This document shows positions 1 to 64,000 of a DNA stretch of 64,000 nucleotides, piece after piece. The DNA comes from Owenia fusiformis (lineage: Eukaryota > Annelida > Polychaeta > Sabellida > Oweniidae). Position 1 is the stretch's first letter, and each line of letters opens with the position of its first letter. The notes beneath the pieces are model-generated. The model ran no database searches and was not told the DNA's origin. It saw nothing but the letters and a program-made list of their open reading frames with translations. Location: assembly GCA_903813345.2 (NCBI GenBank), contig CAIIXF020000004.1, forward strand, positions 1,092,513 through 1,156,512, given 5' to 3'. Both the position numbers and the translations under genes were made by a program.

Positions 1-715
1 TTGGCTACTCAAAGTGGATTTAGAGATCATACTCCACCATTATTTAAAGAATTAGGAATTCTCACCATTTCTGATATAGTTAAAGTCAATGTGGCAGAAG
101 TCTTCTTTAAGTGGCAAAATAATGAAAATAACCTTCATGATATATTTCCCAACTTAATTATTTAAAAGACATATTGAACTACATAAGTATGATACAAGAG
201 GTAAATATAACTATGCCTTGCCTAAATTTAAAACAGGAACCTTTGGCAAAAAGATGCTTTCATTTTCTGGACCATCAATTTGGAATGGCCTCCCATCAGA
301 AATAAAAAAAATCAAGGTCAAGTAAATGTCTTAAGTCTAAATATAAGAAACATATTCTGGCGTTGTATGCATGATCTTCTTCTTTTTTATATTTATGTAC
401 TGCAGCCTCCTTATCCATGTTCTATCTCCTTTATAGAAATATATACAGATATAACTCCAAGCCTGGGAACTGGACACTAAACTAGTTAGCTTTTTATCTA
501 TGATGCACCTCTCCCTCCCTCTTCGAATTTCACTTAGACAAAACACAACCTTGACATGTTTGATTCATTGACCTTACCTTGCTCTTAATATTTGTAATAT
601 TATAGTTCTACATGTACGGGTATAAACATCGGGAATGATGTCACCTGTTAATTATTTTATATGTAACATGTATTATTGTATTATTAAGGAATAAATTGAA
701 TTGAATTGATTTGAA
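1..715 (+). mobile_element. 3' fragment of a CR1/jockey-like LINE
   Basis: The first 330 bases translate, with one frame change near 165, to a typical C-terminal part of a non-LTR reverse transcriptase. Readable pieces are RDHTPPLFKELGIL, HKYDTRGKYNY and SGPSIWNGLPSEIKKI; the last resembles the GP-x-WN-LP segment common near the end of such proteins. About 350 bases of untranslated sequence follow, ending near 690-715 in short TTGAA-type repeats, a tail type seen in several LINE clades. The frame change and left truncation make it a dead copy. Family assignment beyond LINE is inference. Confidence 0.72.
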
Positions 716-1108
716 TAAATACACCTATTGAAATCCTCAGAAAATAGCCAAAATGTAACATACGAGAGTCCGAAATATGTTGCGATACTTTCCCTCCTCA
801 TTTTAACTTCTTTGTCATAATAAGACTCTATAATGATAATCAGATTACTCATAAAGTAGCATGTCCCAAACATAATCGAAATGTATGAGCAATTGCATAC
901 GTATAGTTTTGTAAACGATCAACAAATATTTGTTTATTGTACATATATGAACACATTTTCAAATAATCTCTTAAGATAAATAAGAATGCAGTTATACTTG
1001 CATTGCTAAGTTCCAATAAATTTAATTATACTAACAAGATAAACGAGATTAAAAAACAAGAGACTTGGATGCAATCACGTTGTTATGTATAAGTCTATTT
1101 TGTTTCAG
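716..1108. other. intergenic or intronic sequence, no feature seen
   Basis: AT-rich sequence with no coding signal that I can defend. Its right end is a polypyrimidine tract and TTTCAG acceptor for the exon at 1109. Confidence 0.5.
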
Positions 1109-1228
1109 CTGAATTGGAAGCTGTCTATGCTGGTTGTAGGAGGCCATTTCCGAACGACAGTCTAAATGGCCATACAGTTTATGAAGACCTAACGATAGAG
1201 CTGTGCATTCATGATTGCAGACAAAAAG
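1109..1228 (+). CDS. WSC-domain exon, first half
   Basis: The exon is bounded by a TGTTTCAG acceptor and an AAAAAG|GTAATA donor. It is 120 nt long, phase 1 at both ends. It encodes a peptide with YAGCRRPFPN, then YEDLTIELCIHDCRQK, matching the first half of a WSC domain (Tyr-x-Gly-Cys start, Leu-Thr-x-Glu-x-Cys middle, then Cys-x-x-x-Cys). The second half of the same domain is at 6866-7029, also phase 1. WSC domains are extracellular, cysteine-rich, putative carbohydrate-binding modules, so the parent protein is probably secreted or a membrane receptor. The rest of the gene lies left of the window. The donor region is copied in the array that follows. Confidence 0.72.
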
Positions 1229-1715
1229 GTAATACCACAATTATACTTGTAATTGATCAATAATGTGTCTCGTTAATATGCGAGTTTGAATACACCTTAT
1301 GATAACCTAACGCTGCAGGTGTACATTGATGATTCCAGACAAAAAGGTAATACCACATTTCTACTTGAAATTGATTAATATGTCTAATTAATATGCTAAT
1401 TGGAATACACCTTATGATAACCTAACGCTGCAGGTGTACATGAATGATTGCAGACAAAAAGGTAATACCACATTTCTACTTGAAATTGATTAATATGTCT
1501 AATTAATATGCTATTTGGAATACACCTTTTGATAACCTAACGCTGCAGGTGTACATTGATGATTGCAGACAAAAAGGTAATACCACATTTCTACTTGCAA
1601 TTGATTAATATGTCTAATTAATATGCTAATTGGAATACACCTTATGATAACCTAACGCTGCAGGTGTACATTGATGATTGCAGACAAAAAGGAAATACCA
1701 TAATTCTTGCAATTG
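1229..1715 (+). repeat. 115-bp tandem array copying the WSC exon end and donor
   Basis: Four units follow the exon at a spacing of 115 bp (GTACA landmark at 1321, 1436, 1551 and 1666). Each carries a version of the exon end (CTAACGCTGCAGGTGTAC, then GATTGCAGACAAAAAG) followed by intron-like GTAATACCAC. Three units keep the donor GT (about 1347, 1462, 1577); the last reads GGAAATACC and has lost it. Since 115 is not a multiple of 3, using a later donor would shift frame. Confidence 0.85.
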
Positions 1716-2039
1716 ATTAATGTGTATAGAAATTAATGAATAATTTGAAAGATGGATCTCTAGATATTGTAGAATCATACTGCAAGACTAATGCTAAAAT
1801 ACGATGAATGACTGTACATCTTTCGCAAATGGTATTCCACGAAGCCTGGAGGGCTAGTGTATGTATGTATGTATATCTTTATTGCCCTTTATGAAAAGGA
1901 GATACATGTATACAGTGTACAATGAAAATAAAGTGGAATAGCAGTGTGGAGTAGCAACTTGGAAAAGTGTCACATGTATTCAACTAAAGTAGCATAAACT
2001 ATTTGTTCCAATAGGAGTTACACGTTTTAACCTCTACGG
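1716..2039. other. intronic sequence with a short TATG microsatellite
   Basis: No gene seen. A short run of TATG units lies near 1857-1875. Confidence 0.45.
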
Positions 2040-3060
2040 GAAAGAAGTATAATTCAACTCATCTCTGTCCTCTACTTCATCTACTTCATTTAATTCATAC
2101 ATTGTTTCATTTTGATCGTTTTCAAGAAAGAAGTATAATTCAACTCATCTATGTCCTCTACTTCATCTTTTTCATTTAATTCATACATTGTTTCAATTTG
2201 ATTATTTCAAGAAAGAAATAAAATTCAACTCATCTCTGTCCTCTACTTCAGTTAATCCATACATTGTTTCATTTTGATCGTTTTCAGGAAAGACGTATAA
2301 TTCAACTCATCTCTGTCCTCTACTTCATCTTTTTCATTTAATTCATACATTGTTTCATTTTGATTATTTCAAGAAAGAAGTATAATTCAACTCATCTCTG
2401 TCCTCTACTTCATCTTTTTCATTTAATTCATACATTGTTTCATTTTGATTATTTCAAGAAAGAAGTATAATTCAACTCATCTCTGTCCTCTACTTCATCT
2501 TTTTCATTTAATTCATACATTGTTTCATTTTGATTATTTCAAGAAAGAAGTATAATTCAACTCATCTCTGTCCTCTACTTCATCTTTTTCATTTAATTCA
2601 TACATTGTTTCATTTTGATTATTTCAAGAAAGAAGTATAATTCAACTCATCTCTGTCCTCTAATTCATCTACTTCAGTTAATTCATACATTTTTCCATTT
2701 TGATCATTTTCTGGAAAGAAGTAAAATTTAACTCATCTCTGTCCTCTACTTCATCTTCTTCATTTAATTATTTCATTTTGATCATTTCAAGAAAGAAGTA
2801 TAATTCAACTTGATTATGTTCAGTAAAGAAGTATATTTCAACTCATCTCTGTCCTCTACTACATTAAATTAATACATTGTTTCATTTTGATTATTTTCAG
2901 GAAAGAATAATAATTTAATACATCCCTGTCCTCTGATTCATTTTCTTAATTTAATTTATATATTGTTTCATTTTGACTATTTCAGGAAAGAAGTATAACT
3001 TAACCCATCTCTGTTCTCTATTTCATCTACTTTATCAATACATTGTTTCATTCTGATCAT
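2040..3060. repeat. 85-bp satellite, about 11-12 copies
   Basis: Units begin with GAAAGAAGTATAATTCAACT and recur every 85 bp in the regular core (2373, 2458, 2543); edge copies are diverged and partly deleted. On the minus strand each unit reads as a short acidic peptide, ETMYELNEKDEVEDRDELNY followed by TSF, before a stop. A diverged single relative on the same strand is at about 3130-3235. The 85-bp period cannot keep one frame, so the array itself is not a long coding region. Confidence 0.85.
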
Positions 3061-3889
3061 TTTCATATTTCTCAAAATTCACTGTTAAGAATAAAAGAGA
3101 GCCTTACTCTTAGGCTTATTTTAGAAATTTGGAGATTGACCAAATGTGGATCCTTCTCTTTCCTCTATGTCATCTTACTCTTCTAAGTCATACTTTGCTT
3201 TATTTGGATCATGTGCAGCTCCTTTTCCCAGCATGTAGCAAAAGGAGCTAGTAAATGTTAAAGAGAGAATCAGAGATAGCGAACAGCCTAACAAAAAATT
3301 GTTCAAATTTTAAAATAATTCGGGCTTATGTCATTCCTTTTTATGTCTCTTTTCTAAAAATCCCCAAAGCGCACACTTTATTTCAGGAAAACTAAAGATT
3401 TTTACAATGATGCGTTATTTATTTTCTATAAGAATGGTTACCAGGGAGAATTTAAACATTTTTCACCCATTTTTGCATATTGAATCCATGATAATTTCAC
3501 TAATTTATTATATGTCGAAGATCTTTTAGGAGATATTGTATTTGAGATTTTAAGGAACAGATTGGTAGGTCAATTGAACATGTTGCTTGCAATTTTGTCA
3601 CGCCCATAGATCTGATTCTGCCTTTAACTAGTACACGAGAGAGCTGCTTACAAGAGTGCTACTAGCTCGATAAGTGGCCTGTGCTGGCTTAAACTGTCTA
3701 TAATTCTTGCCAAGATAAAGATACCAGTTCCAGTCTGATTAATACCACGCCCTTTGATCGTTAAAATGGGATGGAGGGGGGGGGGCAAGACAAAATTTAA
3801 AATTGAATTTCTGAATGAATAGGCGTAGGGTATGGTAGAATATTTTTTGCGATTTTTTAACCCATACGCTTCTAAGATATGATATTAAA
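3061..3889. other. intronic sequence, no gene seen
   Basis: Contains the diverged relative of the 85-bp unit near 3130-3235 (minus strand DPNKAKYDLEE, stop, DDIEEREGSTF) and a G run near 3774-3784. Nothing else is supported. Confidence 0.4.
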
Positions 3890-4074
3890 AAGGCGCAAGG
3901 CCACCAACGGACACAAGTCTACGTTTTTGCTATAAATCAAGCAGCAATAGTCTACATGACCTATTATAAATACTTGTAAGTGACGTTATTATAACTAAAT
4001 TAATGCCTTGCTGACTTTATTAAATAAATTTCCAAACGTTACATAAAAAATAATCGAAAATAATTAATTTGGGA

Positions 4075-4305
4075 CGGAGGAGGGCGGAGAAAGGGGGAGC
4101 AATATGTACTATATTAGACATGATACGAGAGGTATTAGTCCTATGACTCGAAATCTCCCCATTTTCTCATTCTTCAGAGGTGTAACATCCAGTTTCTTAC
4201 GAAGTTAATGATTTCATTTTCCAAATACACGCGTTCCTAAAAAGTTGTTTCACTTTATAGATATATTGCTCCCCCTCCGCCCCCCCCCCCTCCGCCCCAT
4301 TTTAT
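4075..4305. repeat. G/C-rich hairpin inside the 3.9-kb element
   Basis: GGGCGGAGAAAGGGGGAGCA near 4083 is complementary to the region around TTGCTCCCCCTCCGCCCCCC near 4265. The arms are separated by about 170 bases. Confidence 0.55.
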
Positions 4306-4859
4306 TTTTATGTCCCCACCACATAGTGTGGGGCCATATTGTCGGCCTAGGCGCGTCCGTCTGTCGGTCCGTCTGTCCGTCTGTCTGTCCGTACGTCCGG
4401 CAGTTTTCTCCAAAACCGCTACAGATATCACCTTCAAATTTTCAGGGATAACTTATGAGTGCATACAGATGTGGATGTAAAAAAATTAACTCGATACCTA
4501 CTTCCTGTCGGCCATTTTGAAGTCAAATGCTAAAATCCTTGTCTGCAAACTTTAAGAAAAACTGCTTCACAGTTGCTTTTAAAACTTTAACATCTTGTTC
4601 AGCTCACTTCATTCTAGATCTGATTAGGTTTTGGACCTGCTAGCTCAGTCATGTCAGCCATTTTGAATGTCTTAAGAAAAGTTAGCGCGCGATAATACTT
4701 TGTATCATATTGAATGGTGTTTTTGAGTTTTCATACTTTAACTATTTAGTAGCTTTATAAATAATTTCAGATGTACTTTGCTGTAAAAGCCTACTTTGTT
4801 GTTAACAGTAGTTATATGTGATAATTTTGTAAAAAGAAATCAGCAAAAACTTATAAGGA

Positions 4860-5740
4860 CTTTTTTATTGTCGGCCATTTTGGATTTTTCGGTCCTAAAA
4901 TCTTGTCTGGGAAGTCTTGTCTGCGCGTTTTCAGGTGAACCGTTTGGTGGATCAATTTCAAATTTTCAGGGATGATTCTTAGTATAAAAATCTAGATCTC
5001 ATTAGTTTTTTGGCATTCTGGGTAAATGTCAAGGCAGCCATTTTGGATTTTCCGTCCTAAAATCTTGTCTGTAAAGTCTTGTCTACTCGTTTTCAGGTGA
5101 ATCGTTTCGTAGATCAATTTCAAATTTTCAGGAATGATTCTTAGTATGAAAATCTAGAACTGATTAGTTTTTTTGCATTCTGGGTAAATGTCAAGGCAGC
5201 CATTTTGGATTTTCCGTCTTAAAATCTTGCCTGTAAAGTCTTGTCTCCGCGTTTTTAGGAGAACAGTTTGATAGATCAATTTCAAATTTTCAGGGATGAT
5301 TCTTTGTATGAAAATCTACATCTGATTACTTTTTTTGCATTCTGCGTAAATGTTAAGGCAGCCATTTTGGATTTTCTGTCCTAAAATCTTGTCTGTAAAG
5401 TCTTGTCTACCCGTTTTCAGGTGAACCGTTTGGTAGATCAATTTCATATTTTCAGGGATGATTCTTAGTATGAAAATCTACAAACAGATTAGTTTTTTGA
5501 CATTCTGGGTAAATGTCAAGGCAGCCATTTTGGATTTTCCATCCTGAAATCTTGTCTGTAAAGTCTTGCTTACATGTTTTCTGGTTAACTGTGTGACGGA
5601 TCAATTTCCAATTTTCAGGGGTGGTTCTTAGTATGAAAATCTAGAACTGACTAAATTTTTGGCATTCTGGGTAAATTTTAAGGTGGCCACTTTGGATTTT
5701 CCGTCCTCAAATTGTGTTGGTAAAGTCTTGTCTACTCATT
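4860..5740. repeat. six diverged ~163-bp direct repeats
   Basis: The block GCCATTTTGGATTTTCCGTC recurs at about 4872, 5036, 5198, 5361, 5523 and 5686. Each is followed by CTAAAATCTTGTCTGTAAAG, then TCAATTTCAAATTTTCAGGG. The array is the core of the element at 3890-5972. A short (GTCCGTCT)n run precedes it at 4355-4400. Confidence 0.8.
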
Positions 5741-5972
5741 TTCAGGATAACCATTTCACGGGATCACCACTTGGTGGGGACATTTTGTACACATTTGTGT
5801 TCTTGTTTCATTTTTATACAACGTATTAAAACTTATTTTATAAAGCCAGCAATGGCATTAATTTAGTTTGATAACGTCACTTACAAGTATCTATAATAGT
5901 TCATGTAGACTATTGCTGCTTGATTTATAGCAAAAACGTTGACTTGTGCACGTTGGTGGCCCTGCGCCTTTT

Positions 5973-6865
5973 TTAATAGATCTAAAGGATGTAGGAATGG
6001 TATAATAAAATGACAATGAACTCACAATTTTTTCACTTGGCACCTTTTGAGGTGAATCCCGGCTATGGCATTAATGGTTGAGAAATAGGGATCGAAACCA
6101 ACCATAGTTTTCTCCTGATGACCATTGTGAATTGTTGTGTTTTATGGATTATGATGACGGCTTTGCGAACGGATGTTGACCCTTTGAATTGCCTATGGAC
6201 TTCGAGACTGGATGTTATCTATCTCACTTCATTTGAGACTTTCATGAGTACTAGTATCTACAATTATTATCAATTATTATCTACAATTGGCGATCAAGTT
6301 TTTCAAGTTTTCTTCAACATATATTGTAATGACTTCAGTATGAATGAAATGTCCCTTGGTGTTCTGGTCCTGGATTGTGATATTGGTTCTCGATTGGAGG
6401 GGGAAGGGGGATGTTTCTTTTCATGTTAGTTCATGGTTTTTGGGATATATAGGGTCTACTTTTCTTATGACAGATTTAAACTTACAGTTTGCTTTTCTTG
6501 TTGGGTTTCTTTAAAGTTTTTAGTCACCCTTCCTTTTGGCATTTGCGCTTATATATTCATATTTTAGAAGAGTATCGATTCAGAAAAAATCTCAGAAGAC
6601 CTAACATATTCTACCATACCGTGCGCATATCCATTCAGCAATTCAATAGTAAACTTTTCTTGAAAAAATAAATCTTCCAGATTTGTTGAATTTTCTAGCA
6701 GAAATTGCCTACTCCCCTCTCCGTCCTATTTTCACGATCACCGGGCGTGAATACGGGGAGCTACTTCTACCTTCAGATATCAAATTACATTATCCTACCA
6801 CACTAATATATGCATTGTGGTGTCTCGAGTGAAATAATTGTAACTTAAATAAACTATAATTTCAG
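5973..6865. other. intronic sequence before WSC exon 2
   Basis: Contains a 103-codon open stretch at 6118-6429 that resembles no family I recognise and is probably chance. It ends in the TATAATTTCAG acceptor. Confidence 0.4.
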
Positions 6866-7029
6866 GAATAAGGTTAGCAGGCCTCTATGGCGGATCCAAA
6901 TGCTTATGTGGAACACGGGGAGGTAATCTCAGTCCGAATGGCTGTACAATACCTTGTACAGGGAACGCAGACCAGATATGTGGCGGGATTGATAATGGAT
7001 CTCCAAGCATGTCCATATATCGTGTGCAA
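6866..7029 (+). CDS. WSC-domain exon, second half
   Basis: After the acceptor ATAATTTCAG the phase-1 frame reads RLAGLYGGSKCLCGTRGG, then CTIPCTGNADQICGG, then SMSIYRVQ and a stop at 7030-7032. LAGLYGG-x-CLCG followed by C-x-x-x-C-x-GN-x-x-QICGG and a terminal YRV is the conserved second half of a WSC domain and joins in phase with the exon at 1109-1228. There is no convincing donor after YRV, and degenerate LINE sequence starts within tens of bases. Either this is a truncated last exon or the LINE insertion removed its donor. The other cysteine-rich modules expected beside a WSC domain were not found here. Confidence 0.72.
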
Positions 7030-7032
7030 TAA

Positions 7033-8440
7033 TAATACTGGACCACTGTTATGTGGGCCAATATCCCACACTTGTATATAAACTCAAACAATGACCTACT
7101 TCTTGGAGCTGTTTATATCCCTCCATATAACACTAAATATTCTAAGCTTGAGGCATTCGATGAGATTGAAATCGATATCCATTTACTAAAAAAACAATAA
7201 AGAATTGTGCTTATGTGATGATTTTAATGCGCATATTGGAACACTCACAGACATTCTCGTCAATGATAATGATAACACAATGACTGATAACACGGAATTA
7301 ACAGATCAATTAGCTATGCTAGAATGTCGACAGAAAGACACAGTGTCGTTCCAAAAGTAGATGGATATGGCACATGATTAATCGAGTTATGCAAAATGAA
7401 CTACTAATTGCGAATGGAAGATGTGGACAAGACAAAGGAGTGGGTAAGTCTACAACCAGAGAGACATCAGTGATTGACTATGTGATAACCACTGTTACTT
7501 TATGAGTCTTCTGAAAGATTTCATAATACAATGACTTTGATGGAATTATATCAGTCGAGATATACATTGTGGTATAGAATTGACATTATAGCTAAATATA
7601 AGCGACACTGAAACAGTTATTCTAGCCCCTACTCATATTACCCGCAATTCATCACTCTCACCAAGTAATAAACCACGCCCTAGAGGGAATAATGAGAAAT
7701 CTGAAGAGTTTCTCAACGGTATTAATACACCTACAGTAACATCTATAAGTAGCAGAATAGCAAGAGACGAACTGTACATAGAAGATGCACAACTGAAATA
7801 AGTGAACTTTTCGAGGAAGCAGCATTATCAACATTTGGAATGACTACAAAGAAACCGAGACAAATAACTTCAAGATTACGTAAAAAACAACAGAATGTAG
7901 AGACAAAGGAAGAGACTATAAAAAGGCCAAGAGGACGTTTTATGTAACAATATCAGATAAAACGAAAGACAATTTACTAGAAAAGGACAGCATACAAGAA
8001 AGAAATACGCAAAGCACAGACTTTATTTAAAAGAAGAAAAATAAAAGAACTAAAATCATTGAAAAGTAACGTTACAATAGAAAGGACTATTGGGCGATTA
8101 TCAGGGAACCTAAAAAATACAATTGCAAAGCAATAATGGACAGCTTATTACATTTCTTAAAATCTTTTAATTATAAATAATTGGGTTCAATAGATAATCA
8201 GCAGAATTTTAATGAGTCACATCAAATAGATAATACTTGTTTGGAAAATGATATGCTTAATGCTGAAATAACAGCAGATGAAATTAAGTTAATTGTTAAA
8301 AAACTGAAAAATGGTAAAAGTGTTGGTATAGATGGCATACTCAATGAATATATCAAATGTACTTTTGACATACTTACTAACTTTTATACTGTTTTTTAAG
8401 GTGCGGTGGAAGTTAACAGGAAGTGACAAAAAAAAGTTTC
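7033..8440 (+). mobile_element. degenerate LINE, endonuclease and start of RT
   Basis: In several frames the sequence resembles a non-LTR retrotransposon. LLLGAVYIPPYNTKYSKLEA and CDDFNAHIGTLTD come from the endonuclease; SVIDYVITTVT is a later endonuclease segment. ITADEIKLIVKKLKNGKSVG near 8270-8330 is the start of the reverse transcriptase. Multiple stops and frameshifts make it inactive. It ends before the RT active site. Confidence 0.75.
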
Positions 8441-8771
8441 AAAACCATTTTGAAAATTTATTTGAATCAAGATAATAGAGTCCTGTTTTGACCTCCAGTC
8501 AGTTTAACTAGTTCCACATATCATTCACATGACCAGGAACACAATGGAAATGATCAGAATGACCCAAAACATGATGAAATAACCTTTTCAGCCCTTTGAA
8601 AATGAAAAATAGCTCTAAATGATACAATCTTTGAAATTTTAGAAAATTGTCTAAAACAAAAATGGCTGTCATAAAAAGGAAAATAGATCGCTTTTCAATT
8701 AAGTTTTTTTCATTTCTTTCTTTTTCTCTTAATGACATCAAATTTTCAAAATTGTACCATTTAGAGCAGTA
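8441..8771. other. no feature seen
   Basis: AT-rich sequence. Short open stretches on both strands look like chance. Confidence 0.4.
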
Positions 8772-8773
8772 TA

Positions 8774-9398
8774 TACAGGGTGGGCCAAAAAAACGCCACT
8801 TTTTTTCAAAATGCTATAACTTTTTTTAATTTTTGATACAAAGTCATAAATCGCATACAAAATGAGACTTGAGGTTGTTATCTAGCCATGGATCATGAAT
8901 TCTACACTTTTGCTTGAATAAGATATGTTACCAGCGTCTCACTTAATCATGTGGTGTGCCATGAGAAAAAAGCATAATTTGCAAAATGTTCCTGAACTGT
9001 TTCACCCTGATGTCCACCAAGCTAATAGCCCTAATGCAAACCCCAGTGAGTATAGTGTATGGGAAGTTCTCCAGGAGATGGTATGAAGGCACCCAATCTA
9101 AAAAATTGCTCAACGAAAGCTGGCAATTAAGACACGTTGAAAAAATATAGCTAACATTTCATTGATATTGCTATATCAGCAAAGCGTCTAAAACTAAAAT
9201 CTATCATCAAATAGGGTGGCGGACCAATAGAACTCCTCTTTTAGATCAAATATAATCCCAGTTGAAGGACTTGTTACATTATATTGTTACTAAGAACCCT
9301 TGGCACTATATAACTGCAAAATTTTGGGTATGTAGGTTGGAAAATAAAAAAGTTATGGTGTCTTGAAAAAAAGTGGCGTTTTTTTGGCCCACCCTGTA
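8774..9398. mobile_element. 625-bp Tc1/mariner-derived element with 36-bp TIRs
   Basis: It starts TACAGGGTGGGCCAAAAAAA and ends with the near-perfect reverse complement TTTTTTTGGCCCACCCTGTA, flanked by TA. Inside, near 9030-9090, the plus strand reads ANSPNANPSEYSVWEVLQEM, a decayed form of the SPDLNPxDYSVW block around the third catalytic Asp of Tc1/mariner transposases. This is an internally deleted, non-autonomous copy. Confidence 0.85.
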
Positions 9399-10188
9399 TA
9401 AGTATACTCAGACATAAAGTATATCTCATGAATTTCAATTACAGGGACAACGTACATTTGAGTTGATAACGCACATTTCTGATTTTTTTTAATTACAATA
9501 AATACTTGAATATTTCTTAATCTCCACCCGTCCTAAATTGTGTAGAATAGAGAAACATATTATCATAAAAATAATCGACACTCTTAGACAACAGGGGAAA
9601 AAATTATCAAAGGTAATGTTAAAAACCCAACATTTTCCAACCGATCAATTTTGATGGGTAGATTGACTACGAAAAAAATCGAGCACTGTTCGAAAATCTT
9701 TTTATGTTATTAGAAAGTTAAATGTCTTCCTAAACGAATACACACGAAATTAAACATGAAATATTTCAAGTATTCCAAATATCAATTTTTTAAAACCTAC
9801 ACCACACCTGCATCTTCATCTTTGCTTCAAATCGGTTAAATAGTGACATCGTACATCGAAAGTGTTGTCGATGGTTAGGCGTGGTACACAAGAGTTGGAC
9901 GATTGTAAATGACGATCTTTCTTATCATCATCAATAACAAAAATTACGACTCCTAATAAAATGTGAAATTGAAAACATATTCGGGTGTTATCGTGGATTG
10001 TATACAATATCAGTCGATGCAATCAAAATTGAATAGCTAACATGAACATACAAAAGATAATTCAGGCAATAAACAATATGTTTCATTAGCCTTTAAATGT
10101 TTTTCAACTTCCAAATCCAAATATTTCAAATTCCAATATATGCACGAGATAACTATACAATTCTAAGTTACAATTTTGGATAATTATT
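9399..10188. other. no feature seen
   Basis: AT-rich spacer without coding signal or clear repeats. Confidence 0.4.
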
Positions 10189-10190
10189 AT

Positions 10191-10683
10191 ACAGGGTGGC
10201 CCAAAAAGAAATTAAATGATATCTCATTTTCTGCGAGGGCACACCCTGGCACAAATTCACTCAAGAATGTCAATTAGAAAATCTGTCTTTTCTAAAATTA
10301 ATCCATAATCCGAGTCAGTTTATCTTTGACAAAATTATTTTTAAAAAATGGGTGGATATGACATATTTATGATAATATATGTGAAAGCAAACCAAAAATA
10401 TTTAAGTTATTTTTTAATTGCTTTCACATATATTATCATTAATATGTCATAAGACAGAAATCCCAATTTTAGAAAATTGTATTTTTGAACATTTTTTGAA
10501 AATATCACCGAAAGCATACCTGGACGGAAAACGTGATATCTCTAAATATCAAAGTTGTTGATGCTATACAAGTACACCAATCTTTCTTCTATTCAACACT
10601 CTATCTTCAAAAAAATCGTGAAGATTCCTTCATCATTGAGAAAGATATTTCAAATATAGTGGGTGCTTTTGGGTCACCGTGTA
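10191..10683. mobile_element. ~490-bp mariner-like MITE with internal hairpin
   Basis: The left end ACAGGGTGGCCCAAAAAG pairs imperfectly with the right end CTTTTGGGTCACCGTGTAAT, and TA flanks both sides. Positions 10356-10451 form a hairpin: GATAATATATGTGAAAGCAA pairs with TTGCTTTCACATATATTATC. No coding remnant was recognised. Confidence 0.65.
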
Positions 10684-11020
10684 ATAGTACTTTAAATCAT
10701 GTGAGATAAAACATTTAGTTGCCAACAATTTAACTCAAATAATTTGGAGGTTTATTTTAATTTTTGTCAGCCATGAGTCAAAAAAATCTTATTTGCGATT
10801 CCAATGATGTACTAAAATACAAATTGCTTCATTCATGTAAGCCAAACAATTAATTTATATTCTAAATAAACATAATGCTCAACAAAGCATCGTTTTGGAT
10901 CTATAAAGATTATTTTATCGTATATCCTTTACATGATGAATGATGAAATGCTATTATATTAGAAAAATACAACCTTGTAAAGAGATACTGGCTTGTGGTT
11001 ATTCATGTACACAGGCAAAT
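10684..11020. other. no feature seen
   Basis: Plain AT-rich spacer. Confidence 0.4.
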
Positions 11021-11025
11021 TGACA

Positions 11026-12000
11026 TCGGACCCCGTACAAGCCCGTGCGGAGCTCGTTGAGTCAACGACTCCTGTACAACCTTGTACAGGCCTCGTTACG
11101 AGTCTCGTAATCAGTAATTGCTTGTAATTTTCGAGCCTCGTAGGAGCTTGTTATTAGAAGGCCCGTAATCGCTTGTAATTTTCGACCCCGCTCTTGACAT
11201 TACGTTGCCCGTAACGAGCCCCGTAATAAATCGTAATTTTCGATCCCCGTTCTTGCTCGTACGGTGCCTGTTACGAAGGCCGTAATAGCTCGTAATTTTC
11301 GAGCACTTGCCTGTGCGATGCCTGTAACAAGGCCCGTAATGGCTCGTAATTTTCGAGCACTGTACTTGCCCGTATGGGGCTCGTAACGAGGCTCGTAATT
11401 GCTTGTTTAACTGATGAACACCTTTTGATCGATGAAATAAAATACAGTATACTGAGAAATTACATTTTAATCATATCTAATTATGAATTAATATGTCTTC
11501 AATAATTTCAAAATATTTGCATATCTGTATCAACATGATAAATGATATAAAAGCTAGGAAACAAAATAAGCAGGAGGGTAACCAATAGGAGATACCATAT
11601 TTCTCTACAAGTGAAGTAAATCTTTTAAAAAAACACTTGCGTGTGTTTTTGGAATAAGTTGAAATGTGATGTAGATACTCGTATATCGTATGTTTTAAAA
11701 AATGTTTTGAATTGATTAAACATACAGTGCATGTTGTAACAGATAGATACGTGAATGATGCTGCAAACGAGTCCGATAACGGGCCTAGTACGAGTTGGTA
11801 CGGGCCTAGAAATTACGAGCCTCATACATACTCGTACGGGCCTCGAAAACAACAATTACGAGCATCGTACGAGCTCGTACGGGCCTCAAAAACGAGCTTC
11901 CTACGAGGCCTTACGATAATCTTGCTCCTTTTTGCCCGTAATGACTCGCATTTCTCGAGGCTCGTTCGAGCTCGTACAGAGCCCGATGTAATTTGCACGT
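11026..12000. mobile_element. ~970-bp foldback element with CTCGTAA-rich arms
   Basis: The left arm (11026-11415) is built of diverged 45-60-bp units with CCCGTAATxGCTCGTAATTT and ends in CTCGTAATTGCTTG. The right arm (11765-12000) carries the same motifs inverted. The tips are ACAGGCAAATTGACATCGG and its approximate complement CCGATGTAATTTGCACGT. The AT-rich centre (11415-11765) has no coding signal. The arms are much richer in CG than their surroundings. Confidence 0.7.
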
Positions 12001-12159
12001 ATTCAGTATGCTAGCAAAGCATGCAAATAGAAGCCGAATCCGAAAATCCGGAAGGTTGACTGGCTAAGAGTAGAAATAATTACCTGGTTTGTCCGACGGA
12101 AATGTATAGTCATAGCAAAATCAAATCGATATGATATGATCCAATCATATTCGAGGTAT

Positions 12160-12255
12160 CTGGTCAACTCGGACGATAATTAATTGGACCCTAGTCAACT
12201 CGACCCTAACTAACTTGAACCCTAGTCAACTCGGACCCTAGTTAACTCGGACCCA
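12160..12255. repeat. ~17-bp tandem repeat, about 5 copies
   Basis: Variants of AACTCGGACCCTAGTC recur about five times. Confidence 0.7.
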
Positions 12256-12599
12256 GTTAGATTCAAAATAAATATCAGAGACAATTTGCCTTGTAAGATG
12301 TGAAAGCAATTAAGTTTCAAAATATTTAGAATAATACCATTACTGAAATCTCGAGATAGGCGTGACTGATTTTCTGGGAAGTATTCAATGTTGGAAGACT
12401 GGAAATGTTTTGAGAGCAGGAAACATTGCTGGGAATGAACACAATTAAGCGCATATTGCCAAAATGTTTCATAAGTAACATGTTAGTCAACGGATGACGT
12501 TATCTTTTGAAAATTCTAATATCCTGAATACAAACATAACAGTTCGGCCTTTTTGTGGAATTTATGGTAGTGTGGACTGATAGGCCACTGTCTATTTGT

Positions 12600-13060
12600 G
12601 GGATTTGACCATAGCTTTGATGTACGCATATGACCTTTGTTATAATTTACGGATATGACCATAGCTACGATTTACGGATATGCCCATTGCTATGTTTTAC
12701 AGATATGACCATTGCTATGATTTACGGACATGGCCATTGCTATGAATTACGGATATAACCGTTGCGATGATTTATGAATATGACCATAACTATGATTTAG
12801 GGATATGACCATTGCTATGATTTACGGATATGACCATTGCTATGATAATATGGATATAACCATAGCTACGATAATATGGATATGACCATAGCTATGATAA
12901 TATGGATATGACCATAGCTATGTTTTACGGATTTGACCATTGATATGCTATATGGATATGACCATTGATATGATTAAAGGATATGGCCATTGCTACTATA
13001 CGATTCACAGATATGAACATTACGATGATTTACGATCTGAACATTGCTTGGTTCTTCGGA
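12600..13060. repeat. ~25-bp minisatellite, about 18 copies
   Basis: Diverged units of GGATATGACCATTGCTATGA plus TTTAC. Some units use ATAATATGGA in place of ATTTACGGA. Confidence 0.85.
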
Positions 13061-13650
13061 TGTGAGTTTTTTGTTTTATATTGATTTTGGGGCTAGGTTC
13101 ACCTCTTTAATCCATACATAATGTTTGAGAGTTCTAGCATATATGTACACCTATAAATCCTGATGACTGAAATGAGCCATTTATAAAGGTTTTAATAAAT
13201 TCTTGATGATAATCCTTCTTTAGTCGAGTCAAGACAAGATAAAGAAACATTATCAAAGCGAATCAATCTCAATGGGCGACCTTGCACACTGGAACTCATA
13301 CAAGAAACTCTACTAGTATAGTATTTCTACTGAGTTCCAAGCAATCAAACAACCGAATAGCAGGCTATTATCTTACCCATCACTAAGCCATCGACTAAAT
13401 AAATAGGCAACCGACGGACTAATCAAACCAACCCAACCGAGAAACTAACAAGCCAACAAAGCAAACAATCAAACATAAGTTGCTCTCGGTGCATTGGTAG
13501 ATTAGTTGGTTGATTGATTGCTTGGTTGGTGGCTTGCTTGCTTGATTGGTTGGTTGGATTGCTGGTGTGTTAAGTTGGATGTCAGTTGAATGGATAGTTG
13601 GCTGCTTGAACTGGTGGTTGGTTGGGTCGTTGACATCTGTACGATACACG
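13061..13650. other. spacer with GGTTG/CAACC-rich low complexity
   Basis: 13385-13480 is CAAC/AACC-rich and 13498-13630 is GGTTG-rich, so the two parts can pair. Open frames there are compositional. Confidence 0.5.
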
Positions 13651-13651
13651 G

Positions 13652-14063
13652 TTTTATAACATACCTATGATAATGTATAGTGCAAAGTGTACACAAGACA
13701 GCCGGCCAATATAAGTTTTGAAGAGCCCGCGCCCGCTAACTTTCTGATTGGTCAAGGCGCTGACGTCATAACCAATCAATCGAAGATAAAACTGCACGAG
13801 CAATTTTTCTAAACTCATTTCAATCATTTTCAAACCATTTGTTTGTCAATTCTATAAGAAAACGGTACTCTCTGACCAGTCTACATCATCATAGGTATGT
13901 TATAAATCGTTTATGTCACTATCGTGGCACATATGCCCTCGGTACTCAGCATGGGCTCTACCACCTGATAGAGCCCATGGTACTCAGAGATCAATGTCCC
14001 TCCCAAGGTCGGGCCATATATCACTGAGACCTCGGGCATATATGCCACGATAGTGACATAACC
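13652..14063. mobile_element. palindromic MITE, copy 1
   Basis: TATAACATACCTATGATAAT near 13657 pairs with CATCATAGGTATGTTATAA near 13886. A second hairpin follows: GTCACTATCGTGGCACATAT near 13915 pairs with ATATGCCACGATAGTGACAT near 14039. The same two-part structure recurs at 59002-59360, with high similarity across the non-palindromic middle (GCCCGCGCCCGCTAACTTTC). Confidence 0.85.
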
Positions 14064-14439
14064 TCTAAATATATGATATTGCTTCAAAATTCCCTCAACA
14101 TACTATTATATTGAAACATGGACTGGAAACTCGATTGAATCAATAATTGGCAAATTCTTTAATTTAGTTTAGATTTCAATCCATTTGATGGACTAGGATC
14201 TCTGAACCATTCGTCTTCTCAAATATACCATCTTATACTTTATTAACCAGTTAACACTGTTTAGGGGGTTCTCTTTGGTTTTAATAGTATAATTAGACTC
14301 CAGATTGAAAATCTGGAGTCTATTGCTTTTGCCAGTTTTCTTATTATTTTTTTTCTTATTCTTCCTCCTTACAAGATTTCTCACCAACTAGAAGAACTTA
14401 CTTTAAGCTGCTTACATGATCAACTAGGGAATGTATCTG
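14064..14439. other. no feature seen
   Basis: Contains only a short local inverted repeat (ACTCCAGATTGAAAATCTGG) near 14297. Confidence 0.4.
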
Positions 14440-15720
14440 GGATTATGGGAAATTAGGTCAAATTTTTATCTAGGTCAAAGGTCAAGAACTAGGTCAAATC
14501 CAGTACTTTGTCACTTTTTCCCATTATCTCGGTCGTCCTTCAATATTTTTGATCTGGTTTTTTTTCATTGTGTTCCTCATAAAAAAGTAGAAAAGCTAGG
14601 ATCGATTTAGTTTTTTGGTATCTCAAACCGATTTCGACATATCAGTGTCCGAAAACGAGGTCCAAAAAAAAATTCTCCGAATCCAATGTCAAGGATTTCA
14701 GTCTTATAGGAAATATTCTCAGGATTCCGAATCTGAAAACCAAATTTCGATCTCACTTCCGGTTCAGAAGTTATGGCGTTTTGAAAATTCAAAAATCGTT
14801 AAATTTGGTGCCCCATGTTAATTCAATGGGAAAAAATATTTTTTGAAGTGTAAAATACGAGATATAGACTAAGCACAGCTAGACATAATGGAAGCCCATA
14901 AAAGAAAGGGACCTCAAGACCTTCTTTTCATAAAATTTTGGACACCAAAATGCCTAGGTCAAAATCTAGGTCAAATTCAAAGTTTTTCCTTATTTTTGCG
15001 ATTCTGACACTACAGATTAATTATATTCTTTGAAATTTTGTATACATGTAGCCAAGAGTGTGCTTATAGTGTTAGCCTTTTGCCGTCAGAAAGTATTTTG
15101 ACCCACTTTTGAGATATGGTGTCCGAAAAGTAGGTCAAAATAAAAATTTCTCCAAACTCAACGTTTGAGTTATGAATTAAGGATAGAATTTTCTCAGGAA
15201 TCCGAATCTGCAAACCAAATTTCAACCCGACTTCCCGTTCGGAAGTTATGGCGTTTTGAAATTTCGAGAAAAATCGATCTGATGGTATCCTGATAGAAAG
15301 TCAAGGAAAAAAGATTTTTTTGAAGAGTAAAATACTAGATATAGACTGAGTACAGCTTAAGATAATGAATTCCTATAAAAGAAGGGGACCTCAATAAGCT
15401 ACCTAGTTTCAATATTTGGACACCAAAATGCCTAGGTCAAAATCTAGGTCAAATTCATAGTTTTTCCTTATTTTTACGATTCTGGCACTACACTTTTAGG
15501 ATTTGCTTCAAAATTTTGTATACAGGTAGGAAAGAGTGTCCTAATAGTGATAGCCTTTTGCCGTCAGAAAGTATTTTGACCCATTTTTGAGATATGGCGT
15601 CCTAAAAGTGGATCAAAATAAAAAAATCTCCAAATTTAATGTATGAGTTATGAAATAAGGGTAGAATTTTCCCAGGAATCTGAATCTGCAAACTAAATTT
15701 CAATCCGACTTTCGGTCAAA
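14440..15720. repeat. three diverged ~478-bp direct repeats
   Basis: GAAGTTATGGCGTTTTGAAA recurs about 476 bases apart (near 14767 and 15243), CCTAGGTCAAAATCTAGGTC recurs near 14952 and 15431, and a partial third copy ends near 15720. AGGTCAAA is dispersed through all copies. No coding frame is evident, although short ones are open. Confidence 0.75.
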
Positions 15721-15915
15721 AATTCCTACTTACCTACCTACCTACATACCTACTCGGCTACCTACTTAGCTACCTACTTCTCGGCTACCTACTCAGCTAC
15801 TTACTCAGCTACCTACTCAGCTGCTTACTCAGCTTCCTTCTCAGCTACTCACTCAATTACTTAATCATCTACTTACTCAGCTTGCTACTCAGTTACCTAC
15901 TCAGCTACCTACTCA
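15721..15915. repeat. CTAC-type microsatellite
   Basis: Imperfect CTACCTACTTAC / CTACTCAG units cover about 190 bases. Confidence 0.85.
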
Positions 15916-16436
15916 AGTAAATCAATCTGGAGTCTTAAATTGAACTTTGTTCAATTTACCATTCTAGTTAACTATACTTTTTATGAAAGTGTCTGTTAAT
16001 GACTCCCATTGTATTATTGGCTGGATTAAAATGATAACGTCTGCGAATTATGAAAGAGAACAGGATCCGCTCAAGCACCTAGTGTTCAACATTCAAGTGA
16101 AACTATATTCATTACCTTCATTAGTGTCAAAATACATAGGTGAAAATGAGAAATGTCGTCAATTGTAACATCTGTGTGAATATAATTACCTCGTTGGTTC
16201 TTCTCTAATTTAAATTCCCTTGTGTAATTCGTATGTGCAATTTGCACATTTGCTTGTAATGTAAACGCATCATTTCTGTAGCATAATTTTATGGAAATCT
16301 CCATTCATGAGTTGACAAAATTTCGCAATGGAAAATAATTGATACTCAATAAGTGTTTATTCAATTACATGGAACACACATGCAAACGTTTTTACTTGGT
16401 TAAATATTATGAAAATATACATTGGTTTTGATACAT
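15916..16436. other. no feature seen
   Basis: Short open stretches exist on both strands, but none shows a family signature. Confidence 0.4.
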
Positions 16437-17262
16437 ATACGGAGTGAGCAATAAAAATTGGACACTGCAATCATTCTAAAAAATATTTAATACTACATAA
16501 CTAAACTATGTGTAGCATACAAAACGATGGGGAAGAATAAGATGTATTCATATGTCACATTTTTGAATTCTGTAGGAGTCATGATAAATTTAGTTTGTGA
16601 TGTCACAATTTGCCAAAAACAGATTTTTTGCCAATTTAAAATGAAGAAATCTGTAAGAGAAGGTGTCCAATATGTCCGCCTTTATCAGGAATAATAGCTC
16701 TCGATCTATACTAGTAAAACGTACATAATTTCCATTATGTATGCCATCATTTTTTGAAGCTACTATTCTTGAGTTATTTTATCCTCAGTTTGTTTCAATT
16801 TATTGATGTTAACAAGTTTATCTTTATGAGCTAGTCCCATTTCAGCACTAAATCCCTCATTTTTGGGATTTTCCAGAATTTTTATGATATGCCAGGTAAA
16901 TATTCAAAAAACACATTAAGAAGTCACAATATTGATAAAACGTTATTTTAATATACAGAACACTGCCAGGCTGCAAATCAAAATGATTAATATGACGAGA
17001 AGTAAAATGATTAATTAGTAGTGAAAATAATGAATTTTACCTAAAATCATTGACATTTACAAATTCTTTACAATTTCAATAGCTGTTTTTGGCGGACATG
17101 CACCACATTTCTTGTGTCAAGCGAAAAATAATGAAATATGCATAATTGACTGACTTCTAATCGAATACATACATCCACAAATGTCAAAATTTGGTTCATA
17201 CACACTCATTTGAATAGAATATATGTGAGTGCCCCATTTTTATTTACCCACCCTTTATATGT
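16437..17262. mobile_element. ~825-bp mariner-like element, decayed
   Basis: The left end ATACGGAGTGAGCAATAAAA pairs imperfectly with the right end TTTTATTTACCCACCCTTTA. On the minus strand near 16660-16760 a short stretch reads like the last residues of a Tc1/mariner transposase (KADILDT preceded by an Arg-rich stretch); this is weak. The element looks internally deleted. Confidence 0.6.
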
Positions 17263-18164
17263 AATCAAATACAGAGGTTTGTGGTATAACAAGGCTTCAC
17301 AGTTTGCCCCCATTTCCAGGATAATTGCCCATCAATGTATAGATACAAAGTGCAGATACATTCAGTAAACTAATGGAATTTATGACGTCATCAATATTGA
17401 TCATAATTTTAAGAATAGGGAGTAATTTAACTTGTTTTTGTTTTAAGTTGGCATTATGAATAGCTTCTTTGTATCACATCTTTATGATATGGAGACCCAT
17501 TATTCAAGAGCCCAAATACGTCCAATAAGAAGTAGAACTGTTGTAGTTTTTCTTAATCTCTAGAATTGAACGTCATTGAGTGGAGTTGACTTAGGGTTGA
17601 GATGACCTGTCACTAAATACTGTACAAATTAGAAACTGAATTAATATAGCACGTTGAATATTAATCAATTTTGTTTATTTAAATTCAAGTTGATATACAC
17701 AAAACGTCTTTACATTTTATGGTTAAAATATAATGAGTGATAAAGTATGCAAACGTATATTTCATAACATTTGCAATACACAAGGATTCGTACATTTATG
17801 AAAGAGAAGTTTAATATTTGATCTATATTGCAATCAGATCAACAGTAAATTTGTGTGATCCTTGAACTTCCTCAGTTTTTAGTTTGTTTCTTTCCTAATT
17901 AGCATTAACAAAGATACGTTGAAAAATTCCGTTTACTTTGAGCCTATGTCACATTTATTCTACGGCGAGCGTACGGTTGCCGTGCATATAGGTTCACAAA
18001 ATAGATATAGATCAACATCATACTGTTTATGCCATATTTTATATTGCATATTTCTCTAGATTTTGGAAAGCTACGGCCACCGTGTGGTTACCGTAGTTTA
18101 AATGTGACTAAGGCATTTGTTATAAATGGTTTATTCTGCCAACAGAATAGCTTTCGATACATGT
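17263..18164. other. no feature seen
   Basis: AT-rich spacer. Nothing supported. Confidence 0.4.
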
Positions 18165-18165
18165 A

Positions 18166-18414
18166 CAGGGCGATCCAGAAGTAACATCAAAGGTGTTGCC
18201 ATTTCAATACTAAGTTACTTGACTAATCATCTCGAAACTTGGTACACATATTCCCCAAGCATAACTGAGTTAATATTGATTGGTTCATTTTATGTTTGCT
18301 ATGGTAACCCACTGTGACGTCACCCATAGTACCATGAAATAAACGAATCAAATGGTAGACGCCTTATCTTTGAGATATCGACTCAGCATTGACGTTACTT
18401 CTAGATCACCATGT
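18166..18414. mobile_element. ~250-bp mariner-like MITE
   Basis: Left end ACAGGGCGATCCAGAAGTAA and right end TTACTTCTAGATCACCATGT are near-complementary, with TA on both sides. Confidence 0.75.
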
Positions 18415-19548
18415 ACTTGAATACCTAAAGTAGTTAACATGTACAACACAAACATTTATGAATTGATACACAGTTTACTTTTGATAGTAGCATAGAGTTC
18501 ATACGACAACTGATTTTTGATACAGGTTCTTCAATAGTGTTTATTGATATGTTTCTTTTCTAATAGAACCATACACATGCATTAATCGAAAAACATTTTA
18601 CTAGGCCTAATCCAGAGTAAATTACACTTTATAATATTATACTATTATCTGAACAAAATTTATATCTCTCAGATCTACAGTGGTTTGCAGTTTTGCACAG
18701 TTTTAATACAGAAATATATATATTTAAAGAAAGGCGGTCTATTTTAAAAATATGAAGTGTATTTTGCTCACAGAACTACATGTGAATGTTTTATAGTTAA
18801 CAAGGAAATCAATCAATGTGATTTTCGTTACCCCAACATCATTTTCTAACATTATACTGATAGTATTTTTTTGGACATTGTGAAATAGGACTAGTAAATA
18901 AAAATAACTTTTATGATTGCAACATTGAATAAAATATAAATCATGAATCCCTACTTCAACTGCTTTCATCTTTTATTCAGGTCACTACCGCTAATCATCA
19001 ACGATCATACAATTGGTTTTCCTCATCTCCACAAGAATAACTAAATCAGCCAACTGATCATGATCTCATTCAAACTAGAACTATGCTCTTTCTTCCTTTC
19101 ACTAACCAACTCAAGTCCAACCATTCACCATTTCACTCGCATTTTCATCAATCTAGGTCAGTAAAACTGGTTCACCAAGTAGCATGTAGTTTGACTTGAC
19201 AAACAATCATTAAAGTACTACACTTTCTTGGTATTTTCATCGACTCAAAAATGTTTGCATGTCTAAACACCTCGATCTACAGTTAATGTAGCTCTTTTCT
19301 AACGAAGGGTTTTTAGTCTCTACTAAAAGACTCCTTTTTATTCTCCAACTTCGAACACGCATAAATGTTTATTTCTCTGTTAAAACATAGCTCTTCGGTA
19401 ATACATATACCGATGATGATAAACATCATAACTAGTGATTCAGTCAGTTTTAGTACTCCAAGGGTATTAATACGTTTTTGGCAACAATAGGTGCCAACAA
19501 TATTATTTTTCTATTCTATTTATATATTATTTTCTCAAGATTCACAAC
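18415..19548. other. downstream flank of the ankyrin gene
   Basis: No other gene seen. It would include the 3' untranslated region of the minus-strand ankyrin gene, but I could not fix a polyadenylation site. Confidence 0.4.
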
Positions 19549-22500
19549 CTATAAGAACCAATCATCCTCTACATCCTCCATATCATCAAAATCACTGCAA
19601 TCACTAGCGTCCATCACGACCTCATACTGTGGCCAGGAAAACACAACAGAATTATCTGAATCAGAATCAGCCGTATCTGGATTTACTTCCATATTTTCAA
19701 TGTGACTTGTATCGTCGGCGGCATTAAATTCTTCTGATAGTTCTGAGTTGCTAATTCCAGTTACGATATTTTCATCAACAATGTCGCTCATTTCGTCATT
19801 TTCACCATCCGTGTCATTATGAACAAATTCAGTATCACTTTCGTAACTAGATACACTCGCATCATCGGGCTGGGCGTCATCCACATCACTAGCATCCTCT
19901 TTAATATCACTGCATGTATCTTCATCTGGTGGAAATAAAGCCTCTGCTGCATCCATTGTATGTAGGCATCCCATACTACTGATATAAACCTTTAATTTTC
20001 GAGGTGTTATTAGGCGTCTCATGTCACCAATACACGTCACAATTGATCTTGCAGCACGTGCTGAATACTTGTGTAGCCAGGTGGATTTCATGAGTGTATT
20101 AGTTCGCTCGCACTCTCGACGCAAAAAGGATGCTTCTGGTTCTGATTTTATCCTAAACATGAGATCCTGCGCACAATTAAAGCACTCGTACCTTAGGAAT
20201 AAATCATAGAGAATTACTCTTTCAGATGATGAAAAGTAGTCAAAGCATTCGATAAACATGTCTCTTAGATGAGCATCCACATTGCAAAGCTCGAAGCTTG
20301 CTCCTTGAGTTAGTAGGTATTCGTATATTATATAAGTCTGACTAAAGCGACTGCGATCAACTTTAGTAACGAATATAGCTGTTTTACCGTTCTTATCCTC
20401 AGCTTTTATGCTTGCCCCAGCATTGAGTAATGTAGAACAACATGTATCACAACCTCTCATACACGCATACATTAGTGGTGTTATGCCATCTATATCACAT
20501 GCACTCACATTTGCTCCTCCCTTCAATAGAGTCTTCACACACTCACACTGATTGTACCAACAAGCATACATCAAGGCTGTCTTTCCATCTACGTCGGTAT
20601 CATCCACTTTCTCACCCAACTCCAGCATTTTCTGTAGAAGTTCACAATAAGGATGTTTGGCGAAGTCCATGAGAAGTGTGGTCACATGAGAATCATTTCT
20701 CTTTTTTTGTCTGTCCTTCAGCACTTTCCTGCACTTTTCAAACGCTGATTTCCAGGTTTCAATCGAACTTTTATCAACATCTGCGAGATTTTCAAGCAGA
20801 ACAGCTATGCATTCGTGGTTGTAATGGGATACTGCCAGAGTTAATGCTGTTTGATCGTCTTTATCAACAATGTTGACGCCGATCTGGGTTTCAATCAAGA
20901 ACGTTGCGCATGCAGTTGTCCTAGTTAATTCAATTTCTCGGCCGAGTACAGTTAAAATCGATTGTCGTAAGAATCCTTGGCCGGAATTCCATGACTTTAT
21001 ATCGGCAGCTATATCAATACATGTCTGTATTGAAAGCATCAATGCAGTTCGTCCTGCATTGTTCTGATAATCTGATTTAGCTCCACATCTAGTCAAGGCT
21101 TTTGCAAAGATAAGATGCCCTTGCATGGCAGCATACATCAAAGCAGTCATTCCATTCTTATCAGTCATGTTCACATCAGCACCACACTCTACCAACTGTT
21201 GTATACATTCACCCTTACCTTTCTTGGCAGCATACATCAAAGCAGTCATTCCATTTTTATCATTCATGTTCACATCAGCACCACACTCTACCAACTGTTG
21301 TATACATTCACCCTTACCTTTCTTGGCAGCATACATTAGAGCAGTCATTTCATTCTTGCCATTTATGTTAACATTAGCACCACACTCAAGCAATTGTTTT
21401 ATACATTCACTCTTACACTCCTTGATACCATGTATTAAAGCAGTCATACCATTCTTGTCATTCATATTAACATCAGAACCCAAATCTACCAACTGCCTGA
21501 TGAAGTTACCCGTACCAAACTTGGCATCATACATTAAAACATTCATGCCATTATTGTCATTTATGTTAACATCAGCACCACATTCTAGCAAATGTTTTAT
21601 GCAATCGTCCTTACCCTCTCTGGCAGCATACATTAAAGCAGTCATCCCATTATTGTCAATCATGTTCATATCATCACCACACTCTATCAACTGTTTGATG
21701 CATTTACCATAACCCTCCTTGGCAGCATGCATTAAACCAGTCATTCCATTATTGTCATTCATGTTTACATCAGCACAACACTTCATCAACTGCTGTATAC
21801 ACCCATCCTTGCCCTCATTGGAAGCATGTATTAAAGCTGTCATACCACACTTGTCATTCTTGTTAACATCAGCACCATACTCTACCAACTGCTTTATACA
21901 TTCTCCCTTACCTTTCTTGGCAGCATAGATCAAAGCATTCATTTCATTCTTGTCATCCATGTTAACATCAGCACCAAATTCCATCAACTGCTGTATACTT
22001 TCACCCTCATTACCACTGGCAGCATGCATTAAAGCAGTGATTCCATTTATATTATCCTTCATGTTAACATTAGTACCACACTCTACCAACTGCTTTATAC
22101 ATCCACCCTTACCTTTCTCGGCAGCATACATTAGAGCAGTCATTCCATGCTTGTCATTTATGTTAACATCAGCACCACACTCAAACAATTGCTTTATTAT
22201 ATCACTCTCACTTTCTTTGGCAGCATACATTAAAGAAGTCATTCCATGTTTGTCATTTATGTTAACATCAGCACCGCACACAACCAATTGCTTTACGCAT
22301 GCACCCTTACCCCACCAGGAGGCATACATCAAAGCGGTCATTCCATTCTCGTCAGCCATGTTCACATCAGCACCGCACTCACATAACTTCTTAATGCATT
22401 TACACTTGCCCTCCTTCGCAGCATATGTTAAAGCAGTCTTTCCATTCTTGTCGTTTATGTTCACGTTAGCACCACACTCAAACAACTGCTCTATGCATTC

Positions 22501-23127
22501 ACTCTTACCCTTACTTGCAGCATAAAATAAAGCTGTCATGCCATCAGTGTCAACCATGTTCATATCAGCACCACTCTCAACCAACTGTTTTACACATTCC
22601 CCTTTACTCACAATGACAGCCCAGATCAAAGCTGTCTTTTTATAATCGTCTTGTTTATTCACATCAGCGCCACATTCGATTAACGTTTTCACACACTCTC
22701 CCTCCCCCCTCATGGCAGCTTCCATTAAAGCAGTAGTTCCTTCACTGTCACCCATCTCCACTTCAGATCCACTCTCCAGTAACAAACAGAGACATTCAAA
22801 AACACCTTTCATAGCGGCATACTTAAGTGCAGTACTTGTTCTTAACAAATAATTCTTATACCTAACAGCGTATTCGTATAGACATTTCACTAAACTTGGA
22901 GAATGCTTCAGAAATAACTTTAACATTTCACAGTTATTGTCATCAATAGCCTCAAACACACAATCTCTCCCTTCCTGACTGCCGAAATCAACACCAGGAT
23001 ATATTGAGAGAAAGGCTGAGATGTATGGTGCGTGATTTCTCCTCATGTGGACTTGAATCACTTTATAGGGATCCGGGGGATCTGAAAGAACATTCATTAT
23101 GGCTGTATTACCTAGAATGGTGAACAT
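19549..23127 (-). CDS. large ankyrin-repeat protein with acidic C-terminal tail
   Basis: A single uninterrupted 1192-codon frame. After about 95 non-repeat residues (PDPYKVIQVHMRR region) there are about 22-24 ankyrin units, mostly 33 residues, of the form TALMYAAKKGKGECIQQLVE plus CGADVNMNDKNGM; the order degenerates toward residue 950. A segment of about 60 residues (ARSIVTCIGDMRRLITPRKL) could be a diverged SOCS box, and the last 130 residues are strongly acidic (Asp/Glu/Ser). Ankyrin arrays act as protein-binding scaffolds; the partner is unknown. No membrane segment or signal peptide is apparent. Start choice: Met at 23127, or a spliced start, because TTCTAG|GT at 23111 is acceptor-like and joins in phase with ATGACAG ending at 23213 or with the exon ending at 29275. 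Two neighbouring units (about 21130-21330) are nearly identical in DNA. Confidence 0.85.
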   Translation of the reverse strand: MFTILGNTAIMNVLSDPPDPYKVIQVHMRRNHAPYISAFLSIYPGVDFGSQEGRDCVFEAIDDNNCEMLKLFLKHSPSLVKCLYEYAVRYKNYLLRTSTALKYAAMKGVFECLCLLLESGSEVEMGDSEGTTALMEAAMRGEGECVKTLIECGADVNKQDDYKKTALIWAVIVSKGECVKQLVESGADMNMVDTDGMTALFYAASKGKSECIEQLFECGANVNINDKNGKTALTYAAKEGKCKCIKKLCECGADVNMADENGMTALMYASWWGKGACVKQLVVCGADVNINDKHGMTSLMYAAKESESDIIKQLFECGADVNINDKHGMTALMYAAEKGKGGCIKQLVECGTNVNMKDNINGITALMHAASGNEGESIQQLMEFGADVNMDDKNEMNALIYAAKKGKGECIKQLVEYGADVNKNDKCGMTALIHASNEGKDGCIQQLMKCCADVNMNDNNGMTGLMHAAKEGYGKCIKQLIECGDDMNMIDNNGMTALMYAAREGKDDCIKHLLECGADVNINDNNGMNVLMYDAKFGTGNFIRQLVDLGSDVNMNDKNGMTALIHGIKECKSECIKQLLECGANVNINGKNEMTALMYAAKKGKGECIQQLVECGADVNMNDKNGMTALMYAAKKGKGECIQQLVECGADVNMTDKNGMTALMYAAMQGHLIFAKALTRCGAKSDYQNNAGRTALMLSIQTCIDIAADIKSWNSGQGFLRQSILTVLGREIELTRTTACATFLIETQIGVNIVDKDDQTALTLAVSHYNHECIAVLLENLADVDKSSIETWKSAFEKCRKVLKDRQKKRNDSHVTTLLMDFAKHPYCELLQKMLELGEKVDDTDVDGKTALMYACWYNQCECVKTLLKGGANVSACDIDGITPLMYACMRGCDTCCSTLLNAGASIKAEDKNGKTAIFVTKVDRSRFSQTYIIYEYLLTQGASFELCNVDAHLRDMFIECFDYFSSSERVILYDLFLRYECFNCAQDLMFRIKSEPEASFLRRECERTNTLMKSTWLHKYSARAARSIVTCIGDMRRLITPRKLKVYISSMGCLHTMDAAEALFPPDEDTCSDIKEDASDVDDAQPDDASVSSYESDTEFVHNDTDGENDEMSDIVDENIVTGISNSELSEEFNAADDTSHIENMEVNPDTADSDSDNSVVFSWPQYEVVMDASDCSDFDDMEDVEDDWFL

Positions 23128-23212
23128 TTATTGCCCAGTCATATGCGATTCACCTAACATGCGAATCTCTTATTCATCCACCTCATTAAGAATAGAATAG
23201 AATTATGTTTAC

Positions 23213-23260
23213 CTGTCATCTTGATTCTTTGATCTGTGATTCTTACGCTGTATACGTGAT
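23213..23260 (-). CDS. possible 5' exon of the ankyrin gene
   Basis: On the minus strand ATGACAG|GTAAAC lies 101 bases upstream of the acceptor-like TTCTAG|GTAATAC at 23111. Joining them gives Met-Thr-Gly-Asn-Thr-Ala in the ankyrin frame. The acceptor tract is weak, so this is only a candidate. Confidence 0.25.
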
Positions 23261-23373
23261 CGTTATATTTCACTTTTCAGCGTATTATGATAAATGAAAT
23301 AGAAAAAAAGATCAGAAGTTTTGAAAATAATTCAGTTTACATCGCGACTTGAACACTAAAAAAAAGTACTTGC

Positions 23374-23444
23374 CTATTTTACTTTTCTTTGGAGATGCGT
23401 TATTGTCATGGCCATTTCCATCGCCAGTCTTTTTGCTACGTTTT
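23374..23444 (-). CDS. possible exon encoding a basic, NLS-like peptide
   Basis: The stretch is bounded by CTTACTACAG and either GTAAAA (exon end 23383) or a GC-type donor AATAG|GCAAGT (exon end 23374). One frame reads KRSKKTGDGNGHDNN then ASPKKSK, two basic clusters as in a bipartite nuclear signal. Its phase does not fit the exon at 29275, so membership in the neighbouring gene is unproven. Confidence 0.25.
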
Positions 23445-23589
23445 CTGTAGTAAGGTGCTTCAAAAATAATATAATAATATGCTATAAGTATATATCTACT
23501 TTTAATGATGAACATAATTTTTACAATTTAATACTACTTTCAAGATCACTCTCTGATAACTCTGACTTACGTTGATTGACCCATTTGCG

Positions 23590-23730
23590 TAACAAACTTT
23601 TCTCTTAATTTTATATTTGTACATATACAAATGGTTATATATATACACATACATAATATATTATTATTAATATATTATTATATAATAATATATTATTATT
23701 ATTATATATATACATATACAAAATATATAA
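23590..23730. repeat. AT-rich microsatellite
   Basis: ATATAC and ATTATT runs, strongly self-complementary. Confidence 0.8.
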
Positions 23731-24342
23731 ATGGTTTTAGAGAGCTAGATGATTAGTGAAATTCCACGATGAAAATTGTTTGTTCTTAATGACACGTAAG
23801 ATATTATTTAGTGCGTAAATGGTTTTATCGTCCCAGTTAATGTTGTCTGATAGTTTCTAAATCACCACAATGTGTAACCTCTAACCTCTTGATTCCCAGG
23901 CTTTAAAATCGGTTGAAACTAGGGAATTTTTCATTTTGCCACCCTTTGTCATTTGCCTACATACCTATACAACTTCTGATGCTGAACTTAATAGAATTAG
24001 ATGGTGGAGATCATTTCTACACATTTTAAAACAATTTTTGTGTAAATTGGATGAAAATAGTTCAAATAAGAGCAATTTTAGTGAAAAAATTGTCACTCTG
24101 GGTTTCAAGGTCATTTCTGAGTCACTCCAAGTACATGTCATTAATTATTTGGTCACTATATGTCCGTGCTATTTTGTACTCTATGATTGTTCGGTAAATG
24201 AACATTGTTTGGTTCTAAAGTATATTTGTATTTGATGCGTGTTCTAAATATATGTGTCAACCGTCTTTGTTCGTGTGTGTACATGGACTTAAATATGTGA
24301 CATTTTACCAAACACTGAATAACATAAACCGTATATGAATAT
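23731..24342. other. no feature seen
   Basis: A 99-codon plus-strand open stretch (23936-24235) shows no family signature. Confidence 0.4.
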
Positions 24343-24640
24343 CAGTGGCGTAGCGTTGGTATTTTGTGAGGGTACGCCACGAGTAAGCGAAATAGACGTG
24401 CTGTGAGGGGGGTTCGGGTGATGTCCCCCCAAGAAAATTTGAAAATGAGATTGCATTTGAGGCGTTCTGGGGCGTTTGAAATACGAAATTCCGACTATTA
24501 TGGACGAATATATAATGTAAATTATTAGCCATTTTTATCAATTTTTGAAGTGTTGGGCAAATCAATATAAAAAATAAACTGTTTTATAAATTTTGAGAGT
24601 ACGCCATGGCGTTTTATGCGTATATGACGCTACGCCATTG
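24343..24640. mobile_element. ~300-bp hAT-like MITE
   Basis: The left end CAGTGGCGTAGCG pairs with the right end CGCTACGCCATTG, a tip common among hAT-superfamily elements. The expected 8-bp target duplication is not exact. Confidence 0.65.
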
Positions 24641-24775
24641 AATATGAATCTTGTTCAAATTCTTTTTCCTCGCTTGTTTCATCCATTTTGAAATAATTTC
24701 TACGTCACTGGTCACGTGATTTACCGAATGGTTTAATGCTACATGCAGCATGTGTCATTTGTGTGGGGTAAGTCA

Positions 24776-27700
24776 CGTCATTATTATTATTCATTTATTA
24801 ACCTGTATTTAAACAGAGTAGTACAAAACATATAATATACAGTTATGGTGGATCGAAACATATTTACAGTTTAGTGACACCTTGTTAATTACAAGAGATC
24901 AGATGCATCTATAGTGTGTTTCACTAGTATGTTAATTGCCAGCATATTGGCTGATGAGCTTTGCTCTTTTGATATACATTACATGGATGATGTTCGAAAT
25001 ACCAGCCATGTCTGAATAAGTGACGTTGCCATTAAAATTAAATATGATATTCTTATTGTCCGTCAAGCCATTGCCACTGTACTTGTCAAATATTTTCGCT
25101 AATTTGATGCGTTCATCAGAAAAATTCGTACACGAAAATAAAAAATGATCCAGAGTTTCAATCTCAAACATGTCACAAAGGAAGCAGGTGCTATTAATAC
25201 CATCATTTTTTACTCTAAAATCGTGACTGTCCGTCGCTAGGCGCATCATGGTTTTGCATTGAGCAAGTAATTCCGGCTTCATCTTCGCCAAGGTCCACCA
25301 GACACACGGTCTCAAGGGCCCTGTTGCCCCATCCTTTACGTCACATATGTTAAGGCAGACGTCATGACGCCTATACGTGTTACATGTAGTCCTGTATATG
25401 GCTCTTTGTTTATCATTTACTTCAAGTTTAATGAATCTTTTCCATGATCCTTTAGTTAAGTAGATGCCATTAACAATCATGTTAGTTAGCAGTTCTGTCA
25501 GGTTATATTTTCTAACTCGATCCCACATTTGTCGTATTGGGGAATCCCAAGTGGTCTCCTTAAAGAAGATGATCGGTATTAATCTGGTTATAGTAAATTG
25601 TTTGTATATATTCGAAATTGGAAGAGTAAGTAGTCCAAACAACATCAGTAACATATCGTAATCAATTCTAAGTGACATGGAGTTCATTCCTAATGGCATA
25701 GTTGCGGATGGATTGCTACTGTGAACTGGGAGAGATTGCAATCTTCTTCCTATCTGCCTCTGTGCTACTTCTAGCATTTCTACGTCACTTGGCTTGTAGT
25801 TTATCAATTGGTCTCCATACAACATCGTGGGAATACTATAACTGTTGTACAGCTTTGTTGCTACTAGCGGTGACAGTCCACCTGTCTTGTGCCCAAGACC
25901 AAAGAGTGAGAATAGTTTCCTCTTTCCATTAACGATGGCCTCTTTAACGTGTCCTGAATAATTGTTCATTGTGGAAAGGGGGATTCCCACATGTTTAGCT
26001 TTCGTAACGTTGGATAAAGTTTTTGTGCCTAACTTGTATGATGATTGTTGAACATTGTCCCCATAAGTTAACACCACACATTTACCTGGGTGCAGTGTGT
26101 AACGCCATCTGTTGCTGTGTTTGTACGATATGTCTAGCATTGTGCTCATGGCTCCTGGAAATAAGGCAATGAGTGCTATATCGTCCGCGTATGCAGGTGA
26201 GCATGTATTCATACCCATGCATTTGGCTCCTAAATTACATGTCTCCAGTTCTTGTAATAAGTCACAGATGAAGAACTGGTACAAAAGCATACTATTGACA
26301 GCTCCCTGAAAAACGCCCTGTGCCACCTCAAATGGCTCGGAGACGTCACCGGCGGCAAGAACAGAGCATCTGTAATTCTTGTATGAATCATAAAGTATCC
26401 TCCAGAGCTTTCCACGTATCCCTGCTTTGTAGTATAACTTGTAGAAAAGACCATTAATCCAACAGGTATCAAAAGCAGATTTTATATCAAGTAGAGAAAC
26501 GATCACTTTGCTGTCTTTGGTTATATTATATGCAATGGTTTCGTGGAGTAGTAGTGAGGTGTGTAGCGAGGAGCACCCCTCCAACGCTGCGCCTTGTAGC
26601 TGAGGGATTTTAGACGTAATCTTCTCTTTATAGCGGGCTAATAGAACGTTGTCATACAACTTCCTAATAACGGACATAAGAGTTATTCCTCTGTGATCCA
26701 TGGTATCTAATATATCGCGCACGCCACCTTTTATCAGTGGTATTATGATCCCTGATCTAAAGTTGATCGGTGTATATTCATTCAATATCATATTTTGGAA
26801 AATACACAATAGCACTCTCAAAATACTCTGTCCACTGTGTCTTATATGTTCGACTGTAATATTGTCATGGCCACTTGCTTTCCCAGATTTCATTTTTCCT
26901 AAAGCTGCGCTTACTTCCTCAAACGTTATAGGTGCCTTAAGCAACTCATTATCATTGTCTTTGGATGAGATATTTAATATGTTCATCACTTCACTATCCA
27001 CTTGTTCTTTGTGAGCACTATCAAAAAGTGGATTTTCAGAGGGTGTGGCTAGAGACATGAAATGGTCGCGCCAAACTGAGCGAACAACCCTCGGTTCGGT
27101 GACTATTTTACCATCCGTATTCCTTATAGCGCAGGGTGTTCGTTTGGTGTGGCCCCTGCTGCGCTGCAAGAGATGCCAGAAAAAACGCTGGTCCAAACAT
27201 TCAGATTCGTACAATTTATTCATTTCGTCCTTTTCATATTCCAACTCAGCTAAATAAAATGATTTAGAAAATGCTCTTTTTGCTGCCTTGTATTCGTTGT
27301 ACGCTACTCCTGTTCTGGGTTTGCCGGCGAGTCTCCAAATGTGCCACAACCTATTGCGATTTTTAACTAAGACAGTCAAGTGAGGTGCCCAAAATGGCTT
27401 TTGATGTTTTTTGAACTTTTTTACAGGAAGGACACCTTTTGCCACTGTGTGCATGTTTGAGATGATAATGTGTAAGTAGTGATCAATGTCATCATTAGAT
27501 AAAATGCCTCCTTTAGTACCCATTTCCATGAGTATACCTTCCATCATTACATTTATGTTAAAACCATAACTCATCAACATAGAATAAGAGGCTTTTTCCC
27601 AAGCTACACGTTCGAACTGCCTAGTCGAATCTTTAGTTTTACATACATCCAATAAACAGTTGAGTGTTACTTCAACAGGAAGATGATCAGAAGATGTGCA

Positions 27701-28110
27701 GAAATCAGCACAGTTATCAATTATTCTACAATGTTTCACATTTTCTAAAATTTCATTAGAAACGATGACATGATCAATATATGATTTATGTCCGCAAGGT
27801 GATTCGAACGTGTAGTTTGGACCCTTACATTCCATTAAGTCAGCTATTATCAAGCCATTACGTGAACAGAAATTTTGAAACATTATACCATTGGGTGTTC
27901 CATCGCCCCAGCTCCTCTTACAATTATACATGTTATAAGGTAAATGAGCATTCATGTCTCCCATTAGTAATACATGACCTTCATTTAAGGCTTTCTTCAC
28001 ATTGACCTCAAGTTCAAGCAAAATATCAACAAAGTTGTCAATTTTACACTGTTGCTGTGGTAAGTAGAGAGAGAATATAAAAATTGGATCTGACTCATTG
28101 TCATGATTTT
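24776..28110 (-). mobile_element. 5'-truncated LINE retrotransposon
   Basis: On the minus strand the element runs from about 28110 to a 3' tail of AAT units near 24776-24800. The coding frame 24932-28108 is preceded at once by a stop and unrelated sequence, so the first part of the endonuclease and any ORF1 are missing. The insertion lies in a tract with several CACGTG motifs: a short segment beside the tail (24760-24778, TGTGGGGTAAGTCACGT) is nearly the reverse complement of one at 28305-28322. Confidence 0.85.
24932..28108 (-). CDS. LINE endonuclease / reverse transcriptase, N-terminally truncated
   Basis: The frame stays open for about 1058 codons; a Met codon at 28021 is internal. The order is that of a non-LTR ORF2. 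First comes part of an APE-type endonuclease: SDPIFIFSLYLPQQQ, LLMGDMNAHLP, then SYIDHVIVSN and SSDHLPVEV. Next is the reverse transcriptase: DHRGITLMSVIRKLYDNVLL, LDIKSAFDTCW, a QG-x-x-QG box, and the active site PAYADDIALIAL. Near the end is a Cys-rich knuckle, CFLCDMFEIETLDHFLFSC. The protein would nick DNA and copy its own RNA at the nick. The missing start of the nuclease makes this copy non-autonomous, yet the long frame without stops suggests recent insertion. It belongs in the broad jockey/CR1/I group; I cannot fix the clade. Confidence 0.9.
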   Translation of the reverse strand, partial: NHDNESDPIFIFSLYLPQQQCKIDNFVDILLELEVNVKKALNEGHVLLMGDMNAHLPYNMYNCKRSWGDGTPNGIMFQNFCSRNGLIIADLMECKGPNYTFESPCGHKSYIDHVIVSNEILENVKHCRIIDNCADFCTSSDHLPVEVTLNCLLDVCKTKDSTRQFERVAWEKASYSMLMSYGFNINVMMEGILMEMGTKGGILSNDDIDHYLHIIISNMHTVAKGVLPVKKFKKHQKPFWAPHLTVLVKNRNRLWHIWRLAGKPRTGVAYNEYKAAKRAFSKSFYLAELEYEKDEMNKLYESECLDQRFFWHLLQRSRGHTKRTPCAIRNTDGKIVTEPRVVRSVWRDHFMSLATPSENPLFDSAHKEQVDSEVMNILNISSKDNDNELLKAPITFEEVSAALGKMKSGKASGHDNITVEHIRHSGQSILRVLLCIFQNMILNEYTPINFRSGIIIPLIKGGVRDILDTMDHRGITLMSVIRKLYDNVLLARYKEKITSKIPQLQGAALEGCSSLHTSLLLHETIAYNITKDSKVIVSLLDIKSAFDTCWINGLFYKLYYKAGIRGKLWRILYDSYKNYRCSVLAAGDVSEPFEVAQGVFQGAVNSMLLYQFFICDLLQELETCNLGAKCMGMNTCSPAYADDIALIALFPGAMSTMLDISYKHSNRWRYTLHPGKCVVLTYGDNVQQSSYKLGTKTLSNVTKAKHVGIPLSTMNNYSGHVKEAIVNGKRKLFSLFGLGHKTGGLSPLVATKLYNSYSIPTMLYGDQLINYKPSDVEMLEVAQRQIGRRLQSLPVHSSNPSATMPLGMNSMSLRIDYDMLLMLFGLLTLPISNIYKQFTITRLIPIIFFKETTWDSPIRQMWDRVRKYNLTELLTNMIVNGIYLTKGSWKRFIKLEVNDKQRAIYRTTCNTYRRHDVCLNICDVKDGATGPLRPCVWWTLAKMKPELLAQCKTMMRLATDSHDFRVKNDGINSTCFLCDMFEIETLDHFLFSCTNFSDERIKLAKIFDKYSGNGLTDNKNIIFNFNGNVTYSDMAGISNIIHVMYIKRAKLISQYAGN

Positions 28111-28700
28111 ATGCGGATCGTACGGATTCACGGCCCTTGGAGTGATTCATATTCACAATTCATAGAGGAAATTGAGAAGTTATTAGATCATTGCAGCATG
28201 AGGCTACAAGCAATCCTTTCTTAATAGAAGATACGTATTCGCGATTGGAGAATCACACCAGAGCTCTTAGAATATATAGATGGCGCAAATCACGTGACCG
28301 AAATCACGTGACCTACCCCACATCAAAACAGTGAACATTGGTGCAAGGAGGATTGGCTCCCAGAGTGCAACATCGATATTCTGTCCCATATATGGAAATG
28401 TCGTGATTCAAAATTTGAATTCAAACAGCCACCATTTTGTTCACTTCAACATTTGAATCGTGAATTTTGGTCTTATTGAAGAATGAAAAATTCCAAAACT
28501 CACAAGAAATGATCGAGATATTGGTTCGAATTTTTTGGACTGTTTATTTTAAATTTATCGTCGGTAATAATTTCAGAAAATAACGACATTTCGACGTTTT
28601 CATTGTTGGAAAATATCGATAGCCGATCCTGGGAGCCAATCCTCCTTGACATTGGTGTATATAAAATAATTCGGTAAGTCACGTGACTTACACCACGAAT
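28111..28700. mobile_element. ~320-bp foldback MITE at 28340-28662 with flanks
   Basis: GTGCAAGGAGGATTGGCTCC near 28341 pairs with GGAGCCAATCCTCCTTGACA near 28635. The same GGAGGATTGGC tip occurs at 58495-58757 and near 32395. CACGTG palindromes lie on both sides (28293-28312, 28679-28690). Confidence 0.6.
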
Positions 28701-29274
28701 GAATATGTTTACCACAAATGAATATGTTTATCCAACACGAATGGTACTTGGCATCGCATATATTTAAAATACTTATAATAATATAAATTTGATCGTGTCG
28801 AATACAGTTTTGAAGCATCTTACATATTTGTTTTGTAAGACAGTCAATTATATGTGGGATAGTTGGTACCATTTGTTGTAACTTGTTTTGTTTATGTTCG
28901 ATTTAACTTACTCCGTGGGGTAAAAACCGAAGATATTGATGTTACGAATATTGATGCAATAAATACACTATATTTATCACTATCATGTACATATGTTTAT
29001 ATGATTTTAATAAATAAATCAAAAACAGCAAGAAATTGTGAAAATAAGTTATCATCTGCATTAATCTTGAAATAAGGCTGTTCTGAAAGTCATAAAAACG
29101 CCCACCATTTTCAGCGTTCAAGGTGTCACAATCTTGAATAACTGGTCAAAGTCAAAACTGAAATGAAGTAAAAAACGACGCTTAATGTATATATTTCTCG
29201 TCTCAAGAGTCCGAAAGTCGGGATCAAGGAATTTAAAATCGATAATCATCTTGGTAAAAATACGATCGTCTTAC
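28701..29274. other. no feature seen
   Basis: AT-rich spacer or intron. Confidence 0.4.
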
Positions 29275-29556
29275 TTATTTTTCTAGGAGAAACATTTAGA
29301 GCTACAGCATTGACATCCTGTTCCATGGGGCTTGCAACTTGTAAACTGGAGCCTTGGTTTGGTTCCATAGGGTTTACGTTTTGTGTAATTGAACCATTTG
29401 CTGGTACCATGGGGATTGCGTCCTGTGCACTGAAATCCTCCACTTGCTCGATGGTTCGTTCACCTTGTTCCATGAGGCTAGCGTTCGTACTGGAACCCAC
29501 GATTGCTTCGATAGGATGAACGTTTTCTATATCATAACCTTCACATGATGTATCAA
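29275..29556 (-). CDS. exon 3 of the unrecognised acidic gene
   Basis: 282 nt between CTTTCTTTTAG and AATAA|GTAAGA, phase 1 at both ends. It encodes the degenerate 14-residue repeats (NVNPMEPNQGSSL type). Confidence 0.55.
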
Positions 29557-32500
29557 CTAAAAGAAAGGTATTTGGAGTTTCGCTTGAACCCACACCAATC
29601 GATAAAAGTAGAGATTTAAATTATTGATATTGGGACACTACATGTAGATCTTGAAATATCGTTTTATTTTAAAGAAAATTGACATTTGTTTTCTTAAAAT
29701 GGAGAGAGAGAGAGAGATATATGCATGCATCAACAACCAAGGCAATTTTTGGAACGATCTCAAAGAATTCGAATATCGCAATATACAAATGTAAAACCTC
29801 GTACCTTGTACCACAGAGCTTTTATCTATTTTACTCGAACGTTCGCCTTCTTCAACTTCCTCGAAGTCAGTACTTAAACCTTCAATGTACGTCAGAGCAG
29901 GGCTATCATCGTTGGTACTCGAACCTTGACCTTCTACCCCACGGTGTTCTCGATTTGGGCATGGATATTCATTTAAATCACCTTCAAGCAAAACAACACG
30001 TACCAATGTCTAGCCTTGTAAATATTAATGGTTGAAAGACAATTAAACGTAAACATTTTCAATAAATTAATGTTGAATTCTTGAAAATATTAATTGAAAA
30101 TACATTGTTGAAATGATGCACTGTGTCTAAATAACATTTGATACCCTTCTGGTGTATTTCGATTACATGTTAAATTTCTAACTCCTAAATCTATATATAG
30201 CACTTAAATCTTAAATTACCATCATGTGGGATGATTAAGGTTTTTGGGTGATATTCCGCCTTAAAGTTCTAATGCAAAGTTTGATACGACTGTTTAACCT
30301 TGAAAATATATATTATTAAAAGTTGTTTTAGAAGGCAACCTTGTGTGACCCCAATTTAGAGAGAAAAGCCCCTGTTTCTATCATAATGCAATATATTTTA
30401 TTAATGAGGGACATCAGTTCTTTCAAACGGTATGTTTATTTTTTTGTGGCGGAGTGCCGGTGTGAAAGAAATGATGGTCCCCCAGGGATTATGGTCCTCT
30501 TTCTTAACGGCCCTTACTGGCCCTGATTGCGTATAAGATAATGAGGGAAAGAGTTGTATTTAGGTCACCATATAAATCAATGGGGAGTAGGACCATAATT
30601 TGATAGGACCTCCTACCCTTTTACACCTGGACTATACTACTCATTTACACTTTTTAAGTTTCAATTGTAATTTGGATTTCTTCCAAATTAGTATTTGGCA
30701 CTTACACTCTGTAAATCCTAGAATATTTATAAAAGAAAAAATGAAAGTCTAAGCTTGTTGCTAAACCAGTTGAAAACACAGCAAATTAAAAATTCAACTT
30801 ATTTAAAAACAATTTCCAAAACTTGAAAATAATATTCTCTACGTTTTACCACATAACTGCATTATAAGTATGATATCAATTAATTTTGATAAAAAGGAAG
30901 TACTTTAGATTAAAAGAGAATATAGAATTTGAAAAATGTCAATAAAATGGTCGCAACAGGGAGCAAAAGTCTGCAATAGTAAAAATCTACATGGCGCAAT
31001 GTTTGTGTTTGCTTCAAAAAGGTAATGTGGCATGTAGGGTGACAAAAACTGAACCCAAATAAATATCTATGGTGGCTTTGGAATATGATGATATCCCTAT
31101 CTAAAGTCGATACTGCATATATCCCCATGTTAAGTCAATAAAGTCTAAAGTCTTGCCTAAATCCTCATTTTTTAAATGAAAACCCCTGTTTCCCGAAAAA
31201 TGTACCATAACCCAGGGTGAGGCATATATGTAGGAAAACTATGCGGTAGATGTTTTTTGTGGCGGACACCCGGACAACCAACTCCTTATTTAGAGCTCTT
31301 AGAAAAATCATCCAAGGACTAGTAGTCTTGCTTCAAGACTGTGGACCTTACTCCTATTTAAACAAAACATGAGTAGATTATCCAGGGTCTTGCAGCAAGA
31401 CTAGTAAATGAGGAGTGTTCCTTGAAACAGCTAGGGCTTGAGCACCGGCACGTTCAGGCTAGGCGATTGGGGCCGTAACCACGAGGTTGCGAGTTCGAGA
31501 CGCGTGTGCTCCTTGTGTTTATTCATTAGTATTCGAACTCGATCCCCCGTTGCCTGGCGTGGATCAATTGAGTAATAATATATCTAGAAAGTTCATTTTG
31601 GGACCAGGTATCATACACTAGTAGCCTGGCCAGAACAAGTCATGCCTCTCTATTTTCTCAATAACTCTCAATTTTAAATATTTTTTCATGAAATTTTCAC
31701 GGAATAAACTTTAAAGAATTCCTAACATACAAATTTTTTTATATGGTAAATGCCTCGTTAATTTCATTGTTACAACCTTTTAAAAAATAATGTCATATTC
31801 TGTTGATGGGTCATTTTTGTCGCCATTTTTTCTAAAAAGAAACGAAAAATCTCGTATTACGTTTTGTCCTAATATGGTCTACAAATTTGATTGCAGTCTT
31901 TGATAGGGGATCATTTATCTTTTTTAGTGTTCTAAATTCACCATACTATTTCAAGACCTCATGATCCCAAGCCTCTATACTGCTCGTCCCATAAAAGGCA
32001 TTACTACTCGCCTATTGTCATACTTGATGGAGATAAAAGATGCTTTCAAATGGCGACAAAAATGACCCATCAACAGAATATGACATTATTTTTTAAAAGG
32101 TTGTAACAATGAAATTAATGAGGCATTTGCCATATAAAAAAATCAGTATGTTAGGAATTCTTTAAAGTTTATTCTGTGAAAATTTCATGAAAAAATATTC
32201 AAAATTGAGAAAGTTATTGAGAAAATAGAGAGACATGACTTGTTCTGGCCAGGCTACTATATGTAGCGTACGAGTAATATAGTAATATCTAAACGTCTTT
32301 GTCAGTGCGCAGTAGCTAGTCTTCAACATATGGAACTGGTTACCAAATTGTCCCACGCAAAGCAACGAAGGATCGAGTTTGAATAATAGCTGCCAATCCT
32401 CCTTGTTGAAATGAAAAGTGCATTACTTCACTTCCGGTCCCAGCTGTATTAAAAATGTGCGTGAAATAAAATTATCATCAGTCAAGCTCATTATTTTTTT

Positions 32501-32706
32501 TTGACGTTTCTGATATTGAATTTTATATTTTACATATAAAATGATTAAAGTAAATGTTCTTTATCTCTTTTTAGCTCCCACCATTTTCAAATAAGGTAAT
32601 AAAAACAACGGTTGGGTAAATTAATACCTGCTTCAACTGAGCCAATATCTGTTCTCTCGGAATTTGTTCCTTCGCTTTCCTTTTTCCCAGGTACATTTTC
32701 CTCCAT
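29275..32706 (-). CDS. unrecognised acidic protein, three exons joined in phase
   Basis: Three minus-strand exons join cleanly: 32706-32628 (ATG start, 79 nt), 29981-29805 (177 nt) and 29556-29275 (282 nt). All junctions are phase 1, with donors GCAG|GTATTA, CAAG|GTACGA and AATAA|GTAAGA and good acceptors TTGAAG and CTTTTAG. The predicted protein starts MEENVPGKKESEGTNSERTD, continues with an acidic middle (STDFEEVEEGERSSK), then carries loose repeats of about 14 residues such as QNVNPMEPNQGSSL and QVASPMEQDVNAV. It is hydrophilic, with no signal peptide or membrane span, and matches no family I know. The last donor is phase 1 and compatible with the ankyrin exon acceptor at 23111, so these may be its 5' exons with the LINE sitting in the intron. 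That link is inference. Confidence 0.55.
29805..29981 (-). CDS. exon 2 of the unrecognised acidic gene
   Basis: 177 nt between TTGCTTGAAG and CAAG|GTACGAG, phase 1 at both ends. It encodes DLNEYPCPNREHRG then an acidic stretch. A (GA)n microsatellite lies just downstream, at 29700-29718. Confidence 0.55.
29982..31430. other. intron of the acidic gene, no feature seen
   Basis: AT-rich sequence; nothing supported. Confidence 0.35.
31435..31515 (+). repeat. possible tRNA-derived SINE head
   Basis: About 75 bases (GAGCACCGGCACGTTCAGGC to CGTGTGCTCC) have tRNA-like features: complementary ends GAGCAC / GTGCTC and a box-B-like GAGTTCGAGAC. Box A is poor and the stems are incomplete, so this is more likely a SINE or tRNA relic than a working tRNA gene. 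Confidence 0.35.
31520..32400. mobile_element. nested elements: outer MITE and inner foldback
   Basis: The outer tips ATTCGAACTCGATCCCCCGT near 31530 and GGATCGAGTTTGAATAATAG near 32372 are inverted and resemble the MITE at 58495-58757. Inside, 31622-31835 and 32045-32262 are arms of about 200 bases: GTAGCCTGGCCAGAACAAGT at 31621 pairs with ACTTGTTCTGGCCAGGCTAC at 32237, and TGATGGGTCATTTTTGTCGC pairs with GCGACAAAAATGACCCATCA. A transcript here would form a long hairpin. Confidence 0.8.
32628..32706 (-). CDS. exon 1 of the unrecognised acidic gene
   Basis: It starts at ATG (32706-32704) and ends GCAG|GTATTA in phase 1. It encodes 26 hydrophilic residues, MEENVPGKKESEGT onward. Confidence 0.45.
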
Positions 32707-35164
32707 TTTCTCAATCGAACGGAAAATGAATGCTTTAACACTATTGCATCACATCGTGTTTGTATTGCGCAAACAAACTAAAATGTTGTCTCTGATCATG
32801 GTCCAATGTCTAAGATAATTAGGTTATCTAACTTCACTTGATTTAAAAAATAACGCAAAACAGTTATCAGAAAACGCGATGATCAAAGTCAAATTTATCA
32901 ACTTGAGTGTCGTTAAAGTTAGGACATATGCAATAAATTAACCATACTTTATGATATTCTTTCAATTAATCATATATTTAAATTACAAACAATGTATTTA
33001 CAAAACATAAAGATTGAGATAAAAAAGTTTGAATGTAAGCAATTTAAAATTCAATACATTCCGCATATTCGTCATCATATACCACCTTCCAAAAGTAAGT
33101 TTACCAGAAACTTTTATTTGATAGGGTTTTGATTCAATACATTCCTGTTAGATTTTTATACATTTGAGAGAATTCGTTATTCGTGAAACGTGCATGTAAC
33201 TCCTTAAAGGTAACATAATTTTATAAGACTGTACTGTTAATCGAAATCCCAAAGTTATACCTTCACACTACCCTACCTCGATAGCGCATGCGCGAATTTT
33301 TTGGCTTTCAATCAGGTCGCTTTTGAGTATATCGACTGCTTAGTGAAAAGGTTAATACGTTTGGTGCTCGTAGTGAGACAATATTGCTATTCGCTGAACT
33401 TCAGTCGTGCAATAGTGAAGTTCCAAGTTATATGATAGTTGAAGAAAGAATGTAAATAATATCGTTTTAAATTTTAAAATATTTGATATGTCATAGTACA
33501 CGGTACACAGCTGCAAAAGTTGATCAATACGGGGTACAAGGAATGTAAATTGTTCAATAGTACAGGGAGCGAGAAAGTAAGCTGATTATACAGACATACT
33601 ATGTCCCAATCTCATGTATATTTACGTTGCAAACAGTGAAAATAATGCTAAAAAGGCCGCCTGTTGATGCTTTGAGGTGTCATCAATTGTTATTTAATCC
33701 AAATAAAGTAAACATTATTTAGTATATTTAGACACGGGCTTTCAGGTCGTATATGCATTTTAGTCATTAAATTAACGAGAACGCTAGATTATATGTGTTA
33801 CTAGGGTATCAAATTGAAATAAAATAACAAAATTAAATATAAACACGTAAGTGATAAATGACTATCGGCTATCAGGATTAATGACTATCCGCTATTCAGA
33901 ATAATTAAAATTGCGTGAACTACATGTAAAGAATCTTTCTATATAACCCCTTGAATGGTCTAATTCACTACCGTCCTCAAAAACCGATCATTTAAAATAG
34001 TTTGTTCAAAATACCATCATGACACGACATTTTGTTCTTCACGATTTGCTGTAGAGGTAATATGACGTCGTATTTCTCTATTATTGTAAAAAAACTAATA
34101 CCAGATCGATGTAGTCTTATATGACGTGTTGAATGTCAGATGTTTTTGGATGGTATCTGCTCCAGTGATTTTGCATTTAATCATGAAACGCTCATCACAA
34201 GACACTTCGAAACAAACATTATCCTCCTTGTGACAAGAGGAAAAATGTTTCGCAATATGTTATGCCTTACGGCAAAGTAAAGATACATTTCTGGAACAAC
34301 TTTTTTGCATCTTAAGATTTTAGAAAAACAATTAATTCACAAAAGTACAGTTGAATAACATAATGGAAAACGTATCAACATATAACACGATGACACGCAG
34401 TTTAAATAACAGTTTACTGGGGTTTTGTTACATATCAATGTAACATTTTCGAAGGGAAACTTACATGCTCCCTGTACGTTGACAGAATTACTGAAATGTA
34501 TCGTGTATTGCATTAAGTTTTGCTTCACTGCGCCCACTATTATCTGTCTTTGCCTATAGTGGTTTTTTGCAAACAATATTCTACAAACTGCTTGATGAAT
34601 CAATTCTATTTCTGGTAGAATACTAAAAATAAATGTAAAATGTGTTTTACGTTCAGAAATATGGAATTAAACCCACGTCCTCCATTTGCAACTTAGCTGC
34701 ACCCTGTTTCCCTTTTAAACGTGGTCACGTGGTAGGGTAGTGTGACCTTAAAGGGTTCCCATAAGCATCCCGTATAAAAACAATATGGCGGCTCCAGGCG
34801 AATCAACTGGATCAGTCCATGTTTAAGAAATAAGGGGAGTTCTGTAAAATCCAGTTTATTGAAATTGTCTTTGAGATAAAGTAATCCGTTTATAATGATT
34901 TTGAAAACGTTATCCAAAGAGTGATTGCGTTCAAAGAATACATGTACAATAGCCAATATAAATCCTTGTATTAGAACTGCTTTGTTTCATTTGTAGGATA
35001 TTTCATATGCCAAGCTGTGTGCTAAATTACGCTATGGGGAAATTTAGATGCCAATTTTTCCTTATTATACACAAAAAGAAGATCCTGAAACTTCACCCAT
35101 AAATGTGGAATTGATTTGTCAAAATAAAAATCACCCTTTTATAAATGTGTGACGATCTATAATA
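32707..35164. other. no gene seen; weak 15-bp inverted pair
   Basis: TCACACTACCCTACC (33264) and GGTAGGGTAGTGTGA (34731) are exact inverses and might mark a ~1.5-kb element, but nothing else supports one. The stretch includes the presumed 5' flank of the acidic gene. Confidence 0.35.
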
Positions 35165-35597
35165 TACCAGGTCGATCAATAAGTTCTGAGAATTTTCCTC
35201 TAAAATCAAGAGTTTTGTGGATTTTTATTTGAAATTTTCACAGAACATGTAATATGAATTCAGCAATTAGTGTAAGAAGTTAAATGCACTTTCCACCTAT
35301 TGGGCCAAAATTATGATTACCATGGTAACTCGTGTTTTGGGTAGGCGGGGCAAGTATTTTTAACGTAAATAAATTTTTTTAACATCAAGCAACAATCTTA
35401 TGTTTCAACCAAAGCATTGGATTTCAATGAGGATTTTGTTGTTTTTATAACCATCACTATGGTAACAATTTAATATGACATCATAATTCAGGACAAATTA
35501 CATAATATTACTATTACATCATAATTCCACAACCTCAATGTACCCTGCCAAAATGGCCGCTCCAAAAGATGCTAAAAATTTGGAAGAAAATTAGGAA

Positions 35598-36815
35598 ATG
35601 TCAATACAGATGCGCAGTGCCATACGATTTTGCGTGCTTGGTGGCAAAAGTAAACAAGAAACACTCAAGGAGATGTTGGTAGCCTTTCCAGGCAGGATAT
35701 CCACTAAAACTATTTACAGATGGTATGGCAAATTCCAAAGTGGGAGAACCAGTGTAAAAGATGAAGCAAGGTCAGGAAGGCCACTATCTGTTACAAAGCC
35801 CACAAATATAATGAAGCTCAAGACTGTCCTTGATGAAGACAGGCGAATAACAATCAGGGAGTTAAGTGAAAAAGTAAACTTCAGCTATGGAAGGACACAG
35901 TACATACTGAAAGAGAAGCTCCATATGAAGCTTGTGTGTTCTAAATGGGTGCCAAAAGATCTAACCATGGACCAGAAGCAGCGCCGGGTCGATGTTGCAC
36001 AAGACTTCCTCAGACGATACCAAGTAGAGGGGGAGGCTTTCTTGGAGCGCATTATTACTGCTGATGAAGTTTACGTTTCATATTATGAGCCAGAAGGCAA
36101 GAGGGCCACAAGTGGATGGAGAACAAAGGACTCCCCTACCCCTATGACGACCATTGCTAAACTCAATCGTAGAGATGGCAAGGTTATGTTCATCATTTTC
36201 CTGGATATCTACGGGGTACTCCTGGTGCATGCAGTCGCTGAAGGACAAACCATAAAAAACAAAGACTATTATGCTATGGTAAGTTAGTGTGTGGCTATTG
36301 ATGGCCTTCAGGATCATGTCTTGCCAGAGAATTTATGTTCACTCTAGTCAAGGTAGTTCAGCTTGAATGTACATGTAGTTTAAATACATCTAGTGAGGGA
36401 ATGGTGCCCTAAAAATCACTTCTTTTTTCAGGTATTGAAACGTCATCTTAAGCGGGCTATTGCACGAAAACGCCCTGAAACAGAGCTGTCGTCATTACTT
36501 AATCATCACGACAATGCCCCGTCCCACACATCTTCGATTGTCAAAAGCACTGTATCTAATGACCTTCAGATGGAACAACTACCCCATGCTCCCTATTCAC
36601 CAGATGTTGCGATCTGTGATTTTGGTGTGTTTGGACCGATGAAAGATGAGCTGAGAGGATTCAGATATGCGAACTTTACAGACCTCCACAATGCCGTGCA
36701 AAATGCCCTGAAAAAACGTTTCCCAGATGGATTTAGGCACTTGTTCCGCCAGTTGGTTCAACGCCAGGAGAGGTGTATTAAGAACCGAGGAAATTACTTT
36801 GAACATCTTAATTGA
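35598..36815 (+). CDS. mariner transposase with one intron
   Basis: Exon 1 (35598-36278, 227 codons) ends YYAM with ATG|GTAAGT. Exon 2 (36432-36815) starts after TTTTTTCAG with VLKRHLKRAIARK. Together they give 354 residues, the usual mariner size. The N-terminal third holds helix-turn-helix motifs (STKTIYRWYGKFQSGRTS, then DRRITIRELSEKVNFS), followed by the WVPKDLT motif. The catalytic acidic residues are in ITADEVY, HHDNAPSHTS and YSPDVAICDF. By my count 35 residues separate the second and third Asp, one more than the DD34D of classical mariners. No stop or frameshift is visible, so the enzyme may be functional. A short upstream frame, MAAPKDAKNLEEN, ends just before the chosen start. The enzyme would bind the element's ends and cut and paste at TA. 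Confidence 0.88.
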
Positions 36816-36820
36816 ACCCC

Positions 36821-37250
36821 CTTGACATCTTACTAGGACTATATGACCAACCCTACTGCAGGAAGCAGCTCAGAACTATATTTATAATTGATTTATAAAT
36901 GATTTATTTACATTTTATGCGCTTTACTTCTGACATTAAAATTATTTGCCCCGCCTACCCAAAACACAAGTTACCATAGTAACCATATTTTTGGTCCAAT
37001 AAAAGGAAAGTAAGAAAAACTTGGTACACTACCAACTTGACATCTTACTAGGACTATATGACCAACCCTACTGCAGGAAGCAGCTCAGAACTATATTTAT
37101 AATTGATTTATAAATGATTTATTTACATTTTATGCGCTTTACTTCTGACATTAAAATTATTTGCCCCGCCTACCCAAAACACAAGTTACCATAGTAACCA
37201 TATTTTTGGTCCAATAAAAGGAAAGTAAGAAAAACTTGGTACACTAATTG
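36821..37250 (+). repeat. 215-bp tandem duplication in the mariner 3' part
   Basis: CTTGACATCTTACTAGGACT starts at 36821 and again at 37036; the two copies are almost identical to their ends. This sets the duplication apart from the terminal inverted repeats. Confidence 0.92.
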
Positions 37251-37349
37251 CTGAATACATTCTACATATTCTGTGAAAATTTCATTCAAAAAGTCACAAA
37301 ACTCTTGATTTTAGAGGGAAATTCTCAGAACTTATTGATCGACCTGGTA

Positions 37350-38734
37350 CTTATGCTATATAACAGTTAGAGGTGTTGACACAACGACCTCGAATCTGTG
37401 AACCCTTGAGTATTATTCCGGGATCGGGCCTTTTATACTAAACGGTGAGCAACACCAGAAACGAGCATTCGATTTGCTAAACGATATGCGTCACCCTTTA
37501 AGGTTTTTAAGTTCGTTCACATTAGGAAATATTTTAGGTAATGAATGACCCGGGTGTTACCTCTTGTCCTCTGACATCACGAGTAGTCATGTGATCTGTA
37601 TTCAGGGATTTATCATTCTGACAAGCTTTGCACATATATCCTACTCCCCTTGACAGACTGTTACATTTTCGTAAATCTAAATATTGCACATTTATTATAT
37701 ACTAAGTGCAACCACAAACTGCGTTATTTTTATAAATGTAGATTTTATTTCATTACTTTTAGACTAGTCATGCATATATTATTTCATTATGTATTTACAA
37801 AGATAAGTTCGTCGGTAACAATATCTATTTACATAATTTTCTTGTAAAGATAAAACGCTTTCATAAAAACAAAATCTAAATAATTGAATAAAATAGGTCT
37901 AGTATAATATAATAATAATACAAAGGAAGTTGGTGTTCTTCCTTTGTTTTTTTTACTTCACCTGTTTTTTAAATCTGGTTGTTTTATTTCATAATACAGA
38001 ACATCTGTAAAAATGATTTATGTGAACTGTATAAAAACTGGTATGTACACTGAATGATATATTACTATAAGTACAGTAGCACTAATATACATTTATATAT
38101 TGATGGTACCAATATGAATGTTCAATGTTAATTATGAATTGGATATCAATGAATAGGTTGCACATGTTCAGAGAGCCATTTTAATGTGCGTCATTATTAG
38201 TTGTCGAATCTCCATATTAGGTAGTTTAAGCTTGCATATAAAATCGAAACGCCCAACCTATACGGTATAGGCATGACCAATCGCCCATACAAATACTTTG
38301 CTTAAATATTTTGCGTTCACGCTTATATTGTGAAAAAGATTGCAAGCTTAAACTCCCTATTAATATTTCTATGGTTTGATCTTTTTGACCTAACTAGATG
38401 CTGACTGACTGATGCAGAAATATTTATGTCATCAAATAAGGTATTAAACAATACAAAAAATGTACTTGATCCAATATTAAAAAATCTGTACCCTTTATAA
38501 AGGTTACTCAATATATTTATTACTCAATGTATTCAAACATTTGCTATATACTTTCATGAAGTTCAATATACATTACATCTATATATTCATACAAGTTATT
38601 GTACATTTTGTACATCAGATGGCTCTGATATTTCTGTTCTTATGTACAATATTGACATACATAGTTTAAAATATAAGTGACTCACCCATGAGCAGTACAT
38701 AACGAGGGAAATATGTAGTAAAAGGGGTTGATAA
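37350..38734. other. no feature seen
   Basis: AT-rich sequence between the mariner and the 3' end of the DOCK gene. A minus-strand AATAAA (TTTATT on the plus strand near 38516) could serve DOCK polyadenylation; this is speculative. Confidence 0.35.
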
Positions 38735-39540
38735 GACCATACTTGAAGTACCTGATTGTATATTATCAACACAGAACTTGTATATGTAGCCGCTGTATGT
38801 ATATAATAAAATTACATGTCCCTCATTGTTCCAGTTGAATAGAAGTCCAGGGAGTTGATTACATAGTACTCGTAGTACCCGATTGTATATGATAAAAGGG
38901 TTTGATGTAGTACTTTTAGCCCATGTTTGTATATGATCAAATTACACAGTGTTTGTTCCAGTTGAATATGAATTCCAGGGATTTAATTACATAGCACTTT
39001 TAGTCCCTGATTGTATATGATCAACACAGTACTTGTAGGCCCTATATGTATATAATCAAATTACACGGTGCTCCCTGTTCCTGTTGATTTATGAAGTTCA
39101 TGGGGTTGATTACATAGTACTTGTAATACCCTATTGTATTTGATCAACACAGTACTTGTAGTGACTGTATGTATATGATCAAATTACATAGTGCTTGTTG
39201 TTCCAGTTGAATATGAAGTCCATGGGGTTGATTACATAGTACTTGTAGTAAGGATTGTATATGATCAACACAGTACTTGTAGCCCATGAATATATATAAT
39301 CAAATTACACAGTGCTGCAGTTCCTGTTGAATATAAAGTCCAGGGGGTTGATTACACACTACTTGTAATACCCGATTGTATTTGATCAACACAGTACTTG
39401 TAGTGACTGTATGTATATGATCAAATTACACAGTACTCGTTGTTCCAGTCGAATATGAAGTCCAGGGGGTTGATTACATGGTACTTGTAGTGACTGTATG
39501 TATATGATCAAATTACACAGTGCTTGTTGTTCCAGTTGAA
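38735..39540 (-). repeat. ~120-bp array copying the DOCK C-terminal codons and stop
   Basis: About six to seven diverged units of about 120 bp. Each contains CAAATTACACAGTGCTTGTT and GTTCCAGTTGAA, which on the minus strand read Ser-Thr-Gly-Thr-Thr-Ser-Thr-Val-stop as in the true last exon (39513-39602), followed by shared 3' untranslated sequence with CATATACA-rich stretches. Since the true stop comes first, the copies would lie in the 3' untranslated region. Confidence 0.85.
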
Positions 39541-39602
39541 CTTATCACATTGAAGAAAGTCAAAGATGATCTGCTCCCTATACTCGCATCGCCGTCCATC
39601 AA
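39513..39602 (-). CDS. DOCK terminal exon k
   Basis: 90 nt of coding after TTCACTTCAG. It encodes [20 protein letters not shown] then SSTGTTSTV and TAA. SLxxFNxIS and the Ser/Thr-rich end resemble vertebrate DOCK9 tails. Its last ~27 coding bases are copied in the array downstream. Confidence 0.88.
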   Translation of the reverse strand: MMDGDASIGSRSSLTFFNVISSTGTTSTV

Positions 39603-42600
39603 CTGAAGTGAATTAAACAAATGAACATTATACAAATAAACAGGTTAAAGAATCATGTATTGACAAGGATAATCTGTAAATCAGTGGATATATATAGGTT
39701 ATTTAGGGATTGAATATGGGTTTTATTCCGAGGGACAATATGATATTGACAGAAGGGTTATATGATATGTCACCGGGAAAAAATAACCGGGAAATTGAAA
39801 ATAGGTTAATATGCTCCAATACGACTTTTTCACAGGGACAATACGATTTTTTCATGTAATACGCTCCAATACGTTTTTTTTCCAGGGGACAATACGATTT
39901 TTTCATGTAACACGATTCAATACAATTTTTATTCCTATATATTTCCCTGGGAAAACAGTAGTATTATGGAATAAAAAGTAGTTATTCTTCAGGAGGGATT
40001 TGATATGGGAATATCACAAGGATGATATCAATATCGATATCATCAGAGGGATATTACCAATATTATCCCAATAGGTGAATAACAACCTTATACCATGGTC
40101 AAGAGTAAAAATGATCTTTGAAAAAAGGAAAAATTTCTAATTTGGGGATGAAATGTAAAATTTTTGAATTTACCCAGGGTGATTTCAATATCAACCTTGA
40201 TATCATCCCTCTAATCCTGATATCAACCCTGATATCATCCCTCTAATCCTAATATCAACCCTGATATCATCCCTCTAATCTCAATATCATCCCTGATATC
40301 GTCCCTGTCCCAAATATGTGATTTATCATGATCACTTGCTATTATATACCTGATATTGCTCTGACCATGGTATAAATAGAGGATATCCTATGATTTATGA
40401 GTGATATGATTTTTTTTCACGAATGGATATGATATCTGCACGAGCGAGCGTAGCGAGAGAGTGCAGATATCAATATACATGAGTGGATTAAAATCATATC
40501 AAGAGTAAATCATAGGATGTTCTTTTTATTCCATAGTTTAAGTCATCATCAGAATGTTGACACTAATAGCCTCGTTTTTAGTCTGAAGTAGCAAAAATCC
40601 ATAATTCATAGCATACGGCGCTGTATCTCATACTTGAGAGGGTTTTGGGTAGATATCACCCAGGAATATACAGGGTGTTCCAAAAGTAACAGGACTGGTG
40701 CTGGCATTTTGTTAAATATGCACCAATCGTCTTCAAAATTTTACAAAATGTACTTTCATGTATCGTTACTAAAACTGCAAAGTTTCGATAAAAAATGTGT
40801 AACTCAGGTAGACTTATGGTTGCTATGGTAACATGACATCACAATACCCGGGGCAACATTCCACGCAGAAAGTTACATTAAGACAGAAAGAGACATTAAG
40901 CATTTTGTACATCCCATATCAAAGTTAAAATGCAACAACTGGTGGGAATTACATTTGTTTTACATAATTTGATATTCCTATGTATCCTATGTACTTTGAA
41001 AAATAGGCTCCTCTTTGGTCAGTAGAAGAGTAGCACTCTGTATCCATGACTCAAACACATGATTGAATCCATTTGAGGACATGTCACCCATGGTCCTTGG
41101 AGAAGGTCATTCTCATTTTTTTAAAGATCTTACAGCTCTGATTAGATTTCCATTCTCCATATAAGTAAAAATTGGATGTTGCATGATCAGAAGAGTATGG
41201 TGCATGGTTTTAGAACTCAAGACCTAGCTCCTCTATAGCTGCATGGTCTTTAATGGTGACCTGCGGGCATGCGTGTTATCAAGGTGGATGACTGGCTTCA
41301 AATTGGGTCTTTTAAAAAACTCAACCATGAATTGTTCAGACTGTACTTCATAGTGATATTCTAGGAAATTGAATAAATATAATTATAATGAAATTATACT
41401 TGAATCTGAGTTTTATAGCAACACCTTTACAACAAAGCAACTCATAAAATAAACAAGAAATGTTGTATTATAATAGGTGAATTAGATACTTTCTTCAGTA
41501 ATACAAAAATGTTAGATATCACATTTTCAGAAAAAATCGTTGCCCCGGGTATTGTGATGTCATGTTACTATAGTAACCACAACTCTACCCGCATTTCATC
41601 ATTTTTTCTGAAACTATACAATGGTAGTTGCAATACTTCAAAGTACAATTTGTGAACATTTGAAGACAATCGGTGCAAAATTGACAAAATGCCAGTACCA
41701 GTCCTGTTACTTTTGGAACACCCTGTATATCGTATCTGAGGAGCGGGCAGGATATATTGTATATGTCCCGCTCCAGGCCAAATGCGGGCAGATATAATAT
41801 ATCCATCCTGCTCCCGTGAATTTTTCAAAAGTTTAAAAAAGTTTAAATATCAAAAGTTTTAATTTTTAAATTTTAAAATTTAATTTTTTTAAGTTTAAAT
41901 GTTACAATTTCATTGTATTGAACAAAAAGAATATTACGAAAATGTTAAATATAAATATCTTGTCATTTGAAAAAGGTGGAAAAGGTTATATCTACCCTAA
42001 ACCCATTCAAGTATGAGATACACCAGTTATGCACGGTTGGTTTGGATACATGGAATATCCCTTGGGATATACAATACATCTTCCCTCGGTCCCTTCGGTC
42101 CCTCGGGAAGATATATTGTATATCCCTCGGGATATTCCCTGTATCCAAAACCTCCCAGTGCATAACCCCTATGTATGTCATGGCTAAAACACTGTATGCT
42201 ATGGTTTAGTGAAAATTTGTCAAAAATATCATATTTTACCACTGATTACAAAAATACCGTTTTTATTTTGACATGTTATCCTATGAATATCATGGTAACT
42301 GTGGAATAAAAGGCAATAGCAATTTGGTTTAAAATATATCAAACATGCTTCAAAAATTGTAATAGTTCAATGACTTACTATTTCCCCAAACATATCTTGT
42401 AGTTTTTCCACCATGTCGTGAAAGTTTGTCCTGAGTGATTCATGGTACTCGTACTGGTCTGATTGTATAAGGTCACTATTCAACTCCAGAGCAGCACTAC
42501 ATACACGCACAAACTTCCTGTAAAGTTAAATAAATCAGTTATCATTAGTTCAACAAGTTTATACTTTTGTCCTAAGGAATCATAGTAAACTTCTGACCAT

Positions 42601-45600
42601 CCCTCCATAGTTTTATCAATATTTAATGTGGTTTAGAAGTTATTTGTATTGAAACACTAAAAATGTACGTTGGATATGTAAGATACTATATTTAACAAAC
42701 CTCATGCACACAAATCAGTGTCTAGTGGTCAATATCAATGTACAGCCATTAACAAAATATTGTATCATCTTGAACAGGTATTATATCATGAAAAATGAAT
42801 TTATACGGAGATGGTGTTATCAGAGAATAAGGGAATATTAATTGTATTATTATATGAAGATCAGGCCAAAACCAACAAAAACAGGCCCACTTACATTGAT
42901 ATTCTCCTAAAACAATTTTTCCAACAATAGATATACTGTACGCCCAGTTAATTTCGTGAGTTTTAATTTCGCGAATTCGTTGAAAACAAAATTTCGCGAA
43001 TTTCACAAGTTTAAAATTCATTATTCTCGGAATTCACGAGCTATGTAAACCAAGTTAGATGTACAGTAATTGCACTTACCTGATGTCATATTTAGATTTA
43101 AATATTGAGATTTACAATTACTATGATCTTTGTCATCCGCAAGCTGCATATCAACCTCTATTGCATCGTCATTTTTGGTTTTAAAGCCAAGAAACTGTAC
43201 ACTAGGGCAATCTGTACGAGGTTTGATTTTGAGGTTCGGTCTTTGCACATTAAATCAAGCAATTTAGTTGGTTCAAAACACTAACAATTTTTGGGGATTA
43301 AATCTGCAGTTTCGCAACGATAAATTTTTGCAATTTTACAATACTCACGAAACTAAATTACACGCGAAAAATACCGGGCGTACAGTATGTATTATGCACT
43401 CACTTGAACATTTCTTTGAGAATCTTCACTTTGTCCATGTCAAATTTATGTACAACTGCCTTTTCAAGGAAGGCCGTGGCATAAGCCAATGGTCCAGCAT
43501 TCACCTTGAAACCAAAAATCATTTATTCCATGTATTTACAGATCAAATTCAAGGTTTTGAATGGTAGGGGTGGGGTTAGACTATCTTCTTGAATGTCAAG
43601 ACATTTCCATTTGTGCAAATCAATACACACAATACTATACAATCAAGGGGTAACGTTATATTTAAAGGTAAAACATGTATCAACAATTGCATATTTTACT
43701 GTATTAGGGCTAACAGAGATAATATACATTTTACAGGAATTTCAGATTATATGTATGGATAATATGAATCATAACATACTGTTGCGCTGACACTTCCTTG
43801 TAACTTCAATTGCAGTTTGATTAGATCAGGTGTCTCCATGGCGATGATAGCAACAAGTTCATTGACCTTGGTCTGTATCTCATCAATGGCGACCTCTATT
43901 GGTGTTAGTTCCACCTCATGGTGGTACGCGACTAAGATGCGCTTCTTCAGGTATGGGAACGAATGATTTGCTATAACATCAAACAAAACTGCCTTCATGT
44001 GCAATTCTAGAGATTCTTAGAGTATGGATTGAAAGGTGTAAGGTTTATCATTTAAAAATTTATCTGGCATGTTATCCGACCCAAACTAGAAAAACAGCAA
44101 CTCCACGGAGTAGCAAATCCCACCGAACAAAATATGTTAATGTATATAAAATTTGAAGTTAATCCGTCCAATGGTATTTGAGTTATCAAAGATTACCTTT
44201 TTTATTAAAAATGGCTTTGAAATTTCTTCTGAACCAAATCTCCTTTTCCCCTAAATATCAGCATATAAAATTGGAACTAAATCCATCCACTGGTATTGAG
44301 TTATCAATAATTACGTTTTTTTACGAAAAATAGCGGCCATTTTGAAATTCAGTGGCCATCTTGAAAATGTCTACTTGATCAGAACTTTTTTGTCTCTAGG
44401 CATCAGCATATAGAATTTGAACCAAATCCATCCACTGGTATTTGAGTTATCAAAGATTATGTTCTATTATGAAAAATGGTGGCTATTTTGAAACTTAGCT
44501 CCCATCTTGAAAATCCCTTCTCAAGCAGAGCTCCTATATCCATAGGCATCAGTATGTAAAATTTGAACCAAATTCATTCAATGGTATTTAAGTTATCAAA
44601 GATAACATTTTTTACGAAAAATGGCCGTGATTTTGAAATGTGGTGGCCATTTTGAAAATGTCTTCTTGAGCAAGGCTCCTTTGTACCCAGGCAACAGCAC
44701 ATAAAATTTGAACCAAATCCATCCACAAGTATTTGAGTTATCAAAGATTATATTTTTTCCGAAAAATGGCCGCCATTTTGAATTCAGCCGCCATATTGAA
44801 AATTCCTTCTTGAGCGGAAGTCCTACACCCATAAAGCATAAGCCTATAAAATTTGAATAAAATCCATCAACCGGTATTTGAGTTATTGCCTGGACACACG
44901 AAGGGATGGAAGAACGGACGGACGAACAGCTTTTCTATATCCCCCTCGAACTTCGTTCGGTGGGAGAATTAACTGGTAACTGCCATCTCAGTTATTGGAT
45001 GATTTGTATAAATCTTTATTTATTATGCATTCATCTGTTTATCACATATCAAACATGATTAGAGGCAAATAAACATATAATATCAACCAATACATCAAAA
45101 TTGTTAATATTGACTCACTTCTTAGTATGGTTCTGCGCTTGTATTGATCATGGACGGCGCCGTGGGCCTTGTCAGACTTTGTAAATGGTGTCTCAAACAT
45201 AAATCTTTGTATATTATTGTTCCTTTCAAAATCTGTAAGCCGTGTCTGAAGTTCTTTCTCATCAAAGTAGGGAGTGACATATGTGATTTGAATGTAGGCG
45301 TATCTTGAGTCAAGATCTTTTTGATTCACCTAAGAATGAGAAATATTTTTGATATCCTGAGGTTGTATTATACAATACCGGGAAAAAGACTATAATGAGT
45401 GTAGCACTCAATTTAGTGTATTCCTTCTTCCGCACCTTAAGATTTACAACCTAGTAGTAGCATGAACTGAAATCCCAGTCTCAATCAGGTTTCCAAAAAA
45501 TACTTAACTACATGTATATTGCAATTATTTACAGATATATTTCTTGGACATGAAATTTACTTTAATATTATGGCATTAAGCATTACAAACCATGAACAAG

Positions 45601-48600
45601 AATGCTAAGAATTCAACTGATCAAACATTTGCAATAAAGTAGGAAGAAGGAGTTGACATCTATGAATTCTTGATAAATACATGCACATCTCCATTATGTA
45701 AAATCAAGATACAAAAATTAATGATGCCTACCCTATTCGAGTCTTGTATAAGGCGCACATTCCCCCTTCCAAACTTTTCACTGTATAGTGTCTTCAGTCG
45801 CTCGCAAATTTCTGGAAGTCCAGTCACCTTAGGTTCTTTGTAGATGTAAGTTTTACCATCTTCCTCCTCAAAGAACTAAATAAAACAAATTTAAATTTAA
45901 AATATTGTAATGGCAGTGCATTGTTCAATGTTGAATTGCCTTAGAATATATCCAAATTAAACCCAGCGTCATGAATATAAATAAAATGAAACAAAGAGAA
46001 ATTTGCTAGACAAGTTATATTGTTTGCCAGTCCATGTAAAATAATATATGTCACTTGCCTGAGTTCCATAAAAGGCCACACGGAAGTATTTCCCCAGAAG
46101 TCTTTTTCCAGTTTGCATCACCATGACAACATTGGCATATGCATCATGTAATCGATTGTATGTCATGGTCAATTGTTGAAAGTCTCTCTTTTGTTCATAT
46201 ATTGGTATGATCAGTTTGTAAATGTCTCCAAGCATTTCATAACGTTCTGATTTTTCCACTTCCCGGCAACATTTCTCAAGCATCTCTACTAATGTCTCCT
46301 GAAATGTTTAAGTATTATATGAATTTATAAACAAATACAAGACACACTTTGTTAATGTATTAACATTATTGTTTTTTTTAGAACCTATAAATTCCAGAAC
46401 AAACTGTTTTTTGCAATGCCTCTATTACCTAAGTTGTTTAACTAATTTTGTTTGAAGCATCACTTTTTCAGGAATTATACATGTCATACTTTGTTACAGT
46501 ATACTTCATTTTCAACATTGCTTTCTTTTTTTCAGGCCCTATAGATGTAAATACAAAGTTCATTTTCCAGTATTAATAGCACTATACAGTATTCCCGGTG
46601 ATAATGTTTTATTTTACACCACCTTGTACCGCCTTTGTTCATCAAGCTTACATAATTCTACCATTATTACCTCTGTGTATTGCACATCTTGCGTATATTG
46701 TGCATCTTGCATGCCAAAATCATCTTTAATTATTACCTCTGTGTATTGCACATCTTGCATGCCGGAATCATCTTTAATTATTACCTCTTTGTATTGCACA
46801 TCTTGCATGCCAAAATCATCTTTAATTATTACCTCTGTGTATTGCACATCTTGCATGCCGGAATCATCTTTAATTATTACCTCAGTGTATTGCACATCTT
46901 GCATGCCGGAATCATCTTTAATTATTACCTCTGTGTATTGCACATCTTGCATGCCGGAATCATCTTTAATTATTACCTCTTTGTATTGCACATCTTGCAT
47001 GCCAGAATCATCTTTAATTATTACCTCTGTGTATTGCACATCTTGCATGCCGGAATCATCTTTAATTATTACCTCAGTGTATTGCACATCTTGCATGCCA
47101 GAATCATCTTTAATTATTACATCAGTGTATTGCACATCTTGAATGCCAGAATCATCTTTAATTATTACCTCTGTGTATTGCACATCTTGCATGGTGGAAT
47201 CATCTTTAATTATTACCTCAGTGTATTGCACATCTTGCATGCCAGAATCATCTTTAATTATTACCTCTTTGTATTGCACATCTTGCATGCCGGAATCATC
47301 TTTAATTATTACCTCTGTGTATTGCCCATCTTGCATGGTGAAATCATCTTTAATTATTACCTCAGTGTATTGCACATCTTGCATGCCAGAATCATCTTTA
47401 ATTATTACCTCTGTGTATTGCACATCTTGAATGCCGGAATCATCTTTAATTATTACCTCAGTGTATTGCACATCTTGCATGCCAGAATCATCTTTAATTA
47501 TTACCTCTGTGTATTGCACATCTTGAATGCCGGAATCATCTTTAATTATTACCTCTGTGTATTGCACATCTTGAATGCCGGAATCATCTTTAATTATTAC
47601 CTCAGTGTATTGCACATCTTGCATGCCAGAATCATCTTTAATTATTACATCAGTGTATTGCACATCTTGAATGCCAGAATCATCTTTAAATATTACCTCT
47701 GAGTATTGCACATCTTGCATGCCAAAATCATCTTTTATTATTACCTCTGTGTATTGCACATCTTGCATGCCGGAATCATCTTTAATTCCCATCTCATCAG
47801 TCTCAATGTTGGCTGAGATTTTCTTAAATGCTGAGCATCCCTGAGGGTAGGAACCTTAAATGGAAGAACTCAATTCAATTCAGGGTCAACTTATATATTC
47901 AAATAACAATTAATTTAATAGCCTCACCGCCAGAGCTGAAGTATATTTGAATATTTCAAGATTGAAATTAAATGAATGAGAAATGCATCCCACTTCAAAC
48001 AAATGCACAATAAATCGAAGGTCTAATTTGACTTTAATTTTTGAATAACTTCTCATGGGAGTTAAGCAGAATTATCTGAACAATTTAATTCTAGCCAGTC
48101 CATTAGAATTTAGACAACAAAAATTAGTAACTCAATTTTTTCACAAAATTCCATTCAAGGCAGTGGAATCCCTGAGAATGCTGGAAGCATGGAATAAATT
48201 AAAAATGCTCATTACATATTCTAAAGATTCAAAGCTTATCTAAGTGGTTTGAATTAAGCCAAGTTTATACATTAAAAACAAGTCACTGTATTTAAAGCCC
48301 ATATCAGAAACAAAACATTCTGTGATCTATCTAGTACACAATAAAATAAAACATTTATACAAATATAAATAGGAAATAAAGTAAATAATCTAATAAATCA
48401 TATTTTAAAACTAAAGGTCATCAAACACAGGCCAACATGTAGCCAAGATTTGCAAAGGGAGGGAGGGGGTTCACTTTTGACAACTTTGGGCCGAAAATTG
48501 GCCAAAATCACAATTGTGCTTGAACCCCTGAATGCCCCCCCCCCCTACAGGCCTGAAACACATATTCAAAATATGTCATGGTCACTTGTTCTTGATTGAC

Positions 48601-51600
48601 ATTTTTTAATTGCTATACTCTCATATCTTTTGACCATATTCCCATGCACAAAGTTTTATAATGGTTCCATATGAAGACATGGGTTTACACACATGTTGGC
48701 AGTACATGAAAATAGTAGCCTAGATATGATATATCTAGGATTATTAAAGAGAGTATTATCCATGCATTTTCAGCTTTTCTAGGAAGAATCCTATTAATAT
48801 TGAAAATTACTCCTGACCAGCAACCAGCATGCTTAAACTAAGCTTGTATTTGCAAATGCAACTAATGCCTGTCTTCTACCAGATCAACCGCTATATTATG
48901 ACCAACTCATTTAAATATGAATGGAATATTTATTTAAATGACTTGCCCATAAAATTGAAGGTTAATCTGTTGCATTTGTGAATACAAGCTTAGTGAACCC
49001 CATGCAAAAAATGAATTGAAATATCCCACATATTCCGTTAGTATTAACATTCCATAATAAAAAAAAGAAACTTGGACAAATGAAACACAAGTCACATCAG
49101 AACAAAAGCTATGAACAGAAATGAAATGGGTATACAATGCCTAATTCATCCTCCTAAGCAGGTATCCAGAATCTGTACCTCCTTCTTCCCCCTGCTATAA
49201 TCAATTTGGAAGCGCCCGATAAAACTGAATTACGTGATCTAATTATGCGCAATGACTTGTACATGATTTCTGTCGTAGTGTTGCGACAGCCAATCAGATT
49301 GCGAGTTCTTAATTGGGGAAATGCTAACTGCTTATCTCAGGGGGTAAAAAGAAAGAATATATTCTGGATTTTGAAAACCTGTGATTGGAGGATGTGCCTA
49401 ATTAAGAGGGGATATATGTTGTAATAATCACACACCTTGGTCAACTTTTGTGTCTAAAATACAAAATCCAGTCAATAATGAAATGTTTTTGAATTATTTT
49501 TTTTATTGAACATGTTTTATCAAAAGCTTGAGTTTATAGTATATTTTCCAATACATCTATTTTTTTATATTATTATACATAACATTGACCTTTATTCTAA
49601 AATATTACAAAATTATGATTTCATAGTATCCTATTGTTGTTTTGGTTTTGAATGAATCATGTTTATATAGCTAATAATAAGGGCAACTATACAGATAGCA
49701 ACAAAAAAGGTTGTACAGTAAGACCTGTCTAATCTGAATGCCTTTTGGATAGGCTAAAGGTGTTTGGATTAGGAGGTGTTCAAATTTTGTTGTTCGGATT
49801 TCAACAGGTTCATTTTTCAAATATGAGTGTTCATTGTTAAAATTGGAGGAGGTGTTCAGATCAACCTTTTAACATGGGAATCAATTGGAGGAAAAAATGG
49901 GAAAAGTGTTCAGATTGGAAGGTGTTGAGATCAGTCTGGACTGTTCAGATATATAGGTTTCACTTTTTTATTATTGGAATTTAATTTTTCAAAATCGAAT
50001 TACAGATACAGATTTCCAATCGACTGGGGGCACTACAGGTAAAATTGACATTTAAATAATATATATTAATACATGAAATGAACAATGATAGTAGACAATG
50101 ATCTAGACAACAAGGAGGAGTTGAACTAGTACAGGTTTCACTGTATGTGACATACATGTAATCATATATAAAATTGGTAAAAACAAAGGGCTATAAAAAC
50201 TGTATGTGACATAATCATATGTAAAATTGGTAAAAACAAAGGGCTATAAAAACTGTATGTGACATAATTATATGTGAAATTGGTAAAAACAAAGGGCTAT
50301 AAAAACTGTATGTGACATAATCATATGTAAAATTGGTAAAAACAAAGGGCTATAAAAACTGTATGTGACATAATTATATGTGAAATTGGTAAAAACAAAG
50401 GGCTATAAAAACTGTATGTGACATAATCATATGTAAAATTGGTAAAAACAAAGGGCTATAAAAACTGTATGTGACATAATCATATGTAAAATTGGTAAAA
50501 ACAAAGGGCTATAAAAATTGTATGTGACATAATCATATGTAAAATTGGTAAAAACAAAGGGCTATAAAAACTGTATGTGACATAATTATATGTGAAATTG
50601 GTAAAAAAACAAAGGGCTATAAAAACTGTATGTGACATAATTATATGTGAAATTGGTAAAAACAAAGGGCTGTATAAAAACTGTATGTGACATAATCATA
50701 TGTAAAGTTGGTAAAAACAAAGGGCTATAAAAACTGTATGTGACATAATTATATGTGAAATTGGTAAAAACAAAGGGCTGTATAAAAACTGTATGTGACA
50801 TAATCATATGTAAAATTGGTAATAAAAACAAAGGGCTGTATAAAAACTGTATGTGACATAATTATGTGTGAAATTGGTAAAAACAAAGGGCTGTATAAAA
50901 ACTGTATGTGACATAATTATATGTAAAATTGGTAAGAACAAAGGGCTGTATAAAAACTGTAGGTGACATAATTATATGTGAAATTGGTAAAAACAATCAG
51001 CTGTATAAAAACTGTATGTGACATAATTATATGTAAAATTGGTAAAAACAAAGGGCTGTATAAAAACTGTAGGTGACATAATTATATGTGAAATTGGTAA
51101 AAACAATCAGCTGTATAAAAACTGTATGTGACATAATTATATGTGAAATTTGTAAAAACAAAGGGCTGTATAAAAACTGTATGTGACATAATTATATGTA
51201 AAATTGGTAAAAACAAAGGGCTGTATAAAAACTGTAGGTGACATAATTATATGTGAAATTGGTAAAAACAATCAGCTGTATAAAAACTGTATGTGACATA
51301 ATTATATGTAAAATTGGTAAAAACAAAGGGCTGTATAAAAACTGTAGGTGACATAATTATGTGAAATTGGTAAAAATAATCAGCTGTATAAAAACTGTAT
51401 GTGATATAATTATATGAGAAATTTGTAAAAACAAAGGGCTGTATAAAAACAGTATGTGACATAATTATATGTGATATTGGTAAAAACAAAGGGCTGTATA
51501 AAAAGAACATAATTTATTTGAAAAACACAAACATGTACTGTTTTATTGGTGAGAACTGAAGTGAAGTTATCTCACGCTCTTCAATCAACTTTCCAAATTG

Positions 51601-54600
51601 TAATATATCAGGCTATAATTTTTATATTTAACTATGATAAATTACTAAACAACATTTAGTGAAGTAAGCAGAACCCGATAAGCAAATATACATGTAGTAC
51701 GCAAAACACCAATTAATTTTTCTTAATGGTTCAACATTCTTCAATCTTATCTAACTTATATAGAGGTAACCATAGCAACAATTCTTCAACCATATCTATG
51801 CAAAACAACAACATTGGAAGCTGTTACGTTAATTTAACTTACTCCTCAATTTGCCTTGTTATAAAAAATATCAAAGAATTATAGAAAGTGCATAAAAGTT
51901 ACAACTGCATCAAATACTTGATTCATTATGAATAAGGAAGGAAAATAAGAAAGTTATTTCAGCGTTAAATCATGTTCAGCAAAATCTTAAGGACTCTAAA
52001 GAGAGATTTACAGCATTGTTTCGAATCACTGCTATTAACAATCACTTATCTAGATTCAATCATCAAAATATCAAGAGATCAAATCATTTCAAAAATGCCA
52101 GATGAAATGCAATCTTAGTTCTAAATAGCCATGATTATAAGGAATTTCACATTTACCTCGTCTTTTCAAGTATTCAGCAACCAAAGCAGCTTCGTGAAGA
52201 TAGCAATGTGCAGCCTGGAAATTAAAATGCAAAAATAGTGAAAGATTTTTTGCGTGCTATGGAGGTGCTATGGTATTTTGTGCTTTTCACAAGCTTTGGA
52301 AAATTCGCTAAATTTTATAACTCCAAAATTCCATTTGTTCAAACTCACAAAATATAATATTTTTGCGGTAATTATTTCCCGTAATTTTTTTAGAAATCGC
52401 CGACTTTAAAAAAAATAAACAGAGTCAATTATATGTTGGAGTGCAATATTCCTAAATGAGTTATTTCGTACGGAAAGCGAAAGGGGATATACCACAGAAT
52501 TTAAAATTCAATGGAGTTTTAACATGGGAGTGATATCACACACCGCGGCCCAGTCAGATATATTTCTGCGCACTTTATTTATTTAATTCACTTTGCACAA
52601 CGCGCCCCCTGTAATTCATTCAGTGCGCAATTAAAAATTGTTTATGAGTGATATCGCACACCGCGGTCCAGTAAGATCGATTTCTGCGCACTTTATTTAT
52701 TAACACACTCAAAATATCGCGCTGAAGCTTGTATATGCTGGCGCGATGTAATTATAGTTTTCTGTTAATAAATGCCCAACAAGAAAGGGTAGCACAACGA
52801 ATTCAACTTTTTTCGAAAGACTGCAGACTTGACCTGCGAAATTGTAATTTTGGATCACAGTGATGCCTCTAGAGAGGATATCTATGAGAATTACAGATTA
52901 TAGTGCACAGAATTATAAAGTCAAACTGACCTCAAAATGGTAGTACACAGTGTACACTGCCATCTTTCAATAAAGTAACTACAGACCTTCGTATACAAAA
53001 TACCAGAATGATTGATGTAATACCTGTATACCATTTCTTCTGGGAGAAGGAAAGTTCCTATATGTATTCCATGGCCGTAGCCAGGGGGCCTCACCGCCCT
53101 CCCCCTTGCCAAATATTCGTTCAAAATCATGCAGTTTTTCACCATTCTTAGCACTTTTCGCATGATTTTTTTTGCCATAACTGTCAAAAAGCTCCCCCCT
53201 CTTGGCAAAATCTCCCCCTTGGTAAAACCACTCCCCCAGGTTAATCCAGGATACGGGTCTGTATTCTTAGACGAGATTGTTCAAGAACATAAGGTAGACA
53301 TAAGTGCCACCTGTTAAAAGCTAGGAGATCTTTTCTAAGTTATTAAGTCATCAATCAGCAGACTGGTAATTGTATCCCCCACCCACTTCAAACTCCATAC
53401 ACTAACATAGTATTACAATTTTATCTGTGTTTATTTGACTGTAGAAGGTGTACATCCATAGCATTGAATTGCATTTCATTGCATTGTATTGTATTGTATA
53501 GCACATCATTGTATTGTATTGTACTGCATTTTATTGTATTGCACTGCATTGTATTGTATTGCACTGCATTGTATTCTATTGCATTATATTGTACTGTATT
53601 GCACTGTATTATATTATATTGCACTGCAATGTACTTTATTGCACTGCATTGTATTGTACTGCAGTGTACTACATTGTATTGCGCTGCATTGTATTGTATT
53701 GCACTGCATTATAATGTATTGCACTGTACCACATTGTGTTGCACTGCATTGTATTACACTGCATTGTTTTGAATTGCACTGCAATATATTGCACTGCACC
53801 ATATTGTATTGCATTACATTGCAGTGCACTGCATTGTATTATATTGCACTGTATTGTATTGCACAGTATTGTATTGCATTGTCTTGAATTACACTGCATT
53901 TTATTACACTGCATTGTATTTTATTGCACAGCATTGATTTGTATTGCACTGTATTGTATTGCATTGTATTGAATTGCACTGTATTGTATTTTATTGCACT
54001 GCATTGCACTACATTGTATTGCACTGCACTGAACTGCGATGTATTGTATTGCACTGTATTGTATTGCACTGCACTGAACTGCGATGTATTGCATTGCACT
54101 GTATTGTATTGCACTGCACTGTATTGAACTGTGATGTATTGTATTGCACTGTATTGTATTGAATTGTATTGAATTGCACTGTAATGTATTTTATTGCACT
54201 GCATTGCACTACATTGTATTGCACTGCACTGAACTGCGATGTATTGTATTGCACTGTATTGTATTGCACTGAACTGCGATGTATTGTATTGCACTGTATT
54301 GTATTGCACTGCACTGTATTGAACTGCGATGTATTGTATTGCACTGTATTGTATTGCACTGCACTGTATTGAACTGCGATGTATTGTATTGCACTGCATT
54401 GTATTGCACTGTACCACATTGTATTGCACTGCATTGTATTGAAATGAACTACATTGTAACTGTATTGTGTTTTATTGCACTACATTGTATTGCACTGTAT
54501 TGAACTGCGATGTATTGTATTGCACTGCATTGTATTGCACTGTGCCACATTGTGTTGCACTGTATTGTATTACACTGCATTGCTTTGTATTGCACAGCAA

Positions 54601-57600
54601 TATATTGCACTGCACCATATTGTATTGCACTGCATTGAAATGTACTGCATTGTATTATATTGCACTGTATTGTATTGCACAGTATTGTATTGCATTGTCT
54701 TGATTTACACTGCATTTTATTACACTGCATTGTATTTTATTGCAGTGTAATGTATTGTATTGCACAACATTGTATTGTATTGCACTGTGTTGTATTGCAT
54801 TGTTTTGAATTGCACTGTATTGTATTTTATTGCACTGCATTGCACTACATTGTATTGCACTGTATTGAACTGCGATGTATTGTATTGCACTGCATTGTAT
54901 TGCACTGTACCACATTGTATTGCACTGCATTGTATTGAAATGAACTACATTGTATTGCACTGCACGGCATTGTTTTGCACTGTATTGCATTGCACTGCAT
55001 TGTATTGCATTATATTGCACTGTATTGTATTGCATCGTATTGCACTGCATTTTATTGTATTATATTGCACTACATTGTATTGTATCATATTGCACTGCAT
55101 TTTATGCATCATATAACACTGCTTTGTATTGCATCATATTACACTACATTGTATTGCATCATATTGCACTGCATTGTATTGCATCATATTGCTCTGCATT
55201 GTATTGCATCATATTGCACCGCATTGTATTACATCATATTGCACCACATTGTATTGCATCATATTGCACTGCATTGTATAACATCATATTGCACTGCATT
55301 GTATTGCATCATATTCCGTATTTACCATTTCGTTACAGTTTTATTACATAAAATGTTATTTATAAGATTATAATTTTCAAACATTGAAAATATTTTATAC
55401 AATATCAATTAAAAGATATGAAATGGCCCAAAATAATATATTGTCAATGGAACCCTTTGCAAGGGTCACTTCAACATAACGCCACGTGTAATCTGTATGC
55501 ATACGCCCTCTTTTAATGAACATTATCTTTGAAACTATATTAGAATCGAATCTGATAAAAGTGCGCATGTCCTGGATGTGCTGCGCGCTAGAATCGGGAA
55601 ATCTCAAAGTTCTCCTCGTTAGAGCCATCAATATTATCCAAAATTGTCATTTCGCTGGTTCACTCCGCAGTCTTTCGAAAAAAATCAAATTCGTGGTGCC
55701 ACGAATTTTTATTCGTTTTTTATTCACAGATAATCATTTTTTCATCGCGCACTGAATGCCGGAATTTCTGCGCACTTTATTTTAATTAACTTTGCACAAC
55801 GCGGCCCCTGTAATTCATTCAGTGCGCGATGAAATCTATCTGACTGGGCCGCGGTGTGTGATATCACTCCCATGTTAAAACTCCATTCGATTTTGAATTA
55901 TGCGCATGTCCCCTATCGCTTTCCGTAATTTCATGACTCTAGAATATATATCACATCACTGTACATGTACAGGGTGATCAATAAATAAGGTAAAAGTATC
56001 TGGCATTTTGTAAATATTGGTCCAAACATCCTGAAATTTGGTCAGAATATACCTTGTACATTTCTAAATTAAAACATATAAATATATAACTTCTGCCATC
56101 TGATTGGTTAATATAATAGTTACTATGGCAACTTGAGTCGAGGTACCCGGGGCAATTTCATTGCGTCCAATTTGAACAAAAAATGATAAAAAGCACATCT
56201 TTTTCAAACTGTAAAGAAATAAACATGGGTACCAGCATTAATTGTTTTAATACTTTGTTTACATTGTTACATATTTTCTTGCAAATTTGATGTTTGATAT
56301 CACGGAAAAGATTAATATGAAAACTGATGTGATCATAGAAAGTCTATGACACAGGTCAATGATGAAAAACAATACCCACAGAAGAGATTTGATGAGAGAA
56401 AAGAGGAAGAAGCTAAGACTAAGAGGCCTGCAAAACGTTTCACATTGCACTGGGGTAATGCTCCGTCTCACAATGCTATTCTCATGGTACAAACCATTGA
56501 AGCACTGGGTTTCCCACTATTAGGTCATGTACTATACTCTCCTAACTTGTCCCTTTATGATTTTACCGTCATGGTGAGCTGAAGAGGGAGTTGAGAGAGT
56601 TTCTCAAGGGATGACTTGAAGCCAGCTGTCTTGAAATTTTGCAGGCTATGGGAAAATGGGTTTAAAAGGTGTTCAAAGACTGGAGTAGAAGACATGAACT
56701 ATATGTTAAAAAACATTAAGTAGCAGTTATGAAGTATGAAATAAGAATATGATATGCCATTTTAATTGTGATTTGAAATATATTATCAAAAGTGTTTCGA
56801 CTGAAAATTTAGTTTTTTGATAGTTGCCCCGGGTCTTCATGCTTTCTGTTGCTATGGCAACTATAACTTCAACCAATCACATCACTTTGATCTGTAACTT
56901 GATATATCAATTCAATAATGTTTGAACATTATTCTGTGCAAATTTTATGAGGATTGGGTAAAATCTGAAGAAATGCCAGATACTTTTACCTTATTTATTG
57001 ATCACCCTGTATATACCATTGACATTATCAAATGACAAACAATTGATTTATCGCTAAATTATTTTGAATTTCAGTTGAAGGTGGCTATTTTGGACTTTCT
57101 GAGACATGAACAAGAAAAACATGTACTACATGCAATACATACCCTTAGTTTCAATCAGTTTAAATAAGACAGGAAACAAGTTTGGTTTTCATAGTTCTAC
57201 ACAAATCAATTAATTTTTTTCCTACCTCTGAATGGTTTCCATGGTTGGTGTGTATCCGGGCCATACTGTCAAGCCATGTTTTCCTCAACTCTGGAGTGCT
57301 GGCATATGACTTGGCCAGGCTATATTGGAGGTCGACCAACATCTCAGGGTCATTTTGATGCTCCTTCATTTGGGATGTGGCCATCAACACTGTGCGGATA
57401 CGTTTTGTAAGGTCCTTTACTTCTGTTGGGAACCGTGTTTTCTGTAAAATAGAATTATGACCATATAAAGTCTATCAACATTGTGCGGATACGTTTTGTA
57501 AGGTCCTTTACTTCTGTTGGGAACCGTGTTTTCTGTAAAATAGAATTATGACCATATAAAGTCTATCAACATTGTGCGGATACGTTTTGTAAGGTCCTTT

Positions 57601-60600
57601 ACTTCTGTTGGGAACCGTGTTTTCTGTAAAATAGAATTATGACCATATAAAGTCTATCAACATTGTGCGGATACGTTTTGTAAGGTCCTTTACTTCTGTT
57701 GGGAACCGTGTTTTCTGTAAAATAGAATTATGACCATATAAAGTCTATCAACATTGTGCGGATACGTTTTGTAAGGTCCTTTACTTCTGTTGGGAACCGT
57801 GTTTTCTGTAAAATAGAATTATGACCATATAAAGTCTATCAACATTGTGCGGATACGTTTTGTAAGGTCCTTCACTTCTGTTGGGAACCGTGTTTTCTGT
57901 AAAATAGAATAATGAATATTTGTTTTATTGGTTTTAATAAAAAGCCTTTAACCATATACAGTCTACAGTGTACCCTATACATTGGTATTGTTGATTACAT
58001 ATGAAATGTGGCCATCAAAACTATGTGAATAAGTAGGCATATTTCTATTGTAAGTTAAAATAAAAATTATGATATTGTGTTCTAATATTGTGTCCTGATT
58101 GGCCAATGATGTGGAAAACACGAAGCTTCACTCAGAGAATGAAATATTATTTCGCAATACTGCATCTGTGTTATGATCACAAAAATGAATTTAAATTGAA
58201 GAAGTTTATTCATTTGTCTAGACTTACTTTGTTATCATATACACTGCAATGGATCCAGGCACCAATGAGACTAGACTGGATTTATTCAACAATAAAAATT
58301 TTATTTTATTTTCAGATCTTTTTACTTCCTCCTTAATTCAATAAATGTCATGCATTCAAAAAGCTTTTAATTATACTTCTACCTAATTGAGTTATTCATA
58401 ATTATATGTGATTTGTTCCCATTACATTTATCCATGTAAAATGTCACACCATTATGCATATAACACCATTATGGAACCACGTGGACTATCTAGGATGTAC
58501 CTAAGGAGGATTGGAAGCCGTTATTCAAACTTGATACTCCGTTGCCCGGCATGGGCCAATTCGGTAACAAATTACTCATATTTTGAAGACAAGAAGTGCC
58601 AATGAAACTCAAATATTAGCATAATATTTGTAATGTACATCTTCTAACAAAAAACTTGGTCAAAAGAGAATTTCACTGAAACATTTTTACTAAATTGTTC
58701 CATGCCAGGCAATGGAGTATCGAGTTTGAATAATGGCTGCCAATCCTCCTTGGGATGTACCTGATTAATTACATGAATATTATCACCCACACCATACTTT
58801 TGAACTTGGTAATAAATCATGAAATTGTAAAAGACTGACTGGTTATAACAAATCAAAAATTGCAAAATATAAAGAGTTCAATCTATGAACACTTCCCTAA
58901 TACAATTCTAAGACCTTAACCTACCTAAAATTCTATCAAGCTTGGAGTGTACTACACATGTTTCTTACTATAGCAAACGCCCTCAAGTAAGGTCAATTAT
59001 AACATACCTATGATGATGTATAGTGCAAAGTGTACACAAGACAGCGGGCCAATATAAGTTTTGAAAAGCCCGCGCCCGCTAACTTTCTGATTGGTCAAGG
59101 CGCTGACGTCATAACCAATCAAACTGCGCGAGCAATTTTTCTAAACTCATTTCAATCATTTTCAAATCATTTGTTTGTCAATTCTATAAGAAAAGGGTAC
59201 TCTCTGACCAGTCTACATCATCATAGGTATGTTATAAATCGTTTATGTCACTATCGTGGCACATATGCCCTCGGTTCTCAGAGATCAATGTCCCTCCCAA
59301 GGTCGGGCCATATATCACTGAGACCTCGGGCATATATGCCACGATAGTGACATAACCTCTAATTCAAGCAAACATTTTCCATAGAAATACATATGAATGC
59401 CTGTTTTTAATTATTAATGCATGTGAATTGTTTGTACATAATGCCTATGAATAGATTAGCATTGGCGCATTAATCCATTATACTCTGCCAAAGCAACCTC
59501 AATGAAAGTCAACTTGAATATTCAACACCTGGACACCTCGTAAACAAAAATAATAAATCTTCAAAAATTCTCAAGATTAACCAAGGCTGTTTTCTATTTT
59601 GTAATGTACATGAATCAATGTTGACAATGAGTAATCTACACTTATATACATGTCTTATTTTGTTTACTATATTGTTTATATAGTTGAAGATTTATGGTAT
59701 ACGAGATATGTCAGATAAAACTTCAATTGTTATATACACAAAATTTCAGTTGAATTGAAGAATATTTAAGAAAGTTAGAGCATTTAGTGCATTACTTCTG
59801 GGACAACCCTCGTATATGCTTATTGATTTATCTCTCTAATCAGTATGATTGTCAAGGGCACTTTTCATTTCTCATGAACTTGATTGATATTTCATTGATT
59901 CATACGCATGTTACAAAATCAAGATATAAGTCACAGGTATTTAATTTACATTTTGACAACAGAAATGGATTGAAATAATAATATCAAAGAAGGTGTTTTC
60001 AATTTTCAGGATGATTATGAATTCTCACTACATCTGTTGAATTCTTACCTTTATAATGAACGTCCCTTAATAAATATCATTATTACTACACTTCAGTATA
60101 TTCATAATTCACAATTAACAGTATTTCAAAGCACACTTCAATATGATACACCTTTCCTGTGATGATAATAGATGTCCCTTAATAGCCATGTTTATTACAC
60201 TGCAGTTTATCCATATTTCTGTTTATTACACTGCAGTTTATCCATATTTCTGTTTATTACACTGCAGTTTATCCATATTTCTGTTTACTACACTACAGTT
60301 TATCCTGATTTCATAAAAGTTCCAAGCTCAAAAAATCTACTCCTACTAAAATGAAGTTCAAAATGTGTATATTAAACCAGGAACATAAAATGTGAGAAAA
60401 TAAACACAATGCTATAAATGTATAATAGAAAGTGTGTATACATTGGCCTGAAAGCTTGCCAATTGCACTTAACCTGTGTATAAAATCACATATATTCACC
60501 TGCAAACAACATGATTTGGCAATCACACTTCCTGCTTGCATTGGTTTGGATTGGCATGATTTTTTGTGTGTAGCATTCATAAATGTTAAGGTGGTTGCAT

Positions 60601-63563
60601 ATGATCCAAATTTAGATAAAAAAATTAAAAAGTTTAAAATATAAAAAGTTAATATCTCTTAACTTTATGATTGGTTTCTATTTTTCAATCTGTACTTTCA
60701 TTATTAGGGGGTTCCCCATTTAGTCATTGTGTATTGATGTATTTTATCAATGGTCTAACGGGTCTAACATTTTTTCACAGTCAATATACTCTTAAAGAAT
60801 CAGGTTTTCAAGCCTTTTGAAAAATATTGTTTTCTCATACTTTCGAATACTTAGATACAAGCCTTATTCAAATAATTAATAACAAAAACAATAGTTTTCC
60901 ACTTATGTGTCAATAAGTCACATAAATGACCCATAACTATGAAAATCTAATTGTAAACAGTTTTCAATAACAAATCTAAATATTTCATTATGAGCTTATC
61001 TTATCCTTAAACTAAATAAATTATCAAATTTTGCCTCATGATACTACATGAGGGTTATGTTATGGGAGGTTTTGGATATGGGGTATATCCCGAGGGAAAT
61101 GTTGTTATCTTACCGAGGGCCCGGAGTAGTGGTGTCAATTAACCGCTTGAGCATTAACCGGTTAACCGGGGGTTTTTACCGGTTAAAGTCGGTTAACCGG
61201 CGGGAAATTTGAACTTATAATTTCAAATGAAATCTTCATCTTCGATCTTGAAAGTTGAAAAAAATTGGAAAAATGATATATCGGCGTTTATTTTTTACGT
61301 TCGTCAAGCTTTACGCTATTCTATGTAAGTAAGCGCGGGAAAGCAATGTGGCAGGGATTAAAGTTGCTGATTGGATGTTTGTAAGGAATTATCGGACCTA
61401 TCACATGTATGAGTAGCTCACATGAAACTGACGCTTGAAAACAAACAGATTAAAATGCAAAGTAAGCGCGGGAAAGCAATGCGGCAGGGATTAAAGTTGC
61501 TGATTGGATGTTTGTAAGGAGTTATGGGACTTATGACATGTATGAGTAGCTTACGTGAAACTGACACCATAAAACCAAACGGATTAGCATGCAAAATAAG
61601 CGCGGGAAATAACAGAATTATACACGGTCAACTAACCGCCCATAAAAACTCAGACCGGTCAAGGCATTATCGGCGGTTAACCGGTTAATACTTGACACCT
61701 CTAGCCCGGAGGGCACGAGGTAAGATATCATATTTCCCGAGGGATATACCCCATATCCAAAACCGAGCATCACATAACTAATTTATCCTATGTCAAGTGA
61801 CTTTTATCTATGAGACAATGATTATTCCCTCAACTGATAAATTGAAAAGATTTTAACTTTTTAAAGTGTCTCACATATTCGATCAAAACTTGCCATGCAA
61901 ACATGTTAGTCTACTTTACTGGCCCCCCTTGCTGTAACAAGGAACCCAAAACACATTAAAACGTAAACATAAACCAATTAGTCACTTCACTATGCAAGTG
62001 AGGGGTGTGTGCATGGACTAACACAATATCAGTGGTCAAACTGTGTCAACATAGTAACCCTTGCATATCGTGCTCACTCAAGTATTGAATAATTTTTTTT
62101 ATGATCTAAATGTTTGTCGTTTATAAAAAAATGTGATATATTTTAGTTTGAAATACATTAATTAATATATTCATTCAAACAGCACTAGAATGCGGGAAGA
62201 AAGAGCAATGGTGACAAAATGCAGACAGAATTTTCCGTAAGGGTTTCAAACATTTCTGGACACAATCATACATGTACTTCATGTGTACTGTTATTTTTAG
62301 TGCTGTATTTATCGATATAATTTCACGTATTAAAATCATATTTTCCAGCAATGACTTCAAATTCGGAAGCACACCCATATCACATTTTCTTCAATAACTC
62401 CAAACATGTGTAAACATTGACCATGTGCATATAAATTCAGATTTCACGAGCTCTTTCATATTCGAGTACCTCATACACCCCTGCATGGATTTAAGTTGGA
62501 TTCGCCTTTTATACGTGAGCCGACACACTCGCAAACGCTGATTGGATAAAGATTGCGAGAATCTTTAAACTAATGTTGATTTTATTTGTCGTATATGAAA
62601 CATGTATCCAAAACCCACCGTACATAACAGATGATGTATTTCATACCTACTGAGGTTCTAGGTACATCATACCATGGTCCGTGATCATACCTTACAAAGA
62701 TCCAAAATTCCAAAACAAACTTAAGGTACTAGCGGTTTTATGGTCGAGATTTTCAAAAAATTTGAAAAAAATAAAATGTGAAAAATAATTTTGAAAAAAA
62801 AATTTGAAAAAATGTTTAAAAAAATTTTGACAAAAATTTAAAAATTAAAAAAAATTAAAAAAAAGAATTTCATAAAAATTTTGAAAAAAATTAAAAAAAA
62901 TTAATCAGCAGCGGGAGATATACAGCAGGAGATATATATATGTCCCGCTCCTCCAAGATATCGATTTTATATCCCGCTGTTATGTACCTGAAACCTCACT
63001 TGTCATAGGATAAAGTTGGATATTCTCCCGAAAAAAGTCAAGTAGTGGTGTAATAGATGAACAATGAAAGGACAAATTAAATTAGAAAACAAGGCATTAA
63101 CATGCAAAATGTCACCACCTGCTATTTGTTACAGATGCTGAACACCAAACAGCAACATGTTCTCATGTTCAAGTGGGTGCATATGTATTTTCAGGTGGGT
63201 GCAAGCCTGGTTTTAAAATCTCAGGTAAGTGCTGCACCCATTTGCTTTAATGCTGGGGAGATCACTGTGATCACTGGGTCAAAATATACCAATTTTCCAA
63301 GATTTTTCTCATGTTCAAGTGGGTGCATTTTGGATTTTCAGGTGGGTGCAAGCTTTTTAAAAAAAATACCAGGTGGGTGCTGCCCGATTGGTGGGGAGAT
63401 CACTGTGATGAGTCAATAAATGGAATGAAATGATAAGTTTAATTCTGACCTGCATAGCTTTATCATTGTTTGCGAAGCTGTTTATGAAAATGAGGCTCTC
63501 TTGGAAGCGAGTCCCACTCAGGCCAACTACATCACTGATCAACTGGGAAACTGAGATGATCAT
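39513..63563 (-). CDS. DOCK9/10/11-like (zizimin) Rho-family GEF, 3' part, 11 exons
   Basis: Eleven exons splice in frame on the minus strand: 63563-63450, 57441-57226, 52214-52157, 47854 to 47745 or 46671, 46298-46059, 45875-45732, 45329-45119, 43970-43780, 43504-43404, 42517-42379 and 39602-39513 (stop). They give about 537 residues without the repeat array. They cover the sequence before and all through the DHR-2 (DOCKER) domain, which loads GTP on Cdc42/Rac-type GTPases. Diagnostic stretches are [92 protein letters not shown] and [17 protein letters not shown]. The last corresponds to the lobe C segment with the nucleotide sensor. DEKELQ and FMFE-x-PFT fit DOCK-D better than DOCK6-8. The protein ends TSTV, a class I PDZ-ligand form. 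The 5' exons (PH, DHR-1) lie beyond the window. Oddities: three tandem arrays on exon edges and one GC-AG intron. Confidence 0.95.
39660..40080. repeat. short diverged repeats in the last DOCK intron
   Basis: Repeated CAATACGATTTTTTCATGTA-like pieces lie at 39820-39930. Several GATATCA-rich repeats lie on the right side. Confidence 0.5.
40088..40530. repeat. GATATCA-rich palindromes and short tandem repeats
   Basis: ATACCATGGTCAAGAG near 40091 pairs roughly with CTCTGACCATGGTAT near 40357. CTGATATCATCCCTCTAATC is tandemly repeated at 40190-40290. 40385-40525 is a hairpin in which TGATATCTGCAC pairs with GTGCAGATATCA around a GAGCGAGCGTAGCGAG loop. Confidence 0.75.
40610..42030. mobile_element. 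outer inverted-repeat element carrying a mariner
   Basis: TGTATCTCATACTTGAGAGG and GGGTAGATAT near 40622-40655 are the inverse of ATATCTACCC and TTCAAGTATGAGATACA near 41988-42020. The mariner remnant at 40671-41725 sits inside. Confidence 0.6.
40671..41725 (-). mobile_element. decayed mariner-type element
   Basis: TA-flanked ends CAGGGTGTTCCAAAAGTAAC and GTTACTTTTGGAACACCCTG are exact inverses, followed by further pairing (CAGGACTGGTGCTGGCATTT). On the minus strand at about 41030-41330 are broken pieces of a transposase (VIHLDNTHA, then a degenerate SPD-like and LYGEWKSN stretch). Not functional. Confidence 0.85.
41740..42175. repeat. two hairpins of GGGATATA type
   Basis: GAGCGGGCAGGATATATTGT pairs within 41740-41815. 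42030-42170 is a long hairpin in which GGATACATGGAATATCCCTT pairs with the GGGATATTCCCTGTATCC side. A related sequence occurs near 61058-61786 and near 62900-62960. Confidence 0.75.
42379..42517 (-). CDS. DOCK exon j
   Basis: 139 nt, phase 2 in and 0 out, between ACTTTACAG and GAAATA|GTAAGT. It encodes [20 protein letters not shown] then [20 protein letters not shown], the terminal helices of DHR-2. Confidence 0.95.
42931..43390. mobile_element. ~460-bp MITE
   Basis: ATACTGTACGCCCAGTTAAT near 42931 pairs imperfectly with ATACCGGGCGTACAGTATGT near 43371; TTTCGTGAG and CACGAAA lie inside. No coding capacity. The right end is about 14 bases from the donor of DOCK exon i. Confidence 0.75.
43404..43504 (-). 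CDS. DOCK exon i
   Basis: 101 nt, phase 0 in and 2 out, between CCTTCAAG|GTG and TTCAA|GTGAGT. It encodes [20 protein letters not shown], completing the catalytic segment begun in exon h. A MITE ends about 14 bases past its donor. Confidence 0.95.
43780..43970 (-). CDS. DOCK exon h
   Basis: 191 nt, phase 1 in and 0 out, between ATGTTATAG and CAACA|GTATGT. It encodes [33 protein letters not shown] and [10 protein letters not shown], the start of the lobe C catalytic segment. Confidence 0.95.
44087..44972. mobile_element. ~880-bp element with ~145-bp internal repeats
   Basis: AATCCCACCGAACAA near 44107 pairs with TTCGTTCGGTGGGA near 44951. The core has about six diverged units with GGTATTTGAGTTATCAAAGA and AAAATGGCCGCCATTTTGAA. 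It lies in the DOCK intron between exons g and h. Confidence 0.7.
45119..45329 (-). CDS. DOCK exon g
   Basis: 211 nt, phase 0 in and 1 out, between CATTCTTAG and AGAA|GTGAGT. It encodes [20 protein letters not shown], then [20 protein letters not shown] and [16 protein letters not shown]. These motifs separate DOCK-D from other DOCK groups. Confidence 0.95.
45732..45875 (-). CDS. DOCK exon f
   Basis: 144 nt, phase 0 at both ends, between TTTTATTTAG and AATAGG|GTAGGC. It encodes [20 protein letters not shown] through [12 protein letters not shown], the DHR-2 lobe B region. Confidence 0.93.
46059..46298 (-). CDS. DOCK exon e
   Basis: 240 nt, phase 0 at both ends. The acceptor is AACATTTCAG; the donor is ACTCAG|GCAAGT, a GC-type 5' splice site. 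It encodes [20 protein letters not shown] through [17 protein letters not shown]. The frame past the donor runs on for 24 codons with no DOCK similarity, and the next exon fits only if the GC donor is used. Confidence 0.95.
46671..47790 (-). repeat. 48-bp minisatellite, 23 units, each with a 5' splice site
   Basis: The unit spans GTAATAATTAAAGATGAT through CAATACACAGAG. Units are over 90 percent alike by eye; residue changes are Ser/Phe, Met/Ile, Thr/Lys/Ser and Glu/Asp. Only one indel occurs, an 18-nt in-frame one in the last unit. Candidate donors fall at 47745 minus multiples of 48, and at 46671. Confidence 0.95.
46671..47854 (-). CDS. DOCK exon d, 36 codons plus in-frame 16-residue repeats
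   Basis: The exon begins after CCATTTAAG with [20 protein letters not shown], then [15 protein letters not shown], where the family sequence ends the exon. The first donor, GAG|GTAATA at 47745/47744, gives a 110-nt exon that joins exon e exactly as expected for DOCK-D proteins. Beyond it the frame stays open through 22 more units of [16 protein letters not shown] (48 nt each, the last with 18 nt extra), each ending in the same donor context. The last usable donor is at 46671/46670; past it the frame reads [16 protein letters not shown] and stops. Use of a distal donor adds 16 residues per unit, up to 358. Which donor is used cannot be told from the sequence. Confidence 0.85.
47855..49718. other. 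DOCK intron sequence, no gene seen
   Basis: Contains only short low-complexity runs (a C run near 48536-48544). Confidence 0.4.
49719..50147. mobile_element. pogo/Tigger-like MITE
   Basis: CAGTAAGACCTGTCTAATCT near 49720 pairs with the GTACAGGTTTCACTG end near 50128-50143. TACAGT tips and a TA target fit the pogo group. The interior, TCAGATT/GGTGTT-rich, has no frame. Confidence 0.6.
50146..51512. repeat. 53-55-bp satellite, about 26 copies
   Basis: The unit is ATAATCATATGTAAAATTGG, TAAAAACAAAGGGCTATAAA, AACTGTATGTGAC. Left units are 53 bp; right units carry GGGCTGTATAAAA and are 55 bp. From about 50930 a higher-order alternation appears, with AATCAGCTG and GTAGGTGAC variants recurring together. 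Confidence 0.93.
51513..52156. other. DOCK intron, no feature seen
   Basis: AT-rich sequence ending at exon c. Confidence 0.4.
52157..52214 (-). CDS. DOCK exon c
   Basis: 58 nt, phase 0 in and phase 1 out, between AATTTCCAG and CGAG|GTAAAT. It encodes [19 protein letters not shown], a near-invariant lobe A helix of DHR-2. Confidence 0.93.
52455..55935. mobile_element. ~3.5-kb foldback element with satellite core
   Basis: The left arm (52455-52830) and right arm (about 55655-55935) are inverted copies. ATGGGAGTGATATCACACAC and CCGCGGCCCAGTCAGAT on the left match ATCTGACTGGGCCGCGG and GTGTGTGATATCACTCCCAT on the right, and CTTTTTTCGAAAGACTGCAG matches inner right CCGCAGTCTTTCGAAAAAAA. The core is mostly the pentamer satellite. 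No transposase is visible. Confidence 0.75.
53462..55316. repeat. 1.85-kb TTGYA pentamer satellite
   Basis: Nearly pure ATTGTATTGCACTGCATTGT-type sequence built from TTGTA, TTGCA and CTGCA pentamers, with higher-order blocks carrying GAACTGCGATG. Toward the right end (55080-55316) the units become ATTGCATCATATTGCAC. Long frames on both strands arise from the 5-bp period. Confidence 0.97.
55970..57009 (+). mobile_element. decayed mariner-type element
   Basis: TA-flanked ends CAGGGTGATCAATAAATAAG and CTTATTTATTGATCACCCTG are inverse copies extending through AAAAGTATCTGGCATTT. Near 56440-56570 the plus strand reads [20 protein letters not shown] and [13 protein letters not shown], in which both expected catalytic Asp residues are changed (Gly in HWGN, Asn in SPN). 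A dead copy in the DOCK intron. Confidence 0.88.
57226..57441 (-). CDS. DOCK exon b
   Basis: 216 nt, phase 0 at both ends, between ATTTTACAG and CAGAG|GTAGGA. It encodes [20 protein letters not shown] through [20 protein letters not shown]. Its acceptor and first ~50 bases are copied five more times upstream (57442-57902). The copy next to the exon body is the only one that continues the open frame. Confidence 0.95.
57442..57902 (-). repeat. 91-bp array copying the DOCK exon b acceptor
   Basis: TTCTGTAAAATAG starts at 57440, 57531, 57622, 57713, 57804 and 57895, exactly 91 bp apart. Each copy on the minus strand holds TTCTATTTTACAG followed by AAAACACGGTTCCCAACAGA and the rest of the first ~51 exon bases. 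Copies 2-6 then run into a stop (TGGTCATAA). They are nearly identical. Confidence 0.95.
57903..58494. other. DOCK intron, no feature seen
   Basis: AT-rich; nothing supported. Confidence 0.4.
58495..58757. mobile_element. ~260-bp MITE with CGAGTTTGAATAATGGC-type TIR
   Basis: AAGGAGGATTGGAAGCCGTT and CAAACTTGATACTCCGTTGC on the left are inverse to GCAATGGAGTATCGAGTTTG and GGCTGCCAATCCTCCTT on the right. Related tips occur at 28340-28662 and 31520-32400. Confidence 0.85.
58999..59360. mobile_element. palindromic MITE, copy 2
   Basis: Closely similar to 13652-14063: the same ATAACATACCTATGATGATG tips, the GCCCGCGCCCGCTAACTTTC middle and the GTCACTATCGTGGCACATAT hairpin. It lacks about 50 bases of the hairpin loop present in copy 1. 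Confidence 0.9.
59361..60190. other. DOCK intron, no feature seen
   Basis: AT-rich; nothing supported. Confidence 0.4.
60191..60312. repeat. 31-bp tandem repeat, 4 copies
   Basis: TTTATTACACTGCAGTTTAT plus CCATATTTCTG recurs at 60191, 60222, 60253 and 60284. Confidence 0.93.
60313..61050. other. DOCK intron, no feature seen
   Basis: AT-rich; nothing supported. Confidence 0.4.
61058..61786. mobile_element. nested palindromes: hAT-like MITE inside a foldback
   Basis: The outer arms contain TTTTGGATATGGGGTATATC and GGGATATACCCCATATCCAA. Inside, 61127-61704 has hAT-like tips AGTGGTGTCAATTAACCG and CGGTTAATACTTGACACCTC with ACCGGTTAACCGG blocks. Two ~120-bp direct repeats (GGCAGGGATTAAAGTTGCTG) lie in the middle. 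Confidence 0.75.
62740..62965. repeat. AAAATTTTG low-complexity tract and GGGAGATATA hairpin
   Basis: 62745-62905 is A/T-rich with AAATTTTGAAAAA runs. 62908-62960 holds AGCGGGAGATATACAGCAGG and TATGTCCCGCTCCTCC, a small hairpin related to 41740-41815. Confidence 0.75.
63155..63412. repeat. ~150-bp direct duplication
   Basis: CTCATGTTCAAGTGGGTGCA, TTTTCAGGTGGGTGCAAGC and GGGGAGATCACTGTGAT occur in order twice (63160-63275 and 63310-63410). Repeated TTTCAGGTGGGTGC is splice-acceptor-like, but no exon is recognised. Confidence 0.8.
63450..63563 (-). CDS. DOCK exon a
   Basis: 114 nt, phase 0 at both ends, between TGGTTTTCAG and CAG|GTCAGA. It encodes [14 protein letters not shown] then [20 protein letters not shown], the conserved segment just before the DHR-2 domain. 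It is the most upstream DOCK exon in the window. Confidence 0.92.
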
Positions 63564-64000
63564 CTGAAAACCAAAATTTAGATATGAAGTCATGAATTTA
63601 AAGAAATTTGTAACAAAAAAGCATTATTACCACCTTGCCGGGCCAGTTCTAGGGGTTTTAGTGCTAGTTTAGAAGGCATTCATTTTACTATATCGACCTG
63701 AGAAATGTGTGACGTCATAGTGGTGGTCCATATGGACTGGTCTAGAATATATTCTGGACCTGCAATTTTTCCCCGGGAAATTAGATATTGTTCAGTGCAT
63801 AAGATTTTCTTGCTATTTCAGCCCTGGTCGTTAATGGTGGTAATAATACTAATAATCACGTCATTTCTGCGGGCAATGTAGTGAAATATTGGACCTTGGG
63901 CCTTCGTTATTGGACCTTGGGCCTTTGGCCCTCGGTACTATATTTCACTATATTGTCCTTAGAAATGACCTTATTGTACTATTGAGGAAGCCCTCTGATC
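63564..64000. other. DOCK intron with short palindromes
   Basis: TATTGGACCTTGGGCC is repeated at 63888-63930. ATAGTGAAATAT-type and ATATTTCACTATAT sequences near 63880 and 63950 pair. No exon was recognised to the window edge. Confidence 0.45.

Follow-up and report, generated by a model that had tools for sequence, protein, structure and literature searches.

In a gene which by homology is of the DOCK-D type (DOCK9/10/11) a 48-nt tandem array multiplies one 5' splice site into a ladder of 23 donors, all in the same phase. The gene is located in the window, i.e., the whole stretch of 64,000 nucleotides analysed here, and carries a second array in which a 3' splice site is multiplied. Elements of this kind are known. 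What is unusual is the in-frame ladder of 23 donors, together with its acceptor counterpart elsewhere in the gene. In our view the donor array is probably an intronic minisatellite at an exon-intron boundary, of the kind called a 'mirage', from which mainly the first donor is used.

The gene and its exons

Joining exons a, b, d (ending at the first donor), e, f, and g gave a product which matched DOCK10 with an E value of 2.3e-117 in a sequence search. The corresponding values for DOCK9 and DOCK6 were 2.2e-113 and 8.3e-80. We assign the gene to the DOCK-D type on the strength of this homology, its DHR-2 match being closest to DOCK9/10. Pfam matches to lobe A fall on exons a and e, a match to lobe B on exon g. 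The map comprises the six exons mentioned (Table 1); lobe C and the N-terminal parts are outside of the mapped region. An exon c is required by the phase between exons b and d, and about 28 residues of DOCK10 fall between these two exons. The counterpart exon was not located: between 47841 and 52156 no candidate passed the filters.

Splice boundaries are marked by a slash in the following. The acceptor of exon d reads TCCTACCCTCAG/GGATGC, with the exon starting at 47840 on the minus strand. An earlier note on this DNA had placed the array feature at 46671-47854; the lower bound stands, the upper one is 14 nt outside of exon d. A GC-type donor, CAG/GCAAGT, apparently ends exon e (46051-46061, minus strand).

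Table 1. Positions of the two arrays and of the placed exons of the DOCK gene in the window.
Feature	Position	Strand	Description
Acceptor array	57383-57915	-	91-bp unit, 5.9 copies, 99% matches; spans 3' splice site of exon a
Exon a	57226-57441	-	216 nt when started at the last acceptor; beginning of DHR-2 lobe A
Exon b	52157-52214	-	58 nt
Exon d to first donor	47745-47840	-	96 nt, 32 codons; family-conserved part (phmmer to DOCK9/DOCK10)
Exon d to last possible donor	46671-47840	-	1170 nt, 390 codons, stop-free
Donor array	46671-47795	-	23 tandem 48-nt units; donors in phase 0; TRF
Intron remainder past last donor	46299-46670	-	372 nt, ends TAAACATTTCAG
Exon e	46059-46298	-	240 nt
Exon f	45732-45875	-	144 nt
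Exon g	45119-45329	-	211 nt, lobe B

The donor array

The array unit consists of about 40 nt of exon end and 8 nt of intron start, the boundary being placed by homology. As in mirages, the repeat unit spans an exon-intron boundary and carries the splice signal along. A script listed 21 donors GAG/GTAATA and two donors GAT/GTAATA (the 3rd and the 14th), and all 23 are in phase 0. On the minus strand the G of the donor GT is at 47744 in the first and at 46670 in the last donor; each of the 22 unit-to-unit spacings is exactly 48 nt. The script looked for donor and acceptor motifs and a unit lacking the motif would appear as a gap in the spacing; none appeared. This bears out the central claim of the earlier note, namely that a 48-nt array multiplies one donor in a single phase. 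The note also had every unit begin with the GT of the preceding donor. This is correct for 22 units, which start with VII or VIF, and incorrect for unit 1, the founder. The last unit holds an 18-nt in-frame partial copy.

With a TRF score of 1883 the donor array is more than chance. Assembly searches place it at one locus: a 25-base array pattern, searched with up to 3 mismatches in the 498-Mb assembly, gave 23 matches, 22 of them here and a single one, with three mismatches, elsewhere. Compared with the U1 consensus, the donors have 6 of 9 matching positions, the two GAT donors 5 of 9. On the same scale the other placed donors of the DOCK gene reach 5-8 of 9.

When exon d is ended at the first donor and joined to exon e, the product aligns without a gap across the junction with DOCK9 (2wm9) and DOCK10 (6tky, 8i5f) in phmmer searches. 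The statement of the earlier note that the family needs the first unit only is thus upheld. Because of this gapless alignment we infer that splicing was ancestrally at the first donor and that the repeats were added later.

The edges of the array and the pattern of changes among its units were judged by eye. The exon ahead of the first unit reads GGGAAT and is joined to TAAAGATG, AAT being common to both at the joint. Past the last donor follows GTAATAAT, then GG where the repeat is left. Private changes are present in units 1, 2, 10, and 23; the interior units 16, 18, 20, and 22 are identical. The variant pair of units 3-4 is seen again at units 14-15.

The acceptor array

The second array, absent from the earlier note, is the mirror image of the first one and is located about 10 kb from it. 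It contains six sites TTTTACAG/AAAACACGG, from which exon a would start at 57896, 57805, 57714, 57623, 57532, or 57441. As in the donor array, the units carry splice signals. With any of the first five acceptors, the frame of exon a is open for 25 codons and then meets a stop; the last acceptor, 57441, is the only one of the six without an early stop. A DOCK product therefore requires that the acceptor array be removed by splicing.

Is there a coding signal in the donor array?

The earlier note had proposed a comparison of synonymous and replacement changes among the units. We carried it out. Against the consensus, units 1-22 have 12 distinct changes, 3 synonymous, 9 replacement and no stop. 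Under random change 18.8% synonymous changes and 4.2% stops are expected, and the probabilities of finding at least 3 synonymous changes or no stop in 12 are 0.40 and 0.60, respectively. In these units, constraint is unsupported. Adding the four changes of the partial last copy brings the synonymous share to 6/16 (P 0.06), which hints faintly at constraint. As the units share ancestry, the counts are not independent of one another and show little either way. Taken together, the changes among units look close to neutral.

We rejected the open frame as a sign of coding selection. Three of the six frames of the 48-nt unit are open, and on the plus strand ORFs of 228, 348, and 95 aa run across the array; the caution in the earlier note that the antisense strand is open as well was justified. 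The chance that an array of this kind is in frame and open is about 0.29 beforehand, as it depends on no more than the unit length modulo three and two free codons.

The constancy of the unit length deserves closer inspection. The donor array has no small indel against 14 distinct substitutions. For comparison we picked 11 arrays from the 66 TRF rows of the window, the donor array included. Eight of the ten others have small indels, and at their pooled rate (54 indels per 380 substitutions) about 2 indels are expected here; the probability of no indel alongside 14 substitutions is then about 0.14. With rates from single arrays this probability ranges from <0.001 to 0.62 among the arrays with indels. 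The 55-bp array nearby, with 6 distinct indels vs 17 distinct substitutions, yields 0.007 when used alone. Two comparison arrays, of 91 bp and 31 bp, are free of indels; with only 3 and 4 distinct substitutions they are too poor in changes for strong counter-examples. The missing small indels point weakly to a coding role or constraint, and they are discounted further because a human boundary array, in CBS, also keeps units of invariably 31 bp. Thus, the earlier note was right that the unit length is constant while the 55-bp array drifts; as evidence for coding this remains weak.

Finally, a single-sequence AlphaFold model of the array, with a mean pLDDT of 60, gives each unit of the later part one strand. 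In a fold search with this model 0 of 14 matches had E<=0.001. The low-confidence model adds nothing firm.

Array density and genomic context

Tandem arrays cover 17.7% of the window when filtered for a period of at least 10, at least 2.5 copies and at least 100 bases. At 30 loci from the 144 Pkinase-family matches listed, the same filter gave a cover of 3.5%. The window is array-rich by this comparison, which concerns array cover; translations around arrays were viewed in two of the loci. Two of the 12 placed splice sites of exons a, b, d, e, f, and g are within arrays, and 2.1 are expected at 17.7% cover. At 3.5% cover, the probability of two or more of 12 is 0.063. Chance placement of the arrays on splice sites therefore holds only for an array-rich window.

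Several other arrays were seen in passing. A 99-bp array at 21119-22604 comprises 15 copies; read on the opposite strand, its consensus resembles, by eye, an ankyrin repeat of 33 residues. Arrays with a period of 162 bp are present at three places (4874-5746; L023, 4-720; L015, 872-1344). A 23-bp array of 35 copies (L017, 667-1472) is positioned shortly ahead of a kinase-domain match. At 36821-37246 a 215-bp unit is present in two copies that match at 100%, owing either to a duplication of very recent date or to the assembly.

The joined query, searched against the assembly, revealed no retrocopy of a spliced mRNA. Its only matches were to exons d and e and to an exon of 37% identity on contig C1. 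In the 7 kb examined of this DOCK-like locus on C1, TRF gave no array at score 50.

The host of the array was considered as well. Eryth_link_C, the haemoglobin linker domain, is an annelid family. Four matches to it exceed the cut-off on contig C6 at 27.03-27.05 Mb, one of which passes only jointly with its neighbour. Adjoining, at 27.055-27.081 Mb, are 4 of 19 globin matches. One linker piece searched against PDB retrieved five sequences, all of them haemoglobin linker chains (best E 0.0015, others 0.07-0.39). GFP is expected in lancelets; the assembly has 0 matches to the GFP family in a search without positive control. COX1 had no match in the assembly either and thus gave no mitochondrial clue. 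With an annelid-type haemoglobin linker beside globin matches and no GFP-family match, the host looks like an annelid on this indirect evidence, and a lancelet host was rejected.

Probable origin and splicing of the array

How may such an array have come about? A segment at the junction of exon d and its intron may have been duplicated in tandem, with the three-base AAT match as a possible slip point. Unequal exchange could have spread the segment to 23 units, as the repeated multi-unit variant patterns suggest, and the 5' splice site would thereby have been multiplied 23 times. In most mRNA the upstream acceptor would pair with the nearest donor, i.e., the first one, and the remaining array would then be removed as intron. 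The first donor is expected in most mRNA because it gives an exon of ordinary size, 96 nt, and a conserved DHR-2 protein; the five other placed exons have 58-240 nt vs 1170 nt for exon d with the last donor. The gapless fit to DOCK9/10, the near-neutral changes and an acceptor array which needs removal point in the same direction, as do the lancelet mirages at Adh3, globin, TnC, and PGBD5, for which undisturbed splicing is reported or suggested (PMC3087553, PMC3902484), and the two of 12 splice sites within arrays, a number in line with the array cover of the window. Against a preference for the first donor stands the near equality of the donors; by its sequence the first is not singled out. 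Moreover, in work on duplicated strong 5' splice sites the downstream copy is said to win. The synonymous share of 6/16 and the absence of small indels, with the probabilities given above, also count against it.

The earlier note had left two options, a graded splice-length switch or an intronic VNTR. The latter is favoured here. A switch in which many donors are used would generate a ladder of in-frame DOCK isoforms in steps of 16 residues in lobe A. We consider this unlikely, even with 23 near-identical donors in one phase, 23 stop-free units and an array without small indels (about 0.14 by the ten-array rate) to its credit. It also gains from the boundary repeats of human segmental duplications: for 66% of the changes to introns there, a transcript retaining the repeat is on record as well (PMC2812944), a figure which likewise speaks against predominant use of a first donor. 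On the other side, in frame and open is a state reached by chance in about 0.29 of cases, the changes among units look neutral, and known lancelet mirages reportedly splice normally (PMC3087553, PMC3902484). The features suggestive of a coding role are weak and a graded switch is not needed to account for the array. Less probable still is use of the last donor, by which the array would be exonic throughout and the protein would gain about 358 residues of 16-residue repeats. The frame is open up to the last donor, small indels are missing, the synonymous changes including the partial last copy amount to 6/16, and the AlphaFold model places one strand on each unit in the later part. Yet an exon of 1170 nt would stand beside five of 58-240 nt, the model is of low confidence (mean pLDDT 60) with 0/14 fold matches at E<=0.001, and 358 residues, absent from the aligned DOCK chains, would be inserted inside a conserved lobe.

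A functional variant of the donor ladder may be mentioned. With each donor that is skipped a V-x-Y-x-x-V motif, mostly VQYTEV, is completed, its last valine coming from the donor GT, and we take this motif to resemble an inhibitory tyrosine motif. The ladder would then set the number of 16-residue units in lobe A, and the repeat number could tune phosphatase binding. We regard this as quite improbable. VQYTEV was not found in the literature searched and the literature on tyrosine motifs gave nothing usable. An assembly artefact which inflated a short repeat is hardly credible. Admittedly, tandem arrays are hard to assemble and the copy number is known from the assembly alone. The units, however, carry structured variants, with 14 distinct changes vs the consensus and the variant pair of units 3-4 recurring at units 14-15, and the assembly has long contigs where we looked (C1, 62.2 Mb).

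The locus amounts to a natural test of donor choice by the splicing machinery, with 23 in-frame donors of almost the same sequence to choose from; the six acceptors some 10 kb away in this gene form a counterpart. Should the first donor be the only one used, the array would, for all its striking appearance, be an intronic repeat of the ordinary kind. Boundary minisatellites have been described from lancelets and from some human genes. The present case suggests that they occur in a further phylum, in which they may contribute to the gain of introns or exons; we do not claim a first report for annelids.

Comparison with known boundary repeats

Minisatellites at exon-intron boundaries are also known from human segmental duplications, where they alter the exon-intron structure and 27 intron modifications were kept after inspection (PMC2812944). 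In this they are similar to the DOCK arrays. The variable repeats among them differ: they average four units of 30 bp and belong to recently duplicated primate genes.

Two further parallels are offered by human CBS (PMC2630376). In 844ins68 the intron 7/exon 8 junction is duplicated, the distal copy is used and the upstream one removed. The sites are called donors there, and a title cited in the same place speaks of 3' splice site selection. The DOCK acceptor array is likewise a multiplied junction of which the distal copy would be used; CBS has a single extra copy of 68 bp, DOCK has six acceptors at 91-bp spacing. The second CBS repeat, a 31-bp VNTR designated c.1444_1467+7(16_21), consists, by its name, of 16-21 copies of a unit with 24 nt of exon and 7 nt of intron, and its units are invariably 31 bp long (PMC2630376). 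Like the DOCK donor array it combines an exon end with an intron start in a unit of constant length. As 31 is not divisible by three, a shift of the donor would change the frame in CBS, in contrast to the DOCK unit of 48. Further, the CBS copy number is polymorphic in people, whereas the DOCK count derives from one assembly.

In anatomy the DOCK arrays correspond to the mirages, a name given to lancelet tandem repeats across exon-intron boundaries, both 5' and 3' (PMC3087553). Those in Adh3 and in the globin genes BflGb6 and BflGb9 are minisatellite-like with units of 10-160 bp, and RT-PCR suggests that regular splicing is undisturbed, though cryptic sites could be used (PMC3087553). In PGBD5 the units have 60 and 108 bp, and the Adh and TnC mirages are stated to yield no aberrant mRNAs (PMC3902484). 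The lancelet mirages are backed by RT-PCR, the DOCK arrays are known here from DNA sequence alone. With Adh3, BflGb6, BflGb9, TnC, and PGBD5 the DOCK arrays share the property of being boundary-spanning tandem repeats which copy splice signals. They differ from them in a host which looks annelid, in a 48-nt unit which is divisible by three and keeps every one of 23 donors in frame, and in that a single domain of one gene holds both a donor array and an acceptor array.
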